The notes below the pieces were generated by a model, which made no database searches, had not been told where the DNA came from, and was given only the letters and a program-made list of their open reading frames with translations. A stretch of DNA of 64,000 nucleotides, from contig NZ_ATYR01000027.1 in the NCBI RefSeq assembly GCF_000427785.1, positions 1-64,000 of the forward strand. Direction: 5' to 3'. The stretch comes from Massilia alkalitolerans DSM 17462 (GTDB lineage Bacteria > Pseudomonadota > Gammaproteobacteria > Burkholderiales > Burkholderiaceae_D). Of this stretch, positions 1-64,000 are shown piece by piece (the first letter of the stretch is position 1; every line of letters begins with the position of its first letter). A program made the position numbers and the translations under genes.

Positions 1-162
1 CCCGTCCTTTCCCTGTTCTTTGAACAGGGAAAGCCATTTGTAACCCGTCTTGCGACTGATTCCAAATGCCTGGCACAGGGCGCTGACGTTGGCTTCTGGT
101 GCGCTTGCCAGCACCACAAATTCGAGACGAGAGGCCATCCGGGAACACTCCTTCCAAGGCAT
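1..162 (-). CDS. IS481 family transposase, N-terminal fragment (truncated by window edge)
   Basis: This is the first 54 codons of a transposase read leftward out of the window. The start MPWKECSRMASRLEF resembles the MPWKE/QECSVM start of IS481-family transposases. It is followed by a helix-turn-helix (residues about 22-45, core FGISRKTGYKWL) that recognises the element ends. The DDE catalytic core would lie outside the window, so activity cannot be judged. I chose ATG at 162 rather than the in-frame ATG at 138 because the MPWKEC leader is conserved in the family. The upstream sequence carries the tandem TGTTACCTATGTC end motifs. Confidence 0.75.
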   Translation of the reverse strand, partial: MPWKECSRMASRLEFVVLASAPEANVSALCQAFGISRKTGYKWLSLFKEQGKDG

Positions 163-251
163 CGCACGCTCCAGTTATTGGTCGTGCGCTGATCATAAAA
201 GGTGTTACCTATGTCTCTAGACGACTGTTACCTATGTCCCTGTGCCATACA
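1..251 (-). mobile_element. IS481-type insertion sequence, one end only (rest outside the window)
   Basis: The window edge cuts an insertion sequence. It holds the 5' end of a transposase gene (1-162) and, upstream of it, a terminal region with the 13-mer TGTTACCTATGTC repeated directly at 203-215 and 226-238, a 23-bp period. Doubled motifs of this kind next to the tip are typical of IS481-family ends, where they probably bind transposase. The tip is inferred near base 251, where the minus strand reads TGTATGGCACAG. Immediately outside lies the CCGCCCACCCTACG arm of a dispersed palindromic repeat, so the element may have inserted into such a repeat. The exact boundary and target duplication cannot be fixed from one end. 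Confidence 0.6.
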
Positions 252-253
252 CT

Positions 254-267
254 CCCGCCCACCCTAC
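254..267. repeat. Remnant arm of the GTAGGGTGG palindromic repeat
   Basis: The 14 bases CCGCCCACCCTACG equal the right-hand arm of the repeat copy at 9259-9429. The matching left arm is absent, and the inferred IS481 end begins a few bases to the left. The TAG stop codon of the diguanylate cyclase (264-266 on the minus strand) lies inside this arm. Confidence 0.6.
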
Positions 268-1382
268 GAAAGCGAAACGACGCGGTTGCGCCCGTTTGCC
301 TTCGCCTGGTACAGCGCCGTATCCGCCTGCGCCACCAGATCCTGCGCCACGCCCTCGATCGCATGATCACGCTCGAAATCATCGAGCGAGGCCACGCCGA
401 TCGACACCGTCACCGGCACCTCCTCGCCCGTGCTCAGGTGCACCGGGTTCAGGGCCACGCTGGCGCGGATGCGCTGCGCCACCATGCTCGCGCTTTCCAG
501 ATCCGCATCGATCAGCAGCACCACGAATTCCTCGCCGCCGAAGCGCGCCAGCGCGTCCGAGATACGCAGTTCGGCCTTGATGCGGTTGGCCACCTCGCGC
601 AGCACCTCGTCGCCGCCCTGGTGTCCCACGCTGTCGTTGACCTGCTTGAAGTAATCGATGTCGATGTACATGCAGGAGATGCGGTAGCCCTGGCGGCGCG
701 CCCGCGCGATCTCTTCCACCAGGCGGCGGTCGATGTAGCGGCGGTTGTAGACGCCGGTGAGCGAATCGGTCAGCCCGATGAACTTCAGCATCTCGTTGCT
801 GATGACGTTCTCGAGGCAGATCGCGACGATCGAGCCCATGTGCTCGATGAAGTCGGTGCCCAGGGACGCCGTGAAGCGGTTCGGGTCCGCGCTGCCCAGG
901 TTCAGGCTGCCGATCAGGCGGGTATTGCGCAGCAGCGGCACCAGGGCCACGCTCTGCAGGTTGGTCGGCGGCTGCGGGAACATGGCGCCGTGGCGCGAAG
1001 GCGCATACGGTCCCAGCACGGGACGCGGGCGGCGCCCTTCCGCCACCCTGAACCCGAGTTCATCGGCATGCTCGCAGAACAGCAGGTTGGGCAGCTGTTC
1101 GTAATCCACGCCCAGCTTGTGCATGACGGTGTAGATGTCGGCTTCCGGATCGGCCAGCGACAGCGTCACGGTATCGAGTTCGGAGATGATCGGCAGCGTG
1201 CCGAAGATGGTCGACACCAGTTCCTGGAACGAGCTTGCGCCCACGATCTGCAGGTCGAAGGCCTGGTGGCGGGTCATGATCGAGTGGTTGCGCTCGGCCT
1301 GCTCGAGCAGGTACGCCATGCGGGAACGCAGGGTCTCGTTCTCCAGCATCAGTTCTCGCGTCTGCGCATCCGGCTCGTGCAT
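264..1382 (-). CDS. Diguanylate cyclase with N-terminal DUF484/GAF-like domain
   Basis: This is a 372-residue soluble protein predicted to make cyclic di-GMP from two GTP. Residues about 10-40 form a coiled coil and 45-195 a DUF484/GAF-like sensory domain. Residues 200-372 are a GGDEF domain with GGEEF at 282-286, which is a catalytically competent form. The RxxD inhibitory site (RISD, 273-276) lies exactly five residues before it, so product feedback inhibition is expected. There is no signal peptide or membrane segment, so it should be cytosolic; the signal sensed is unknown. No EAL domain follows. Its stop codon TAG is part of a dispersed repeat arm, so the C-terminus (VVSLS) may have been reshaped by that repeat. 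Confidence 0.9.
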   Translation of the reverse strand: MHEPDAQTRELMLENETLRSRMAYLLEQAERNHSIMTRHQAFDLQIVGASSFQELVSTIFGTLPIISELDTVTLSLADPEADIYTVMHKLGVDYEQLPNLLFCEHADELGFRVAEGRRPRPVLGPYAPSRHGAMFPQPPTNLQSVALVPLLRNTRLIGSLNLGSADPNRFTASLGTDFIEHMGSIVAICLENVISNEMLKFIGLTDSLTGVYNRRYIDRRLVEEIARARRQGYRISCMYIDIDYFKQVNDSVGHQGGDEVLREVANRIKAELRISDALARFGGEEFVVLLIDADLESASMVAQRIRASVALNPVHLSTGEEVPVTVSIGVASLDDFERDHAIEGVAQDLVAQADTALYQAKANGRNRVVSLS

Positions 1383-1442
1383 TGAAAATTCCTTTCAGCA
1401 ATACCCGTAACATTACGCCATCTTTCTTGCCTTGGAAACGAA

Positions 1443-1464
1443 AAATCGCCCGGGTGGGCGATTT
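1443..1464 (-). terminator. Rho-independent terminator downstream of the MOSC gene
   Basis: A 9-bp perfect stem (AAATCGCCC / GGGCGATTT) with a GGGT/ACCC loop is followed on the minus strand by a run of T. It lies about 50 bp after the stop codon of the MOSC-domain gene. Confidence 0.7.
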
Positions 1465-1513
1465 AACGACACTGCAACACCTATGCGGTCCGCATGCGGG
1501 CGGCCGCGCGGGT

Positions 1514-2359
1514 TCAGAACGCGATGGCGGTGTCGAGCTGCTGGCCGACGCGTAAGGACGCGCCCTCGCCTCTAATGACGATGCAGTTCATGCCCATGCA
1601 GACCGCGCCTTCCATGCGCGGGTTGGCGCGGTAGCTTTGCAGGATGTCGAGCGGGTCGGGGCCGGGAATGCCGGTGGCCTGGTCGATCGCCGGGATCGGG
1701 CAGCGTGCGCAGGGTTTCACCGGGCGGATCGTCAGGGCATCAAGCGCGAAGGATTCCACGTAGTCTTCCTCGAAGGCCTCGATGCCGTCGACCACCAGGT
1801 TCGGGCGGAAGCGATTCATCGGCAGCGGCGCGCGGCCGGCGGTTTGCAACCTGGCGTTGAGGTCGTCGAGCGAAGCCTGGCCGATGACCAGGATCGGATA
1901 GCCGTCGGCGAAGCGGGTTGCGGCGGGCACGCCGCCGGTCCACTTGGTGCTGGTGGGACGCTGCACGTCCGGGCGGAAGCGCACCAGGCGACAAGGTCCC
2001 TGGATGGCATCGGCGAACCAGGCCGCGGCGGCATCGCCGCAGTCCGCGGCTTCCACGCTGTGGTCCCAGATCTGGACGCTCATGTTCGCTGCCGCGGGGT
2101 CATGCGCGAGCGGCAGGCGTAGCGGCGGCATACCGGGAGCGCACACCTCGACGGCATCGCCATCGATGCGCGGGGTGAGGAGCGCCATGCGCGGGTACCC
2201 GCGCTGGGTCAGGAACTGGCCCTCGCGGGTAACCAGCATCCACTCGCGGTCGTGCACGCCCTGCGCGACCACGCCCGAGACGAGGAACTGCGCCTCCGGC
2301 ACCGCAATGCCGGCGCAGGACTTGATCGGGTAGATGAGGAGTTCGGTAACGGTGGCCAT
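1514..2359 (-). CDS. MOSC domain protein (YcbX/mARC-like, without ferredoxin domain)
   Basis: This is a 281-residue protein with the MOSC_N beta-barrel (residues 1-110, IYPIKSCAGI start) followed by a MOSC domain. MNRFRPNLVVDG lies at about 181 and the KPCARC motif at 215-220 is where YcbX and mARC proteins bind molybdenum cofactor through a cysteine. Relatives reduce N-hydroxylated compounds using Moco. E. coli YcbX carries an extra C-terminal 2Fe-2S ferredoxin domain (about 369 residues) that is missing here, so electrons must come from a separate partner. I chose ATG 2359 because homology begins there; a longer reading from 2401 adds an unlike leader. It lies 57 bp downstream of the beta-lactamase gene on the same strand and may be cotranscribed. 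Confidence 0.8.
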   Translation of the reverse strand: MATVTELLIYPIKSCAGIAVPEAQFLVSGVVAQGVHDREWMLVTREGQFLTQRGYPRMALLTPRIDGDAVEVCAPGMPPLRLPLAHDPAAANMSVQIWDHSVEAADCGDAAAAWFADAIQGPCRLVRFRPDVQRPTSTKWTGGVPAATRFADGYPILVIGQASLDDLNARLQTAGRAPLPMNRFRPNLVVDGIEAFEEDYVESFALDALTIRPVKPCARCPIPAIDQATGIPGPDPLDILQSYRANPRMEGAVCMGMNCIVIRGEGASLRVGQQLDTAIAF

Positions 2360-2416
2360 GCTGTCGGAGCGTGCGGATGAAGGCCGACAGTATGGCAGCA
2401 ATCCACGTCTCTGTCC

Positions 2417-3319
2417 TCAGCCTCCGGCAGCCTTGGCCTTTTCGATGCGTTCGCGCTGCAGGCGCGCCTCGAAGCTCTTGGCGGCGCCGGCGGCCAGTTT
2501 GCGGCAGCCTTCCGGATCGATGAACGGGTTCGATTGCGCAGTCTTTGCCGCCGCCTTGTTGAACGCATCGCTGAAGCCAGGATGGGCGGCGATCACGATG
2601 TCGCACTTCAGCTTGGCGACCTTGTCGATCGTCTGGCGGAAGCTGGCCGAGCGGTCCGGGTAACCGGCGCCGCCGGTGTAGTAGAAACCGTCGGTGGACA
2701 CCGCGGTCAGGCTGTCGGCATAGACCATGTCCAGGCACTTACCTTGTTCGCAGGATTGCCAGGTCCAGGTGGTGCCGCCGGGCGTATGGCCGGGGGTGTA
2801 GTGGACGGTGAAACGCAGCGGGCCGACCGAAAGGGTTTCGCCGTCCGCGACTTCCTTCACCTGCGCGATCTTCGGGATATACGCGCGCTCCTTCGGGTCG
2901 TACTGCGGGTCGTCGGTGCCGGGCGTGCCGTCGCGCAGTACCTGGGCGCCGTGCGGGCTGTGGGCGACCGTGGCGCCGCTGGCTTTCTGCAGGGCGGCGA
3001 TACCACCGGCGTGGTCGAAGTGGGCGTGCGAGTTCAGGATCAGCTTGACGTCCTTCATCTTGAAGCCGAGGGACTCGATGTTCTTCTGGATCAGCGGGGC
3101 GGACTGGGGCAAGGCGCCGTCGAGCAGGACGTGGCCTTGCGGGCTGGTGACCAGGATGGCGGACAGGCCGGCGGTGCCGACGTAGTACGTGTTGCCGTAG
3201 ATGTTAAAGGGCTTGGCGGGTTGGTTCCAGTCGGCGCAGGAACTGCAGTTGATCGCATCTTGCGCCAGCGCGCCGTTCGCGGCCAGCAGGAGGGCGGTAA
3301 TGACGAGGCTGGTTTTCAT
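2417..3319 (-). CDS. Subclass B3 metallo-beta-lactamase
   Basis: This is a 300-residue exported MBL-fold hydrolase. Residues 1-19 form a signal peptide (cleavage after ALA, before QDA), placing the enzyme in the periplasm. The metal ligands of a B3 enzyme are all present: HAHFDH at 98-103 (H98, H100, D102, H103), H178 in TPGHTPGG and H246 in AAHPGF. D102 and H103 with H246 form the second zinc site. Four cysteines near the N-terminus and middle (C25, C28, C190, C195) could form disulfides. B3 enzymes such as THIN-B of Janthinobacterium hydrolyse penicillins, cephalosporins and carbapenems; the spectrum here is inferred from family. No AmpR/LysR regulator lies alongside. Confidence 0.85.
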   Translation of the reverse strand: MKTSLVITALLLAANGALAQDAINCSSCADWNQPAKPFNIYGNTYYVGTAGLSAILVTSPQGHVLLDGALPQSAPLIQKNIESLGFKMKDVKLILNSHAHFDHAGGIAALQKASGATVAHSPHGAQVLRDGTPGTDDPQYDPKERAYIPKIAQVKEVADGETLSVGPLRFTVHYTPGHTPGGTTWTWQSCEQGKCLDMVYADSLTAVSTDGFYYTGGAGYPDRSASFRQTIDKVAKLKCDIVIAAHPGFSDAFNKAAAKTAQSNPFIDPEGCRKLAAGAAKSFEARLQRERIEKAKAAGG

Positions 3320-3446
3320 GATTCGCTCACTGATCGGTTGTGTTGGAACTGCTTGCTCGGCCTTAGTTGAACACGGAAACGCCCATCGGAAAACGGATAT
3401 GGGACGAATAGCCGTCCATATGGGACGAAAACAACCCGAAAAGAAA

Positions 3447-3468
3447 AGCCCCGCTCGAAGGCGGGGCT
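3447..3468 (-). terminator. Rho-independent terminator of ychF
   Basis: An 8-bp GC stem (AGCCCCGC / GCGGGGCT, loop TCGAAG) is followed on the minus strand by TTTCTTTTC. It begins 24 bp after the ychF stop codon. Confidence 0.8.
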
Positions 3469-3492
3469 CACAGGTGTTCCAGCGGCGTGGAA

Positions 3493-4584
3493 TCAGACGT
3501 TGAACAAGAAGTTCAACACATCCCCATCCTTGACGATGTATTCCTTGCCTTCCGCCCGCATCTTGCCCGCTTCCTTGGCGCCCGCCTCACCCTTGTAGGT
3601 GATGTAATCGTCGTAGGAAATGGTCTGGGCACGGATGAAGCCACGCTCGAAGTCGGTGTGGATCACGCCCGCGGCCTGCGGGGCAGTAGCGCCGACCTTC
3701 ACGGTCCAGGCGCGCACTTCCTTCACGCCGGCGGTGAAATAAGTCTGCAGGCCGAGCAGCTTGTAGGCGGCGCGGATCAAGCGGTCCAGGCCCGGCTCTT
3801 CCATGCCCATGTCGGCCAGGAAGTCCTTCTTGTCCGCGTCGTCCATCTCGGCAATTTCCGATTCGATCGCGGCGGAGATGGCCACGATTGGCGCATTCTG
3901 CTTCTTCGCGAACTCGGTCAGCTTGTCCAGCAGCGGGTTGTCGGTGAAACCGGTGTCCGAGACGTTGGCGACATACATCGCGGGCTTGGCGGTGATCAGG
4001 TGCAGTTCGCGGATCAAGGCCATCTCGTCGGCATCCAGGCCCAGGGTGCGGACCGGCTGGCCTTCGTTCAGGTGCGGCAGCATGCGTTCGCAGATTGCCA
4101 CCAGCTTGGCGGCATCCTTGTCGCCCGAGCGCGCTTTCTTGTTTTCGCGGTGGATGGCTTTCTCGACCGCACCCAGGTCGGCCAGCGCCAGTTCGGTCTG
4201 GATGACTTCGATGTCGTCGATCGGGCTGACCTTGCCGGCCACGTGGATCACGTTGTCGTCTTCGAAGCAGCGCACCACGTTGACGATCGCATCGGTCTCG
4301 CGGATATGCGACAGGAACTGGTTGCCCAGGCCTTCGCCCTTCGATGCACCGGCCACCAGGCCTGCGATGTCGACAAACTCGACGATAGCCGGCACGACGC
4401 GTTCCGGCTTGACGATGTCAGCCAGCGCCTGCATGCGCGGATCCGGCACCTCGACCACGCCGACGTTCGGCTCGATGGTGCAGAACGGATAGTTTTCAGC
4501 CGGGATGCCGGCCTTGGTCAGGGCGTTGAACAGGGTGGACTTGCCGACGTTCGGCAGGCCGACGATGCCGCATTGGAGGCTCAT
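3493..4584 (-). CDS. ychF: Redox-regulated ATPase YchF (OLA1/Obg family)
   Basis: This is a 363-residue protein, the usual YchF length. The G domain begins at once with [17 protein letters not shown] (P-loop GLPNVGKST at 8-16). A G3 DIAG motif follows, and the noncanonical G4 gives ATP rather than GTP preference in this family. The C-terminal TGS domain ends ...[12 protein letters not shown]. YchF binds ribosomes and is a negative regulator of oxidative-stress responses in E. coli. ATG 4584 was chosen because the conserved MSLQCGIVG start lies there; the open frame runs 17 codons further upstream without support. In many relatives it follows pth directly; here about 4 kb of other genes separates them. 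Confidence 0.95.
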
Positions 4585-4795
4585 GGGAACTCTTTCTATT
4601 CGGTGAACGCGGAGCGTGATTGATACCTGCTCCAAAACCCCACATTGTAACCTCGGACGGGCCGGGTTGCCGAAAAAAACGGCGCGCGCCGCCCCTGCTG
4701 TTGTGTCCGATTGCAGAGGGGATAGGTGTAAAAGCGCGTATTTTTGCCGGGTTTATTGCTGATAAGATCAAAAATCCACCATTTCCTGGAATGCC

Positions 4796-4858
4796 ATGTC
4801 CAACCAAGCACTGCAACTCGCCGCCGATACCCTGCCCGCAGCGGGAGCGCTGCCGTGA
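4796..4858 (+). other. Possible 20-codon ORF overlapping the start of the GT51-like gene
   Basis: ATG at 4796 opens a 20-codon frame (MSNQALQLAADTLPAAGALP) whose TGA overlaps the GTG start of the next gene as GTGA. The arrangement would permit translational coupling. I recognise no family, and the upstream Shine-Dalgarno (CCTGGAATGCC) is weak, so it may be chance. Confidence 0.25.
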
Positions 4859-5550
4859 GCCGCGCGCGCAAGGCCTGGTGGCGCCTGCCCATGCTGCTCG
4901 CGCTACTCCTGCTGGCCTACCTGGCAGTGGCCGGCGCCTGGGCATGGAGCGCCTTCGACGACGTGCGACGCGTGGTCCCGCTGACGCAGGCGGTCGAACT
5001 GTCCAACCGCCAGGCCGCGGTCCTGCTGCGCGTCGAAGACCCGGATTTCTACGGGCATCATGGATTGAGCCTCGGCCAGGGCCAGGGCGTGGCCACCATT
5101 TCATCGGCGCTCGCGCGCGAACTGTTCCTCGGCAAGGACCAGCTCGACGGCGTGCCCGGCATGATGCAGACCTTCTACCGTGGTGTGTTCGCCTGCTGCA
5201 AGCGTATCGACCTGGGCTGCGACATGATGGCGCTGGTGCTGGACGCCAGGATGTCCAAGCGCGAACAGCTGCAGCGCTACAGCGCCACCGTCTACATGGG
5301 CACGCACGAAGGGCAGCAGCTCAAGGGGCTGGCGCAGGCCGCGCGCAGCTACCTGGGCAAGCCGCTCGAGGCAACGACGGACGAGGAATTCATCCGACTG
5401 GTAGCGATGATCAAGGCGCCCAACCACTACCATCCCTCGCGCAACGCGGCGGCGCTGGACGAGCGCGCGGAGCGTATCCAGGCGCTGCTGCTCGGCAGCT
5501 GCACGCCCGACGGCTGGTTCGATACCGATTACGAGGGCTGCGCGTCCTAG
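4855..5550 (+). CDS. Divergent GT51 (peptidoglycan glycosyltransferase-like) membrane protein
   Basis: From GTG 4855 this is 231 residues: one N-terminal transmembrane anchor (about residues 10-32) and a periplasmic domain related to monofunctional peptidoglycan glycosyltransferases. The first catalytic motif is clear (VEDPDFYGHHG, Glu-Asp present). The GASTITQQ-type motif has drifted to GVATISSALARELFL. The second active-site segment, normally K..ILE.Y.N, reads KREQLQRYSA, so the second catalytic Glu is Gln and the Asn is Ala. It may be a very weak or non-catalytic GT51 relative. I chose GTG because the membrane segment starts just after it, and the upstream part of the frame looks non-coding. 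It converges with the patatin gene; the two stop codons share a CTAG. Confidence 0.65.
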   Translation: MSRARKAWWRLPMLLALLLLAYLAVAGAWAWSAFDDVRRVVPLTQAVELSNRQAAVLLRVEDPDFYGHHGLSLGQGQGVATISSALARELFLGKDQLDGVPGMMQTFYRGVFACCKRIDLGCDMMALVLDARMSKREQLQRYSATVYMGTHEGQQLKGLAQAARSYLGKPLEATTDEEFIRLVAMIKAPNHYHPSRNAAALDERAERIQALLLGSCTPDGWFDTDYEGCAS

Positions 5551-6641
5551 ATCGGCTTGATCAATGACAGGTCGGGCTTGGCCACGAACGCGGCCAGCTC
5601 GTCGCGCAGGCGCTGCCCTTCTCCCATCGCGCGCTGCCAGTTGCGAATGCGCTCGTCATGGTCGAGGCCGTAGAACTTGAAGTCCGCCCGGTCCGGCAGC
5701 TTGGCGCGCGGCAGGGTGCGCAGGAACTCATCGGATGGCGAAACGATCAGCACGTTGTCGAGCCAATGGCGGTGCGCCCGCCCCGCGCGGCGCCACGGGA
5801 AGCCCTTGTCGAGCCAGCCCGGCACGATGTGCTGGGTAAAGTGCGGGTACAGCACCAGGTCGCCCTTCCCCTCCCCCGCCGCCTTCGCATAGGGCAAGGC
5901 CAGGTGGTAGTCGATGATGCCGCCGTCCCAGTAACAGCCCGGCGGCAGGTCGGCGATGCCGGTAACCGGCTTCATGATGAGCGGTAGCGTGCCCGACGCC
6001 AGCAGGCTGGCCGCGAGGTTCTGGCGCGTCAGCGACGAGAAATGGGTGGTGAAGGCGTCGAAGCGCTCGCGCAGCCACGGCGCCTGGGCACGCGCGTCGC
6101 CGATCACGACCCGTTCCATCATGCGCCCCAGCCAGGCGCGCGAGCAGGCGTTGTGCAGCGCCGCCGTGGCGAAGCCGCGCAGTTCGGCGCGCGAGTGCGG
6201 CGGCGCCGCCAGCCCGCCCTTGCCGCGCACCGCCAGCAGGTGCAGGCGGTGGTGCGGATGGCTGACAATGTCGTCTTCGTGGCCGCGCACGAATTCGCCC
6301 AGCAGGCCCTGCACCACCTCGTCGATCTGCTGCTGGGTCGGCTTCTTGCTGGTGTAGCGCTGGCCGGCGTACAGCTCGCCCAGGCGCGCGAAGGCCTTGA
6401 CGGGATCGCGCTGGCAGGCGGCGGCCATGCGCCAGGCGCCGATCGAGGAACCGATGAGCACGCGCTCGCGCGGCGCGCCGGGTAGCCATTCGCCGAACAT
6501 CCACTGGTCGAGCGCCTGGAAGATCAAGCCCTTGGGGCCGCCGGCCGCGGCCGGCACGATGGCGATGTCCTGCGCGCGCAAGCCCTGCGCGCCGATCTGG
6601 GCCAGGGCCAGGGGCCCGGCGTGGAATGTGAGTGACTTCAT
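5547..6641 (-). CDS. Patatin-like phospholipase family protein
   Basis: This is a 364-residue protein with the patatin serine hydrolase signature: an oxyanion-hole glycine stretch (AAAGGPKG, about 31-38), the nucleophile elbow GSSIG with Ser66, and the DGG motif with Asp239 (YWDGGIIDYH). These form the Ser-Asp dyad of lipid acyl hydrolases. There is no signal peptide, so it is probably cytosolic or peripheral to the membrane. Its substrate is not evident. It stands alone between convergent (GT51-like) and divergent (transglutaminase-like) neighbours. The stop TAG overlaps the opposite gene's TAG by sharing CTAG at 5547-5550. Confidence 0.85.
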   Translation of the reverse strand: MKSLTFHAGPLALAQIGAQGLRAQDIAIVPAAAGGPKGLIFQALDQWMFGEWLPGAPRERVLIGSSIGAWRMAAACQRDPVKAFARLGELYAGQRYTSKKPTQQQIDEVVQGLLGEFVRGHEDDIVSHPHHRLHLLAVRGKGGLAAPPHSRAELRGFATAALHNACSRAWLGRMMERVVIGDARAQAPWLRERFDAFTTHFSSLTRQNLAASLLASGTLPLIMKPVTGIADLPPGCYWDGGIIDYHLALPYAKAAGEGKGDLVLYPHFTQHIVPGWLDKGFPWRRAGRAHRHWLDNVLIVSPSDEFLRTLPRAKLPDRADFKFYGLDHDERIRNWQRAMGEGQRLRDELAAFVAKPDLSLIKPI

Positions 6642-6738
6642 GGGCCGAAATTATGGCAGGAAGAACGTAGTTGCGCAGGCTCAAGGGTGGCATGGAGGCG
6701 CTGCGTAACATGGGTCTTTCGCTTTCGCGGAGCCCGCC

Positions 6739-8601
6739 ATGCCCTTTCGACTTGCCCTGTTCCTGATGCTGCTATTCTCCTGCGGCCGGCTGGCGGCAGC
6801 CGACAGCGGCACGGACCGTTCGGTTTCCATCGAGCGGCATAGCCAGCACTTCACGGTGGATGCCGACGGTGCCTACACCCTCGATGTCGAGCTGGTGAAA
6901 ACCGTCACCACGCCCTCCGCCGTCGAGCAGCATGCCGAGCAGTTCATCAGCTTCAATGGCTCGCTCGACAAGGTGGAATCCATCGAAGCCTGGACCACCA
7001 AGCCCGACGGACGCCGCGTGAAGGTTGAACCGCAACAGATCCGTGACCAGCACGAAGCCGCCTCGCTTGACGCGCCCATGTTCCAGGACACGCGCCTGAA
7101 AGTCGTCATCTTCCCCGGCGTGCAGGCCGGCGACACGCTCACCCTGCGCTATTCGCTCCGGCGCCATACGCCCCTGTTCCCTGGCCACTTCGAAGATTTC
7201 ACCGTGGCCGGCCCCTACCGCCACAAGGACTTCCGGCTCACCTACGATTTGCCGGCCTCGATGACGCTGCAGGCGGACGCGGTCGGCTTCGTGCCGGTGG
7301 CCACCAACAGCGCGCTGGGCCGCCGCCGCCATGCTTTCCGCTACGTGGACGGCGACAACGCACGCATCGAGCAGGGCTCGGTGAGCTACCTCGACCATGG
7401 CCGGCGGCTGGCGGTCTCCACCTTCCCCGACTACCCGGCCTTCGCACAGGCCTACCATGCGCGCGCCAGCGCGGCAGCCAGGCCGGATGCAGCCATCGCG
7501 GCGCTGGCAAGCCAGCTCACGCAAAGACTCGACGATGTGCAGGCGCGCGCAATCGCGCTGTCGGACTGGGTCCGCCGCAATATCCGCTACGTCGCGGTCT
7601 ACCTGGGGCCGGGCGGCGTGGTGCCGCATCCGGCTTCGTCGGTGCTGGCGAACCGCTATGGCGACTGCAAGGACCATGCGGTGCTGCTGCAGGCACTGCT
7701 GGCGGCGGCCGGCATTCCGTCCAGCGCCGCGCTGGTCAACGGCGACGATGCCTACCGCCTGCCCGCGGTGCCGACGCTGGGCGTGCTGAACCACGTGATC
7801 GTCTACGTGCCGCAGCTGCAGCTCTTCCTGGATCCGACCGCCGGCACGGTGGCGGGCGGCTTCCTGCCTCCAAGCCTGCTCGGCAAACCAGTGCTGCTGG
7901 CGGAGTCCGGCGGGTTTGCGGTCACGCCCATCTACCAGCCGGCACGCAGCCGCACCCTGACGCGCTTCGATATCGCGCGCGACGGCAGCAGCCGCTTCCA
8001 TGTGCGGCGCACCAGCGGCGGCGCCATCGCCGAACCCTACCGCCAGGCCGTGCGCGGCACGCCCCAGTCCGAGCGCGACCGTTTTGTCAGGCGCATGCTG
8101 GCAGGGCTTGGGCAGACAGGCGACGGCCTGTTCGAGCCGGGTGAGACCGACAGCGCCGGCAACGCATCGCCCCGGGACGACTACACGCTGGGCTTCTCGG
8201 GCGCGACGGACGGCTTCGTCCGGCTACCGGGCCCCGCCGCACTGGCCACCACCTACAATTTCTGGGGTGGACTGGGCGACGTGGTATTCGACCTGGGACG
8301 CGAGCCGGAACGGCGCCAGGAATTCGTCTGCCCCGCCATCGATGCCGAGGACGAGCTGCGCTATGCGCTGCCGCCGCGCACCCGCGTGCTGGCACTGCCC
8401 AAAGGGGTGACGGTGGACGACGGCAGGTTCTTCTACCGCTCGCAGTATGTGCGGCAGGGCAATGAGGTGGTGGTGAAGCGCCGCCTGCAGTTCCGCCATA
8501 CGGCGGCCACCTGCACGCCGGAAGATTACCGGCTAATGCGGCCGGCGCTGGAGCGCATGATGGGCGACCTGCGCGGGCAGGTCGTGGTGCAGGGACGCTA
8601 G
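6739..8601 (+). CDS. DUF3857 and transglutaminase-like domain protein, exported
   Basis: This is a 620-residue protein with an N-terminal signal sequence (residues 1-20). A DUF3857 beta-rich domain spans about 45-210 and a transglutaminase/protease-like domain about 255-370. The papain-like triad is intact: Cys310 in RYGDCKDH, His352 in LNHVIVY and Asp365 in FLDPTAG. The remaining 250 residues form the beta domain usual for DUF3857-transglutaminase proteins. Such proteins are periplasmic or surface-associated and of unknown substrate; peptide cleavage or crosslinking is inferred only from the triad. It is a single-gene unit, divergent from the patatin and convergent with pth. Confidence 0.8.
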   Translation: MPFRLALFLMLLFSCGRLAAADSGTDRSVSIERHSQHFTVDADGAYTLDVELVKTVTTPSAVEQHAEQFISFNGSLDKVESIEAWTTKPDGRRVKVEPQQIRDQHEAASLDAPMFQDTRLKVVIFPGVQAGDTLTLRYSLRRHTPLFPGHFEDFTVAGPYRHKDFRLTYDLPASMTLQADAVGFVPVATNSALGRRRHAFRYVDGDNARIEQGSVSYLDHGRRLAVSTFPDYPAFAQAYHARASAAARPDAAIAALASQLTQRLDDVQARAIALSDWVRRNIRYVAVYLGPGGVVPHPASSVLANRYGDCKDHAVLLQALLAAAGIPSSAALVNGDDAYRLPAVPTLGVLNHVIVYVPQLQLFLDPTAGTVAGGFLPPSLLGKPVLLAESGGFAVTPIYQPARSRTLTRFDIARDGSSRFHVRRTSGGAIAEPYRQAVRGTPQSERDRFVRRMLAGLGQTGDGLFEPGETDSAGNASPRDDYTLGFSGATDGFVRLPGPAALATTYNFWGGLGDVVFDLGREPERRQEFVCPAIDAEDELRYALPPRTRVLALPKGVTVDDGRFFYRSQYVRQGNEVVVKRRLQFRHTAATCTPEDYRLMRPALERMMGDLRGQVVVQGR

Positions 8602-8626
8602 CGCGGTCCGGTTGCCGGCCGCGAGT

Positions 8627-9211
8627 TCAGGCGGTATGCAACTGCATCATCGCCACGTCCATCTTGCCTTCGCAGCACAGCGGAATGATGCGCAGGGCCT
8701 TGTCGATCGATTCCTCGATCAGGGTCTGCTCCTCGCGGCGCGGGCGGTGCAGCACGAAGTCGGCCACGCCCTGCTGCAGGTTGAGGCTGCGCGGATGGCC
8801 GATGCCCAGGCGCAGGCGCCAGTATTCCTGGGTGCCGAGCGCTGAGGTGATGTCCTTCAGACCGTTGTGCCCGCCCGAGGAGCCGCCCTTCTTGAGCTTG
8901 GCGACGCCCGGCAGCATGTCGAGTTCGTCGTGCACGACCAGCACTTCGTCCGGATTGATTTTATAAAAGCGCGCCAGCGCGCCGACCGACTGGCCGGAGC
9001 GGTTCATGTAGGTCAGCGGTTCCAGCAGCCAGACTTCGTTGCCCGCGATCCGGGTCTTCGCCACCATCGCATTGAAGCGCGATTCGCGCTGCAGGCGGCA
9101 GCCCGGCAGCGAATTGGCGAGATTGTCGACCAGCCAGAAGCCGGCATTGTGGCGGGTTTGTTCGTATTCCGGGCCCGGGTTGCCGAGGCCGACGATCAGA
9201 CGGATGGACAT
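8627..9211 (-). CDS. pth: Peptidyl-tRNA hydrolase
   Basis: This 194-residue enzyme cleaves peptidyl-tRNA released by drop-off and recycles tRNA. The family start [19 protein letters not shown] is intact. Asn11 and catalytic His21 match E. coli N10 and H20, Asn70 is in PLTYMN, and Asp95 is in VVHDELDM (E. coli D93). It lies downstream of rplY on the same strand, the standard pairing. Here the two are separated by 318 bp that contain a dispersed palindrome and the rplY terminator, so pth may have its own promoter. Confidence 0.97.
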
Positions 9212-9258
9212 GCGCTGTCTACTTTGATTCTGGGAAAAACAGGATTATCGCTGAAAAA

Positions 9259-9429
9259 CGTAGGGTGGGCGGCTCCATCTGGCGATGTGATCCGCCCGTA
9301 CGCCAATGCCGCCCACGCGTCCAAATCACGGTGCTGCTGCCTGCGCGTCTGCTCACCCGCTTGTTGAACGCGTGGGCGGCGACAATGTCACGGCATCGCA
9401 CCGATAAAGGTGAAGCCGCCCACCCTACG
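9259..9429. repeat. GTAGGGTGG palindromic repeat, 171-bp copy
   Basis: The ends are perfect 16-bp inverted repeats (CGTAGGGTGGGCGGCT and AGCCGCCCACCCTACG). An inner pair GCCGCCCACGCGT / ACGCGTGGGCGGC nests inside. It fills most of the 318-bp gap between pth and rplY, and no gene is seen there. This is the longest and most degenerate copy of the family in the window. Confidence 0.8.
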
Positions 9430-9458
9430 AGTTGCAGGGCGCCAGCATGGAAAACAAA

Positions 9459-9488
9459 AAACCCGCCGGGCTAAGCCACGGCGGGTTT
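9459..9488 (-). terminator. Rho-independent terminator of rplY
   Basis: A 10-bp stem AAACCCGCCG / CGGCGGGTTT is followed on the minus strand by a run of T (TTTTTGTTTT). It lies about 40 bp after the rplY stop codon. Confidence 0.85.
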
Positions 9489-9529
9489 CGATTCCAGTCA
9501 GCCGCCGAAGCGGCCGGCAAAGAAAGATA

Positions 9530-10117
9530 TTACTCAGCAGCGGCTTCTGCCGAAGCAGCGCCACGCGGGATCGAGGTGGTCACCAGGGTCAGGTTCTGGC
9601 CGTGGGTCAGCGCGGTCACGCCTTCCGGCAGGGTCAGGTCGTTCACGTGGATCGACTGGCCGGCTTCCAGCTTGCTCAGGTCGACTTCGATGAACTCCGG
9701 CAGTTTGCCCGGCAGGCAAGCCACTTCCAGTTCGTTGGCGACGTGCGAGATGACAGCGCTGCTCAGCTTGACGGCTGGCGAGATCTCGGCGTTGACGAAG
9801 TGCAGGGTGACCTTGGTGTGGATCGGCTTCGATGCGTCGACGCGCTGGAAGTCAGCGTGCAGGACCAGTTGCTTGTATGCGTGCATCTGGAAGTCGCGCA
9901 GCAGGACTTGCTGGGTCTTGCCTTCGATTTCGAGGTCCAGGACCGAACCGTGGAAAGCTTCTTTCTTGAGCGCGTGGAACAGCGCGTTGCCATCCAGAGC
10001 GATCAGTTGCGGGGCGTCGGCGCCACCGTAGATGATGCCCGGGGTCTGGCCAGCGTTGCGCAGGCGGCGGCTCGCTCCGGTCCCCTGCTGAGTGCGGTTG
10101 AATGCGACTACTTTCAT
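9530..10117 (-). CDS. rplY: 50S ribosomal protein L25, long (CTC/TL5) form
   Basis: This 195-residue protein has the L25 5S-rRNA-binding domain (residues 1-95) plus the C-terminal CTC domain, ending in an Ala/Glu tail (AASAEAAAE). ATG 10117 begins [20 protein letters not shown], the conserved start, and has TTGGAG 8 bp upstream. The frame opens earlier but the extra 52 codons are not L25-like. It follows prs by about 250 bp, in the standard prs-rplY-pth order. Confidence 0.95.
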
Positions 10118-10243
10118 GTGAAACTCCAAAATAAACGGGTCCGAATGCCAGAAAGACCTGGCCCGGTAACCCAGTGGTGACGCCCCCGCGACCAGGGGAG
10201 TCGTGAACAAGCGCCATGCTGCGCGCTCAAGAATTCGTATAAC

Positions 10244-10272
10244 TGACATTTTCGGCATCGCCGGAAATGTCA
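10244..10272. other. Inverted repeat between prs and rplY
   Basis: TGACATTTTCGGC and GCCGGAAATGTCA form a 13-bp stem (one G-T wobble) with a 3-base loop. It overlaps the edge of a dRS3-like repeat and lacks a T run on either side, so it is not a standard terminator. Confidence 0.45.
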
Positions 10273-10296
10273 TCCCCGCGAAGGCGGGGACCCAAG
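10269..10296. repeat. dRS3-like repeat, single copy
   Basis: GTCATCCCCGCGAAGGCGGGGACCCA belongs to the widespread betaproteobacterial family GTCATtCCcGCGAAGGCgGGaatCCA, which resembles neisserial dRS3 elements. Two further sites in the window (19111 and 58842) carry paired inverted copies. Confidence 0.7.
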
Positions 10297-10310
10297 TTCT
10301 ACTTACGTCA

Positions 10311-10344
10311 ACGGCGCGCCGGCTATGTCAGCCAGGCGCGCCGT
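10311..10344 (-). terminator. Hairpin downstream of prs, possible terminator
   Basis: A 10-bp stem ACGGCGCGCC / GGCGCGCCGT with an internal GGCT/AGCC pair starts 21 bp after the prs stop codon. No T run follows on the minus strand, so it may stabilise the 3' end rather than terminate. Confidence 0.4.
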
Positions 10345-10364
10345 GAAAAACGACGATTTGTTGC

Positions 10365-11315
10365 TTATTCCGCGAACAGCGAGATGACCGAGTCACCCTT
10401 CACGATGCGCTTGAAGGTTTCGGCCAGCAGCGGTGCGCTGGTCAGCTGGCGGATCTTGCCGCAGGCGGCGCCGGCTGCGCTCAGCGGGATGGTGTCGGTG
10501 ACGACCAGCTCGTCCAGCGGCGAGTTCGAGATACGGTCGATTGCCGGACCCGACAGCACCGGATGGGTGCAGTAGGCGACAACTTTCTTGGCGCCGCGCT
10601 CTTTCAGCACTTCGGCGGCCTTGGTCAGGGTGCCGGCGGTGTCGACCATGTCGTCCATGATCACGCAGTTGCGGCCTTCGACTTCACCGATGATGTTCAT
10701 GACTTCCGACACGTTCGCCTTCGGGCGGCGCTTGTCGATGATCGCCAGGTCGCAGCCGAGGCGCTTGGCCAGTGCGCGGGCACGCACCACGCCGCCGACG
10801 TCCGGCGACACGACCAGCAGGTCGTCGTAGTTGCGCTTCTGCAGGTCACCCAGCAGGATCGGCGATGCGTAGATGTTGTCGACCGGGATGTCGAAGAAGC
10901 CCTGGATCTGGTCGGCGTGCAGGTCCATGATCAGGACGCGCTCGACGCCGGCTTCTTCCAGCATGTTGGCGACGACCTTGGCCGAGATCGCGACGCGCGC
11001 CGAGCGCGGGCGGCGGTCCTGGCGGGCGTAGCCGAAGTAAGGGATGGCGGCGGTGATACGGCCTGCCGATGCACGCTTGAGCGCGTCGACCATCAGGATG
11101 ATTTCCATCAGGTTGTCGTTGGTCGGTGCGCAGGTCGATTGCAGGACGAAGACATCCTTGCCACGCACGTTCTCGTTGATCTCGACCATGACTTCGCCGT
11201 CCGAGAATTTCGAGACGACTGCTTTACCGAGAGGAATGCCGAGATTCTTGGCGACCCCCTCTGCTAGTGCCGGATTAGCGTTGCCGGTAAAAACCATCAG
11301 GTTTTCGTAAGCCAT
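10365..11315 (-). CDS. prs: Ribose-phosphate pyrophosphokinase
   Basis: This 316-residue enzyme makes PRPP from ribose 5-phosphate and ATP for nucleotide, histidine and tryptophan synthesis. The ATP-binding flexible loop region ([10 protein letters not shown], about 96-105) and the PRPP-binding loop ([13 protein letters not shown], 218-230) are intact. Length and N-terminus ([15 protein letters not shown]) match the bacterial class I family. It follows tRNA-Gln, with a terminator in between, and precedes rplY. Confidence 0.97.
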
Positions 11316-11356
11316 GGAGGGAGTCCCAAGAAATGCGTTGTTGAATCTGGAAAAAC

Positions 11357-11381
11357 AATCAGCCGGTCGAGCCGGCTGATT
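11357..11381 (-). terminator. Terminator after tRNA-Gln
   Basis: A 10-bp stem AATCAGCCGG / CCGGCTGATT is followed on the minus strand by GTTTTT. It lies between the tRNA gene and prs and probably ends the ispE-tRNA transcript. Confidence 0.75.
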
Positions 11382-11458
11382 AGCTTATGGATGCAGGCCG
11401 AACGCTGCACCGCTGTTTATCCCGCTGGAGGATCATGCCTCGACAGCCGGGAAAACTT

Positions 11459-11535
11459 TGGCAGGGGAACAAGGATTCGAACCTTGGAATGCCGGAATCA
11501 AAATCCGGTGCCTTAACCAACTTGGCGATTCCCCT
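11459..11535 (-). tRNA. tRNA-Gln (anticodon TTG)
   Basis: This is a 77-nt cloverleaf on the minus strand with encoded CCA. The acceptor stem is AGGGGAA / TTCCCCT with discriminator G. The anticodon loop reads GATTTTGATTC, giving anticodon TTG (UUG), which reads CAA and, by wobble, CAG. The T-loop GGTTCGAATCC is standard. It sits between ispE and prs, a conserved position in Betaproteobacteria. Confidence 0.95.
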
Positions 11536-11607
11536 ACACGACTGAACTGCTTGCCGTTACATTCTACGTATTTTAACGTCTAACGTCGCGACAGGCAAAA
11601 TTTTATT

Positions 11608-12501
11608 CTACAACTCGTTGATTTGCAAGAGCGATTTCATCGGGTGGCTCACCAGCGAATGCGCTTTCCATGCTTTCCACTGCTCCGACACCTGTGCCAG
11701 AACCTGGTCCGCTTCGCGCTCGCCGGAGAAGGCACAGAACACACATGCCCCCGAGCCAGTCATCCTGGCATCGCCGTAGCCGCTCAACCATCTCACCGCC
11801 TCTGCTACCGGCGGGAACAGGCGCTCAGCCACGTCCTGCAAATCATTTTTTCCGAAGCCAATCTGCTTGCCTGAAACAGCGAGGCTGCTGGAAAAGTCCG
11901 CTATTGTAACGGGCTTCGTATCCCTCGTCAAATCGTGCGCGGAAAAAATTGCTGGGGTCGGCACCGCGACGCCCGGCTCCAGCACCACGTACCAGCAATC
12001 CGGGCCCGGCACGGCCTGCAGCGCTTCGCCCACGCCTTCCGCAAACGCGGTCTCGCCGAACAGGAAAAACGGAATGTCGGCGCCGAGCGGCAGCCCGAGG
12101 TCCATCAGTTCCTGTTGCGTCAATCCGGCCTGCCACAGGTGGTTGGCCGCCATCAGCGCGGTGGCCGCGTCCGACGAGCCGCCGCCCAGCCCGCCGCCCA
12201 TCGGCAGGATCTTCTCGATGGCGACATCGATGCCCGGCGGCAGGCGGCCGTGGCGGCGCGCGTATTCCGCCTGCAGCAGGCGCAGTGCGCGCACGATCAG
12301 GTCCTGGTCCTGCGGCACGCCCGGCACCTCGCTGGTACGCACGATGCGCTCGTCATCGCGCAGGTCGAAATGCAGGGTGTCGCCGTGGTCGATCAGCTGG
12401 AACACGCTTTGCAGCAGGTGGTAGCCGTCGGCGCGGCGGCCGGTGACGTGCAGGAACAGGTTGAGCTTGGCAGGAGCCGGGCAATGGTGAAGCGAACGCA
12501 T
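11608..12501 (-). CDS. ispE: 4-diphosphocytidyl-2-C-methyl-D-erythritol kinase
   Basis: This 297-residue GHMP-family kinase phosphorylates CDP-methylerythritol in the MEP pathway for isoprenoids. The N-terminal PAPAKLNLFLHV motif and the ATP loop MGGGLGGGSSDAA (101-113) are intact. ATG 12501 (MRSLHHCPAPAKLN) is 5 bp after the lolB stop, so the two are almost certainly cotranscribed. Upstream in-frame codons overlap lolB and are not ispE-like. The order lolB-ispE-tRNA-prs is standard for the group. Confidence 0.95.
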   Translation of the reverse strand: MRSLHHCPAPAKLNLFLHVTGRRADGYHLLQSVFQLIDHGDTLHFDLRDDERIVRTSEVPGVPQDQDLIVRALRLLQAEYARRHGRLPPGIDVAIEKILPMGGGLGGGSSDAATALMAANHLWQAGLTQQELMDLGLPLGADIPFFLFGETAFAEGVGEALQAVPGPDCWYVVLEPGVAVPTPAIFSAHDLTRDTKPVTIADFSSSLAVSGKQIGFGKNDLQDVAERLFPPVAEAVRWLSGYGDARMTGSGACVFCAFSGEREADQVLAQVSEQWKAWKAHSLVSHPMKSLLQINEL

Positions 12502-12506
12502 GAATC

Positions 12507-13103
12507 TTATCCCTGCCCTGCCGGATTGACGACGATACGGATTTGCAGGTCCTGGATGTCTCCCGCCGCGGCGCGCTCGGCGTGGATCACGCGCGGTGCT
12601 GGCTGGGCAGCGTTCGGGTCTTGCCACTCGACGAAGCGCAAGCGCCAGCCATCCCTGGTAAGGACCTCGTTGCGCGCTGGCGAGGCGGCGAAGCGCTGGC
12701 CCTGGCCGTCCACGGCATAGCCCTGCAGCCAGTCGCGCAGCCCGGCCACCGGCAGCGGCCAGCCCAGGGTGCGCTGGGTCAGTGTGTCGATATCGGCTTC
12801 GCTCACCGGCGCGCGGCCCGACTGGGTCAGCGTTGCGGATTGCGGCGTGACTTCAATGGTGGCAATGGTCTGGCCCAGCGGGTTGGCCAGCGTGACGTCG
12901 ACGCGGCCCGGACGCTGTGTCCAGTCGTAATTGCCGGTCAGGGATTCCTGCCTGCCCTCCTTCTGGTAGTTGACCGACAAGCGGCCGCTCAGGTCGATGC
13001 TGTCGCGGTAGGCGCCCACGGTGGCGACGTTGGAGCTGGTAGTGGCGCAGCCGGCAAGGATGGCAGCGCAGGCGAGCAGGGACAGGCGTCGGGTAATCGG
13101 CAT
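12507..13103 (-). CDS. lolB: Outer membrane lipoprotein LolB
   Basis: This 198-residue outer-membrane lipoprotein receives lipoproteins from LolA and inserts them in the outer membrane. The lipoprotein signal ends in LAGC with Cys18 as the lipidated residue (MPITRRLSLLACAAILAGC). The mature part has the LolB features RLSVNYQ, NYDWTQRPGRVDVTLANPLGQ and GWPLPV. ATG 13103 is chosen because the lipobox must be near the start; the open frame extends upstream into the TPR gene in another reading frame. It lies 34 bp downstream of the TPR lipoprotein gene and directly before ispE. Confidence 0.93.
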   Translation of the reverse strand: MPITRRLSLLACAAILAGCATTSSNVATVGAYRDSIDLSGRLSVNYQKEGRQESLTGNYDWTQRPGRVDVTLANPLGQTIATIEVTPQSATLTQSGRAPVSEADIDTLTQRTLGWPLPVAGLRDWLQGYAVDGQGQRFAASPARNEVLTRDGWRLRFVEWQDPNAAQPAPRVIHAERAAAGDIQDLQIRIVVNPAGQG

Positions 13104-13137
13104 CGGTAGTGGGGCGGAATCGAAAGCGTGGATTATT

Positions 13138-14985
13138 TCACAAGCTCTGGCGCAGGCGCGCCAGCGTGCTGCGCAGGGTGTCGTTCTGCGGGTCCTTGGC
13201 GCGCGCCTCGCGCCACAACTCCTGCGCGGCGGCCTGCTGTCCCTTCTGGAACAGCACCTCGCCCAGGTGCACGGCGATTTCCGGGTCGCGCCGCAGCGCA
13301 TAGGCATTGCGCAGGTACTTCTCGGCCTCGTCCAGCTTGCCCAGGCGGTACTGGACCCAGCCCATGCTGTCCATGATGAAGGGGTCGCCCGGCGCCATCT
13401 CGAGCGCCCTGGCGATCAGGGTGTAGGCTTCCTGCAGGCGGACATTGCGTTCGGCCAGCGAATAGCCGAGGGCGTTGTAGGCATGGTGGTTGTCCGGCGC
13501 CAGCGCCATCACTTCGCGCAGCAGCTTTTCCATCACCTCGACGCGGCCGACCTTTTCGGCCAGCAGGGCGAAGTCGTACAGCAGGTCCGGGTTCTTCGGG
13601 AAGCGCTTGGCGGCGGCTTCCATCAGCGAATAGGCTTCCAGCAGGCGGCCGGCATCGCGCAGCAGCTGCACTTCGGCCACCGCTACCTGGGCCTGCTGCG
13701 CCGGCTCGATGGGCTTGAGGCCCGCCAGCAGCTTGCGCCCGCCCGCCAGGTCGCCCTGCCTGGCCATCAATTGGGCGCGGCGCAGCTGGGCGCTGAACAG
13801 CAGCTGCGGGTCGGTGCCGGCGGGCACCTTGTCGAGCCAGGCCAGCGCGCCCGGGACATCGCCGCGCTCTTCCGCGATCTGGGCCAGGATCAGCAGCGCC
13901 CGGGTCGGGTCGCGCTCGTCTTCCGGATTGCGGCCGAGCACCTCGACGAAGCGGGTGAAATAGCCTTCGGCGGCCCTGGCGTCGTTCATCTGGGTGGCCA
14001 GCACGCCCAGCGCGTACAGGTTGCCGGCATCGTCCGGGCGTCCCTTGAGCAGGGTCTCGAACTGGGCGCGCGCCTGCGGGTACTGCTTCTGGTTGACCAG
14101 TACCCGGGCGTGCGCGGCGCGCACCTCGCGCGCCTCCGGATGGGTCTTCAGGAAGGCTTCCAGCATCGGGGCGATCTTCGCGTCGTCCCCGATGACCTGG
14201 GCCATCATGAGCACCGCGATTTCGGAATCCGGCTTGACGCTCAGTGCCGCCTGGGCTGCGCGCTGGGCCGCTTCCCGGTCGCCGCGAACCAGGGCCGCCT
14301 GGGCGCGCACGATGTGCGCTTCGAACGTGTCGTTGTAGGGAGCGATGACGCGCTCGAGCATCGCATTGGCCGCGTCCTTGTCCTTGGCGCGGCCAAGCAG
14401 TTGCTGGATCTGGAACAGCAGCACGCCGCGCTTGTCCGCAGGCGCTTCTTTCAGGCGCTCCACGAAGATCGGTTCGACGTCGGCGATATTGTCCGAGGTG
14501 ACCACCATGCCGACGAAGTACTGGGTTGCCTCGTCCGACTGCGGGTCGAGCTCGCGCCACAGGCGCACGGCGGCCAGGGTGTCGTCGGACTGGCGCGCGG
14601 CCACCGCCATTTCGGCCGCGCGGCGCGCCAGGCGCGGGTCGCGCGTCTGCTGGGCCAGCGACAGCATGGTGAGATACGGCCCCTGCCAGTCGCCCTTGCG
14701 GAATGCAAACTCGGCCTTAAGTAACTGGTTCAGCATGCTGCTGGTCAGCTCGATTTTCGGCAGCCGCGCTTCCACCTCGGCCCGTGCTTTCGCCTCCGCC
14801 TCCTCCTCGTCGTCCGCCTGCGCGGTGTCGGCGTCACCGGACTGCGCCTCGGCGTCGGCCAGCGGCGTGTCCGAGGTGGCGCTTGCGGCCCCGGGCGCGG
14901 CCTGCTGTGCGGTTTGCTGTCCGGGCGCGACAGCGCACGCCGCCAGGATGCTGGAGAGGGTTACAATGACGAAAGCGTTTTTCAA
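13138..14985 (-). CDS. Tetratricopeptide-repeat lipoprotein
   Basis: This is a 615-residue protein with many TPR units from about residue 85 to the end, after a lipoprotein signal and an acidic Ala/Glu-rich linker (about 20-75). I chose TTG 14985 as start because it gives a clean lipobox, LAAC with Cys17 (MKNAFVIVTLSSILAAC), with GGA upstream. An ATG 20 codons earlier gives an unlikely polar leader. TPR lipoproteins of this size next to lolB are common in Betaproteobacteria; their partner proteins are unknown. A role as an envelope assembly scaffold is inference from the fold. It is the first gene of the lolB-ispE unit and divergent from mutM (114-bp gap). Confidence 0.82.
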   Translation of the reverse strand: MKNAFVIVTLSSILAACAVAPGQQTAQQAAPGAASATSDTPLADAEAQSGDADTAQADDEEEAEAKARAEVEARLPKIELTSSMLNQLLKAEFAFRKGDWQGPYLTMLSLAQQTRDPRLARRAAEMAVAARQSDDTLAAVRLWRELDPQSDEATQYFVGMVVTSDNIADVEPIFVERLKEAPADKRGVLLFQIQQLLGRAKDKDAANAMLERVIAPYNDTFEAHIVRAQAALVRGDREAAQRAAQAALSVKPDSEIAVLMMAQVIGDDAKIAPMLEAFLKTHPEAREVRAAHARVLVNQKQYPQARAQFETLLKGRPDDAGNLYALGVLATQMNDARAAEGYFTRFVEVLGRNPEDERDPTRALLILAQIAEERGDVPGALAWLDKVPAGTDPQLLFSAQLRRAQLMARQGDLAGGRKLLAGLKPIEPAQQAQVAVAEVQLLRDAGRLLEAYSLMEAAAKRFPKNPDLLYDFALLAEKVGRVEVMEKLLREVMALAPDNHHAYNALGYSLAERNVRLQEAYTLIARALEMAPGDPFIMDSMGWVQYRLGKLDEAEKYLRNAYALRRDPEIAVHLGEVLFQKGQQAAAQELWREARAKDPQNDTLRSTLARLRQSL

Positions 14986-15099
14986 GGCAATTCCATTCTG
15001 AGATGTTGTCTCTGATTCTACGCTCAAGCATGCGCCCGCGTGCACTGCAGCGCGTTTACTTAATGGCTGCCTAAGAATTTACACCACTCCCCTTACCCC

Positions 15100-15933
15100 A
15101 TGCCTGAACTGCCAGAAGTAGAAGTCACCCGGCGCGGTGTCGCGCCCCATATCGAAGGCCGCGTCGTCGAGGGGGCGGTCTTGCGCCGCGAAGGCCTGCG
15201 CTGGCCCTTCCCGCCCGGCTTGTCCGAGCTGCTGGCCGGACGCCGCATCATTGCCACCGGCCGCCGCGGCAAGTACCTGCTGATCGAATTCGAGCACGGC
15301 ACCCTGATCGTCCACCTCGGCATGTCCGGCCACCTGCGCGTGCTGCCGCCCGGGATCGAGCCGCGCAAGCACGACCACTTCGACCTGGTGGTGAACGGTC
15401 CGGAGGGACGGCAGGTGCTGCGCCTGCACGACCCGCGCCGTTTCGGCGCCGTGCTCTGGCACGGCAAGGACGAGGGCGAGCTCGAAGAACACCTGCTGCT
15501 GCGCGGGCTCGGCGTGGAGCCGCTGGGCGAGGGCTTTTCGGGCGAACTCCTGTGGCGCGAGACGCGCAAGCGCAATGCGCCGATCAAGCAGGTGCTGCTG
15601 GCAGGCGACATCGTGGTCGGCGTCGGCAACATCTACGCCTGCGAAAGCCTGTTCCGCGCCGGGATCAACCCGAAGACGCCGGCCGCGCGCATCAGCCGCG
15701 CCCGCTACGACCGCCTGGCCGAGGCCATCAAGGACATCCTGGCGGCTGCCATCGTGCAGGGCGGCAGTACGCTGCGCGACTTTATTGCGGTAAACGGGCA
15801 ATCTGGGTATTTCCAGCAGACATATTTCGTCTATGATCGTGCTGGAGTGCCCTGCCGCAACTGTGGGTCGCCGGTCCGCCAGATCAAGCAGGGCCAGCGT
15901 TCAACCTTCTACTGCGTGCAGTGCCAGCGATGA
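15100..15933 (+). CDS. mutM: Formamidopyrimidine-DNA glycosylase
   Basis: This 277-residue glycosylase/AP lyase excises 8-oxoguanine and FaPy lesions. After Met removal the N-terminal PELPEVE supplies the catalytic Pro1 and Glu2 (residues 2 and 3). An H2TH domain follows, with [17 protein letters not shown]. The C-terminal zinc finger has C-x2-C...C-x2-C (CRNC ... CVQC). It is close to mutY (about 2 kb downstream), which removes adenine opposite the same lesion, with a dynamin-like gene in between. A dispersed palindrome begins 10 bp after its stop. Confidence 0.97.
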
Positions 15934-15942
15934 ACCGTAGTT

Positions 15943-16043
15943 CGTAGGGTGGTCGGCTTCGCCGACCGCGCGTCCAACTTCGGCATGCATTGCCTTAACG
16001 CGTCCACTGCTTGAACGCGCGGTCGGCAAGCCGACCACCCTAC
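15943..16043. repeat. GTAGGGTGG palindromic repeat, 101-bp copy
   Basis: The outer arms GTAGGGTGGTCGGC and GCCGACCACCCTAC are perfect inverted repeats. Each arm is also a small hairpin (GGTCGGC-TTC-GCCGACC on the left, GGTCGGC-AA-GCCGACC on the right). Both arms carry the same variant base pair (T:A), unlike other copies. It lies between mutM and the GTPase gene. Confidence 0.85.
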
Positions 16044-16060
16044 AAAACGAGCTTAGATAC

Positions 16061-17968
16061 ATGCAGGATTTTCAACAGTATGGCGCCTGGCGCACCGCCG
16101 TCGCGCAGCAGCTGGAAGGCTATGGCGCCGCGCTGCGCGAGGCCGCGCTGATCGACGGCGCCGGCGAGCAGCAGCTCGCGCGCGCCCTGGCGCGCCTGCG
16201 CGACGACCGCCTGTCGGTGGCTTTTGTTGCCGAGTTCTCGCGCGGGAAGACCGAGCTGATCAACGCGATCTTCTTCGCCGACTACGGCCAGCGCATCCTG
16301 CCGTCCAGCGCCGGGCGCACCACCATGTGCCCGACCGAGCTGCTGTACGACCCGGCGCTGCCGCCCTGCATCCGCCTGCTGCCGATCGAGACCCGGCGCG
16401 GGCACCTGTCCACCAGCGATTTCCGTGAGGACGCCGCTGCCTGGACCGTGCTGCCGCTCGAACTGGACGCCCCGGAGCGCATGACGGAGGCCTTCCGCCA
16501 GGTGAGCCAGACACGCCGCGTCCCCTCTCTCGAGGCGCAGGAATACGGCCTGTGGGATCCGGAAGACCCGGACCTGGCTTCCAGCCTGGGGGCCGACGAC
16601 ACGGTCGAGATCCCACAATGGCGCCACGCCATCATCAACCTCCCCCACCCGCTGTTGAAACAGGGCCTGGTGATCCTCGACACGCCCGGCCTGAACGCGA
16701 TCGGCACCGAGCCCGAGCTGACCCTCAAGCTGATCCCGAACGCGCACGCGGTGCTGTTCGTGCTGGCCGCCGACACCGGCGTGACCAGGAGCGACATCGA
16801 CGTCTGGCGCACCCACATCGGCGCCGGGCCGGGCCGCCTGGCGGTGCTGAACAAGATCGACGCCATGTGGGACGAACTGCGCTCGCCGAAGGAAAACGAG
16901 GCCGAGATCGCACGCCAGCAGCACGATGCCGCCCAGCTGCTCGGCCTGGATGCCGCACGCGTGTACCCGGTGTCGGCGCAGAAGGCCCTGGTCGGCAAGA
17001 TCAACGGCGACATGGCCCTGTTCGAAAAGAGCCGCCTGGGCCTGCTGGAAGCCGCGCTGTTCCACGACCTGGTCCCGGCACGCCGCGCCATCATCGCGGG
17101 CCAGCTGCGCGCAGACCTCGAGCAGTTGGCCACCGGCCAGCGGGCGCTAGGCGCGGCGCGCATGCGCGACCTGGTCGAGCAGTTGCAGGAACTGAAAAGC
17201 CTGCGCGGCAAGAACCAGGGCGTGATCGCCCACATGATGCGCCGCGTCGAGCTGGAAAAGAAGGAATTCGACGCCAGCCTGTTCAAGCTGCAGGGCACGC
17301 GCGCGGTATTCGCGCGCCTGTCGACCGAGCTGTACTCGACGCTGGGCATGGACGCCGTGCAGGAGCACACCATTGCTGTGCGCGCAGCCATGCAGGCGGC
17401 GCGCTTCGCGACCGGCATGCGGGCGCCGGTGCGCAGCTATTTCGAGGCGATGCGCTCCAACCTGGAGGCGTCATCGGGCAAGGTCGGCGAAATCGGCGCC
17501 ATGATGGACAGCATGGTCCGCAAGTTCTCGGCCGAGCATGGCCTGTCCCTGAGCAGCCCGATGTCGCTGTCGCTCGATCGCTACCGGCGCGAGATCGATG
17601 AGGTGGAAGCGCTGTTCCTGAAGCAGTTCGGCACCGCCACCCTGCTCATGACCAGCCGCGCCACCCTGCTCGAGCGCTTCTTCGACTCGATCGCCTCGCG
17701 CGTGCGCCACGTCTTCCGCGCCGCCAACACCGATGCCGAAGCCTGGCTGAAGGTGATCATGGCCCCGCTCGAGACGGCGATTCGCCAGCACCGCGACGGG
17801 CTGCGCCACCGCCAGGCCTCGATCCAGCGCATCCATGACGCCACCGACAGCCTGGAACAGAAGATCGCCGCATTCGAGAGCAGCCAGCAGGCCTGGGACG
17901 GCACCCGCGCGCAGCTGGCAGGCATGGCCGAGCAGCTCGCCGCAGTATTGGAGAAACAAGCAGCATGA
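16061..17968 (+). CDS. Dynamin-like GTPase
   Basis: This is a 635-residue dynamin-superfamily protein. G1 is AEFSRGKT (57-64), an atypical P-loop in which the first Gly is Ala. G2 lies in SSAGRTTMCPTEL (82-94), G3 is DTPG (207-210) and G4 is NKID (264-267). The rest, about 350-635, is predicted helical with Lys/Glu-rich coiled-coil segments typical of bacterial dynamin stalks. No clear transmembrane segment is seen, so membrane binding would be peripheral. Function is unknown; relatives remodel or protect membranes. Its TGA overlaps the mutY ATG (ATGA at 17965-17968), so the two are translationally coupled. Confidence 0.82.
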   Translation: MQDFQQYGAWRTAVAQQLEGYGAALREAALIDGAGEQQLARALARLRDDRLSVAFVAEFSRGKTELINAIFFADYGQRILPSSAGRTTMCPTELLYDPALPPCIRLLPIETRRGHLSTSDFREDAAAWTVLPLELDAPERMTEAFRQVSQTRRVPSLEAQEYGLWDPEDPDLASSLGADDTVEIPQWRHAIINLPHPLLKQGLVILDTPGLNAIGTEPELTLKLIPNAHAVLFVLAADTGVTRSDIDVWRTHIGAGPGRLAVLNKIDAMWDELRSPKENEAEIARQQHDAAQLLGLDAARVYPVSAQKALVGKINGDMALFEKSRLGLLEAALFHDLVPARRAIIAGQLRADLEQLATGQRALGAARMRDLVEQLQELKSLRGKNQGVIAHMMRRVELEKKEFDASLFKLQGTRAVFARLSTELYSTLGMDAVQEHTIAVRAAMQAARFATGMRAPVRSYFEAMRSNLEASSGKVGEIGAMMDSMVRKFSAEHGLSLSSPMSLSLDRYRREIDEVEALFLKQFGTATLLMTSRATLLERFFDSIASRVRHVFRAANTDAEAWLKVIMAPLETAIRQHRDGLRHRQASIQRIHDATDSLEQKIAAFESSQQAWDGTRAQLAGMAEQLAAVLEKQAA

Positions 17969-19068
17969 AACGCCTCACCGAATTCGACCAGCTGGCCGAC
18001 CCGACCTTTTCACAAGCGGTGATCAACTGGCAGCGCAGCCACGGCCGCCACACCCTGCCGTGGCAGAACACCACCGACGCTTATCGCATCTGGCTGTCCG
18101 AGATCATGCTGCAGCAGACCCAGGTGGCGGCAGTGCTCGGCTACTACGCGCGCTTCCTGGAGCGCTTCCCGACCGTGCAGGCGCTGGCCGACGCGCCGGT
18201 TGATGCCGTGATGGCGCACTGGAGCGGCCTGGGTTACTACACCCGGGCGCGCAACCTGCACGCCTGCGCCAAGCGCGTGGTGCAGGACTACGGCGGCGTG
18301 TTCCCGAGCGACCCGGCGCTGCTGGCCGAGCTGCCCGGCATCGGCCGCTCGACCGCCGCGGCGATCGCCGCGTTTTCAGCCGGCGCGCGCGCCGCGATCC
18401 TGGACGGCAACGTCAAGCGCGTGTTCGCGCGGGTGTTCGGCATTGACCAGTACCCGGGCGAGAAGCGGGTCGAGGATGCGCTGTGGCGGCGTGCAGATGC
18501 GCTGCTGCCGGCGGAAGGGATCGAGTCGTACACGCAGGGCCTGATGGACCTGGGCGCGACGCTGTGCACGCGCAGCCGCCCGGATTGCCCGCGCTGCCCG
18601 CTGCAGGCACGCTGCGTCGCCTACGCGACCGGGCGCACGGCGGAACTCCCGGTACGCAAGCCGAAGAAGGCCACGCCGGAAAAGCGCGCCGCGCTGCTGG
18701 TGGTGATCGACCGCGGACAGGTGCTGCTGGAGCAGCGCCCGGGGACCGGGATCTGGGGCGGGCTGATGTCGCTGCCGGAGGTTGACGGGCACCTTGGGGT
18801 GGATATCGACGCCGTTTCGTCACTTGAGGTGGCCGCCGCCGCGGCGCAGTTCGGGACCGTTGACGAGGTGCAAGCGCTCAGGCCGCTGGTGCATGTGTTC
18901 ACCCACTACAAGCTGCATATCGCGCCGTGGCAGGTGACGCTGGATGCACGGGGCGGAGCGACCGGCAGGCACCTGTGGTGGGATCTGCACGCGATCGGCG
19001 AGGCGCCGCTGCCGGCGCCGGTCAAGAAGCTGCTGCAGGAGCTGGGACAGCCGGGGTTGTTTGGTTGA
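17965..19068 (+). CDS. mutY: A/G-specific adenine glycosylase
   Basis: This 367-residue glycosylase removes adenine mispaired with 8-oxoguanine. The catalytic Glu46 (SEIMLQQTQV) and Asp147 (ILDGNVKRV) flank the helix-hairpin-helix (ELPGIGRSTA). The 4Fe-4S cluster ligands are C201-x6-C208-x2-C211-x5-C217. The C-terminal NUDIX-like domain (about 235-360) recognises 8-oxoG. It is translationally coupled to the upstream dynamin-like gene and is followed by a dRS3-like repeat pair. Confidence 0.96.
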   Translation: MKRLTEFDQLADPTFSQAVINWQRSHGRHTLPWQNTTDAYRIWLSEIMLQQTQVAAVLGYYARFLERFPTVQALADAPVDAVMAHWSGLGYYTRARNLHACAKRVVQDYGGVFPSDPALLAELPGIGRSTAAAIAAFSAGARAAILDGNVKRVFARVFGIDQYPGEKRVEDALWRRADALLPAEGIESYTQGLMDLGATLCTRSRPDCPRCPLQARCVAYATGRTAELPVRKPKKATPEKRAALLVVIDRGQVLLEQRPGTGIWGGLMSLPEVDGHLGVDIDAVSSLEVAAAAAQFGTVDEVQALRPLVHVFTHYKLHIAPWQVTLDARGGATGRHLWWDLHAIGEAPLPAPVKKLLQELGQPGLFG

Positions 19069-19110
19069 TCGCCAGCTCCCCACTGCATTCATTCCACTGT
19101 TAGCAGTGAG

Positions 19111-19225
19111 ACCGTCATCCCGGCGAAGGCCGGGATCCAATTTCTTTCGTGGACCGCTAACGCTTGCGTGCACCCGCCAACGCGGCGCAACGAACTTGGG
19201 TTCCGGCCTTCGCCGGAACGACGGT
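19111..19225. repeat. dRS3-like inverted repeat pair
   Basis: The left copy ACCGTCATCCCGGCGAAGGC and an inverted right copy ending GCCTTCGCCGGAACGACGGT enclose about 55 bp of unique sequence. The pair fills the gap between the convergent mutY and dgt genes and may serve as a bidirectional terminator. Confidence 0.75.
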
Positions 19226-19251
19226 TCATAAGCTAACGACCGACGGTAAGG

Positions 19252-20385
19252 TCAGAAGTGATCGAGCGAAAAAATCCTGCGATGCTCACGGATCGCATAC
19301 CGGTCCGTCATCCCCGCAATGTAATCCGCAATTTTTCTCGCTTGCCGCATCGGATCCCCTTCCACCTGGTAATCGTTCGGCAGCAGCACCGGGTCGGTCA
19401 GGAAGGCCTCGAACAGCTCGCGCACGATGCGGCTGGCTTTCACGCGCATGCGGTTCACCTGGAAGTGCCGGTACAGATTCGCGTACAGGAAGCGTTTCAG
19501 CGCCGTGGTCTCCGCGCGCATCTGCGGCGAGAAGCGGATCAAGGGCGGCGAGGCGCGCACGTCGTCGATGTCCTTCGGCGCCGCTTCCTCCAGCAAGGCC
19601 CTTGACGTTTCGACCAGGTCGGCCGTCATCGCCGTGATCATCAGGCGGATCGTCTCGTACAGCGCGCGCCGTCCCGGCAGGCCCGGATACTGGGTTTCCA
19701 CCGTATGGCGGTGGCGCGCGAACAGCTCCACTTCTTCCATCTGCGCCATCGTGAGCAGGCCGGAACGCAGGCCGTCGTCGATGTCGTGGTTGTTGTAGGC
19801 GATCTCGTCGGCCAGGTTGGTCAGCTGCGCTTCCAGGCTGGGCTGGCTGCGCTCCATGAAACGGCGCCCGAGCTCGCCCAGCTGGCGGGCGTTCGCCAGC
19901 GAGCAGTGCTTGAGGATGCCCTCGCGGGTTTCGAAGGTGAGGTTGAGGCCGTTGAAGGCGCCGTAGTGCTCTTCCAGCTCGTCCACCACGCGCAGGCTCT
20001 GCAGGTTGTGCTCGAAGCCGCCGAAGTCCTTCATGCACTCGTTGAGCACGTCCTGGCCCACATGGCCGAAAGGCGTGTGGCCGAGGTCGTGCGCCAGCGC
20101 GGTGGCTTCGACCAGGTCTTCGTTCAGCCCCAGGCTGCGCGCCAGCGTGCGGCCGATCTGGGCCACTTCGATGCTGTGCGTGAGCCGGGTGCGGAACAGG
20201 TCGCCCTCGTGGTTCAGGAAGACCTGGGTCTTGTACTCGAGCCGGCGGAAGGCGGTCGAGTGAATGATGCGGTCGCGGTCGCGCTGGAACTCGCTGCGCG
20301 ACCCTGCCGGCGGCTCGATGTGGGTCCGGCCGCGCGACTTCGACGAATGGGCTGCATAAGGGGCAAGGCGTGCGTCGAAGTCCAT
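19252..20385 (-). CDS. dgt: Deoxyguanosinetriphosphate triphosphohydrolase-like protein
   Basis: This is a 377-residue HD-domain dNTP triphosphohydrolase. Metal ligands are visible as His70 ([13 protein letters not shown]), His99-Asp100 ([12 protein letters not shown]) and a distal Asp in [15 protein letters not shown]. Family members hydrolyse dNTPs to deoxynucleoside and triphosphate and help set dNTP pools. It lies 5 bp downstream of the aroKB fusion, so it is the last gene of that transcript; this order is common in the group. Confidence 0.92.
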
Positions 20386-20390
20386 GGCGC

Positions 20391-22076
20391 TTACTCCTGG
20401 CAGGCGGCCACGCAGTTGGCCAATGTTGCCCGCAGGATCTCCGGCGGCACAGTCGTGATCGACGGGCTGCCCAGGGGCTTGAGCAGGATGAACTTGATCT
20501 CCCCGCCCTCGTTCTTCTTGTCCACCGCCATCAGCTCGATCCAGCGATCAAGGCCGAGGTCGGGCGCCACGGTCGGCAGGCCGGCCGCCTGCACCAGCTT
20601 GCGCACGCGCTCCACGGTCGCCGCGTCGATCAGGCCGAGGCGCGCCGACAGGTCGGCCGCCATCACCATGCCGCAGCCGACGGCTTCGCCATGCAGCCAG
20701 GTGCCGAAGCCGAGGCCGGCCTCGATCGCGTGGCCGAAGGTATGGCCGAAGTTCAGCACCGCGCGCAGGCCGCCTTCGCGCTCGTCCTTGCGCACGACTT
20801 CCGCCTTGATCTCGCAGGAACGCGCGATCGCATAGGCCATCGCTTCCGGCTCGCGCGCCACCAAACGGGCGATGTTGGCCTCGATCCAGTCGAAGTAGGC
20901 GGCATCGAGGATGGCGCCGTGCTTGATCACCTCGGCCAGGCCGGCCGCCAGTTCACGCGACGGCAGGGTGTCGAGGGTGGCGGTGTCGGCGATCACGGCG
21001 CGCGGCTGGTAGAACGCGCCGATCATGTTCTTGCCGAGCGGGTGGTTGATGCCGGTCTTGCCGCCCACCGAGGAATCGACCTGCGACAGCAGCGTGGTCG
21101 GCACCTGCACGAAGGGCACGCCGCGCATGTAGCTGCTTGCTGCGAAGCCGGCCAGGTCGCCGATCACGCCGCCGCCCAGCGCCACCACGGTGGTCTTGCG
21201 GTCGCACTTATGCTGGAGCAGCGCGTCGAACACCAGGTTCAACGATTGCCAGTTCTTGTGCTCCTCGCCGTCCGGCAGGATGATCTCGACCACTTCGCGG
21301 CCGGCCGCGCGCAGGGCGCCGGCGACGCGCGCCAGGTACAGCGGCGCGACGGTGGTGTTGGTGACGATGGCGGCCTTGCCGCCGTCGATGTGGCGCGCCA
21401 GCAGCGCGCCGTCGTCCAGCAGGCGGGGGCCGATCGTGATCGGGTAGCTGCGCTCGCCCAGTTCGACGTTGAGGATGGTGGGTGCCGCTTGGTTCATTGC
21501 GTTCATCGGGTCGCTTGCCAGCCGGCGCGCGCGGGCGGACGCATAAGCGGCATCCTGCGCGGCGAGCTGGTCCAAAATGATCTGTACCATCGATTGTACG
21601 TTAGGTCGGCCGGTATCGATGACGAGGTCCGCGATCTCGCGGTACAGCGGGTCGCGCTGGGCCAGCAGTTCCTCGAGTTTGGCGCGCGGGTCGGCGGTCT
21701 GCAGCAGCGGGCGGTTCTTGTCGTGCGCGGTGCGCTGCAGGATGCTGCCGATCGAGGCGCGCAGGTAGACCACGGTGCCGCGCTCGGCCAGCAGCGCGCG
21801 GCTGGCGGAGTTCAGCACGGCGCCGCCGCCGGTGGCCAGCACCAGGCCGTCCTGCGCGCTCAGCTCGCGGATCATGTCCGCTTCGCGCCGCCGGAAACTG
21901 GCCTCGCCCTCGATCTCGAAGATCCAGGGAATCGAAGCCCCGGTGCGCGCTTCGATCTCGTGGTCGGAATCGACGAAGCGCATGCCGAGCTTGCGCGCCA
22001 GCTGGCGGCCGATGGTGGTCTTTCCCGCCCCCATCAGGCCGACCAGGAAGATGTTGTTGTTCTTGGGATGAGGCAC
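20391..22076 (-). CDS. aroKB: Bifunctional shikimate kinase / 3-dehydroquinate synthase (in-frame aroK-aroB fusion)
   Basis: One open frame of 561 codons joins two shikimate-pathway enzymes normally made from adjacent genes. Residues 1-175 are shikimate kinase with Walker [10 protein letters not shown] (13-21), the DSDHEIE shikimate-binding segment, GGGAVL and RPLL. A linker rich in Ala and Arg (175-190) leads to 3-dehydroquinate synthase (about 195-561). That part has the NAD-binding [22 protein letters not shown], the metal ligand Glu in AEVIKHG, and HTFGHAIE and HGEAV. An internal Met (ATG 21506) could start a separate 371-residue AroB, but no Shine-Dalgarno precedes it. I chose GTG 22076 because a promoter (22109-22139) lies inside the longer reading. 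Confidence 0.88.
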
Positions 22077-22103
22077 TGCCAGGTCCGCAGAAATGAAAAA
22101 AGA

Positions 22104-22139
22104 CGGCCAGTATAGACTGGCCACCTCATTTTGCGTCAA
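22104..22139 (-). promoter_or_regulatory. Predicted sigma70 promoter of aroKB with palindrome over the -10
   Basis: On the minus strand TTGACG (22134-22139) and TATACT (22109-22114) are 19 bp apart, placing transcription start about 25 nt before the chosen GTG. The -10 is embedded in a palindrome GGCCAGT-CTAT-ACTGGCC (22104-22121) that could be an operator or a small hairpin. Confidence 0.5.
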
Positions 22140-22157
22140 ACCGGAACCTTCAAACAA

Positions 22158-24119
22158 TCACGGGCAGCTGAACGCGACCCTGAACGGAATCGACGTGGTC
22201 GCGCCCGTCGGCGTGGTGACGGTCACGTCGAAAGTCCCGACGCTGCTGGCGACGCAAGGTTCGGGCGCGGTGCTGCGGATAGTAAAGCGGTGGGTCGAGC
22301 CCTGGGGCCCCATGACGTTATTGCCGGTGTGATCATCCTTGCCGCTCGTATTGTGCGGCTGGATGTTCGGCACGGTTGCCGGGACCACGCCAACCACGGT
22401 GGCGTTAGCCAGACCGGTCACCTGAACCGTCGAGCCAGCCGGCAGCGGATTCAGATTCAGGTCGTTCAGCTGCAGCGTGAAGACGAGCGGATCGGCCGAC
22501 GGGACCGGGCCAATTTCCACCGTCCGGTTCGGCAGCGGCGTAGTCGCGCCGTTCATGAAGATGTTGTCGGCGTAGCTGCCGCTAAAGAAGATCGCAGTCT
22601 TGGCGAACTGCGTGTTGACACCGTCAGTGGTGCTGGCGCAGATCGTCGCCAGGCCCGGGCGGGTGCTGTCGGGAGTGGCGCCGGCGCCCGTGTTGCATGG
22701 GGTGGCCGGGGTATTCGGCAATGCGACGCGTGGGTTCTGGGTGCGGAAATTCACCGAGCAGCCGCCGTTGACGGTGGTGCAGCCGCCCTTGTCCGCGGAA
22801 CCGATTGCGCCGAGATTGGTCTGGAACACGATCGGCGTGCCGTCCGCGACCGGGTTGCCCGACTGGTCGGCCAGCAGGATGCTGACCACGCTGGCCGGCG
22901 TGGTCGTGCCGCTGTCGATGCGCCAGCCTTCGACGTTGGTCACGGTGGTGCTCAGCGACATCGCACGCTGCACCGGCAGGCCGGTGGTCACGACGATGGA
23001 GTCGGACAGGGTGGAGATGTCCGGACGGCCGCCGCTGGCCGTATTCGGCAGGGTAGCCTGGACGCGGAAAGTGGTCGGGGTGCTGAGCGAATTGACCGTC
23101 GTGATGATTTCGCCGTTCTGGTCCGTGGTGTCCTCTTTCTTGTTGAGCTCGACCGCATTCGCCGGAAGCACCGAGAACACGACGCGCTGGCCCACCAGCG
23201 GGCGGTCGAAGATATCGAACACGCGGTAGCGCAGGGTCGCGGTCTCGGTGCGGTTGATGCCGCCCTGGCCACGAATCACGATCGATTTTTCCAGCGGCGA
23301 GGCCGACACGAACTGCACTGATGCCGCCTGCGGCGCTGCGATCTTGAGCGTGACGCTCTTGGAGCCGGTGACGCCATCGGCCGATGCGGTGATGGTGTCG
23401 TCGTTGCCGCAGCCCATGTCCCGGTAGACGACCTTGGCCAAGCCATTGTTGGTCGGGGCGCTCACCGCCAGTGTGGCCTTGCCGGCGATGGCACAGGCCG
23501 AGCTGAAGCGCACATTGACCGATTGGGCCGTGTACAGCGCGCCGTTGGCCAGCACATTCACCGACACCTCGGTCGAGTCGTAAGCCGCGATGCTCGTCTT
23601 CGTCAGGCTCAGGTCACTGAGCGTGAGCGCGGTGGCGCCGACCGAATAATTGCTTTCGCTGGTCACCGTGGCGCCGCCAACGACAGTCGTCGCCGTTACC
23701 TTGCCCGCGCCGTTGGCCGACAGGCTGGCGGCGCGCAGCGTCACGGTGGCAACGCCGGTGGCGTCGGTCAGGCTGGTGCCGGCCGTCGGCGAGAACACCG
23801 CCAGCTGGGGATCGGTGGCAAACGAGACCAGCGCATTCGCCACCGGTTGCCCGGCCTGGTCGCGCACCAGCGCGCGTACCGTCAGCGGCGTGGCGCCGCT
23901 CAGCGAATTGCTGGCCTGGCCGCCCGCGTTGACGAAGCTGACAGCGACCGTTGGCGTGGCCGGTACCGCCGGGGTCGTCGGGCTGCCGCCCGTACCACCC
24001 GAGCCGCTGCCGCTGCCGCCCGTCGTGCCCGGGTTGCCGCCGCCGCCGCCGCAGGCCGACAGCGCTGCCGCCAGCAGCAGCGCCAGGCTGCCGCGTACGT
24101 AGTTGTTTTTCTCTTTCAT
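22158..24119 (-). CDS. Ig-like domain lipoprotein at the end of the pil operon
   Basis: This is a 653-residue predicted lipoprotein. The signal ends in LSAC (Cys23), followed by a low-complexity Gly/Ser/Thr/Pro tether (about 24-58). At least three bacterial Ig-like (Big_1/invasin-type) repeats follow, recognisable by DQAGQPVANALVSF, DIFDRPLVGQRVVFSV and DQSGNPVADGTPIVF. The last 130 residues lack a repeat signature. Four Cys pairs could form disulfides. It starts 39 bp after pilQ on the same strand and is probably in the pilMNOPQ transcript. A surface adhesin or pilus-associated role is inferred only from position and fold; there is no catalytic motif. Confidence 0.75.
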   Translation of the reverse strand: MKEKNNYVRGSLALLLAAALSACGGGGGNPGTTGGSGSGSGGTGGSPTTPAVPATPTVAVSFVNAGGQASNSLSGATPLTVRALVRDQAGQPVANALVSFATDPQLAVFSPTAGTSLTDATGVATVTLRAASLSANGAGKVTATTVVGGATVTSESNYSVGATALTLSDLSLTKTSIAAYDSTEVSVNVLANGALYTAQSVNVRFSSACAIAGKATLAVSAPTNNGLAKVVYRDMGCGNDDTITASADGVTGSKSVTLKIAAPQAASVQFVSASPLEKSIVIRGQGGINRTETATLRYRVFDIFDRPLVGQRVVFSVLPANAVELNKKEDTTDQNGEIITTVNSLSTPTTFRVQATLPNTASGGRPDISTLSDSIVVTTGLPVQRAMSLSTTVTNVEGWRIDSGTTTPASVVSILLADQSGNPVADGTPIVFQTNLGAIGSADKGGCTTVNGGCSVNFRTQNPRVALPNTPATPCNTGAGATPDSTRPGLATICASTTDGVNTQFAKTAIFFSGSYADNIFMNGATTPLPNRTVEIGPVPSADPLVFTLQLNDLNLNPLPAGSTVQVTGLANATVVGVVPATVPNIQPHNTSGKDDHTGNNVMGPQGSTHRFTIRSTAPEPCVASSVGTFDVTVTTPTGATTSIPFRVAFSCP

Positions 24120-24158
24120 GTGACGCTCGTTGTTTTGATTATTGATGGGGTTTGCGGT

Positions 24159-26369
24159 TCAGCGTCCCGCCGCCGCGTCGGTCACGATCTTCGGCGTGAT
24201 GAACACCAGCAGTTCGGTCTTGGTGCTTTCGCGGCCGGTCGTCTTGAACAGGTAGCCGAGCACCGGCACGTCGCCCAGCAGCGGGACCTTGCTTTCGTTG
24301 TTGCGTTCGGTCTGCTGGTAGATACCGCCCAGCACCACCGTGCCGCCGTTCTCGACCATGACCTTGGTCTTCACGTGCTGCGTATTGATCGCCGGGCCGG
24401 CGCGGGTTTCCTCGCCCTTCGAATCCTTGTTGACGTCGACGTCGAGCACGACGTTGCCGTCCGGGGTGATCTGCGGCGTCACTTCGAGGCGCAGGTTGGC
24501 TTTCTTGAAGGTGATCGAGGTCGCGCCGCTGCTGGTGGCGACCTGGAACGGCAGCTCGACGCCCTGCTCGATCACGGCGACCTGCTTGTCTTCGGTGACC
24601 ACGCGCGGGCTCGAGATGATCTTGCCCTTGCCGTCTGCTTCCAGCGCCGACAGCTCCAGGTTCAGGAAGCGGTTGTCGGCCGACGAGAACAGCGAAAAGG
24701 CGATGCTCGACGGATTGATGCCGTTGATTCCCGCCGCCGGCAGGTTCACCATCGTGGTGTTGGTATAAGCGTCGCCCTTGTCCGGCGTCTGCAGGGTGTC
24801 CTGGCCGACGCCGGTCAGGTTGCCGCCGATAGCGATCCGGTTATTGCCGCCAATTCCATAACCCTGGTTGCCACCGCGCAGGGCGCGCATGTCGTTGAAA
24901 CCCAGCTTGGCGCCGAGGTTGCGCGAGAAGCCGTCGTTCGCTTCCACCAGGCGCGCCTCGATCAGCACCTGCTTGGAGGCGACGTCGGTCTTCTGGATCA
25001 GCTTGCGGATGTCCTCGATCTTGGAGGCGATGTCGGTCACGAACAGCTGGTTGGTGCGCGGGTCGATGATGGCGCTGCCGCGCTTGGACAGCACGCGGTT
25101 CCGGTTGCTGGTGTCGGCGGAAGCACCGCCGTCCGGATCCAGGCCGAACACGGTGCGGAAGGCCTCGACCTTCTGGTAGTTCAGCTGGAAGATCTCGGAG
25201 CGCAGCGGCTCGAGGTCGGCGATCTGGGCGCGCTGCTCGAGCTCGAGCTTTTCCTTGGTCAGCAGTTCCTCGCGCGGCGCGATCCACAGCACGTTGCCGT
25301 TCTTGCGCATGTCCAGGCCCTTGGCCTGCAGGACCACGTCGAGTGCATGGTCCCAGGGCACGTCGCGCAGGCGCAAAGTCAGGTTGCCGGTGACGGAATC
25401 GCTGGTGATGATGTTCAGGCCCGAGATGTCGGCAATCGCCTGCAGCGCGGCGCGCACTTCGACGTTCTGGAAGTTGAAGGACAGCTTCTCGCCGCGGTAG
25501 CCGCTAGCGTTGCCGCCCGGTCGGTTCGGGTCTTCCTTGACCGGACGCACGTCGACGATCAGCTGGGTGTCGCTCTGGTATACCGACTGTTCCCATGCTC
25601 CTTGGGCGTCGATGGTCATGCGCACGTTCTCGCCCTGGGCCGCGGTGGTGATGCGCGACACCGGCGTGCCGAAGTCGGTCACGTCGAGGCGGCGGCGCAG
25701 CGTCTCCGGCAGGCCGGTGCGCAGGAAGTCGACGATCACCTGGTTGCCGGCCTGGCGCACGTCGACGCCGACCTGGCCGTTCGGCAGGTCGACCACGACA
25801 CGGCCTTCGCCGTTGCTGCCGCGGCGGAAGTCGAGGTCGCGCAGCAGTTGCTTTGCGCCAGCGGCGACGGGCGCGCTCGACGCGACCGGCATGCCCGAAG
25901 CATTCACGGCCTGGGCCACGCCGCCCGAGCCTTCGACGGTGACGATCACCGACTTGCCGTCGACGGCGGTGGCATAGTTCAGCGCACGCGCCATGTTCAG
26001 CACCAGGCGGGTGCGCGCGCCGGCCTGCACCACGTTCAGGCTGCGCACGTCGCCGAGGTTGATGTCCTGCGACGTCTTGCCGGTTGCGTTGCTGGTGGCG
26101 CCGAAGTCCAGCGCGATGCGCGCAGGATTGGTGATCGAGAAACCGATCGGCGCCTTGGCCGGCGCTTCGCGCATGGCGATGTTCAGGACCACGTTGCCCC
26201 CCTGCTGGTTGGCCGTGATCGATTCGATGGCATTCGCGGGCAACTGAGCCTGGGCCGCGGCGGCGCCCGCGGCAAGCGTCATCAGGACAGCAGCGCCGCA
26301 GCGCGCCAGCCAGGCCGGCACAGTGATGCGGAAGGTGCGAATGGTTTGCGTGTTCATGCCTGGGCTCAT
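24159..26369 (-). CDS. pilQ: Type IV pilus secretin PilQ
   Basis: This 736-residue outer-membrane secretin is the pore through which type IV pili pass. After a signal peptide (to about residue 40) come two AMIN peptidoglycan-binding domains (about 45-150 and 175-285). An STN/secretin_N region (about 300-400), a second N-domain with a Gly/Asn loop, and the C-terminal secretin beta domain (about 560-730, VPLLGDVPVLGYLFK) follow. The start ATG 26369 overlaps the pilP stop as ATGA, which supports it over the Met four codons later. It is the last of five overlapping pil genes. Confidence 0.95.
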   Translation of the reverse strand: MSPGMNTQTIRTFRITVPAWLARCGAAVLMTLAAGAAAAQAQLPANAIESITANQQGGNVVLNIAMREAPAKAPIGFSITNPARIALDFGATSNATGKTSQDINLGDVRSLNVVQAGARTRLVLNMARALNYATAVDGKSVIVTVEGSGGVAQAVNASGMPVASSAPVAAGAKQLLRDLDFRRGSNGEGRVVVDLPNGQVGVDVRQAGNQVIVDFLRTGLPETLRRRLDVTDFGTPVSRITTAAQGENVRMTIDAQGAWEQSVYQSDTQLIVDVRPVKEDPNRPGGNASGYRGEKLSFNFQNVEVRAALQAIADISGLNIITSDSVTGNLTLRLRDVPWDHALDVVLQAKGLDMRKNGNVLWIAPREELLTKEKLELEQRAQIADLEPLRSEIFQLNYQKVEAFRTVFGLDPDGGASADTSNRNRVLSKRGSAIIDPRTNQLFVTDIASKIEDIRKLIQKTDVASKQVLIEARLVEANDGFSRNLGAKLGFNDMRALRGGNQGYGIGGNNRIAIGGNLTGVGQDTLQTPDKGDAYTNTTMVNLPAAGINGINPSSIAFSLFSSADNRFLNLELSALEADGKGKIISSPRVVTEDKQVAVIEQGVELPFQVATSSGATSITFKKANLRLEVTPQITPDGNVVLDVDVNKDSKGEETRAGPAINTQHVKTKVMVENGGTVVLGGIYQQTERNNESKVPLLGDVPVLGYLFKTTGRESTKTELLVFITPKIVTDAAAGR

Positions 26370-26914
26370 TTCCCGGTCTCCTTGCTTTCCGCCAGCTCGA
26401 TCGTCGCCTTGCGCTCGACCCAGTCGCCGGTGGCGTCCTGCACTGTTTCCCTGATGTCGATCGCGCCTTCGCTGATGCGCGTGACCAACCCGTGATTCTG
26501 TCCGATGCGCTCGCCCGCCTTGACCCGATAGATCTGCGCGTCGATCTGCACCAGCGCGTAGCTGGCGCCGCCCTTCTGCAGGGTGCCGACCATGCGCATG
26601 ACGTCGAGCGGGTAATGCTCGAGCACCTCGCGCGGCCGGGTTTCGTCCGGCTGCAGCGGATTGGTGCTGGTCGCCGCAATCCGCGCTATCTCACCCAGCA
26701 GCTTGGCCTCGCTGAAGGGCTCGACCGCTTCGCCCGGGTTGTAGGCGTAGGGGACGAATTCCTTCGGTTCCGGCAGCGGCTTCACCGCCGGCACGGTCTC
26801 GCGCTCGACCTGCTTCATCCAGTCGCGCACTTCCTGCACGTCGCCGTCGCCGCAGCCTGCAAGCAGGGCTGCCGTGCCGAACGCGCAGACGATCTGCATC
26901 AGCTTGCGCGTCAT
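26366..26914 (-). CDS. pilP: Type IV pilus inner-membrane lipoprotein PilP
   Basis: This 182-residue lipoprotein has an LLAGC lipobox (Cys21). A flexible Pro-rich stretch (40-60) precedes the C-terminal PilP beta domain (about 75-175: GTLQKGGASYALVQIDAQIY, KAGERIGQNHG). It links the PilMNO inner-membrane complex to the PilQ secretin. The start overlaps the pilO stop (ATGA, 26911-26914), and its own stop overlaps pilQ. Confidence 0.93.
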   Translation of the reverse strand: MTRKLMQIVCAFGTAALLAGCGDGDVQEVRDWMKQVERETVPAVKPLPEPKEFVPYAYNPGEAVEPFSEAKLLGEIARIAATSTNPLQPDETRPREVLEHYPLDVMRMVGTLQKGGASYALVQIDAQIYRVKAGERIGQNHGLVTRISEGAIDIRETVQDATGDWVERKATIELAESKETGK

Positions 26915-27576
26915 TTCGCCGCTCCTTGCTTGACCTTCTTGTTCTTGCGCGCCTTCTTCTGCGCGCCGATCTCGTCGGCGTCGAGGTAGCGGAAGGTCTT
27001 GGCCACCGCTTCCAGCTGCAGAGCGCCGTCGCGCGTCGTCAGGATCATGTTGTTGAGCGTGACGATGCGCGGCAGGTGGGCCATGTCGGCGGCGAAGGCG
27101 CCGACATCGTTGTACTTGCCGCTCACCTTGATGTCGATCGGCAGTTCGGCGTAGTAGTCGCGGATCACTTCCTGGCCCGGCTTGAACAGCTCGAACTGCA
27201 GGCCGCGGCCGACGCCGGCCTGGTTGATGTCGGACAGCAGGTCCGCCATTTCCGACTTGCTCGGCAGTTGCTTCTCGAGGCGGGCCACGTACTGGTCGAC
27301 CTGGGCCTTCTGGGCCTGCAAGGCGTCGAGGTTGATGGCCTGGGCCATCTTGATCTTGTATTCGTCGCGCAGGCTGGCTTCCTGGGCGGCGAGCCTTTCC
27401 TGCTCCTGGAACTGGTCGCTCCAGTAGAAGAAATAGCCGAGGCCAATGACGGCCGCCATCACACCGGCCGCGCACAGCAGGCGCGGGGCCAGCGGCCATT
27501 GCCCGGGCTGGCGGCCCTGCAGGTCCTGGAACTGCGCGGCGAGCTCGGCGCCGAGATTCTTGATGTCGATGTTCAT
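26911..27576 (-). CDS. pilO: Type IV pilus assembly protein PilO
   Basis: This 221-residue bitopic protein has one transmembrane helix (about 32-52). A periplasmic coiled coil (about 55-105) is followed by a ferredoxin-like domain (about 115-200) and a Lys-rich C-terminal tail (KKARKNKKVKQGAAK). It pairs with PilN to form the alignment subcomplex. It overlaps pilN by 4 bp (ATGA, 27573-27576) and pilP by 4 bp. Confidence 0.93.
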   Translation of the reverse strand: MNIDIKNLGAELAAQFQDLQGRQPGQWPLAPRLLCAAGVMAAVIGLGYFFYWSDQFQEQERLAAQEASLRDEYKIKMAQAINLDALQAQKAQVDQYVARLEKQLPSKSEMADLLSDINQAGVGRGLQFELFKPGQEVIRDYYAELPIDIKVSGKYNDVGAFAADMAHLPRIVTLNNMILTTRDGALQLEAVAKTFRYLDADEIGAQKKARKNKKVKQGAAK

Positions 27577-28202
27577 GGTGTGCCCGCCGCCTTCGCAAGC
27601 TGTTGTGTGGCGCCGGCCGCCGGCTTCGCTTCCGCATCCTGTTCGCGCAGGCGCTTGATTCCGACGTCCATCTGGAACTCGACGACCTTGCGGCCCGTCT
27701 TGCTCTTGTCCAGCGCAGCGACTTTCACTTCGGTCAGGTTCGGACGCTCCAGCCAGGGCGAGGCGCCGGACACGTTGCGCAGCAGTTCGGCGACCCGTTC
27801 CTGCGACTGGGCGTAACCGTTCAGCGTCACCTTCTGGCCAACCTGGCGGAAGGACTTCAGGTACACGCCTTCCGGCGTACGGCGAACCAGTTCGTCGAGC
27901 ACGTAGACCGGCTGGTTGCGGTCGCTCTGCAGGTCCTCGACCGCCTGCTGGCGCGCCTTCAGGGCTTCGATTTCTTCCTTCAGGGTCTTGATCTGGCCGA
28001 TCTTCTTGTCCAGCTCCGCGCTGGCCTGCTTGAGCACCAGGTTGCGTTCGTTCTGGACCGAGATGCGGCTGGCGTTCCAGGCGCCGACCAGCAGCACCAC
28101 GGCGGCGCCGGCGACGCCGCCCGCCGCCAGCATCGCCACGAACGCCGCCTGCTTCTGCTTGCGCCTGGCCTCGCGGTGGGGTAACAGGTTAATGCGGATC
28201 AT
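27573..28202 (-). CDS. pilN: Type IV pilus assembly protein PilN
   Basis: This 209-residue bitopic protein has the conserved cytoplasmic N-terminus MIRINLLPHRE that binds PilM. A transmembrane helix (about 20-43) and a coiled coil (about 50-95) precede the periplasmic domain. It overlaps the pilM stop by 1 nt (TGATG at 28200-28204) and pilO by 4 bp. Confidence 0.94.
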   Translation of the reverse strand: MIRINLLPHREARRKQKQAAFVAMLAAGGVAGAAVVLLVGAWNASRISVQNERNLVLKQASAELDKKIGQIKTLKEEIEALKARQQAVEDLQSDRNQPVYVLDELVRRTPEGVYLKSFRQVGQKVTLNGYAQSQERVAELLRNVSGASPWLERPNLTEVKVAALDKSKTGRKVVEFQMDVGIKRLREQDAEAKPAAGATQQLAKAAGTP

Positions 28203-29266
28203 CAGCCGAACCTCCGCAGGGCCAGGCCGCAGGCGACCAGGTAGGCCGCGCCTTCCTGGCGCAGCTGCTGTTCGCGCACCAGCGGACCGTAAGACATGCC
28301 TTCGAAAGGCGCTACGATGCTGCTCGGGATGCGGGTGCGGCTGCCGATCAGTTCGAGCAGGCCGGGCAGCGCAGCGCAGCCGCCGGCCAGGTAGAGCTGG
28401 TCGATCCGGGTATAGGGCGTGGACGTGAAGAAGAACTGGATCGCGCGCGTGACTTCCAGCGCGGCGCTTTCCAGGAAAGGCGCGAGCAGGTCGGCGCGGT
28501 AGTTCTCGGGCAGGTCGTTGGCGCGCTTGCGGGTTTCCGCTTCCTCGTACGACAAACCGTAGGCGCGCACGACATCCTGGGTGAGCTGGTGGCCGCCGAA
28601 GGGCTGCTCGCGCTCGTAGATGGTGTCGCCATCCTGCAGCACCGACACATGGGTGGCCTGGGAGCCGATCTGGAACAGGGCGACGATCTGCCCCGGCTTG
28701 GCGCCGGCAACACGGTCCAGCGCGGCGCGCGCGGCGTAGGACTCGATGTCCATCACGGTGGCAAGCAGGCCTGCTGCTTCTGCGATCGCGACGCGATCTT
28801 CGACCTTCTCGCGGCGTGCGGCAGCCAGCATGACTTCCATGTCTTCGTGCGAGTTCGGCGCCTGGCCGATCACGTCGAAGTCGAGGCTCACCTCGTCCAG
28901 CGCAAAGGGGATGTACTGGCTGGCCTCCGACTCCACCTGCACTTCCAGCTGGTCTTCCGACATGCCGGCCGGCAGGATGATCTTCTTGGTGATGACCGCA
29001 GCCGGCGGCATGCCCAGCGCAACGTTCCTGGCCCGGGTGCCGCTTTTCTTCCAGACGCGGCGCACCGCCTCGGCCACCTGGTCGATATTGTCGATGTTGC
29101 CGTCCACGACCGCGCCACGCGGCAACGGTTCGGCGGCATAGCGCGCCAGGCGCAGTTCACCCTTGCCGGCGTCTTCCAGCTCGACCAGGCGGACGCCCGA
29201 CGTGCTGATATCGAGCCCGGCCAGCGGCGGAATCGATTTCCCGAACAAGGAACCTAGATTGATCAC
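28202..29266 (-). CDS. pilM: Type IV pilus actin-like ATPase PilM
   Basis: This is a 354-residue cytoplasmic protein with an FtsA-like actin fold. The phosphate-1 motif is GLDISTSGVRLVEL (17-30), and an adenosine motif YLAGGCAALPGL lies near 300. It binds the PilN N-terminus and forms the cytoplasmic ring of the pilus machine. It is the first gene of the operon; its promoter should lie in the 342-bp region shared with divergent ponA. Confidence 0.95.
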   Translation of the reverse strand: MINLGSLFGKSIPPLAGLDISTSGVRLVELEDAGKGELRLARYAAEPLPRGAVVDGNIDNIDQVAEAVRRVWKKSGTRARNVALGMPPAAVITKKIILPAGMSEDQLEVQVESEASQYIPFALDEVSLDFDVIGQAPNSHEDMEVMLAAARREKVEDRVAIAEAAGLLATVMDIESYAARAALDRVAGAKPGQIVALFQIGSQATHVSVLQDGDTIYEREQPFGGHQLTQDVVRAYGLSYEEAETRKRANDLPENYRADLLAPFLESAALEVTRAIQFFFTSTPYTRIDQLYLAGGCAALPGLLELIGSRTRIPSSIVAPFEGMSYGPLVREQQLRQEGAAYLVACGLALRRFG

Positions 29267-29608
29267 GAGCGTACTCCTCGACTGCCCTTCCTGCGTGACG
29301 CAGGACTTGTATTGAACGCCCGCTGGGGGGTATGTCCTGTTGACTCAATGAGTTGGTGCATATTTATGAGGCACCGCGTTAGATCGTACTTAAAAGGATG
29401 CACCCAGACAAGATATTTCTATGAGGGAACACATCAATCCGGCGCGTGCGCGCCACACTCTGGCGCAGAGTGTTATCACCCCTGCCACGACCGTTTCCGG
29501 CTTGCCATTGTTCCGCTTGCTTAGGCTTAAGTTCTGACTCAGCAGTCCGTGTGTCAGCTCCGAAAGCCCTGACTTATAATGGGACGGTTCAAGGGAGTAA
29601 AAACCAGC
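29267..29608. other. Divergent control region of pilM and ponA (342 bp, no gene)
   Basis: No coding sequence is supported here. It holds the ponA -10 (29575-29580). Two palindromes also lie here: GGCGCG-TG-CGCGCC (29441-29454) and ACACTCT-GGCGC-AGAGTGT (29455-29473). They abut and could be operators or hairpins. The pilM promoter could not be assigned with confidence. Confidence 0.5.
29575..29580 (+). promoter_or_regulatory. Consensus -10 box of ponA
   Basis: A perfect TATAAT sits 29 bp upstream of the chosen ponA start. No good -35 is seen 16-18 bp upstream. It overlaps the first codon of the longer reading of ponA, which argues for the downstream start. Confidence 0.55.
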
Positions 29609-31942
29609 ATGAAAGAGAAACAATCGCCCAAATCGGGCTCCTCGAAGTACAGCCCCAAGCGCCTGATCCTGATGGCCTTCGGGGCCCTCACCGGCCTGGC
29701 CGCCATCGGCGTGCTGGTGCTCGTGTTCGCGCTTGCGATGGCCTACCCGAACCTGCCCGCGCTCGACACCATCACCGACTACCGGCCCAAGATGCCGCTG
29801 CGGATCTTCACCGCCGATAACGTCCTGATCGGCGAATTCGGCGAGGAGCGCCGCACCCTGGTGCGTTTCAAGGACATCCCGGACGTCATGAAGAAGGCGG
29901 TGCTGTCGATCGAGGACGACCGCTTCTACGAGCACAGCGGCATCGACTACTGGGGCATCCTGCGCGCGGTGTTCCGCAACGCCACCAGCAGCACCCGCCA
30001 GGGCGCCTCGACCATCACCCAGCAGGTGGCGCGCAACTTCTTCCTGTCGTCCGAGCAGACCTTCAAGCGCAAGGCCTACGAGGCGATGCTGGCCTGGAAG
30101 ATCGAGAAGAACCTCTCCAAGGACCAGATCCTCGAGCTCTACATGAACCAGATCTACCTGGGCCAGCGCGCCTTCGGCTTCCAGTCGGCGGCCCAGATCT
30201 ACTTCGGCAAGGACCTGCGCGACATCAGCGTGGCCGAAGCCGCGATGCTGGCCGGCCTGCCGAAGGCGCCATCTGCGTATAACCCGGTGGTCAACCCGAC
30301 CCGCGCCAAGACCCGCCAGCAGTACATCCTGCAGCGCATGCGCGATCTCGGCTACATCACCGAAGCCCAGTACGCGCAGGCCAAGAACGAGCGGCTCACG
30401 ATCAAGACCGACAGCACCGCCTTCGGCGTGCACGCCGAGTACGTGGCCGAAATGGCGCGCCAGCTGGTCTACGAGCAGTTCAAGGAAGACACCTACACCC
30501 GCGGCCTGAACGTGTTCACCACCATCACCAAGGCCGACCAGGACGCGGCCTACCTGGCGGTGCGCCGCGGCGTGATGGAATACGAGCGCCGCCACCCCTA
30601 CCGCGGCCCGGAATCGTATATCGACATCCCCAGCAGCAAGGGCGAGGCCGAGGAAGCCATCGAGGCCGAGCTGGCCGAGCATCCGGACAGCGACAACATC
30701 GTCGCCGCCATCGTGCTGAAGGCCTCGCCGACCGAGGTGACCGCCACCATCGCCTCGGGCGAGACCATCAAGATGACCGGCCCGGGCCTGTCCTTCGCCA
30801 GGGCCTGGCTGTCGGAGAAGGCGGCGCCGAACCGCCGCCTGCGCCGCGGCGCGGTAATCCGCGTGATGCAGGACGACGAGTCGAAATGGGTCATCACCCA
30901 GATGCCGGAAGTGGAATCGGCCTTCGTTGCGACCAGCACCGAGGACGGCGCGATCCGCGCGCTGGTGGGCGGCTTCGACTTCAACCGCAACAAGTTCAAC
31001 CACGTCACGCAGGCCTGGCGCCAGCCGGGCTCCTCGTTCAAGCCCTTCATCTATTCGGCCTCGCTCGAGCGCGGCCTGTCGCCGGCGACCATCGTCAACG
31101 ATGCCCCGATCAGTTTTGACGCCGGCCAGACCGGCGGCCAGGCCTGGGTGCCGAAGAACTACGACAACCGCTACGAAGGCCCGATCACCATGCGGCGCGG
31201 CCTGACGCAGTCGAAGAACATGGTCTCGATCCGCATCCTGAACAAGATCGGCGCGCGCTACGGCCAGGAGTTCGCGACCCGCTTCGGCTTCGACGCCGAG
31301 CGCAACCCGGCCTACCTGACGCTGGCCCTGGGCGCCGGCTCGACCACGCCGCTGCAGATGGCCGGCGCCTACGCCGTGTTCGCCAACGGCGGCTACCGCA
31401 TCAGCCCCTACATCATCTCGAAGGTGACCGACAGCGACGGCAAGGTGCTGTCCGAAGCGCGTCCGGAGCGCGCCGGCGTCGAGGCCAACCGCGTGATCGA
31501 TGCGCGCAACGCCTTCCTGGTCGACAGCATGCTCAAGGACGTGGTGCGCTACGGTACCGCGACCAAGGCCATGGCGCTCAAGCGCACCGACCTCGCCGGC
31601 AAGACCGGCACCACCAACGATTCGGTCGACGCCTGGTTTGCCGGCTACAACCCGAAGCTGGTGGGCGTGGCCTGGATCGGCTACGACCAGCCGAAGAACC
31701 TCGGCAACCGCGAGACCGGCGGCGGCCTGGCCCTGCCGATCTGGATCAACTACATGGGCAAGGCCTTGAAAGGCGAGGAAAACGTCGAGCGCGACGTGCC
31801 GCCAGGGCTGATCCTGGCCAACGGCGAGTACTACTATGCCGAGATGCCGCCGGGCACCGGTGTCGCGACGCTGGACGTCGGCCCGCCGCCGGCACCGGCC
31901 GAGCAGAAGCAGCGCGACGCGGTCAGGAACGAGTTGTTCTGA
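29609..31942 (+). CDS. mrcA: Penicillin-binding protein 1A (bifunctional transglycosylase/transpeptidase)
   Basis: This 777-residue class A PBP has one N-terminal membrane anchor (about 18-45). The GT51 domain carries EDDRFYEHSG (Glu102), GASTITQQVARNFFL and ILELYMNQIYLG. An OB-like insert (about 300-440) precedes the transpeptidase domain with SSFK (Ser475, about), SKN (about 534) and KTGT (about 665). It polymerises and crosslinks peptidoglycan. ATG 29609 (MKEKQSPK) has GGGAG upstream; an ATG 30 bp earlier overlaps the TATAAT box. Location upstream of and divergent from pilM is conserved in Proteobacteria. Confidence 0.95.
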   Translation: MKEKQSPKSGSSKYSPKRLILMAFGALTGLAAIGVLVLVFALAMAYPNLPALDTITDYRPKMPLRIFTADNVLIGEFGEERRTLVRFKDIPDVMKKAVLSIEDDRFYEHSGIDYWGILRAVFRNATSSTRQGASTITQQVARNFFLSSEQTFKRKAYEAMLAWKIEKNLSKDQILELYMNQIYLGQRAFGFQSAAQIYFGKDLRDISVAEAAMLAGLPKAPSAYNPVVNPTRAKTRQQYILQRMRDLGYITEAQYAQAKNERLTIKTDSTAFGVHAEYVAEMARQLVYEQFKEDTYTRGLNVFTTITKADQDAAYLAVRRGVMEYERRHPYRGPESYIDIPSSKGEAEEAIEAELAEHPDSDNIVAAIVLKASPTEVTATIASGETIKMTGPGLSFARAWLSEKAAPNRRLRRGAVIRVMQDDESKWVITQMPEVESAFVATSTEDGAIRALVGGFDFNRNKFNHVTQAWRQPGSSFKPFIYSASLERGLSPATIVNDAPISFDAGQTGGQAWVPKNYDNRYEGPITMRRGLTQSKNMVSIRILNKIGARYGQEFATRFGFDAERNPAYLTLALGAGSTTPLQMAGAYAVFANGGYRISPYIISKVTDSDGKVLSEARPERAGVEANRVIDARNAFLVDSMLKDVVRYGTATKAMALKRTDLAGKTGTTNDSVDAWFAGYNPKLVGVAWIGYDQPKNLGNRETGGGLALPIWINYMGKALKGEENVERDVPPGLILANGEYYYAEMPPGTGVATLDVGPPPAPAEQKQRDAVRNELF

Positions 31943-31963
31943 TTTTTGACCGAATGGTAAAAA

Positions 31964-31991
31964 AAATGGCGACCCGCGGGTCGCCATTTTT
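31964..31991. terminator. Bidirectional terminator between ponA and cyaY
   Basis: A 12-bp stem AAATGGCGACCC / GGTCGCCATTT is flanked by A and T runs on both sides. It serves the convergent ponA (+) and cyaY (-). Confidence 0.85.
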
Positions 31992-32009
31992 ACGTCTGCC
32001 GCAAGGAAA

Positions 32010-32339
32010 TCATCCCATCGAAACGGGCGCCCCACCCTGCTCCGTCACGTACTGCGACAGCGAGGCGAACAGCTCGGTATCGTCGCGGGTATTGCGCCAC
32101 TGGTCGCCGACGCGCTTGTAGTGGTAGCCGCCCGAGCGCGCCGCCACCCACATTTCCTGCAGCGGCGCCTGGCTGTTGATGATGATCTTCGACGCGTTGT
32201 CCAGGAATTCGACTTCCAGCACGTTGCCGCTGCGCTTGCACTCGACGTCGACCACGTCGTCGTCGTTCAGCTTGTCGAGGCAGGCCTCGATGCGGTCAAG
32301 GGTGCTTTCGGCCAGCGCCAAAAATTCGGATTCGGTCAT
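32010..32339 (-). CDS. cyaY: Iron-sulfur assembly regulator CyaY (frataxin)
   Basis: This is a 109-residue frataxin-family protein. The N-terminal helix has the acidic ridge (ESEFLALAESTLDRIE, DKLNDDDVVDVEC) that binds iron. The beta sheet and second helix follow, with INSQAPLQEMWVAARSGGYHY, the family signature. It modulates IscS-driven Fe-S cluster synthesis. ATG 32339 (MTESEF) has GGAG 8-11 bp upstream. It is divergent from lptM with only 41 bp between starts. Confidence 0.95.
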   Translation of the reverse strand: MTESEFLALAESTLDRIEACLDKLNDDDVVDVECKRSGNVLEVEFLDNASKIIINSQAPLQEMWVAARSGGYHYKRVGDQWRNTRDDTELFASLSQYVTEQGGAPVSMG

Positions 32340-32380
32340 GCTACACTCCAAAGTTCGCTAATCAAACCCCCATTCTAATC

Positions 32381-32575
32381 GTGAACTCCACCATCGCACG
32401 TCTTTCCGGTGCCGGCCTGGTGGCCGTGCTCCTCGCCGGCTGCGGCCAGACGGGTCCGCTCTACATGCCGAACCCGCCGGCCAAGCCCTCCGCAGCCAGC
32501 GTTGCCGAGGCCAATGCGCAGCCAGCCCAGCCAGTTCCGTCGAATAACGCCTCCACCCCGGCCCCAACCAAGTAA
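32381..32575 (+). CDS. lptM: LptM-like small lipoprotein (YifL family)
   Basis: This 64-residue lipoprotein begins with GTG. Its lipobox LAGC (Cys21) is followed by the family hallmark GQTGPLYMP, then a Pro/Ala-rich disordered tail. LptM assists disulfide maturation of the LptDE LPS translocon in E. coli. It ends 8 bp before lysA, the usual lptM-lysA pairing in Betaproteobacteria. No Shine-Dalgarno is apparent, so translation may be near-leaderless. Confidence 0.85.
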   Translation: MNSTIARLSGAGLVAVLLAGCGQTGPLYMPNPPAKPSAASVAEANAQPAQPVPSNNASTPAPTK

Positions 32576-32583
32576 GCTTATCC

Positions 32584-33861
32584 ATGTCGCACTTCCAGTA
32601 CCAGAACGGCGTCCTGCACGCCGACAGCGTCGCCCTGCCCGCCATCGCCGAACAATTCGGCACGCCGACCTATGTCTATTCGAAGTCGGCGCTGCTGGAA
32701 AACTTCCGCGCCTATTCCGATGCCTGCAAGGGCCGTGACGCACTGGTGTGCTACGCGATGAAGGCCAACTCGAACCTGGCCATCCTCGACCTCCTGAACC
32801 GCGAAGGCGCCGGCTTCGACATCGTCTCGGGCGGCGAGCTGCTGCGCGTGATCGCCGCCGGCGGCGACCCGGGCAAGACCATCTTCTCGGGCGTCGGCAA
32901 GACCGTTGAGGAAATGCAGCTGGCGCTGGAAAAAGGCATCCTGTGCTTCAACGTCGAATCCATCCCGGAACTGCACCGCCTCAACGAGGTGGCCGGCAGC
33001 ATGGGCAAGCGCGCGCCGGTGTCGCTGCGCGTGAACCCGAACGTGGACGCCAAGACCCACCCCTACATTGCCACCGGCCTGAAGGCCAACAAGTTCGGCG
33101 TGGCCTTCGACGATGCCCTGGACACCTACCGTACCGCGGCCTCGCTGCCGAACCTGGACGTGGTCGGCATCGACTGCCACATCGGCTCGCAGCTGCTGGA
33201 CGACGCCCCGCTGCTGGAAGCGCTGGACAAGCTGATCGAGCTGATCGACACCCTGGCCGGTGAAGGCATCGTGCTGCACCACCTCGACATCGGCGGCGGC
33301 CTGGGCGTGAACTACGGCGCCGAAGGCGACAAGCCGCCGGTGCCGGTGGGCGACTACCTGGGCCGCCTGTTCGCCCGCATCGACGCCTGGCGCGCCGAGA
33401 AATACGATGGCAAGCCGGTCAAGGTGATCTTCGAGCCGGGCCGCTCGATCGTGGCCGATACCGGCGTGCTGCTGACCAAGATCGAATACCTCAAGCCGGG
33501 CGTGGAAAAGAACTTCGCCATCGTCGACGCGGCCATGAACGACCTGATGCGTCCGACCCTGTACCAGGCCTGGATGGGCGTGCAGCCGGTCAGCCCGCGC
33601 GAAGGCGCCAAGCTGACCTATGACGTGGTGGGTCCGGTGTGCGAATCGGGCGACTGGCTGGCGCGCGAGCGCGATCTCGCCGTCGAGCCGGGCGACCTGC
33701 TGGCGATCATGACCGCCGGCGCCTACGGCATGACCATGGCCTCGAACTACAACACCCGCGGCCGCGCAGCCGAGGTGATCGTCGACGGCGACCAGGTGCA
33801 CGTGATCCGCCAGCGCGAGAATCCGGCCGATCTGTTCGCCCTTGAGTCAATGTTGAAGTAA
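32584..33861 (+). CDS. lysA: Diaminopimelate decarboxylase
   Basis: This 425-residue PLP enzyme converts meso-diaminopimelate to lysine. The PLP Lys60 is in YAMKANSN. The phosphate-binding GGG is in [24 protein letters not shown] is present, and the C-terminal catalytic Cys-Glu is in GPVCESGDW. The fold is an alanine-racemase-like barrel plus a beta domain. It is cotranscribed with lptM. A dispersed palindrome starts 3 bp after its TAA. Confidence 0.97.
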
Positions 33862-33863
33862 TT

Positions 33864-33966
33864 CGTAGGGTGGACGGCTCTGCCGTCCGCGCGTTCAACT
33901 CACGGCCGCGCTGTGGTAACGCATAATCTAGCTGGACGCGCGGACGGCGAAGCCGTCCACCCTACG
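33864..33966. repeat. GTAGGGTGG palindromic repeat, 103-bp copy
   Basis: The outer arms CGTAGGGTGGACGGCT and AGCCGTCCACCCTACG are perfect 16-bp inverted repeats. Each arm folds on itself (GGACGGC...GCCGTCC). The variant base pair is A:T here. The inner segment GCGCGTTCAACTCACGG is identical in the half copy at 55139. The right end supplies the msrQ stop codon. Confidence 0.85.
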
Positions 33967-34588
33967 TTACTGCGGCTTTCTGCGTTTTCTTCGCCGCGCT
34001 CCAGTACACGCGCAATCCCAGCAGCGCCGCCACGATCACACCAAAAATGATCGGCTCCTGGAAGTCGTTCTTCCCCGCCTTCATCCACCAGAAATGCAGG
34101 ATGCCCAGCGGCGCCACCACGTAGATCAGGCGGTGCAGCCACTGCCAGCGCTTGCCGCCCAGCCGCCTGATCATCGCATTGGTGCTGGTCGCCGCCAGCG
34201 GAATCAGCAGCACGAAGGCGATGAAGCCCACCGTGATGAAGGGCCGTTTCACGACGTCCTTGAGCATCCCTGCGACGTCGAAGAAGTGATCGAACCAGAA
34301 GAAGCAGGTGAAGTGCAGCAGCGCGTAGAAGAAGGCGAACAGCCCCAGCATGCGCCGCAGCCGCACTACCCAGTTCCAGCCCGTGAAGCGGCGCAGCGGG
34401 GTCACGGCCAGCGTGATGCACAGGAAGTACAGGGTCCAGTCGCCGGTGCCGCGCGTGAGGAATTCGAGCGGCTCGACCGGCACGCCCTGGAATACCAGCC
34501 AGGCCATGCGCAGAAAAGGCAGCAGCGCCAGCACGAACACCACCGCCTTGATCGTGCCGACCTGCTTGTTGGACGGAGTGAACGCCAT
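33962..34588 (-). CDS. msrQ: MsrQ, heme-binding membrane subunit of the periplasmic methionine sulfoxide reductase
   Basis: This 208-residue inner-membrane b-type cytochrome of the ferric-reductase-like family has about six helices. His residues in the helices (YALLHFTCFFWFDH and WLHRLIYVVAPLGILHF) are heme ligand candidates. It passes quinone electrons to MsrP. It overlaps the msrP stop by 1 nt (TGATG, 34586-34590). Its stop TAG (33962-33964) is part of a dispersed palindromic repeat, so the tail KKTQKAAVT may be altered relative to relatives. Confidence 0.93.
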   Translation of the reverse strand: MAFTPSNKQVGTIKAVVFVLALLPFLRMAWLVFQGVPVEPLEFLTRGTGDWTLYFLCITLAVTPLRRFTGWNWVVRLRRMLGLFAFFYALLHFTCFFWFDHFFDVAGMLKDVVKRPFITVGFIAFVLLIPLAATSTNAMIRRLGGKRWQWLHRLIYVVAPLGILHFWWMKAGKNDFQEPIIFGVIVAALLGLRVYWSAAKKTQKAAVT

Positions 34589-35559
34589 CAGTAGAACTTC
34601 TTCAGGTCCATGCCGCTGTACAGCGAGGCGACCTGGTCATAGCCGTTGAACATCAGGGTCTTGCGCTTGCGCTGGAAGAAACCGTCCTCGCCGATGCGGC
34701 GCTCGGTGGCCTGCGACCAGCGCGGGTGGTCCACGTTCGGGTTCACGTTCGAATAAAAACCGTATTCGCTCGGCGCCGAATCGTTCCAGGCGGTGCGCGG
34801 CTGGCGGCTCACCAGGCGGATCCGGACGATCGACTTGGCCGACTTGAAGCCGTACTTCCAGGGCACGATCAGGCGCACCGGCGCGCCGTTCTGGTTCGGC
34901 AGCACCTGGCCGTACATGCCCACGGTGAGCAGCGTGAGCGGATGCATGGCCTCGTCCATGCGCAGGCCTTCCACATAGGGCCAGTCGAGCACGCCGCTGC
35001 GCAGGCCCGGCATCTGCTTGCGGTCGGCCAGGGTGGTGAACTCGACGTACTTGGCATTGGCCGTCGGCTCGACCTGCTTGAGCAGGTTCGACAGCGAATA
35101 GCCGACCCAGGGAATCACCATCGACCAGCCCTCGACGCAGCGCAGGCGGTAGACGCGCTCTTCCAGCGGCGCCAGCTTGAGGATGCGGTCGATGTCGAGC
35201 GTGACCGGCTTTTTCACCTCGCCCTCGATCGTCACCGTCCACGGCCGGGTGCGCAGGCTGTGCGCGTTCTCGACCGGGTCACCCTTGTCGGTGCCGAATT
35301 CGTAGAAGTTGTTGTACGAGCTGGCGTCCTTGAACGAGGTCTGCTGTTCCTGCGTCGACAGGGCCGCGTTGCGGGTGGCGGCGAGCTTCACGCCTTGTGC
35401 GAAGGCCTCGCGGTTGGCCATCTCCCAGATACCGCTGCCCACGGCTGCCGTGGCGGCGATACGGGCGATGAACTGGCGCCGGCCTTCGTAGACTTCGCGC
35501 GGCGTGATCTCGGACGGATACGGGAGGTCGATCCCGTTCGGACTGCGTTTGAAAAGCAT
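34588..35559 (-). CDS. msrP: MsrP, molybdopterin periplasmic methionine sulfoxide reductase catalytic subunit
   Basis: This 323-residue protein has a Tat signal ([15 protein letters not shown], Arg27-Arg28) and the sulfite-oxidase-type Moco fold. The molybdenum ligand Cys141 is in [15 protein letters not shown]. It reduces protein-bound methionine sulfoxide in the periplasm after hypochlorite-type damage, with MsrQ as partner. ATG 35559 ([20 protein letters not shown]) has GCGGAG upstream. The sensor kinase gene lies 131 bp upstream on the same strand, so the whole set may be one transcript. Confidence 0.95.
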
Positions 35560-35690
35560 GGCTGACTCCGCTACAGAGAGAGACTTCAGGTTACACCAGA
35601 CGGCTTGGGCGCACGTTAGCGCCGGCTGCCGTCCGGCAAGGATGGGGCCCGGCACGCTGGACAAAAGCGCGTCAGGCCCCGCCCGGCGCC

Positions 35691-37079
35691 CTACCCGGTG
35701 GGAAAGGCGAGGATGAAACGGGTGTCGGGACCGTTCGACTGCACGATCGCTTTGCCGCCGTGCAGGTTCAAGATGGCGCTGACGATGGACAGGCCCAGTC
35801 CCGTCGAGCCTTCCGCATCGCTGCGGGCGCTGTCGGCGCGGTAGAAGCGGTCGAACAAATGGTCCAGGTGCTCGCGTGGAATCGCCGCGCCCACGTTGCT
35901 CACGCTCAGCTCCAGCATGCCGGGGCGCGGTTCGGCATGCAGCGTGATGGTGCTGCCCGCCTCCGCATGGCGCACCGCGTTCGAGACCAGGTTGGCCAGT
36001 GCCCGCCGCACCAGCGCCGGATCGGCGGCGAAGCGCCCTTCCCCGCTGCAGCGCAGGCGCAGGCCGCGTTCCTCGGCCATGCCTTCGAAGAAATCCGCCA
36101 CCCGCTCCAGTTCGTCCAGCGCCACCAGCGGTTGGCGCGCCAGTACCACTTCGTCCTGGCCGGCGCGGGCGAGGAACAGCATGCTCTCGATCATGCGCGC
36201 CAGGCGCTCAAGCTCCTCGATGTTCGAGGCCAGCAGGGTTTCGTATTCTTCGCGGCTGCGGCCCTGCCCGAGCGCGACCTGGCTTTGCCCGATCATGTTC
36301 GTCACCGGCGTCCTGAACTCGTGCGCCAGGTCGGCCGAGAAGCCGGACAGGCGCGCATAGCCGTCCTGCAGGCGTTGCAGCATGGCGTTGAAAGCATCGA
36401 TCAGCGGCCGCAGCTCGGACGGCGCGGCGCCGATGTCGAGGCGTTGCGCCAGCGTGCCCGGCTTGATGAGCGCCGCATGCTCGGCGACCGTGCGCAGGGG
36501 ACGCAGGCCGCGGCGCAGCATCAGGGCCGCCAGCGCGGCAGCCAGCAGGGCGCCGACCGCGCAGGCGGCCAGGATACGGGCGCGGTAGCGCGCGAACATG
36601 GCGGTGCGTTCGGCATAGGCGCGCGCCACCACCACCGTCACCCCGTTCGCGCCCAGGCGGGCGCTGCCCGCGACCACCCGGCCGGGCGTGCCGTCCTGCG
36701 CCGTCCAGGCGGCGATGGCGTCCCGGCCCGGCGCCGGCCCGGCCTCCGGCGGCACGGGATAGCGTTCGCCACGCGGGTTGATGTCGGCCAGCACCGCGCC
36801 GCTCGGCGCGACGATGCGCACCAGCGAGTTCTCCTGGCCGCTCATGGTGTCGCGGAAAAAATCGGGCTGTGCCGCCAGCAGTTCGGCCGCACCCGGACGG
36901 CCGAGCACGACCTGCACCTGGCGCAGCTTGCCCAGCAATTGCAGGTCGTCGCGGCGCGCGATCTCGGCCACGAAGGCGCGGTACAGGTAGATGCCCAGGC
37001 CCGCCGCGGTAAGCGCGACGATCAGCACGAAGGCGAGCGTCACGCGCAGGGTCAGGGAATCGCGCCAGGAGGGTTTCAT
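35691..37079 (-). CDS. HprS/CusS-like sensor histidine kinase
   Basis: This is a 462-residue two-TM kinase with helices at about 10-32 and 168-188. A periplasmic sensor (about 33-165) is followed by HAMP (about 188-240). The DHp domain has phospho-acceptor His253 ([12 protein letters not shown]), and HATPase_c carries N, G1 and G2 boxes ([20 protein letters not shown]). It belongs to the heavy-metal sensor group that includes CusS, CopS and HprS. Being beside msrPQ and hiuH points to HprS, which senses H2O2/HOCl. It is coupled to the regulator by ATGA (37076-37079). No Met- or Cys-rich metal site is obvious in the sensor. Confidence 0.85.
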
Positions 37080-37762
37080 GCCGGGGCCTGCGCCTCGCAG
37101 ACGTAGCCCATGCCGCGCCGGGTATGGATCAGTTTCTGCGTGAAGGGGTCGTCGATCTTGCGCCGCAGGCGGCGCACGGCGGCATCGATGACGTTGGTAT
37201 CGCTGTCGAAATTCATGTCCCAGACCTGGGACGCGATCAGGGCGCGCGACAGCACCTGGCCCTGGCGCCGCGCCAGCAGGTGCAGCAGCGCGAACTCCTG
37301 GGCCGTGAGCGCGATGGTCTCGGCGCCGCGCCGCACGCGGCGGCGCAGCACGTCGATCTCGAGGTCGGCGATGCGGATCAGTTCTTCCTCGCGCACCGGT
37401 CCGCGCCGCAGCAGGGTGCGGATGCGCGCCACCAGCTCGACAAACGCGAAAGGCTTGACCAGGTAGTCGTCGGCGCCCAGTTCCAGCCCGCGCACGCGGT
37501 CTTCGACCTCGTCGCGCGCCGTCAGGAACAGCACCGGGATCTGTTCGGTAGCCGGGTCGGCGCGCAGGGCGGCGAGCACCTGCCAGCCATCCATGCGCGG
37601 CAGCATCACGTCCAGCACCACCAGCTCGATCTCTTCCTCGCGGGCGATGGCCAGGCCGTCGCGGCCATTGCGCGCGAGCCGCACCGCGAAGCCCGACTCG
37701 GCCAGGCCGCGCTGGAGGTAATCGCCGGTCTTCGGCTCGTCTTCGATCACAAGGATGCTCAT
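37076..37762 (-). CDS. HprR/CusR-like OmpR-family response regulator
   Basis: This 228-residue protein has a receiver domain (phospho-acceptor Asp51 in [11 protein letters not shown], Lys in VKPFAF) and a winged-helix DNA-binding domain (about 130-225, ending [10 protein letters not shown]). It is the heavy-metal/HprR subgroup of OmpR regulators. A palindrome ATGAC-N6-GTCAT just upstream (37797-37812) matches the half-site pattern bound by CusR and HprR in E. coli. It is divergent from the GlcG-like and hiuH genes. Confidence 0.87.
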
Positions 37763-37796
37763 GACCGCATTCTATGCCGAAGGGATGCGTCCAAAC

Positions 37797-37812
37797 ATGA
37801 CGAAACTGTCAT
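37797..37812. promoter_or_regulatory. Candidate HprR/CusR-type operator
   Basis: ATGAC-GAAACT-GTCAT has 5-bp inverted half-sites with a 6-bp spacer. It sits between the divergent regulator gene (start 37762) and the GlcG-like gene (start 37880), so it could control both directions. Confidence 0.55.
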
Positions 37813-37879
37813 CTGGCGGTCAGCCTGGCGTCGCCGGGCGCATGACAAGATGGCGGCCATCCCATGTCGAAGGAAGACC

Positions 37880-38371
37880 ATGTCCAGAAATCTCATCATG
37901 CTTCTCGCTGCGCTGGCCGCAGCGCCGGCCGGCGCACAGCTGCGCCAGCAGCCGGCACTCGGCCTGGAAGCGGCCAAGCGCCTGGCGGAGCGCGCCATCC
38001 AGTCCTGCCGCAGTGAAGGCCGCGCGATCGTCGTGGCCGTGGTCGACCAGGGCGGCAACCTTGTGACCCTGCAGCGCGACGACGGCGTCGGCCCGCACAA
38101 CACCGAGGCCAGCCGGCGCAAGGCCTATACCGCGCTGTCGACGCGCAAGCCGACGCTGCTGCTGGCGCGCGACGCGCAGGCCACTCCTGACACGCGCAAC
38201 CTGGCCACCCTGCCCGAACTCCTGCTGCTCGGCGGGGGCGTACCGCTGCTGGCGCAGAAGCAGGTCGTCGGCGCCATCGGCGTGGCCGGTGGCGGCGGGC
38301 CGCAGAACGACCATGCCTGCGCGGAGCGCGCCATCGGCGCCGTGCCCGAGCTCGACCAACCCATCCCTTGA
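37880..38371 (+). CDS. Exported GlcG/HbpS-like heme-binding family protein (DUF336)
   Basis: This is a 163-residue protein with a signal peptide (residues 1-19, cleaved after AGA) and the GlcG/HbpS fold (PF03928). Signs are LEAAKRLAERAIQSC, VVAVVDQGGNLVTLQRDD, TEASRRKAYTA and VVGAIGVAGGGG. Relatives bind heme or act as redox-linked accessory proteins (HbpS with the SenS kinase); enzymatic activity is not established. It has AAGGAAG upstream of its ATG and ends 29 bp before hiuH. It is divergent from the HprR-like regulator and shares the candidate operator. Confidence 0.8.
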   Translation: MSRNLIMLLAALAAAPAGAQLRQQPALGLEAAKRLAERAIQSCRSEGRAIVVAVVDQGGNLVTLQRDDGVGPHNTEASRRKAYTALSTRKPTLLLARDAQATPDTRNLATLPELLLLGGGVPLLAQKQVVGAIGVAGGGGPQNDHACAERAIGAVPELDQPIP

Positions 38372-38400
38372 CTATTTTTGCCTTAACTTAGGAGAACGCC

Positions 38401-38811
38401 ATGCAAACCATCCACCGACTCGCCCTTGCCAGCCTGCTGGGCTTCGCCAGCCTCGCGGCAAGCGCCGCACAGAATCCGCTCAGCGTGCACGTGCTCGACC
38501 TGCAGAGCGGCCAACCCACCGCAGGCATCGAGGTTACGCTGGAACAGCGCGCAGGCAGCGGGTGGCGCGAACTGGCGCGCGGCATCACCAACGCGCAGGG
38601 ACGCATCCCTGCCCTGTATCCGGAAGACACGCCGATGAAGCCGGCCGACTACCGCATCGTGTTCAAGACCGGCGAACACTACAAGCGCAAGGGACAGGCC
38701 AGCTTCTTCCCGCAGATTCCGGTCGAGTTCACCGTGAATGCGCCGGCCCAGCACTACCATGTGCCCCTGCTGCTGAGCCCCTTCGGCTACTCGACCTACC
38801 GGGGCAACTAA
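38401..38811 (+). CDS. hiuH: 5-hydroxyisourate hydrolase (transthyretin-like protein), exported
   Basis: This is a 136-residue transthyretin-like hydrolase with a signal peptide (residues 1-22). The active-site His30 (SVHVLD), the HYHVPLLLSP His and the C-terminal YRGN (YRGS in most) are present. It splits 5-hydroxyisourate from the uric acid pathway. AGGAG is 7 bp upstream. In E. coli the periplasmic HiuH is encoded with msrPQ and is regulated by HprSR, so the gene's place here fits an oxidative-stress rather than purine role. Confidence 0.92.
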   Translation: MQTIHRLALASLLGFASLAASAAQNPLSVHVLDLQSGQPTAGIEVTLEQRAGSGWRELARGITNAQGRIPALYPEDTPMKPADYRIVFKTGEHYKRKGQASFFPQIPVEFTVNAPAQHYHVPLLLSPFGYSTYRGN

Positions 38812-38814
38812 GGA

Positions 38815-39981
38815 TTACAGCTCGCCGTAGGAGTGCAGCCCCGACAGGAACATGTTCACGCCCAGGAAGGCGAAGGTCGTGACCAGCAGGCCCACCACCG
38901 ACCACCAGGCCGCCACGCGGCCGCGCAGGCCCGACATGAGGCGCATGTGCAGCCAGGCCGCGTAGTTGAGCCAGACGATCAGGGCCCAGGTTTCCTTCGG
39001 GTCCCAGGACCAGTAGCCGCCCCAGGCTTCGGCCGCCCACAGGGCGCCGAGGATGGTGGCGACGGTGAAGAAGGCGAAGCCAACCGAGATCGACTTGTAC
39101 ATCACGTCGTCCAGCACCGCCAAGGAGGGCAGGCGGTCTTCCAGGATGCCGTGCGATTTCAGCAGGTAGGCGCAGCCGACCATCGCGGCCAGCGCGAAGG
39201 TGCCGTAGCCGATGAAGTTGGCCGGCACGTGGATCTTCATCCACCAGCTCTGCAGGGCCGGCACCAGCGGCTGGATCTGGGCAGCGTCGCGCGACACCGT
39301 GTACCACAGCAGGAAGGCCACCGCGGCCGCAATGATCAGGAGCACGAAGGGGCCGAGCTGGCGGGTGGCATAGCGTTGTTCATAGTAGAGGTAGAACAGC
39401 GCGGTGATGATGGCGAACAGGATGAACACTTCATACAGGTTCGACACCGGGATGTGGCCGACGTCGGGGCCCATCAGGTAGGACTCGTACCAGCGCACCA
39501 TCATGCCGACCGATCCGAGCACCACACCGGCCCAGCACAGCTTGCTGCCGACCGAGCCGCCGAACTCCGAACGGCTGACCAGGCCGATCCAGTAGAACAC
39601 GGTCGAGAACACGAACAGCGCGCTCATCCACAGGATGGCGGACTGGCTCGACAGCATGTATTTCAGGAAGAATTTCTGGTTCGCCGCATCGATGGCGCCG
39701 CCGTACATGGAAATCGCCCACAGCGACAGCAGCGCCACCAGCGGCAGCAGCCAGCGCATCGGCTTCCAGTACCAGCCCAGCAGCGCGAAGGTGGGCGCGG
39801 TGAGCACCAGGATCACCTGCTCGTAGATGTCCATATGGTGGGCGTAGCGGTTCAGCGCGAACAGCGCTCCTGCCAGCAGGGCGGCGCCGTACAGCCAGTC
39901 GATCGCGTTCAGGCTGCGGAAGAAGCCCGGTTGCTGGACATAGGCCCCAGCTTTGCCGGTTTGGGCTTGCGACAGTTCCAT
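38815..39981 (-). CDS. ccsB: System II cytochrome c maturation protein CcsB (ResC/CcsA type)
   Basis: This is a 388-residue polytopic protein of about eight helices with the tryptophan-rich heme-handling motif WGGYWSWDPKETW near residues 320-335. Conserved His residues lie in the flanking loops. With ResB it exports heme and ligates it to apocytochrome c in the periplasm. It starts 21 bp after resB. The convergent hiuH ends only 3 bp from its stop. Confidence 0.94.
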   Translation of the reverse strand: MELSQAQTGKAGAYVQQPGFFRSLNAIDWLYGAALLAGALFALNRYAHHMDIYEQVILVLTAPTFALLGWYWKPMRWLLPLVALLSLWAISMYGGAIDAANQKFFLKYMLSSQSAILWMSALFVFSTVFYWIGLVSRSEFGGSVGSKLCWAGVVLGSVGMMVRWYESYLMGPDVGHIPVSNLYEVFILFAIITALFYLYYEQRYATRQLGPFVLLIIAAAVAFLLWYTVSRDAAQIQPLVPALQSWWMKIHVPANFIGYGTFALAAMVGCAYLLKSHGILEDRLPSLAVLDDVMYKSISVGFAFFTVATILGALWAAEAWGGYWSWDPKETWALIVWLNYAAWLHMRLMSGLRGRVAAWWSVVGLLVTTFAFLGVNMFLSGLHSYGEL

Positions 39982-40002
39982 CTTGGTCTCCTTGCCGCGG
40001 CT

Positions 40003-42093
40003 TCAGGCCGGCTGCGGCAGTTTTACTTTCAAATCGTCGAATTCGCGCTCGAAGTCGAGCGTCTTGCGCTGGGTGCTCATGGCCATCAGCGCATGGGCGC
40101 CATGCTCGGTATCGCGGACCCACACCCACATGCGCCGTTCACGAATATAAAACATTGCGAACACGCCCGCCACCAGCAACAGGCAGCCGAGGTAGACGAT
40201 GTTCTTGCCCGGCGAACGGGTCAGCTGCAGCACCGAGGCCTTCACTTCGGTGAACTCTTCCAGCTGCAGGTAGACCGGGGCGCCGTAGAACACGCTGTCC
40301 GACAGCGCATTGGTGGCCAGCTGCAGGAAGCGGCCGTTGGCCTCGCTCGCCTCGACGGCCGGCAGGCCGGCGCGCGCATTGGCGGCCTGCCACAGCTCCC
40401 ACAGGGCCCCGTTGAGCATCTTCATGAAGATGTTGGCCGCCTTTTCCTGCTCGGCCTGGGGAATCTTTTCCAGGAACTGCGACACGCCGATGAAGCCGCC
40501 GCGTCCCCCGCTCTCGCCGGCGAAGATGGCCAGCGTACGCGCAGCGGACTCTTCCAGCTGGCCGCTCAGGCCCGCCTGCTGTTCGGGCGCCAGCGCACGC
40601 GCCGCGTAGCGCCGGGCCGCATCCTGCCGCAGCGAGGCGTCGGCCAGCGCCGCGCGCAGGCGCATCCAGGTGCGCACGCTGTACTCGGCATCCGCCGGAA
40701 TGCGCAGGAAGCTGAAGTTTTCCTGCGGATTGTTGCGCACGCCGGCCAGGTAGACCTGGGCGCCGTCGAGCGTGAGCGGCTGCATGTAGTTCATGAACTC
40801 GCGCGCCTGGCCGGTCTTGTCGCGCAGCTTGTACTGCACGCTCGGGCCGACGTTCTTCAGGTCCTTGGCATGGTCGCTCCTGGCCGCCGAGCCGGATGCC
40901 TTGCCGAGCGTCGCGCTGAGCTGCTCGTTGAACGAGGTGTTCTTCGCCACCGCGCGCGCATCCTGGTTGGCCGCGATGTTCTCGACGTTGAAGGGACGGA
41001 AGCCCGACCATTCCACCGACCAGGTCTCGTTGCCCTGCTTGAGCTCGGTACTTGATCCGACCGTGCCTTCGATCTGGAAGGCCTTGTCGGCCGTGCCGCT
41101 CATCGGGAAGCCGGTGAGCTTGAGCTTGCTGCCGCCGTCGTCGAAGCTCGACTGGTAGACGGCGATGCCCTTGTAGATCAGCGGGTGGTTGACCCTGATC
41201 GAGGCCGGGAAGGTCTTGCCGGTTTCATGGTCGCGCACCGTGACGTCGCTGGCGAACAGCTTGGGCATGCCGGTCGAGTAGAAATCGATGTGGAATTTTT
41301 CCAGCTTGATCGAGAACGGCAGTTCCTGCACCAGCACGCCGGAAGCCTGCGGCAGCAGGGCCGTATCGCTGGTCTGGCCTTCGGCGATCAGGGTATTGCC
41401 GCGGAAGGTCGGGTTCGAGATGCCGAGGCGGTGCTGGGCCGGGATGTCGGCGATCACGCCGCTGCCGCCGAACGGCGTCTTGCCGAAGAACCACTGCTGG
41501 AACTTGACCGGCAGTTCCGAGTCGAGCATGCCGCCCAGCAGGATCACGATGATGGCGGTGTGCGCGAAGATGTAGCCGAACTTGTTGCCGGCGCCCTTCT
41601 TGGCCGCCACCAGCGTGCCGCCGTCCTTGTCGACCAGCTTGACCGCGTAGCCGGCGTGGCGCAGGCGTTCGGCGGTCTGGGCGGCAAGCAGGGTGCCGGT
41701 CACCGGCGCGGTCCATTCGGCCTTGTGGTGGAAGTTGCGCAGCGATTCCTCGCGCACGTGCTCGCGCCAGCTGCGCATGTCGCGCACCATCTTCGGCGCA
41801 TTGCGCACCACGCACAAGGCGGTGGAAACGATCAGGAAGACCAGGATCAGCAGGAACCACCAGCTCGTGTACACGTTGTACAGGCCGAGTTTGGCAAACA
41901 CCTCGAACCAGAACGGACCGAACTGGTTCACGTAGTTCGGCATCGGCTCGGCCTGCTTGAGGACGGTGCCGATGACCGAAGCGATGGCGACGATCGTGAG
42001 CAGGCTGATGGCGAAGCGCATCGACGACACCAGCTCGACCGCTTCGGCGAACCCGCGGCGGCGGGTGTTCAGTTCAATTCCGGTGGTACTCAT
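40003..42093 (-). CDS. resB: Cytochrome c maturation protein ResB (Ccs1 type)
   Basis: This 696-residue protein has three N-terminal helices (about 27-50, 78-98 and 168-188) and a long periplasmic ResB domain with one C-terminal helix (about 640-658). It is the partner of CcsB in system II cytochrome c biogenesis. An inserted segment (about 480-600) is Ala/Glu-rich and may form a coiled coil. It is the usual upstream partner of ccsB, and the diheme cytochrome c gene lies next upstream. Confidence 0.94.
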   Translation of the reverse strand: MSTTGIELNTRRRGFAEAVELVSSMRFAISLLTIVAIASVIGTVLKQAEPMPNYVNQFGPFWFEVFAKLGLYNVYTSWWFLLILVFLIVSTALCVVRNAPKMVRDMRSWREHVREESLRNFHHKAEWTAPVTGTLLAAQTAERLRHAGYAVKLVDKDGGTLVAAKKGAGNKFGYIFAHTAIIVILLGGMLDSELPVKFQQWFFGKTPFGGSGVIADIPAQHRLGISNPTFRGNTLIAEGQTSDTALLPQASGVLVQELPFSIKLEKFHIDFYSTGMPKLFASDVTVRDHETGKTFPASIRVNHPLIYKGIAVYQSSFDDGGSKLKLTGFPMSGTADKAFQIEGTVGSSTELKQGNETWSVEWSGFRPFNVENIAANQDARAVAKNTSFNEQLSATLGKASGSAARSDHAKDLKNVGPSVQYKLRDKTGQAREFMNYMQPLTLDGAQVYLAGVRNNPQENFSFLRIPADAEYSVRTWMRLRAALADASLRQDAARRYAARALAPEQQAGLSGQLEESAARTLAIFAGESGGRGGFIGVSQFLEKIPQAEQEKAANIFMKMLNGALWELWQAANARAGLPAVEASEANGRFLQLATNALSDSVFYGAPVYLQLEEFTEVKASVLQLTRSPGKNIVYLGCLLLVAGVFAMFYIRERRMWVWVRDTEHGAHALMAMSTQRKTLDFEREFDDLKVKLPQPA

Positions 42094-42150
42094 GTTCTAT
42101 CTTCTACAGCGCCCAGGAAACGGGGCAAACCTGCCGAGCATACAGCAAAA

Positions 42151-42180
42151 AGGGCAGCCAGCTCAGCGCCGCCGCCCCTT
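42151..42180 (-). terminator. Terminator after cytochrome c4 gene
   Basis: On the minus strand a 7-bp stem GGGCGGC / GCTGCCC (one G-T pair) is followed by TTTTT. It lies between the cytochrome gene and resB. Confidence 0.55.
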
Positions 42181-42202
42181 CTTTTTCATATCGTGGCGCT
42201 GC

Positions 42203-42862
42203 TTACTTCAGGCCCGCGATATAGTCGGACACCGCCTTCATTTCTTCCGGCGACATGCGCTGTGCCAGCGTGGTCATCTGGACACTGTTCTTGCGGGTGC
42301 CGGTCTTGAAGGCGTCCAGCTGGGCATAGGTGTAATCCTGGTGCTGGCCCGACAGGCGCGGGTACTGGGCCGGGATGCCGCTGCCGGTGGCGCCGTGGCA
42401 GCTGGCGCAGGCGGCGACGCCCTTCTCGGCGATGCCGCCGCGGTAGATCTTGCGGCCCAGCTCGACGGTGTCCTTGTTCTTGGCGGCGCCCGGCTTGGCC
42501 TTCTGGGTGGCGAGGTAGGCGGCGATGTTGCGCTTCTCGTCCTCGGTCAGCATCTTCGAGTACGGCGTCATGATCGGATTCTGGCGGTTCGGCGTGGTGA
42601 AATCGACCAGCTGCTTGTGGGTATAGGCATCGATCTGGCCGGCCAGCTTGGGGTTGGCAACGATGGTCGAGTTGCCGGCGGCGCCGTGGCAGGACATGCA
42701 GGCCGGCAGGCCGCGCGCGGCATCGCCCGCATCGTAGAGGGTTCCGCCCTTGGCCGGGTCGGCCTTGGCGACGGCGGTTTGCGGCGCCGCGGAGGCACTA
42801 CCGCACAGGACCAGGCTTGCAACCAACAAGGACTTCAAAAGCGGAAACGTCAAACGATTCAT
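42203..42862 (-). CDS. Diheme cytochrome c4-type protein
   Basis: This is a 219-residue periplasmic protein with a signal peptide (residues 1-26) and two class I cytochrome c domains. The heme sites are C55-M-S-C58-H59 and C152-A-S-C155-H156. Axial Met candidates lie in IMTPYSKML and VQMTTLAQRM. Cytochrome c4 shuttles electrons to terminal oxidases or other periplasmic reductases. It sits upstream of the resB-ccsB maturation genes and is divergent from engB, as in many Betaproteobacteria. Confidence 0.93.
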   Translation of the reverse strand: MNRLTFPLLKSLLVASLVLCGSASAAPQTAVAKADPAKGGTLYDAGDAARGLPACMSCHGAAGNSTIVANPKLAGQIDAYTHKQLVDFTTPNRQNPIMTPYSKMLTEDEKRNIAAYLATQKAKPGAAKNKDTVELGRKIYRGGIAEKGVAACASCHGATGSGIPAQYPRLSGQHQDYTYAQLDAFKTGTRKNSVQMTTLAQRMSPEEMKAVSDYIAGLK

Positions 42863-42969
42863 ACAAGCACCCTGAAAAAGTCAAAAACAGATTTTGGAAT
42901 TTACAGTGAAACAGTGCAGCGGCCTTACTGGCGCTCCCCGGGGGTGGAGCATGGTTCAACCCCTTATTG

Positions 42970-42975
42970 TACAAT
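42970..42975 (+). promoter_or_regulatory. -10-like box upstream of engB
   Basis: TACAAT sits 48 bp upstream of the chosen engB start; no clear -35 is seen. It overlaps the start of the longer reading of engB, which supports the downstream ATG. Confidence 0.4.
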
Positions 42976-43023
42976 AGCTTTGTTTCCCTATCGCCATTTC
43001 GTTGTCATTTAAACCTTCCCCTT

Positions 43024-43734
43024 ATGTCCAAACTTTGGCAGGCCCGGTTCTTTACGACCGTTAACCAGTTGCGCGACCTTCCCGGCACCCACGTGCCCGA
43101 AATCGCCTTCGCCGGGCGCTCGAACGCGGGCAAATCCACGGCGATCAACATCCTCACCAACCAGAAGGGCCTGGCGTTCGCCTCGAAGACCCCTGGCCGC
43201 ACCCAGCACATCAATTACTTCTCGATCGGCGGCGCCCACGTGGCCCAGCACCGCAAGGACCCGACCATCGTCGAAGAGATCCGCGCCCTGCTGGTCGACC
43301 TGCCGGGCTACGGCTATGCCGAAGTGTCGGGCACGGCCAAGCTGCACTGGCAGAAGCTGCTGGGCGACTACGTCCAGCGCCGCGAGCAATTGGCCGCGCT
43401 GGTCCTCATCATGGACTCGCGCCGCCCCTTCACCGACCTCGACGTGCAGATGCTGGAATGGTTCGCCCCGACCGGCAAGCCGATCCACTGCATCCTGACC
43501 AAGGCCGACAAGCTCAACCAGAACGAGAAGACCAACGTCCTGCGCCAGGCGCAGAAGATCCTCGACAGCTACGTCGACGAGGACGGCGAAGGCTTCCCCT
43601 TCACGGTGCAGCTGTTCTCGGCGCTCAAGCGCATCGGCATCGAGGAGGCGGACGCCAAGATCCTCGAGCTGCTGGGACTCGATCGCGACGACGCGGCCGC
43701 GGACGACGCTGACGAAGATTCGGATTCGGAATAA
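43024..43734 (+). CDS. engB: Ribosome biogenesis GTP-binding protein EngB (YihA/YsxC)
   Basis: This is a 236-residue TRAFAC GTPase with G1 GRSNAGKST (31-39), G2 in [13 protein letters not shown]3 DLPGYG and G4 TKAD. It is needed for late 50S assembly. ATG 43024 ([12 protein letters not shown]) is the conserved start, although its Shine-Dalgarno is weak. A very acidic C-terminal tail (about 222-236, [15 protein letters not shown]) extends beyond the usual end. It is followed 33 bp later by hemB. Confidence 0.95.
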
Positions 43735-44781
<1,047 letters not shown>

Positions 44782-44800
44782 GCACCAGCTTGTCACGAAA

Positions 44801-44836
44801 AAAACCGCGCCGAGTGTGAACCGGGCGCGGTTTTTT
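44801..44836. terminator. Terminator of hemB (bidirectional)
   Basis: Stem AACCGCGCC / GGCGCGGTT with A runs before and T runs after it. It lies between the convergent hemB and tyrosinase genes. Confidence 0.85.
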
Positions 44837-44859
44837 ATTGGCTTGCCGCCCCTGCCCGG

Positions 44860-46554
44860 TCAGTAGGCCTCGATGCTCACCGCCACCAGCTCCACCGCGT
44901 CGCCATGCACCTTGTCGTGGTGCTGATGGTCGTGCCCCTGCTCGTGGCAATCCGGCCCGCACATCGGCACGACGCGCAGCCGGATCTTGCCGTCCGCCGG
45001 CGGCAACTGGCGCAGCTTCTCGCTCAGCGGCAGGCTGTAGGTCAGCGCACCATGGGCGCCGCGGTGGCCGAACATCATAATGGTGGCCAGGTAATGCGGG
45101 CTGGAAGCATCCACGTGCGACAGGTCGTCCGGTCCATTCAGGATCACCATGAAGGCGTCGTGCGACATCTGCGGGAAGTTCAGGGTGACGTTCGCCACCA
45201 GCACCTGCCCGCCCGTCCGCGCCGCCTCGACCGTCGCACCGGGCAGGTGCGCCACCGCGCTGGCCGGGGTGGCTTCGGACACCTCGCGCCGCTGCACGCT
45301 TCCGACGACGCGGGCGCGCCTGCCATTCTGGCTTGCGACGGCGTACCTGGGAATCAGATCCTCTCCGGAGCCGGGCTCGTAGTCGTAGCCGAACGGCGTC
45401 ATCCAGGCATAGTCCCCGGCCCGGGTCTGGCTCACGGGCTGGCCCTTGGCATTGACGAAGAACAGCAGCGGATCGCGCGCCCAGCGGTAGTAGTCGCTGG
45501 CCCGTTCCGCCGCGGATTTCTGCTCGTCCGGCAGGTCAGTGCGTAGCTCGTAGCCGGCCGGCAGGAAAGGCAGGCCGAGCTGCATCTGCTTGCGCGTCCA
45601 CACGTCCCACAGGCGATCCATGTTGCTATGGTGCAGGAAGAAAATCGGGTCGACCGGCGACAGCATGTCGGTCATGAAACCGCGCGCCTCGACGAAATTG
45701 CAGTCGCGCGAACCGACGCAGCGATGGATCGAATTGTGCGGGCGGGCTTCCAGGATGCCGAAGCCGGCGCTGGTGTGGTGGTTCGACGTCTTGGCGCTGC
45801 CGAAGGCGATGAAGTCGGGCGCCGCCAGCGCCGCCCGGATGGTGGCGGGCGAGACCGCATCCGCCGTGGCCAGCGAGAAGCCCGGCTGCTCGCGCCGGAT
45901 GCCGCGCGCGCCCGGCTGGTCGAAGAACATGCCGCCGCGCGGGTCCGTCACCATGTCGAACAGCAGGTCCGGCTCGAACCGGATGCGGCGCGACAGCAGC
46001 TGGCCGAGCTGGCTGCGCCCGTCGAAACCGCTGCCGGGCAGCGACCAGTAGCCGGCGCCCGCGATCACGCCCGTGATCAGGCGCTCGAAATCCTGGCGGC
46101 CGGCCAGATAGGCCGGGTGGTTGGGATCGAGCACGTCGTCGAACATGTCGTCGGGTACCTGCTGGTCGACGGTCCAGTCCCAGTACGGCAGGGCGAAGTA
46201 CGGGTCGCCGCTCAGCTCGCGGCAAATCTGTTCGAACCAGCCGAGGTAGGCGCGGTGCTAGGGCAGGAACCACCAGTTGCCGTGCGGGCAGTCCATCGTG
46301 TGGACGATGGCCTGGCGATACCAGTTGCGCGGGTCCTCGGGCGGCAGCGCCAGCATCGCGCGCACGGCCTTGGCATAGCTCTTGAGCATGCGCTTGCCAT
46401 GCTTGCCGGTCGCGTTGTAGCGGCGGTAGCGACGCTGCTTGTCGTCTGCCAGGGCCATGCCGAACGGCATCATGCCGGCGCAAAGGCCGAGACCGGCCGT
46501 CTTCACGACTGCGCGGCGCGACTGCTTGAAATCCTCGTGGTGCTTGTCGGTCAT
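44860..46554 (-). pseudogene. Tyrosinase (type 3 copper) with one in-frame amber codon
   Basis: Two open stretches in the same frame form one tyrosinase-type protein of about 564 codons interrupted by TAG at 46258-46260. Before it is a Tat-type signal (SRRAVVKTAGLGLCAG, MPFGMALA) and the CuA region HTMDCPHGNWWFLP. After it the sequence resumes as HRAYLGWFEQICREL. Tyrosinases have PWHR here, so TGG (Trp) has become TAG. CuB follows with HNSIH and FFLHHSNMDRLW, then a beta domain and a His-rich tail (HEQGHDHQHHDK). Everything else is intact, so the change is recent, a sequencing error, or suppressed. The intact enzyme would oxidise phenols. Confidence 0.85.
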
Positions 46555-46694
46555 AAGTGCTCTCCGTTGATGTGAAGAACAATGCCTGGACCAAATGCCA
46601 GGCAAATCGTGCCCCGTTTAAATAGAGGGGCATGACCTCAGCCTAAACGGTCCACCAGTGTGGCCGTATGGGCAAGAACAAGCTCAGCAAGGGT

Positions 46695-47606
46695 TTAGCG
46701 CCACTGCGGTGGCGGCTTGTATTCCGGGAACATTTCCTTGAACAGGAAGGTCATCAGCTGGTCGGTATCCTGCGGGCGGGCGCTCAGCTTGACGATCCGC
46801 CCAAGACGGTGCGAATCCCACTCGAAGTCGCCGGTCTTTTCGCGGCGGATCAGCTCGATCATCTTCTTGACCACGGCGATCTCGATGTCAGGCTCGCTGC
46901 CCTGCTCGACCGTCACCTGCGTCAGCCAGCGGCGCTGGAAGTTCGGGTTCCAGCCGCGGAACTTCAGGTCCATGCTGTGGAAGGTCTTGTTCGACACCGA
47001 GAACACGCCGCCGCTCTCGTTGCGATCCTCGCGGCCGCGGCCATTGATGGCGGCGATGTTGGCCAGCGCATTGCGCATGCCCTTGGCCGATTCGCTTTCC
47101 TCGGCCGACGGCTGCTCGCTGCCGGTCGCGGCGGCGCGCTGGCGGCGCTTGGCGTTGATGAAATCCTGCATGTCGACAGGCTTCTGCTCGTCGAACTTCT
47201 GCGGCGGTTTGGTTTCTTTAACAGGCTCTTCCGGCGGGGTCGTGATCGTGTCCGGCAGGCGTGCGATCTCGATCCGCTCCTGCTTCGGCACCGGAATGGA
47301 CGGCATGGGCAAAGGTTTGGGGGCCTGCTGGCGCGGCGCCTCGGACTCTTTCTGCTGCATCGGGGCGACGTAAACTACCTTGCCCTCGTCGCCCGAGGCC
47401 GGCTTGGCCTGCTTCGCGTCCTTGTCGGGCTGGAACAGCCAGATCACGACCAGCAGGACGTGCAGCAGGATTGTGCCAACCAGCGCCGGACGGTTCGGTC
47501 CCTGGCGGCCATACGTGAGCACGGGCCGGCCCTGCATCGGCAACGGCTGGCCGCAGTGCGTGCACACGTCGCTGTGCTCGTCGTAGATGTGGGAATGGTC
47601 ACGCAA
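46695..47606 (-). CDS. Unknown membrane-anchored protein with CxxC head and proline-rich linker
   Basis: This 303-residue protein is not recognised beyond its architecture. It has a short N-terminal cytosolic head with a single CTHC motif (about 15-18), one transmembrane helix (about 40-60), and a Pro/Glu/Lys-rich linker (about 65-145). A C-terminal globular domain (about 195-303) follows, rich in charged and aromatic residues (SMDLKFRGWNPNFQRRWL). The layout recalls TonB-like or envelope-spanning proteins but no TonB signature is seen. The start is TTG 47606 with AGGAAC upstream; an internal ATG at codon 24 is an alternative. It lies upstream of the tyrosinase on the same strand, with 140 bp between. 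Confidence 0.6.
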   Translation of the reverse strand: MRDHSHIYDEHSDVCTHCGQPLPMQGRPVLTYGRQGPNRPALVGTILLHVLLVVIWLFQPDKDAKQAKPASGDEGKVVYVAPMQQKESEAPRQQAPKPLPMPSIPVPKQERIEIARLPDTITTPPEEPVKETKPPQKFDEQKPVDMQDFINAKRRQRAAATGSEQPSAEESESAKGMRNALANIAAINGRGREDRNESGGVFSVSNKTFHSMDLKFRGWNPNFQRRWLTQVTVEQGSEPDIEIAVVKKMIELIRREKTGDFEWDSHRLGRIVKLSARPQDTDQLMTFLFKEMFPEYKPPPQWR

Positions 47607-47797
47607 GGTCGAACGGGTTCCTGATCGGCGTCTATCAATACTGCGAGAGCCGCAGTCTAACCGTTTTGCGGCGGCTGCGCACTTTGGAAGTACTTAAAGA
47701 GCAACACAACTACCCCGCGCAATCCCTTGAATGATGTTACGAGATGTTTCAGGCGACCGGAAACCGGCAGGCGAATCGCTCCGCCTGCCGCTCGCCA

Positions 47798-50700
47798 TCA
47801 GTGTGCAGCTTCCAGCTTGGCCAGCTGGCGGTCCGTCATCGGACCGGTGCCGCTGTACTTGTCGAGGTAGAGGTAGATCACCGGGGTGATGTAGAGCGTG
47901 ATCACCTGCGAGAAGATCAGGCCGCCGACCACGGCCAGGCCCAGCGGCTGGCGCAGCTCGGCGCCGGCGCCGATGCCCAGCGCGATCGGCAGCGCGCCCA
48001 TCATCGCGGCCAGGGTGGTCATCAGGATCGGGCGGAAGCGCAGGATACAGGCCTCGCGGATCGCCTCCTGCGGCTTCATGCCCCCGTTGCGCTGGGCGTC
48101 GAGGGCGAAGTCGATCATCATGATCGCGTTCTTCTTCACGATACCGATCAGCATCAGGATACCGATCATGGCGATCAGGGTCAGGTCCATGTCGAACATC
48201 CATAGCGTCAGCAACGCCCCCACCGCCGCGGACGGCAGGCCGGCCAGGATGGTGAGCGGGTGGATGTAGCTCTCGTACAGCACGCCCAGCAGCACGTAGA
48301 TCACGCCGATGGCGGTGATGATCAGGATCAGCTGGCTCGACTGGGTGTCCTTGAACACGGCCGCGTCGCCGCCGTAGTTGGTGATGATCGAGGCCGGCAG
48401 CTTCATGTCGCGGCCCATCTGCTCGATGGCGGTGGTGGCGTCGCCCAGCGGCACGCCCGGGGCCAGGTTGAAGGACAGCGTGATCGCCTGCAGCTGGCCC
48501 TGGTGGTTGACCGCCAGCGGGCCGACCGTGCGCTTGACGGTGGCGAAGCTGGACAGCTTGACCAGGTCGCCGTTCTTGGAGCGCACCGAGACGCGCGACA
48601 GCGCTTCGTCGTAGTAGCGGTCGGCAGCCGCCGCTTCCAGGATCACGTAGTAGCTGGCCGCGGTCGAGTAGATGGTCGAGACCTGGCGCTCACCAAAAGA
48701 AGCGTACAGCACGGTGCGGATGTCGGCCATCTCCACGCCCAGCAGCGCGGCCTTGTCGCGGTCGATGTCGATGGTGGCCTGCAGCGCCTTGTTCTGCGAG
48801 TCGCTGGTGACGTCGCGGAAACGCTGGTCGGCGCGCATGCGCTCGAGGAACTGCTCGGACCAGCCGCCGATCTCGCCGCCCGACACGCTCTGCAGCGTGT
48901 ACTGGTAACGGCTCTTGCTCGGGCGTCCGCCCAGTTGCAGGTTCTGCACCGGCGACATGAAGACCTGCACGCCGGCGACCTGGCGGGTGGCCTTGCGCAG
49001 CGCGTCGACCACTTCCGACATCGGCGGGCGCTCGCTGCGCGGTTTCAGCACCAGGAACATGCGGCCGGTATTGCCGCCGCCGGTGAACGAGGTCACGTCT
49101 TTCACGTGCGGGTTGGCGCGCACGATGTCCACCACCTGGGCCTGCAGCTTCTGCAGGGCCACCGAGGAGGTGTCTTCCGAGGCCTCGACGGTCACGCGCA
49201 GCTGGCCGATGTCTTCTTCGGGGAAGAAGCCCTTCGGCATGGTCATGTACAGCACGGCGGTCAGCACGAAGGTGCCGAGCGCCAGCATCAGCACCAGGAA
49301 GCGGTGGCGCAGCGCCATGTCCAGGGTGCGGGCATAACCGTCGCGCACATTGGTGAACATCGCTTCGAAGCGGCGGCCGACCCAGGACATGTCTTTCGGA
49401 TCGACGTGGCCGCCATGCTTGATCAGGCGCGAGCACAGCATCGGCACGAGGGTCAGCGACACCACGGCCGAGACCAGCACGGCGAGACCGACGATCACGG
49501 CGAATTCGCGGAACAGCAGGCCGATCACGCCCGGCATGAAGAAGATCGGGATGAACACCGCCACCAGCGAGATCGAGATCGAGATGATGGTGAAGCCCAT
49601 CTCGCGCGAGCCGATCAGGGCCGCCTGCATCGGCTTCTTGCCCATCTCCATGTGGCGCACGATGTTTTCCAGCACCACGATGGCGTCGTCGACCACCAGG
49701 CCGACCGCCAGCGTGATGCCGAGCAGCGAGATGTTGTCGAGGCTGTAGCCGAAGGCGTACAGCAGGGACAGCGCACCCAGCAGCGAGATCGGCACGGTGA
49801 CGGCCGGGATGAAGGTTGCGGTCAGGCGGTGCAGGAACAGGAAGATCACCAAGATGACCAGCACCACGGTGCCGGCCAGCGTGAGGTTGACGTCGTGGAT
49901 CGCCTCGCGGATCGAGTCCGAGCGGTCGTTGACCAGGTGGATCTTGATCGACTGCGGCAGCTGGGTTTCGAAACGCGGCATCAGCGCGCGCACCGAATCG
50001 ACCACCTGCACGGTGTTGGCGTTGGGCTGGCGCTGCACCATCAGCACGATCGAGCGTTCGCCGTTCAGGCTGCCGGTGGCCTTGACCGACTGGTAGCTGT
50101 CCTCGACCTGGGCGATGTCGCGCAGGCGCACCGGCAGGCCGTCGCGGGTGGCGACGATCAGGCCGGCGAAGTCGGCGGCGCGCATCAGCTGGCCGCCGCC
50201 CTGGATGGTCAGGGTCTGGGTCGGGCCGTCCAGGATGCCGAGCGGGGTGATCGAGTTGGCCGAACGCAGCGCGGTGGCCAGTTCGGACATCGAGATATTG
50301 CGGGCGCTCATCAGGTCATGCTGGGCGCGCACCCGCACCGCGAAGCGCTTGCCGCCGTTCACCGTCACCTGGGCGATGCCAGGCAGGGTCGAGATCGCCG
50401 GCGAGACCAGGTTTTCCGCGTAATCGTTCAGCTCCGACAAGTCCATGGACGGCGAGGTCATGTGCATGAACAGGATCGGGGAATCGGCCGGGTTGATCTT
50501 GCGGTAGGACGGCAGGTCGGTCATCTCCTGCGGCAGCTGGCGCTGGACCTGCAGCAGCGCGGCCTGCACGTCGACGGCGGCTTCGTTGACGTCGATCGAT
50601 TCGTCGAACTCGAGCGTCAGCGAGGTATTGCCCTGCGTGTTCGTCGAGCTGATCATCTTGATGCCGGCGATGGTCGCGAACTGCTTTTCCAGCGGCAGCG

Positions 50701-50890
50701 CGACCGACGAGGCCATGTTCTCCGGGCTGGCGCCCGGCAGGTTGGCGTTGACGTTGATGACCGGCGTGTTATAGCTCGGCAGCGCCGCGACCGGGATGTG
50801 CATGTAAGCCAGGATGCCGACCAGCACCAGGCTGATCGACATCAGCACCACCATCACGGGACGGCGGATACACAGTTCGGACAGGTTCAT
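47798..50890 (-). CDS. RND multidrug efflux permease (MdtB/MdtC-like)
   Basis: This 1030-residue inner-membrane proton/drug antiporter of the HAE1 group has 12 helices with two large periplasmic loops. The TM4 proton relay is present (GLVVDDAIVVLENIVRH). The start MNLSELCIRRPVMVVLM is typical of MdtB/MdtC-type pumps. It is paired with the adaptor gene directly upstream by a 4-bp overlap (ATGA, 50887-50890). No outer-membrane TolC-type gene follows, so it must borrow one. Substrates cannot be read from sequence. Confidence 0.92.
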   Translation of the reverse strand: MNLSELCIRRPVMVVLMSISLVLVGILAYMHIPVAALPSYNTPVINVNANLPGASPENMASSVALPLEKQFATIAGIKMISSTNTQGNTSLTLEFDESIDVNEAAVDVQAALLQVQRQLPQEMTDLPSYRKINPADSPILFMHMTSPSMDLSELNDYAENLVSPAISTLPGIAQVTVNGGKRFAVRVRAQHDLMSARNISMSELATALRSANSITPLGILDGPTQTLTIQGGGQLMRAADFAGLIVATRDGLPVRLRDIAQVEDSYQSVKATGSLNGERSIVLMVQRQPNANTVQVVDSVRALMPRFETQLPQSIKIHLVNDRSDSIREAIHDVNLTLAGTVVLVILVIFLFLHRLTATFIPAVTVPISLLGALSLLYAFGYSLDNISLLGITLAVGLVVDDAIVVLENIVRHMEMGKKPMQAALIGSREMGFTIISISISLVAVFIPIFFMPGVIGLLFREFAVIVGLAVLVSAVVSLTLVPMLCSRLIKHGGHVDPKDMSWVGRRFEAMFTNVRDGYARTLDMALRHRFLVLMLALGTFVLTAVLYMTMPKGFFPEEDIGQLRVTVEASEDTSSVALQKLQAQVVDIVRANPHVKDVTSFTGGGNTGRMFLVLKPRSERPPMSEVVDALRKATRQVAGVQVFMSPVQNLQLGGRPSKSRYQYTLQSVSGGEIGGWSEQFLERMRADQRFRDVTSDSQNKALQATIDIDRDKAALLGVEMADIRTVLYASFGERQVSTIYSTAASYYVILEAAAADRYYDEALSRVSVRSKNGDLVKLSSFATVKRTVGPLAVNHQGQLQAITLSFNLAPGVPLGDATTAIEQMGRDMKLPASIITNYGGDAAVFKDTQSSQLILIITAIGVIYVLLGVLYESYIHPLTILAGLPSAAVGALLTLWMFDMDLTLIAMIGILMLIGIVKKNAIMMIDFALDAQRNGGMKPQEAIREACILRFRPILMTTLAAMMGALPIALGIGAGAELRQPLGLAVVGGLIFSQVITLYITPVIYLYLDKYSGTGPMTDRQLAKLEAAH

Positions 50891-52083
50891 GCCTTGTCAC
50901 CCTTCTGTGCGGCCGGCATCGCTGCGTTCGAAGCGGCTGCATCTTGGGACTTGGCGCCAGCCGGGCGCACCTTGCCGCCCGGACGCAGGTTCTGCTTGCC
51001 TTCGGTGATGACTTTCTCGTTGCCGGTCAGGCCAGTCACGGCAGCATACTCGCCGAAGCCGTGCAGGCGCGCCACCTTGACCTGTTTCGCCTCGTTACCC
51101 TCGCCCACCACGTACACGAAGGTGCCCTGGGTGCTGGTGATGATGGCGTTCTGCGGGATCACGACGGCGTCGCGGATGGTCTGCGTGGTGACGCGGGTGG
51201 TCACGTACTGGCCCGGCCACAGCATCGAGTCCGGGTTGGCGAACTGGGCTTTCACGCGGATGGTGCCGGCGGCCGGGTCGACCGCGTTGTCCACGAACTT
51301 CAGCTCGCCGGTCACCGGCTTGGCCTCGGGACCAGTGCTGGCCTGCACCGCCACCTTGCCGGCGCGCTGGGCCGCCAGCAGCGCACCGAGGCTTGACTCC
51401 GGCATGTTGAAGGAGACGTCGATCGGGTCGAGCTGGGTGATGGTCGTCAGGGACGTGGACGGCTGCACCAGGGCGCCCGGATGGATGTCGATGGCGCCGA
51501 CGCGGCCCGACATCGGGGCGCGGATGGTGGTGTAGCTGGCGCTGACCTGGCTGGCACGGGCGGCCGCGGCATTGCTCTGGACCAGGGCGCGGGCCGCCTC
51601 GACCTGGCTCTTCAGGGAGTCGACCGCGCTCTGGGACAGGAAATTCTGGGCGGCGAGTTCCTGGCTGCGCTTGTACTGGCGCTCGAGGTCGGCCAGGGTG
51701 GCGCGGTTCTGCGCCACTTGCGCCTCGGCGCGGGCGACGTTGGCGCGGTCGGCGCGGTCGTCGAGCGAGAACATGACCTGGCCTTCCTTGACGAACTGGC
51801 CTTCGCGGATGTGGACCTGGCGGATGGTGGCGGTGGTCTGCGGGTGCAGGTCGACGGTGCGCACCGGGGTCACGGTGCCGTTGGCGGACAGTTCCACGCC
51901 CACGTCCTGGCGCTGCGGCGCCACCACGTTCACGGTGGTCGGCGGCATGCCGCCCCTGGCGCCCGGTCCCTTGCCGCCCTGGCCGTTGTCGGCGTGGGCG
52001 CCGTCACCCTTGTTCAGGTACCAGGCGCCGGCGACGGCCAGCGCCACGACACCCACGATGAATCCCGCATTCTTCTTTTTCAT
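50887..52083 (-). CDS. RND efflux membrane fusion protein (MdtA-like)
   Basis: This is a 398-residue periplasmic adaptor. It has an N-terminal membrane anchor (about 7-25), a Gly-rich segment, a biotinyl-lipoyl half (QTTATIRQVHIREGQFVKEG), an alpha-helical hairpin (about 120-190), and the second lipoyl half (TTIRAPMSGRVGAIDIHPGALV). A beta barrel and a membrane-proximal domain complete it. ATG 52083 (MKKKNAGF) has AAGGGA upstream; the longer frame is not family-like. It follows the kinase gene by 150 bp, so one transcript from regulator to pump is plausible. Confidence 0.92.
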   Translation of the reverse strand: MKKKNAGFIVGVVALAVAGAWYLNKGDGAHADNGQGGKGPGARGGMPPTTVNVVAPQRQDVGVELSANGTVTPVRTVDLHPQTTATIRQVHIREGQFVKEGQVMFSLDDRADRANVARAEAQVAQNRATLADLERQYKRSQELAAQNFLSQSAVDSLKSQVEAARALVQSNAAAARASQVSASYTTIRAPMSGRVGAIDIHPGALVQPSTSLTTITQLDPIDVSFNMPESSLGALLAAQRAGKVAVQASTGPEAKPVTGELKFVDNAVDPAAGTIRVKAQFANPDSMLWPGQYVTTRVTTQTIRDAVVIPQNAIITSTQGTFVYVVGEGNEAKQVKVARLHGFGEYAAVTGLTGNEKVITEGKQNLRPGGKVRPAGAKSQDAAASNAAMPAAQKGDKA

Positions 52084-52233
52084 GTTCGTCCCTTGCCGCC
52101 AGTCCCTGCGGCTCTTTCTCTTGTGTGATCCGCGCGTGCAAAAAAGAATACGCGGTGCTGCATTCTCGCACGCTCTTGTTTCAGGATTGTGTAGTCGCCA
52201 TGTTGTAATCACAACCTTGCGCTGGTTTGTCCC

Positions 52234-53595
52234 TTATTTGTTCGGGTAATACTCCGGCAACACCAGGGTCACTTCCAGGCCGCCCTCCGGATGGTTGGCC
52301 AGCGCGATGCTGCCGCCATGCTGTTCGGCGATGTTGCGGGCGATGGTCAGGCCCAGGCCGGTGCCGCCCGACTCGCGCGAGCGCGAGGTTTCGACGCGGT
52401 AGAACGGATCGAACACCCGGCCCAGCTCGCCTGCCGGGATGCCGGGACCGCTGTCGCGGATACGGATGCGTGCCGCGCCGTTGATACGGTCGACGCAGAC
52501 GCGGGCGTCGTGGCCGTACTTCACCGCGTTGTCGATCAGGTTGCCGAGGCAGCGGCGCAGGTCCAGCGGCCGGCCCAGCAGGGCCATGCCGGCCTGTCCC
52601 TTGAGCGCCACCTGCTGTCCGGCGTCGACGGCGTCGGCGCACACGGCTTCCAGCAGCGAGTCGAGGTCCAGCATCTGCATGTTCTCGGTGGTGTCCATGC
52701 TGCGCGCCAGCACCAGGCCTTCGCGCACCATGGCCTGCATGGCCGACAGGTCGCCGATCAGGCGTTCCTGCAGTTCCGCGTTCTGCACCTTTTCGAGGCG
52801 CAGGCGCATGCGGGTGAGCGGCGTCTGCAGGTCATGCGTGATCGCCGCCAGCATCTGGGTACGCTGGAAGATGTACTGCCGGATCCGCGCCTGCATTGCG
52901 TTGAAGGCAGCGCTGGCCTGGCGGATCTCGCTGGCGCCGCTCAAGGAGAGCGGCGGGCGGTTGATGTCGTGGCCCAGGTCCTGGGCGGCCCGCGCCAGCA
53001 CTTTCAGCGGACGGGTGGTCATGCGCGCCACCACGTAGGCGAGCGCGGCAATGCTAAGCAGGAACAGGCCGATGGTAGTGCGGTAATCGGTTTCGGGACC
53101 GGTGAAGGCCGAGCGCGGCGGCAGTACCGACAGGCGCAATTCTTCGCCGTCGCGCAGGCGCACGTTCAGGGTTTCGCAGGCACCATGCCACTGGGTGCGG
53201 ATCAGGCCGTAGAGCACGGCCTGCTGGTGCGGCATGTCGCACGAGGCCGGCCGGTTGGCCGCCGAGCTGATGCCGTAGCCGTCGCCCAGGCGCGCCGCCA
53301 GCGAGCGCGCGAACCAGCTCTGCGACGCCGCCAGCGGCTGGAGATTGCCGACTTCCAGGCGCAGGCCGGGACGGTTCGCCACCGACAGGTAGACCGAGCG
53401 CGCCGAGGCCGGCACGATTTCGGTCGCCATCACCAGTTGCTCGGCGCGTTCGAGCAGGTGCTGGTCGCGCTGCTGTTCGATGACGCGCTGGCGCTCGACG
53501 TCGGCTGCCAGCTGGGTCAGTGCCGCGGAAATCAGGATACCGAGCAGGAGCGTGATGAACACGCGTCCGGTCATCGATCCGAAGAAGGCTTTCAC
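52234..53595 (-). CDS. EnvZ-like sensor histidine kinase of the efflux locus
   Basis: This is a 453-residue kinase with two membrane helices (about 12-32 and 172-192) and a periplasmic sensor (about 33-170). HAMP is followed by a DHp domain with His254 (AAITHDLQTPLTRMRL) and HATPase_c (NLIDNAVKYG, GTGLGLTIARNI). The sensor has exactly two cysteines, Cys119 and Cys140, which could form a disulfide. It overlaps the regulator gene (ATGA, 53592-53595) and precedes the adaptor gene. Confidence 0.88.
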   Translation of the reverse strand: MKAFFGSMTGRVFITLLLGILISAALTQLAADVERQRVIEQQRDQHLLERAEQLVMATEIVPASARSVYLSVANRPGLRLEVGNLQPLAASQSWFARSLAARLGDGYGISSAANRPASCDMPHQQAVLYGLIRTQWHGACETLNVRLRDGEELRLSVLPPRSAFTGPETDYRTTIGLFLLSIAALAYVVARMTTRPLKVLARAAQDLGHDINRPPLSLSGASEIRQASAAFNAMQARIRQYIFQRTQMLAAITHDLQTPLTRMRLRLEKVQNAELQERLIGDLSAMQAMVREGLVLARSMDTTENMQMLDLDSLLEAVCADAVDAGQQVALKGQAGMALLGRPLDLRRCLGNLIDNAVKYGHDARVCVDRINGAARIRIRDSGPGIPAGELGRVFDPFYRVETSRSRESGGTGLGLTIARNIAEQHGGSIALANHPEGGLEVTLVLPEYYPNK

Positions 53596-54320
53596 GCAGG
53601 CGGCTCCACGGTCACCTGCCCGGCCAGCACGTAACCGCCGTTACGCACGGTCTTGATGATCTGTGGCATGCGCGCATCCTCGCCCAGCTTCTGGCGCAGG
53701 CGGCTGATCTGGATGTCGATCGAGCGGTCGAAGGGGTCGGCGTCGCGGCCCTGGGTCAGGTTGAGCAGCTGGTCGCGGTTGAGCACGCGGTTCGGGTGTT
53801 CCAGGAACACGCGCAGCAGGCGGAACTCGGCGCCCGAGAGCATGATGACCACGCCCTGCGGATTGACCAGGTGGCGCGCGGTGAGGTCCAGGGTCCAGCC
53901 GGAGAAGCGCATCTGCTGCACGTTCTCGGACGGCGCATTCGAGGGCATCGCATGCGAACGGCGCAGCACGCTGCGGATGCGCGCCAGCAGCTCGCGCGGC
54001 TCGAAGGGTTTCGGCAGGTAGTCGTCGGCGCCCATCTCGAGGCCGAGGATGCGGTCGAGCGGCTCGTTGCGGGCGGTCAGCATGATGACCGGCAGGCTGG
54101 AGGTGGCGCGCAGCTTGCGGCACAGGGTCAGGCCGTCGTCGCCCGGCATGTTCAGGTCGAGCACGATCAGGTCGGGGCGCGCGTCGTCGAGCGCCTTCCA
54201 CATACCGGTGCCGTCGGCCGCCGACATGGTGCGGTAGCCGTTCGATTCCAGGTAGTCGGCGAGCAGGGTGCGGATGTCGCGGTCGTCGTCGACAATCAAA
54301 ATCGTAGAGGGATTATCCAT
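53592..54320 (-). CDS. OmpR-family response regulator of the efflux locus
   Basis: This is a 242-residue regulator with a receiver domain (acidic pocket DDD at 11-13, phospho-acceptor Asp55 in VLDLNMPGDDG, Lys in LPKPFEP) and an OmpR winged helix (about 135-235, RSIDIQISRLRQKL). I chose ATG 54320 (MDNPSTILIVDDD); a start six codons earlier is possible. It heads the regulator-kinase-adaptor-pump series and faces a divergent Spy-like gene. Confidence 0.9.
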   Translation of the reverse strand: MDNPSTILIVDDDRDIRTLLADYLESNGYRTMSAADGTGMWKALDDARPDLIVLDLNMPGDDGLTLCRKLRATSSLPVIMLTARNEPLDRILGLEMGADDYLPKPFEPRELLARIRSVLRRSHAMPSNAPSENVQQMRFSGWTLDLTARHLVNPQGVVIMLSGAEFRLLRVFLEHPNRVLNRDQLLNLTQGRDADPFDRSIDIQISRLRQKLGEDARMPQIIKTVRNGGYVLAGQVTVEPPA

Positions 54321-54362
54321 AACCTCAATTATCCGCATCTAAGCCAAGCTTGGACACCGTTT

Positions 54363-54378
54363 TTGTATCGGCTTGTAT
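54363..54378. promoter_or_regulatory. Candidate OmpR-type operator between the regulator and the Spy-like gene
   Basis: TTGTAT is repeated at 54363 and 54373, ten bases apart, the helical spacing used by OmpR-family dimers. A palindrome GATAC-AAA-GTATC (54403-54415) lies 25 bp further on. Both are in the 206-bp region between divergent starts. Confidence 0.45.
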
Positions 54379-54526
54379 ATGCTGATGAGCGCGAAACATA
54401 TTGATACAAAGTATCGGACAGGGGAAATCCCACGGTTACACTTGTTGGCGATGATGGGAACCGTGCAGCGAGCAGTCCGGAAGCGAAGATGCACACCAAC
54501 CTGCCTCTCACACAAAGGAAAACACC

Positions 54527-55090
54527 ATGAACACCGTCCGCAAAAACATCGTGATCGTCCTGGCCGCCTTCGGCATCGCCGGCGCCTCGCTCGGCGTGCA
54601 GGCCCAGACCGCTGCCCCGCTCGAGGGCCGCCATGCCCATGCCATGAGCAAGGAGCAGCGCGAAGCCAAGCGCGCCGAATTCCGCGCCTTGAGCCCGGAG
54701 CAGCGCCAGGCCAAGATGGCCGAGTTCCGCGCCAAGCGCGCCGAGATGCGCGCCGCCCGCCAGGCGAAGCTGGCCGAATCGTTGAAGCTGACCCCGGCCC
54801 AGCAGCCGGTGTGGCAGGCCTTCGTGGCCAGCATGACCCCGCCGCAGAAGGGCGAGCGTGCCGGCCAGCGCCTGAACAAGGAGCAGCGCACCGCCCTGAC
54901 CGCGCCGCAACGCCTGGAACGCCGCATCGCCCTGCAGAAGGAGCGCACCGCGCGCATGGAAGCCCGCCTGTCGGCCCTGAACAGCCTGTACGCGGCCTTG
55001 AGCCCGGAACAGCGCAAGGTCTTCGACGAGCAGCAGCAGCGCCGCGGCGGCCGTCACCACGGCGGCCATGGCAAGATGATGCGCGGTTAA
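54527..55090 (+). CDS. Spy/CpxP-family periplasmic protein
   Basis: This is a 187-residue exported protein with a signal peptide (residues 1-26, cleaved near VQAQ). The rest is mostly helical and very rich in Arg, Gln, Glu and Ala. Two LTxxQ motifs mark the family: LTPAQQPVWQAF (about 92) and LSPEQRKVFDEQ (about 163). The end RRGGRHHGGHGKMMRG could bind metal. Spy is a periplasmic chaperone induced by envelope stress; CpxP-like forms inhibit kinases. It diverges from the regulator gene. Its strong AGGAAAAC site lies just before ATG. Confidence 0.8.
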   Translation: MNTVRKNIVIVLAAFGIAGASLGVQAQTAAPLEGRHAHAMSKEQREAKRAEFRALSPEQRQAKMAEFRAKRAEMRAARQAKLAESLKLTPAQQPVWQAFVASMTPPQKGERAGQRLNKEQRTALTAPQRLERRIALQKERTARMEARLSALNSLYAALSPEQRKVFDEQQQRRGGRHHGGHGKMMRG

Positions 55091-55116
55091 GCGAACGCAT
55101 TCTTGTAAAAGGAAAA

Positions 55117-55138
55117 GACGCCCTCGGGCGTCTTTTTT
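55117..55138. terminator. Terminator of the Spy-like gene
   Basis: Stem GACGCC / GGCGTC with loop CTCG, followed by six T on the plus strand and preceded by four A. It can also serve the convergent dsbD. Confidence 0.85.
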
Positions 55139-55179
55139 GTAGGGTGGTCGGCTCTGCCGACCGCGCGTTCAACTCACGG
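55139..55179. repeat. GTAGGGTGG palindromic repeat, half copy
   Basis: One arm and the inner segment (GTAGGGTGGTCGGC, GCGCGTTCAACTCACGG) match the copy at 33864. The other arm is absent and dsbD coding sequence begins in its place. The dsbD stop TGA (55174-55176 on the minus strand) lies inside the repeat. Confidence 0.8.
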
Positions 55180-57030
55180 CAACTTGGCCAGGGAGGCCAA
55201 GAACTTGGCGGGGTTTTGATAGCCGATCACCCGGCTATCCTCGATTTCCTGCCCATCCGGCCCGAACAGGATGATCCCCGGCGGCCCGAACAGCTTGAAG
55301 CGCTTCAGCATCGCCTTGTCCTCGGCATCATTGGCGGTCACGTCGACCTGCAGCAGGATGGTATTGGCCAGCTTCGCCTGCACCGCCGGGTCGACGAAGG
55401 TCAGCTTTTCCATCTCCTTGCAGGACACGCACCAGTCGGCATAGAAATCCAGCATCACGGTCTTGCCGCCGGCGTTCAGCAGCTCGCGGTCGAGGTCTCC
55501 CACCGTCTTGATGCGCTTGAACACCAGGCCCTGGTGGGCGCCGCCCGTCAGGTGCGCCAGCGGCGCCAGCGCATCGCGTCCGCCGGTGGCGGCGCCGACC
55601 AGCTGCATCCCGCCTTGCAAGGAAAGGGCAACGCCGGCCGCCACCGAGACCCAGTGGCGCTGTCGGCTCAGCAGGTAACAACCGTATCCGAGCAGCAGCG
55701 CGGCCCAGCCCAGCATCTGCACGATAGGCGGCAGCACCGGCGACACCAGCCACAGGGCCATCGCCAGCATCAGCACGCCGAACAGGCGCTTGACCGACTC
55801 CATCCAGGCGCCCGCGCGCGGCAGCAGCGAGCCGGCCGAGACGCCGACCAGCAGCAGCGGAATGCTCATCCCGACCGCCATCGCGAACAGGGCCGCGCCG
55901 CCGATCACCACGTCGCGGGTCTGGCTGATGTAGACCAGGGCGCCAGCCAGGGGCGCGGCGACGCAGGGCCCGACGATCAGGGCCGAGATGGCGCCCATGG
56001 CGAACACCCCGGCAAGCTTGCCGCCCGACTGGCGGCCGGCAGTGTTGGCGAGCCGGGTCTGCAGCGCGGCCGGCATCTGCAGTTCGTAGAAGCCGAACAT
56101 CGACATCGCCATCGCCACGATCAGGAGGGCAAACGCGCCCAGCACCCAGGGATTCTGCAGTGCGGCGGCCAGGCCCTCCCCTGCCAGGCCGGCGGCGACG
56201 CCGAGCGCCGTGTAGACGATGGCCATGCCGAGTGAATAAGTCGCCGACAGGATGAAGCCGCGCGAACGGCCAGCCTGGCGGCCCTCGCCGACGATGATCG
56301 AGGACAGGATCGGCACCATCGGCAGCACGCAGGGCGTGAAGGCCAGGCCCAGGCCGAGCAGGACGAAGGCGGGGACGATGGCCAGCAGGCGCCCGCCCTC
56401 GAGGATGCCGGCGATGCCGGCCATGTCGGACGGCTGGGCGGCGGCTGCGGGCGCGGCTTCTGCCATCGGCGCCTGGGCCGCAGTAGCCGGCGCCGCGTCC
56501 ATGGCGGGAGCCGACGACAGGGGCGCGGCCGTCATCTGCGGCGCATTCACGCCGATCGGCAATGCCGGTGCGGCGCCGCCGCCGCCGGCTCCCGCCGACA
56601 GCTGCGCGCTGTGCTCCTGCGGCGGATAGCACAGGCCCGCGTCGGCGCAGCCCTGGCTGGAGGCCGTCAGGGTAAACGGGCCGCTGCCCTCGACCGGGAT
56701 GCGGATCACGAGCTCGCCCTTGTAGGTCTCGACATCCTTCTGGAAGGTCTCGTCGTACTTCACCTTGCCCGGCGGGATCTCGGGCGTGCCGAGCTTCGCT
56801 CCGGTAGCGCGGAAGGCGAAGCGCTCGCGGTACATGTAGTAGCCCTCGGCGATCTGGTAGCGCACTTCGAGCGTTTGCGGGTCGGCCATGCGCGCCTCGA
56901 AACGGAAGGCGATCGCGGGATCGAGGAAGTCGTCGGCGGCGCGTGCGCTCCCGACACCTGCCATCAAGATCGAAAACAGGCTCAGGCAAGCAAGGAGGAT
57001 GCGGGCGAAGCGGTGCAGCGAATGGAACAT
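55174..57030 (-). CDS. dsbD: Thiol:disulfide interchange protein DsbD
   Basis: This 618-residue protein carries reducing power across the inner membrane. It has a signal peptide (1-31) and the periplasmic alpha domain with Cys128 and Cys134 (SQGCADAGLCYPP). An Ala/Pro-rich linker (about 145-205) leads to the eight-helix beta domain with FTPCVLPM and GPCVAAP cysteines. The thioredoxin-like gamma domain has WCVSC near 532. It feeds DsbC, cytochrome c maturation and other periplasmic thiol systems. Its last residues (SLAKLP) end at a TGA supplied by a dispersed repeat. Confidence 0.94.
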   Translation of the reverse strand: MFHSLHRFARILLACLSLFSILMAGVGSARAADDFLDPAIAFRFEARMADPQTLEVRYQIAEGYYMYRERFAFRATGAKLGTPEIPPGKVKYDETFQKDVETYKGELVIRIPVEGSGPFTLTASSQGCADAGLCYPPQEHSAQLSAGAGGGGAAPALPIGVNAPQMTAAPLSSAPAMDAAPATAAQAPMAEAAPAAAAQPSDMAGIAGILEGGRLLAIVPAFVLLGLGLAFTPCVLPMVPILSSIIVGEGRQAGRSRGFILSATYSLGMAIVYTALGVAAGLAGEGLAAALQNPWVLGAFALLIVAMAMSMFGFYELQMPAALQTRLANTAGRQSGGKLAGVFAMGAISALIVGPCVAAPLAGALVYISQTRDVVIGGAALFAMAVGMSIPLLLVGVSAGSLLPRAGAWMESVKRLFGVLMLAMALWLVSPVLPPIVQMLGWAALLLGYGCYLLSRQRHWVSVAAGVALSLQGGMQLVGAATGGRDALAPLAHLTGGAHQGLVFKRIKTVGDLDRELLNAGGKTVMLDFYADWCVSCKEMEKLTFVDPAVQAKLANTILLQVDVTANDAEDKAMLKRFKLFGPPGIILFGPDGQEIEDSRVIGYQNPAKFLASLAKLP

Positions 57031-57110
57031 GGTGTTGGATGAGTTGTTTCAGCGCACCGGCATGGTACACCGGGCCGTCGCACCTTGCTCGGACCACGAT
57101 ACTGCAGGCG

Positions 57111-57141
57111 AAAAAAAACCAGGCACGGGGCCTGGTTTTTT
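57111..57141 (-). terminator. Terminator of the alpha operon after rplQ
   Basis: Stem ACCAGGC / GCCTGGT with long A and T runs on either side. It lies 18 bp beyond the rplQ stop codon and ends the ribosomal operon. Confidence 0.9.
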
Positions 57142-57159
57142 AGTCGTCGCGGAAAGCGA

Positions 57160-57555
57160 TTACTCGGCGGTCGGTGCTTCTTCAGCCGAGGTGACTTCCG
57201 GACGGTCCAGCAGTTCGACGTACGCCATCGGCGCATTGTCGCCCACGCGGAAACCCATTTTCAGGATGCGCAGGTAGCCGCCGTTACGGTTGGCGTAACG
57301 TGGGCCGAGTTCAGCGAACAGCTTCTGCACCATTTCGCGGTCGCGCAGGCGAGCGAATGCCAGGCGCTTGTTGGCCAGGGTGTCGGTCTTGCCCAGGGTC
57401 AGGATCGGTTCGATGACGCGACGCAGTTCCTTGGCTTTCGGCACGGTGGTCTTGATGGCTTCATGACGCAGCAGCGAGACGGTCATGTTGCGCAGCATTG
57501 CCAGGCGGTGGGACGAGGTACGGTTCAGCTTACGGAGGCCGTGACGGTGACGCAT
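57160..57555 (-). CDS. rplQ: 50S ribosomal protein L17
   Basis: This 131-residue protein starts [17 protein letters not shown] and matches L17 through the YRIGDNA-like segment ([14 protein letters not shown]). It is the last gene of the alpha operon, 120 bp after rpoA, with a terminator directly behind. The tail [14 protein letters not shown] is an acidic extension typical of Betaproteobacteria. Confidence 0.97.
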
Positions 57556-57675
57556 GGTACTTCCTTTCGAGTGTTTAATTTCCAGTTCTTCGATCGTTCA
57601 TGCCGAAGCATGACCGCGGACCGGTTCTAGGGGTTTAAAACTGCCCGGACAACATTGCCCGGGCAGGTACAGCAA

Positions 57676-58653
57676 TTACTTTTCCAGGCCTGCCGGCGGC
57701 CAGTTTTCCAGCTTCATGCCCAGGGTCAGACCACGGGATGCCAGCACTTCCTTGATTTCGTTGAGCGACTTGCGGCCCAGGTTCGGGGTCTTCAGCAGTT
57801 CGTTTTCCGAACGCTGGATCAGGTCGCCGATGTAGTAGATGTTCTCGGCCTTCAGGCAGTTTGCCGAACGGACGGTCAGTTCCAGGTCGTCCACCGGACG
57901 CAGCAGGATCGGATCGACCAGCGGAGCACGCGACGGTGCTTCGGCGGCGGCTTCGGTGCCTTCCAGGGCGGCGAACACGTTCAGCTGGTCGACCAGGACG
58001 CGTGCCGACTGGCGGATCGCTTCTTCCGGGGTGATGACGCCGTTGGTTTCGATGTTGATGATCAGCTTGTCCAGGTCGGTACGCTGTTCGACACGGGCCG
58101 ATTCCACGGCGTAGGACACGCGGCGCACTGGCGAGAACGATGCGTCCAGGATGATGCGGCCGATGGTCTTGTTGGTGTCTTCCGACAGGCGGCGCACGTT
58201 ACCAGGAACGTAGCCACGACCCTTCTCGACCTTGATCTGCATGTCCAGCTTGCCGCCGGCGGTCAGGTGAGCGATCACGTGATCCGGGTTGATCAGTTCC
58301 ACGTCATGCGGCAGGTCGATGTCCGAAGCCAGCACGGCGCCTTCGCCTTCCTTCTTCAGGGTCAGGGTGACGGAATCACGGTTGTGGACCTTGAAGACCA
58401 CGCCCTTCAGGTTCAGCAGCAGGTCGACGACGTCTTCCTGCACGCCGTCCAGCGACGAGTACTCGTGCACGACACCGGCGATCGTCACTTCGGTCGGCGC
58501 ATAGCCGATCATCGACGACAGCAGCACGCGGCGCAGGGCGTTGCCCAGGGTGTGGCCATAACCACGCTCGAACGGCTCCATCACGACTTTTGCGTGACCA
58601 GGAGCGATTGCTTCGACATCGATGATACGTGGTTTCAACAGACTATTTTGCAT
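57676..58653 (-). CDS. rpoA: DNA-directed RNA polymerase subunit alpha
   Basis: This is the 325-residue alpha subunit. The N-terminal assembly domain is at 1-230 ([20 protein letters not shown] dimer motif). A linker precedes the C-terminal domain at about 245-325 ([32 protein letters not shown]) that contacts UP elements and activators. It is separated from rpsD by an unusual 294-bp gap holding a dRS3-like repeat. Confidence 0.98.
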
Positions 58654-58841
58654 GAAATGTCCTTTTCAATACCCTCGGCTCGTTACACCGATAAGGCTGA
58701 TGGCATTAATAGAAAGCGCCTGCTCGACGAGCAGGCGGTGATACGAATTCATGAACGACGGAAATGGAGGAATCGGAATTCTCGCGAACCCGCATTCGTT
58801 GCGAGGCCAAGCCTTTGCTCGCTGCGCTCGCACACCACCAC

Positions 58842-58917
58842 GTCGTTCCCGCGCAGGCGGGAACCCAATTTCGCAGCCGAGCCACCAAAATTGGATCCCC
58901 GCCTTCGCGGGGACGAC
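58842..58917. repeat. dRS3-like inverted repeat pair inside the ribosomal alpha operon
   Basis: GTCGTTCCCGCGCAGGCGGGAACCCAATTT (58842-58871) and its inverted partner ending CGCGGGGACGAC (58887-58917) form a large potential stem. It sits in the 294-bp gap between rpsD and rpoA, which otherwise shows no gene. Confidence 0.8.
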
Positions 58918-58942
58918 TTCGTCGCGGGAGGACCGCGACGAA
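58918..58942 (-). other. Hairpin immediately after the rpsD stop codon
   Basis: A perfect 10-bp stem TTCGTCGCGG / CCGCGACGAA (5-base loop) lies 5 bp after the rpsD stop and abuts the dRS3-like pair. It has no T run, so processing or transcript stability is more likely than termination. Confidence 0.55.
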
Positions 58943-58947
58943 ATCGA

Positions 58948-59571
58948 TTAACGCGAGTACAGTTCGACGATCAGCGCTTCGTTGACGTCAGCAGCGATCT
59001 CGTTACGCTCCGGGAACGAACGGAAGGTGCCTTCGAACTTCTTGGCGTCGACCGAGACCCAGCTCGGGAAGCCGACTTGCTCGGCCAGCGACAGGGCTTC
59101 AGCGATACGCACTTGCTTCTTGGCCTTTTCGCGCACAGCGATCACGTCGCCGGTCTTGACCTGGTACGAAGCGATGTTCACGACGTTACCGTTGACGGTG
59201 AAGGCCTTGTGGCTCACCAGCTGGCGCGCTTCAGCGCGGGTCGAGCCGAAGCCCATGCGGTAGCAGACGTTGTCCAGGCGCGATTCCAGCAGCTTCAGCA
59301 GGGTCTCACCGGTGTTGCCCTTGCGGCGCGATGCTTCTGCGAAGTAGCGGCGGAACTGGCGCTCGAGCACGCCGTAGATACGCTTGACCTTCTGCTTTTC
59401 ACGCAGCTGGTTGCCGTAGTCCGAGGTGCGGGCACCCGACTTGACGCCGTGCTGGCCTGGCTTGACGTCCAGTTTGCACTTCGAGTCGAGCGAGCGACGT
59501 GCGCTCTTCAGGAACAGGTCGGTGCCTTCACGGCGCGACAGTTTTGCTTTTGGTCCGATATAACGTGCCAC
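58948..59571 (-). CDS. rpsD: 30S ribosomal protein S4
   Basis: This is a 207-residue protein with the S4 N-terminal domain and an S4 RNA-binding domain (about 97-160: [27 protein letters not shown]). It binds 16S rRNA early in 30S assembly and in E. coli represses its own operon. A 269-bp gap separates it from rpsK, wide for a ribosomal operon. Confidence 0.97.
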
Positions 59572-59708
59572 GTTGAATCCTTTGATGTATTAATCACGCC
59601 CCGGAGGCATCGCGTGCGATGCGGCAGGCGCTAGTCCGCCGCTTGATTGCGACAGACGTGGCTTGAAAAACCGCCCACCGTGAAAACGGCAGACGACAAG
59701 AGCCGGGC

Positions 59709-59743
59709 AGTATAACCCATTTTCAGGGCACTGCGCCGGTCAA
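59709..59743 (-). promoter_or_regulatory. Possible promoter before rpsD
   Basis: On the minus strand TATACT (59709-59714) stands upstream of rpsD. TTGACC (59738-59743) is 23 bp further up, too far for a standard sigma70 promoter, so only the -10 is persuasive. The position fits a separate rpsD-rpoA-rplQ transcript. Confidence 0.3.
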
Positions 59744-59757
59744 TCTGGCAAAACACA

Positions 59758-59819
59758 ACGGGGCGCAAGGCCCCGTCGTTGGCTTTTCGCGACGCAGGAC
59801 GGTCCAAAGACCGCCCTGC
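59758..59819 (-). terminator. Tandem hairpins after rpsK, terminator-like
   Basis: Two stems follow the rpsK stop on the minus strand. The first is GCAGGGCGGTC / GACCGTCCTGC (59794-59819, one mismatch). The second is ACGGGGC / GCCCCGT (59758-59776), followed by TGTGTTTT. The second resembles a weak rho-independent terminator or attenuator. Confidence 0.55.
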
Positions 59820-59840
59820 TGTCACCTCAGCATTGTCGTA

Positions 59841-60251
59841 TTAGATACGACGACGCTTCGGCGGACGGCAGCCGTTGTGCGGAACCGGGGTCACGTCCTG
59901 GATTTCGGTGATCTTGATGCCCAGGTTGTTCAGTGCACGCACAGCCGACTCACGGCCAGGGCCTGGGCCCTTGATGCGCACTTCCAGGTTCTTCACGCCC
60001 GATTCCTGAGCGACCTTGCCTGCGGCTTCGGCAGCAACCTGCGCTGCGAACGGGGTCGATTTGCGCGAACCCTTGAAGCCGGCGCCGCCGGAGGTTGCCC
60101 ACGACAGAGCGTTGCCCTGACGGTCGGTGATCGTGATGATGGTGTTGTTGAAGGACGCGTGCACGTGGGCGATGCCCTCGGCGACGTTCTTCTTGACTTT
60201 CTTGCGTGCGCGGGCTGCTGCTGCGGCTGCGCTGCTCTGTTGCTTGGCCAT
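59841..60251 (-). CDS. rpsK: 30S ribosomal protein S11
   Basis: This is a 136-residue S11. An Ala-rich basic N-terminus ([21 protein letters not shown]) is somewhat longer than in E. coli. It is followed by the conserved [16 protein letters not shown] and the C-terminal [13 protein letters not shown]. It begins 14 bp after rpsM. Confidence 0.97.
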
Positions 60252-60265
60252 GGTCGGTTCCTAGA

Positions 60266-60631
60266 TTATTTCTTGAGCGATTGAGCTGCCTTGCGCGGGC
60301 CCTTGCGGGTACGAGCATTGGTGCGGGTACGCTGACCACGCACTGGCAGGCCCTTGCGGTGACGCATGCCGCGGTAGCAGCCCAGGTCCATCAGACGCTT
60401 GATGTTCATGGACAGTTCGCGGCGCAGGTCGCCTTCCACGACAAACTTCGCAACTTCGTCGCGCAGCTTCTCGAGTTCGTTATCGTCGAGGTCCTTGACC
60501 TTCTTGTTGGTAGCGATGCCGGTCGAATCGCAGATCTTCTGCGAACGTGGGCGGCCAATACCGTAGATAGCCGTCAGGCCGATCACGGTGTGCTGATGAT
60601 TTGGGATGTTAACCCCTGCAATACGTGCCAT
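60266..60631 (-). CDS. rpsM: 30S ribosomal protein S13
   Basis: This 121-residue protein starts [26 protein letters not shown] and ends in the basic tail that contacts tRNA ([15 protein letters not shown]). It lies 16 bp after rpmJ and 14 bp before rpsK. Confidence 0.97.
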
Positions 60632-60647
60632 TCGTTATTCCTCGAAA

Positions 60648-60761
60648 TTAACCTTGACGCTGCTTGTGACGCGGCTCGACGCAGATCACACGGACCACGC
60701 CCTTGCGCTTGATGATCTTGCAGTTGCGGCAGATCCGCTTGACTGAAGCGTTAACTTTCAT
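60648..60761 (-). CDS. rpmJ: 50S ribosomal protein L36
   Basis: This is a 37-residue zinc-ribbon protein, [18 protein letters not shown] followed by [19 protein letters not shown]. The ligands CxxC, Cys and His are kept, so this is the zinc-binding paralogue. It sits between infA and rpsM, its standard position. Confidence 0.96.
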
Positions 60762-60797
60762 TTTGCACTCTCTTCGGTTCGTTTACTTTAATGATTT

Positions 60798-61016
60798 TTA
60801 CTTGGTGCGGAACACAATGCGGGCCCGGGACAGGTCATACGGGGTCAGTTCCACCGTCACCTTGTCACCCGGGAGAATGCGGATGTAATTCATGCGCATT
60901 TTACCCGAGATATGTCCCAGAACCACGTGCCCGTTTTCCAGCTTCACGCGAAATGTTGCGTTCGGGAGATTCTCCAGAATCTCCCCTTGCATTTGGATGA
61001 CGTCGTCTTTTGCCAT
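60798..61016 (-). CDS. infA: Translation initiation factor IF-1
   Basis: This is a 72-residue OB-fold protein, [20 protein letters not shown] at the start and RARIVFRTK at the end. It lies between secY and rpmJ, as in other Betaproteobacteria. Confidence 0.97.
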
Positions 61017-61036
61017 TCGGTCTATGCCTTCCCCGC

Positions 61037-62371
61037 TTAACGCGACGGAATTCCGCCCTTGAAGTTAGCCTTCCGCAACAATGAGTCGTACTGTTGCGAC
61101 ATGACGTAGTTCTGCACTTGTGCCATGAAGTCCATCGTCACCACAACAACGATGAGGAGCGACGTGCCACCGAAGTAGAAAGGAACTTTCCACTGCGAGG
61201 TCATGAACTCCGGCACCAGGCACACCAGGGTGATATAGACCGCACCGGCCAGGGTCAGGCGCATCAGGATCTTGTCGATGTAGCGTGCAGTCTGCTCGCC
61301 CGGACGGATGCCCGGAACAAACGCGCCGCTCTTCTTCAAGTTGTCCGCCGTTTCCTTGCTGTTAAATACCAGCGCCGTGTAGAAGAAGCAGAAGAACACA
61401 ATCGCCACCGCATACAGCAACGCGTGGATCGGCTCACCGGTAGCCAGCGAAGCAGCCAGGTCTTTCAGGAACCCGATGAACGGGCCGCTGGCGTCCTTGC
61501 CTCGCGTGTACCAGTCGACGATCGTCGCCGGGAACAGGATGATCGAGGAGGCGAAGATCGGCGGGATCACGCCGGCCATGTTCAGCTTCAAGGGCAGGTG
61601 GCTGGTTTGGCCACCGTAGATCTTGTTGCCGACCTGGCGTTTAGCGTAATTGACCAGGATCTTGCGCTGCCCGCGTTCCACGAACACGACGGCATACGTC
61701 ACGGCCACCACCAGAACCACGATGATGATCGCGGCGATGCTGCTGATCGAACCGTTCGAAACCAGGGTGAACAGGCCACCCAGGGCCGACGGCAGACCTG
61801 CTGCGATACCGGCAAAAATGATGATCGAAATACCGTTGCCAAGACCACGCTCGGTGATCTGCTCGCCCAGCCACATGAGGAACATGGTGCCGGTCAGGAG
61901 CGTCACCACCGTGACGAAGCGGAAGCCCATGCCCGGATCGAGCACGAGACCAGGCTGCGCTTCGAGCGCGACCGCGATGCCGAACGCCTGGAACAGTGCC
62001 AGTGCCACCGTGAAGTAACGGGTGTACTGGGTGATCTTGCGGCGGCCGGCTTCGCCCTCTTTCTTCAGCGCCTCGAGTTGCGGCGAGACGATCGATGCAA
62101 GCTGCATGATGATCGAAGCCGAAATGTAAGGCATGATGCCGAGGGCGAACACGGTAAAGCGGGACAGGGCGCCACCCGAGAACATGTTGAACATGCCCAG
62201 GATGCCGCCTTCGTTCTGCTTGAACAGCGCTGCCAGCTGCACCGGGTCAATCCCGGGGACCGGGATGTGAGCACCGATGCGGTACACGACCAATGCGCCA
62301 AGCAAAAACCACAGCCGACCCCAGGGGAAGCCGGAAGCGGCGCTTTTACCAAGTTGTGAATTAGTCGCCAA
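61037..62371 (-). CDS. secY: Protein translocase subunit SecY
   Basis: This is a 444-residue, ten-helix channel of the Sec translocon. Typical motifs are [11 protein letters not shown] (helix 2), the helix 4-5 loop region, and the cytosolic loop GKRQVGNK-type segment ([22 protein letters not shown]). It starts 28 bp after rplO and 20 bp before infA. Confidence 0.97.
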
Positions 62372-62399
62372 TTTTTGCTCCGATCAGGCAGGGCCGCAA

Positions 62400-62831
62400 T
62401 TAAGCGACCGAACCGCCAGCTGCTTCGATCGCCGCTTTCGCGCCGGCGGTTGCCTTCAGGCCCTTGAGGGTCACCGCCTTGGTGATCTCGCCCGACAGGA
62501 TGACGCGCACGTCGCGCGCCACCACTGGCAGGATGCCTGCTGCTTTGAGCACCAGGATGTCGATTTCGCCGACAGCCAGGTTGTTCAGGTCCGACAGACG
62601 CACTTCAGCCTTGAAGGTTGCGTTCAGCGATTTGAAGCCGCGCTTCGGCAGACGGCGCTGCAGAGGCATCTGACCGCCTTCGAAGCCGACCTTGTGGAAG
62701 CCGCCCGAACGCGATTTCTGACCCTTGTGACCGCGACCGGCAGTCTTGCCCAGGCCCGAGCCGATACCGCGGCCAACGCGACGCTTCGCGTGCTTGGCGC
62801 CGTCAGCTGGTTGAATGGTATTGAGTTCCAT
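62400..62831 (-). CDS. rplO: 50S ribosomal protein L15
   Basis: This is a 143-residue L15 ([20 protein letters not shown], Gly/Lys-rich [16 protein letters not shown]). ATG 62831 has GGAG 7 bp upstream; the open frame extends 13 codons into the rpmD gap without homology. It follows rpmD by 28 bp. Confidence 0.96.
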
Positions 62832-62859
62832 TGATTTCTCCGTACGCAAGCCCGAGGGC

Positions 62860-63039
62860 TTACGAAACAACTTTAACGAGGTACGCGACTTTGTTGATCA
62901 TGCCACGCACAGCTGGGGTGTCCTGCAGCTCGGAGACCGAGTTGACACGACGCAGACCCAGGCCGCGCACGGTGGCACGGTGATCCTGACGGGTACCGAT
63001 CAGGCCCTTGACGAGCTTGACTTTGACAGTGTTTGCCAT
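62860..63039 (-). CDS. rpmD: 50S ribosomal protein L30
   Basis: This is a 59-residue L30. It starts [20 protein letters not shown] and ends with [12 protein letters not shown]. It sits 11 bp after rpsE and is short but complete. Confidence 0.95.
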
Positions 63040-63050
63040 GTGTGTTCCCC

Positions 63051-63569
63051 TTAACCCAGGATGTCTTCAACCGACTTGCCGCGCTTGGCAGCGATATCGG
63101 AAGCAGTGCTCATTTTCGACAGACCGTCGAGGGTTGCGCGAACCAGGTTGTACGGGTTCGACGAACCGGTCGACTTGGCGACCACGTCGGTCACGCCCAT
63201 CACCTCGAAGATAGCGCGCATTGCGCCACCAGCGATCACGCCGGTACCAGGCTTGGCCGGCATCATCATGACGCGCGAGGCGCCGTGACGGCCCGACACG
63301 GTGTGGTGCAGCGTACCGTTCTTGAGGGGCACCTTGATCAGGTTGCGGCGGGCTTCTTCCATCGCTTTTTGCACGCCGACAGGAACTTCCTTCGACTTGC
63401 CTTTGCCCATGCCGATGCGGCCATCGCCGTCACCGACAACGGTCAGCGCTGCAAAACCCATGATACGACCACCCTTCACCACTTTGGTGACGCGGTTGAT
63501 CGCGATCATTTTCTCGCGCATGCCATCATCCGGCTTGTCGCTTTGCATTTTTGCTTGCATTTTTGCCAT
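63051..63569 (-). CDS. rpsE: 30S ribosomal protein S5
   Basis: This is a 172-residue S5. An N-terminal dsRBD-like domain with [20 protein letters not shown] is followed by the C-terminal domain ([20 protein letters not shown]). It starts 12 bp after rplR. Confidence 0.97.
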
Positions 63570-63581
63570 GACGATTCTTCC

Positions 63582-63944
63582 TTAGAACTTCAGACCGGCT
63601 TCACGCGCGGCTTCCGCCAGCGCCTTCACACGGCCGTGGTAACGGAAACCCGAACGGTCGAATGCGACTTCGGTGATTCCTGCTTTCAGTGCTTTTTCTG
63701 CGACGCGCTTGCCGACCAGGGCAGCAGCGGCAGCGTTGCCGCCGGCGCCAGTCTTGCCAGCCAGTTCAGCACGCACTTCAGCTTCCAGCGTCGAGGCCGA
63801 CACCAGCACCTTAGCGTCCGGGCTGATCAGGTTCGCATAGATGTGCAGGTTGGTGCGGTGAACCGACAGACGGTTCACGCCCAGCTGGGCGATCTTGATG
63901 CGGGTTTGACGTCCGCGACGCAGACGCGATTGTTTCTTGTCCAT
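63582..63944 (-). CDS. rplR: 50S ribosomal protein L18
   Basis: This 120-residue 5S rRNA-binding protein starts [20 protein letters not shown] and ends [21 protein letters not shown]. It starts 11 bp after rplF. Confidence 0.97.
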
Positions 63945-63955
63945 GTCAGCTCCGA

Positions 63956-64000
63956 TTATTTCTTCTTGGTTTCTTTAAGCTTCACCACTTCGTCCGAATA
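63956..64000 (-). CDS. rplF: 50S ribosomal protein L6, C-terminal fragment (runs off the window)
   Basis: Only the last 14 codons and stop are present ([14 protein letters not shown]). This matches the L6 C-terminus YADE-V--KEAKKK, and the position just before rplR confirms it. Confidence 0.9.

What the first reader, a model, noticed from the sequence alone, without database searches (positions are those of the whole stretch)
33962..38811. MsrPQ, HprSR-like kinase/regulator, GlcG-like protein and HiuH in one island
E. coli carries hiuH-msrPQ next to hprRS, which answers to hydrogen peroxide and hypochlorous acid. Here the same functions are grouped in a different order: hprR-hprS-msrP-msrQ on one strand, and a GlcG/HbpS-like gene with hiuH on the other. 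The GlcG-like exported protein is an extra member that may assist sensing or heme handling. In related genomes msrPQ usually lies beside ccsB or lysA, so the kinase, regulator, GlcG-like and hiuH genes look like an inserted block.
Basis: partly seen in the sequence, partly recalled or inferred. Interest (0 to 1): 0.65.

Follow-up and report, generated by a model that had tools for sequence, protein, structure and literature searches.

The report
Oxidant sensor with exported HiuH–HbpS-like pair
A bacterium carries a small gene block resembling E. coli's bleach-sensing system, and one extra gene in it sits beside the gene for a periplasmic urate-breakdown enzyme in many distant bacteria, which suggests a partnership not described in the papers searched.

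Summary
RR-HK / glcG-hiuH is a real module: 16 of 37 genus genomes carry it, at four or more sites, 11 with the GlcG-like gene. One insertion between ccsB and msrP (8 genomes, one clade) put msrPQ behind the kinase. The kinase keeps both periplasmic-loop methionines that align with E. coli HprS M72/M153 (54/54 and 50/54 rows; other kinases of the family 3/21 and 2/21). It lies apart from CusRS/SilRS. The divergent promoter has an HprR/CusR-type box. In 66 of 80 named loci, from six classes in two phyla, it sits within 1 kb of hiuH on the same strand, while the regulator differs: HprRS-type in beta/gamma, mostly LysR in alpha, a cNMP-binding regulator in Bacteroidota. A 2012 paper says periplasmic HiuH genes have no consensus context. 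The GlcG-like protein therefore most likely works with HiuH rather than being a required part of the sensor; its chemistry is unknown. msrPQ keeps its own promoter-like element, so control by the module is plausible, not shown. No expression data were available.

The parts
33962..34588 (-). msrQ, heme-binding membrane subunit
   Evidence: NF003831 164.6 bits, cut-off 130; PF01794
34588..35559 (-). msrP, methionine sulfoxide reductase catalytic subunit; likely ATG start at 35559 (a longer frame runs from a TTG at 35664)
   Evidence: NF003767 495.5 bits, cut-off 207; start by comparison with relatives
35584..35619 (-). promoter-like element of msrP (CTAACG ... GTGTAA), shared with genomes that lack the insertion
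   Evidence: seen by eye in printed upstream sequences
35691..37079 (-). HprS-type sensor histidine kinase; M79 and M161 align with HprS M72 and M153, C173 with C165
   Evidence: TIGR01386 455.2 bits; tree; residues
37076..37762 (-). OmpR-type response regulator of the HprR/CusR group
   Evidence: TIGR01387 333.9 bits; PF00072 and PF00486
37797..37822 (+). regulator box ATGAC-N6-GTCAT plus a further GTCA half-site 11 bp on
   Evidence: exact in 14 of 16 modules, once per genome; only exact match in the own genome
37880..38371 (+). exported HbpS-like protein (the 'GlcG-like' gene), partner of hiuH
   Evidence: PF03928 122.9 bits; HbpS nearest in PDB by sequence and fold; linked to hiuH in 66 of 80 loci
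38401..38811 (+). hiuH, exported 5-hydroxyisourate hydrolase
   Evidence: TIGR02962 138.2 bits, cut-off 87.45; E. coli transthyretin-like protein 2igl E 3.4e-39

Best explanation
The block is an HprRS-type stress module. The kinase senses oxidants, best guess reactive chlorine species, by oxidation of two periplasmic-loop methionines (inferred from HprS). The phosphorylated regulator binds the box at 37797-37822 and activates both sides: its own genes, and the exported HbpS-like protein with exported HiuH. HiuH clears 5-hydroxyisourate, a reactive product of urate oxidation, in the periplasm. The HbpS-like protein acts in the same step or the next one, as a ligand-binding or catalytic partner of HiuH; it is not an obligate sensor. 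The module moves between lineages as a unit. In the ancestor of eight genomes it landed between ccsB and msrP, so that msrPQ can be read through from the regulator-kinase transcript. Shown: gene content, module mobility, single insertion, box, residue conservation, HiuH/HbpS-like pairing. Inferred: signal, direction of control, read-through, chemistry.
For: Module RR-HK/(glcG)-hiuH in 16 of 37 genus genomes at four or more sites. The 8 insertion-site genomes form one clade on the flanking-gene tree (SH-aLRT 100) and on the module tree (94/85, not starred). G033 and G005 carry modules that nest with the insertion-site/site-B modules although their flanking genes place them elsewhere. Exact box in 14 of 16 modules and variants in the other two; E. 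coli has CATTACAAAATTGTAATG at the same place, named as the CusR/HprR box in passages of PMC9302797; pattern T[TG]AC-N6-GT[CA]A in 35 of 43 named regulator intergenics. Met column 72: 54 of 54 linked kinases; Met column 153: 50 of 54; other TIGR01386 kinases 3 and 2 of 21; CusS V/Y, SilS I/Y, PcoS M/F. hiuH within 1 kb on the same strand in 66 of 80 loci, in both gene orders and with different regulators; 0 of 21 paralog loci have hiuH in their 3.4-kb stretch.
Against: No expression or binding data. The regulator and kinase miss the HprR (276.3/353) and CusS (274.5/423) equivalog or subfamily cut-offs, and the CusR model scores slightly higher than the HprR model (283.0 against 276.3). E. coli HprRS joins the modules with weak support only (48/88) on a very long branch. 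The box is shared by the wider regulator family, including sister systems and CusR in E. coli, so it does not prove HprR identity. msrP keeps its own promoter-like element, and 7 of 8 genomes with the module elsewhere have no box pattern in 350 nt upstream of msrP. 14 of 80 loci have the HbpS-like gene without hiuH, and in Chimaeribacter hiuH looks decayed while the HbpS-like gene stays.
Confidence: 0.62

Rival explanations
1. The HbpS-like protein is an accessory sensor of the kinase, as HbpS is for SenS in Streptomyces: it binds heme or iron, changes on oxidation and tunes the kinase.
For: Nearest solved structures are HbpS. It is exported and divergently next to a redox-type two-component system in 43 of 80 named loci. 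HbpS-SenS-SenR is a precedent (PMC4991794, passages).
Against: Kinase present without it in 5 of 16 genus modules and in E. coli; present with hiuH but no such system in 24 loci. The HbpS iron motifs are not kept: E78xxE81 is ExxR, D141xxE144 is Q..H; K83 and D143 are kept (motif data from PMC3754957 passages).
Confidence: 0.2
2. msrPQ is not part of the module's regulon: the module merely landed beside it and msrPQ is still run from its own promoter.
For: Own promoter-like element kept in all 8 insertion-site genomes and resembling that of empty-site genomes. No box pattern upstream of msrP in 36 of 37 genus genomes. The ccsB-msrP interval also takes unrelated genes in 4 genomes. Only 2 of 80 named loci have msrP next door, both at this insertion site.
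Against: Same strand behind the kinase in 8 of 8 insertion-site genomes, no terminator called in the gap, and an independent E. coli locus joins the same functions. G032, with the module elsewhere, has TTACAAATTTGTCA 48 nt upstream of its aligned msrP start (about 0.45 such hits expected over 37 promoters).
Confidence: 0.35
3. It is a copper-sensing module, CusRS-like.
Against: CusR and CusS cut-offs not met; tree places CusRS/SilRS and PcoRS on the other side of a starred branch, 96/98; no cusA/B/C or pcoC/D match in the module loci that were compared with them (the plasmid-type systems did match); both sensor methionine columns differ in CusS and SilS. One planned AU test with CusRS/SilRS did not finish.
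Confidence: 0.12
4. The neighbours are chance company without functional link.
For: Patchy presence; several losses of the HbpS-like gene (at least 4 changes on the module tree).
Against: 66 of 80 loci across two phyla with three kinds of regulator.
Confidence: 0.03

Closest known systems
Escherichia coli hprRS / hiuH-msrPQ
   Same: Kinase-regulator pair divergent from hiuH, box CATTACAAAATTGTAATG in the same place, both sensor methionines aligned, msrPQ in the locus.
   Different: msrPQ lies behind the kinase instead of behind hiuH; the HbpS-like gene is added; msrPQ was joined by a separate insertion.
HbpS-SenS-SenR of Streptomyces
   Same: Exported PF03928 protein next to a redox-type two-component system; HbpS is the nearest solved structure. 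In S. coelicolor the system down-regulates urate degradation genes including a HIU hydrolase (PMC4991794 passages).
   Different: Iron motifs not kept; the HbpS-like gene pairs with hiuH even without a kinase. That paper says only actinobacterial hbpS genes are clustered with senS-senR.
Periplasmic transthyretin-like protein YedX of Salmonella
   Same: Exported 5-hydroxyisourate hydrolase; its promoter overlaps that of a two-component system (PMC3528726 passages).
   Different: That paper reports no consensus genomic context for periplasmic TLP genes; here an HbpS-like partner recurs.
GlcG, EfgA, PduO C-terminal domain, NahX (other PF03928 proteins)
   Same: Same fold.
   Different: H73, N74 and S87 are invariant in the 66 HiuH-linked proteins and mostly differ in 20 paralogs; linked proteins fall in one subfamily clade, SH-aLRT 98 in a quick tree.
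CusRS / SilRS / PcoRS
   Same: Same wider regulator and kinase families; CusR recognises the same kind of box.
   Different: Separate branch, no efflux genes, sensor methionine columns differ.

Membership tests
HprRS (HprSR) | HisKA/HATPase kinase with HAMP and an OmpR-type regulator of the heavy-metal group | tested here: met
HprRS (HprSR) | NCBIfam HprR equivalog score over cut-off | tested here: not met
   276.3 against 353 bits
HprRS (HprSR) | two periplasmic-loop sensor methionines (numbers M72 and M153 recalled; a review passage confirms two loop methionines and a membrane cysteine) | tested here: met
   M79 and M161; PMC10151825 passages
HprRS (HprSR) | membrane cysteine (C165, recalled) | tested here: met
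   C173 in the window; but C in only 8 of 16 genus modules and 5 of 38 named loci
HprRS (HprSR) | box between hprR and divergent hiuH | tested here: met
   box not specific to HprR
HprRS (HprSR) | phylogenetic grouping with E. coli HprRS | tested here: inconclusive
   48/88 support, long branch
HprRS (HprSR) | activation by HOCl | not testable with these tools
   needs expression data
CusRS copper sensors | CusR and CusS model cut-offs | tested here: not met
   283.0/420 and 274.5/423
CusRS copper sensors | tree position with CusRS/SilRS | tested here: not met
   AU test with CusRS/SilRS unfinished
HbpS-SenS-SenR | exported PF03928 protein beside a two-component system | tested here: met
HbpS-SenS-SenR | D/ExxE iron motifs of HbpS | tested here: not met
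   ExxR and Q..H in the alignment
HbpS-SenS-SenR | kinase of the SenS type | not tested
   no SenS sequence was compared
5-hydroxyisourate hydrolase | TIGR02962 cut-off and alignment to E. coli TLP | tested here: met
   138.2/87.45; 2igl E 3.4e-39. The E. coli-type model NF011610 is not met, 158/217
MsrPQ | MsrP and MsrQ equivalog cut-offs | tested here: met

The most novel reading that the evidence does not exclude
The HbpS-like protein is a new functional partner of exported HiuH in a periplasmic ureide pathway: it acts directly before or after HiuH, for example on the HiuH product OHCU, or it holds the heme or metal that makes 5-hydroxyisourate. The pair is an envelope defence unit plugged into different stress regulators in different phyla, and HprRS-MsrPQ is one instance.
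Probability: 0.35. Interest if true: 0.78.

Novelty: new variant of a known kind. Interest (0 to 1): 0.6.

Why it matters
Why bacteria export a urate-pathway enzyme is an open question, and a 2012 paper reported no consensus context for its gene. A recurring partner across two phyla, under three kinds of regulator, gives a concrete handle: purify the two proteins and test them together. The sensor methionines kept in 54 of 54 and 50 of 54 linked kinases extend the methionine-based reactive-chlorine sensor hypothesis beyond E. coli to many environmental bacteria. The insertion beside msrPQ, separate from the E. coli arrangement, is a natural experiment in how a repair enzyme may be drawn into a stress regulon.

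Tried and rejected
Copper-sensor reading: weighed with model cut-offs, tree and residues and judged unlikely. Box as proof of HprR identity: rejected, since sister systems carry one-mismatch boxes near their regulators. msrP promoter under the box in genomes with the module elsewhere: one candidate in 8, G032; an earlier count for the exact TGAC form gave none.

Class-wide search for the hiuH protein: 2 of 229 genomes at E 1e-25, one of them the own genome; too sparse to use. Paper search for the sensor residue numbers found nothing useful, so M72, M153 and C165 are recalled. Haloferax papers that share words with this question were opened by passages and are unrelated; so is an E. coli biofilm paper that names both hiuH and glcG as separate regulated genes.

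Absence in print: searches and 60 of an open-access library found no paper that links hiuH with a GlcG/HbpS-like neighbour; subscription papers were mostly not searchable.

Counting notes: five named loci (L194, L206, L237, L240, L257) have the contig lengths of G015, G009, G025, G028 and G007, so the 54 kinase rows are probably 49 genomes. 38 of 43 kinases from named two-component loci were long enough to align. The 80 loci are the best 80 of 250 confirmed relatives, themselves from a capped list of 594 stretches, so 66 of 80 describes the nearest relatives only.
Full report
Observation. On the minus strand lie msrQ, msrP, a heavy-metal-type histidine kinase and an OmpR-type regulator; on the plus strand an exported PF03928 protein and an exported 5-hydroxyisourate hydrolase; lysA and ccsB flank the block. 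The msrP start is probably the ATG near 35559.

Synteny. I compared 37 genus genomes (the window's own plus 36). ccsB is next to msrP with at most 163 bp between them in 25, this module lies between them in 8, and unrelated genes in 4 (the other genes include a LysR regulator, a short-chain dehydrogenase and an ECF sigma factor). The module, regulator-kinase divergent from (glcG)-hiuH, is present in 16 of 37. In 8 it lies elsewhere: four share one site, G033 and G025 have flanks that match neither that site nor each other, and G005 and G032 were not compared for flanks. The output was cut in the middle. The 8 insertion-site genomes form one clade on a tree of ccsB, msrP, msrQ and lysA (SH-aLRT 100, quick method) and on the kinase-plus-regulator tree (94/85, below the starred level). 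Module presence needs 7 changes on the flanking-gene tree, and the G033 and G005 modules nest with others' modules although their flanking genes do not. The simplest account is a mobile module with one insertion upstream of msrPQ.

Which kind of two-component system. The module systems fall into a clade of 14 (100/100) and a pair, G025 and G032 (100/99). E. coli HprRS joins them weakly (48/88) on a long branch; CusRS, SilRS and PcoRS fall on the other side of a starred branch (96/98). Holding HprRS with CusRS and SilRS is rejected at p 0.021; holding all 16 modules as one clade is not rejected (p 0.40); a fourth test did not finish. Model scores are ambiguous: neither the HprR nor the CusR cut-off is met, and CusR scores slightly higher. 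The sharper evidence is in the sensor loop. The column of HprS M72 is methionine in 54 of 54 linked kinases and that of M153 in 50 of 54 (exceptions L195, L230, L256, G033); in 21 other family kinases the figures are 3 and 2; CusS and SilS have neither, PcoS one. The residue numbers are recalled from El Hajj 2022, which was not held; review passages confirm two periplasmic-loop methionines and a membrane cysteine. Five of the 54 rows repeat genomes.

Promoter. All 14 modules of the main group plus G025's have, in fact, the same box: 14 of 16 modules carry exact ATGAC-N6-GTCAT (including G025), while G005 and G032 have variants. Further GTCA-like half-sites follow at 11-bp steps. E. coli has CATTACAAAATTGTAATG with a further GTAA at the same step, which PMC9302797 names as the CusR and HprR box (passages). 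In 61 genomes the fuller pattern occurs without mismatch once in each of 14 module genomes and nowhere else; with one mismatch also in G012 and G029; the reversed control gave none. With the TCTGG part relaxed, the own genome has one exact match, this one, and one with a mismatch, against one control hit. Of 43 regulator intergenics in named loci 35 hold T[TG]AC-N6-GT[CA]A; in seven of the other eight I see a near variant by eye, in L230 only half-sites.

msrPQ. It lies on the same strand behind the kinase in 8 of 8 insertion-site genomes and no terminator was called in the gap (terminator calls in the region were no more than in shuffles). But it keeps a promoter-like element seen also in empty-site genomes (by eye). 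Among 37 msrP upstream regions only G032, whose module is elsewhere, holds the box pattern (TTACAAATTTGTCA, 48 nt before the aligned start; about 0.45 hits expected in all). Capture by read-through is plausible and unproven.

The HbpS-like protein. A scan of named genomes with an alignment of 8 sequences returned 80 loci. hiuH lies within 1 kb on the same strand in 66: Beta 22 of 26, Gamma 21 of 26, Alpha 10 of 12, Flavobacteriia 9 of 12, Sphingobacteriia 2 of 2, Cytophagia 2 of 2; 26 named genera. Order varies: glcG-hiuH in Beta, most Gamma and Bacteroidota; hiuH-glcG in Alpha and Enterobacterales loci. The regulator differs: HprRS-type system in 42 linked Beta/Gamma loci; a LysR-type gene in 8 of 10 linked Alpha loci, not always immediately adjacent; a cNMP-binding regulator in 12 of 13 linked Bacteroidota loci (Pfam on two representatives of each). 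In 6 Alpha loci an amidohydrolase-family gene stands beside the pair (Pfam on one). msrP is adjacent in only 2 of 80, both at the insertion site studied here. As control, 21 paralog loci hold no hiuH. The exported nature of HiuH and of the HbpS-like protein is judged from N-termini. Nine of the 14 unlinked loci fall inside the linked subfamily clade, five outside. Within the 80, H73 is invariant; C43 and C147 occur together in 64 of 64 Pseudomonadota and are both replaced in 16 of 16 Bacteroidota, which fits a disulfide but is one phylogenetic contrast. The predicted fold is confident (pLDDT 91.5, pTM 0.82) and nearest to HbpS (3fpw, E 1.5e-12). The invariant H73, A77, K81, T84 and neighbours line up along the predicted helix 73-88, which suggests a functional face (inference).

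Mechanism. HiuH hydrolyses 5-hydroxyisourate, which otherwise decays with radical adducts (PMC3528726 passages). Oxidants in the envelope would both make this compound from urate and oxidise methionines, so one sensor driving HiuH and, where linked, MsrPQ makes sense. The HbpS-like protein travels with HiuH under three kinds of regulator and is dispensable to the kinase, so I place it with HiuH; whether as enzyme, ligand or heme/metal binder is open. The Streptomyces HbpS system also controls urate degradation genes, with opposite sign (PMC4991794 passages).

Novelty. A 2012 paper states that periplasmic TLP genes lack a consensus context, and a 2016 paper that only actinobacterial hbpS genes cluster with senS-senR. 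My searches found no paper on the pairing, within an open-access library only.

Noticed in passing
L174-L183, L192 (11 genus genomes): A sister two-component system (regulator 66-72%, kinase 40-45% identical to the window's) without hiuH, the HbpS-like gene, cus or pco matches in the fetched 10-12 kb; its targets were not identified.
   Followed up: partly
window 35659-35674, minus strand: TGAC[AG]CGC[AT]TTTGTCC just behind the kinase stop, alike in 7 of 8 insertion-site genomes and not seen behind the kinase in the other modules printed; unexplained.
   Followed up: no
L081 (G032), upstream of msrP: A box-like TTACAAATTTGTCA in the msrP promoter of a genome whose module lies elsewhere; possible control in trans.
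   Followed up: partly
L071, L073, L074, L093: The ccsB-msrP interval holds other inserted genes in G004, G034, G020 and G024, so it may be a permissive site.
   Followed up: partly
L232 3896-5170 and five other alphaproteobacterial loci: An amidohydrolase-family gene next to hiuH and the HbpS-like gene, in keeping with a cyclic-amide pathway.
   Followed up: partly
L195 5763-5981 (Chimaeribacter): Weak hiuH-like remnant between hprR and the HbpS-like gene (E 0.1-0.2): hiuH seems lost while its neighbours stay.
   Followed up: no
L126 (G012), L127 (G029): One-mismatch boxes in genomes without the module; neighbouring genes not identified.
   Followed up: no
G000:C4:107739-108098: A second HiuH, 34% identical, in the own genome; each of the 37 genus genomes has such a 33-44% relative, probably the purine-pathway enzyme.
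   Followed up: no
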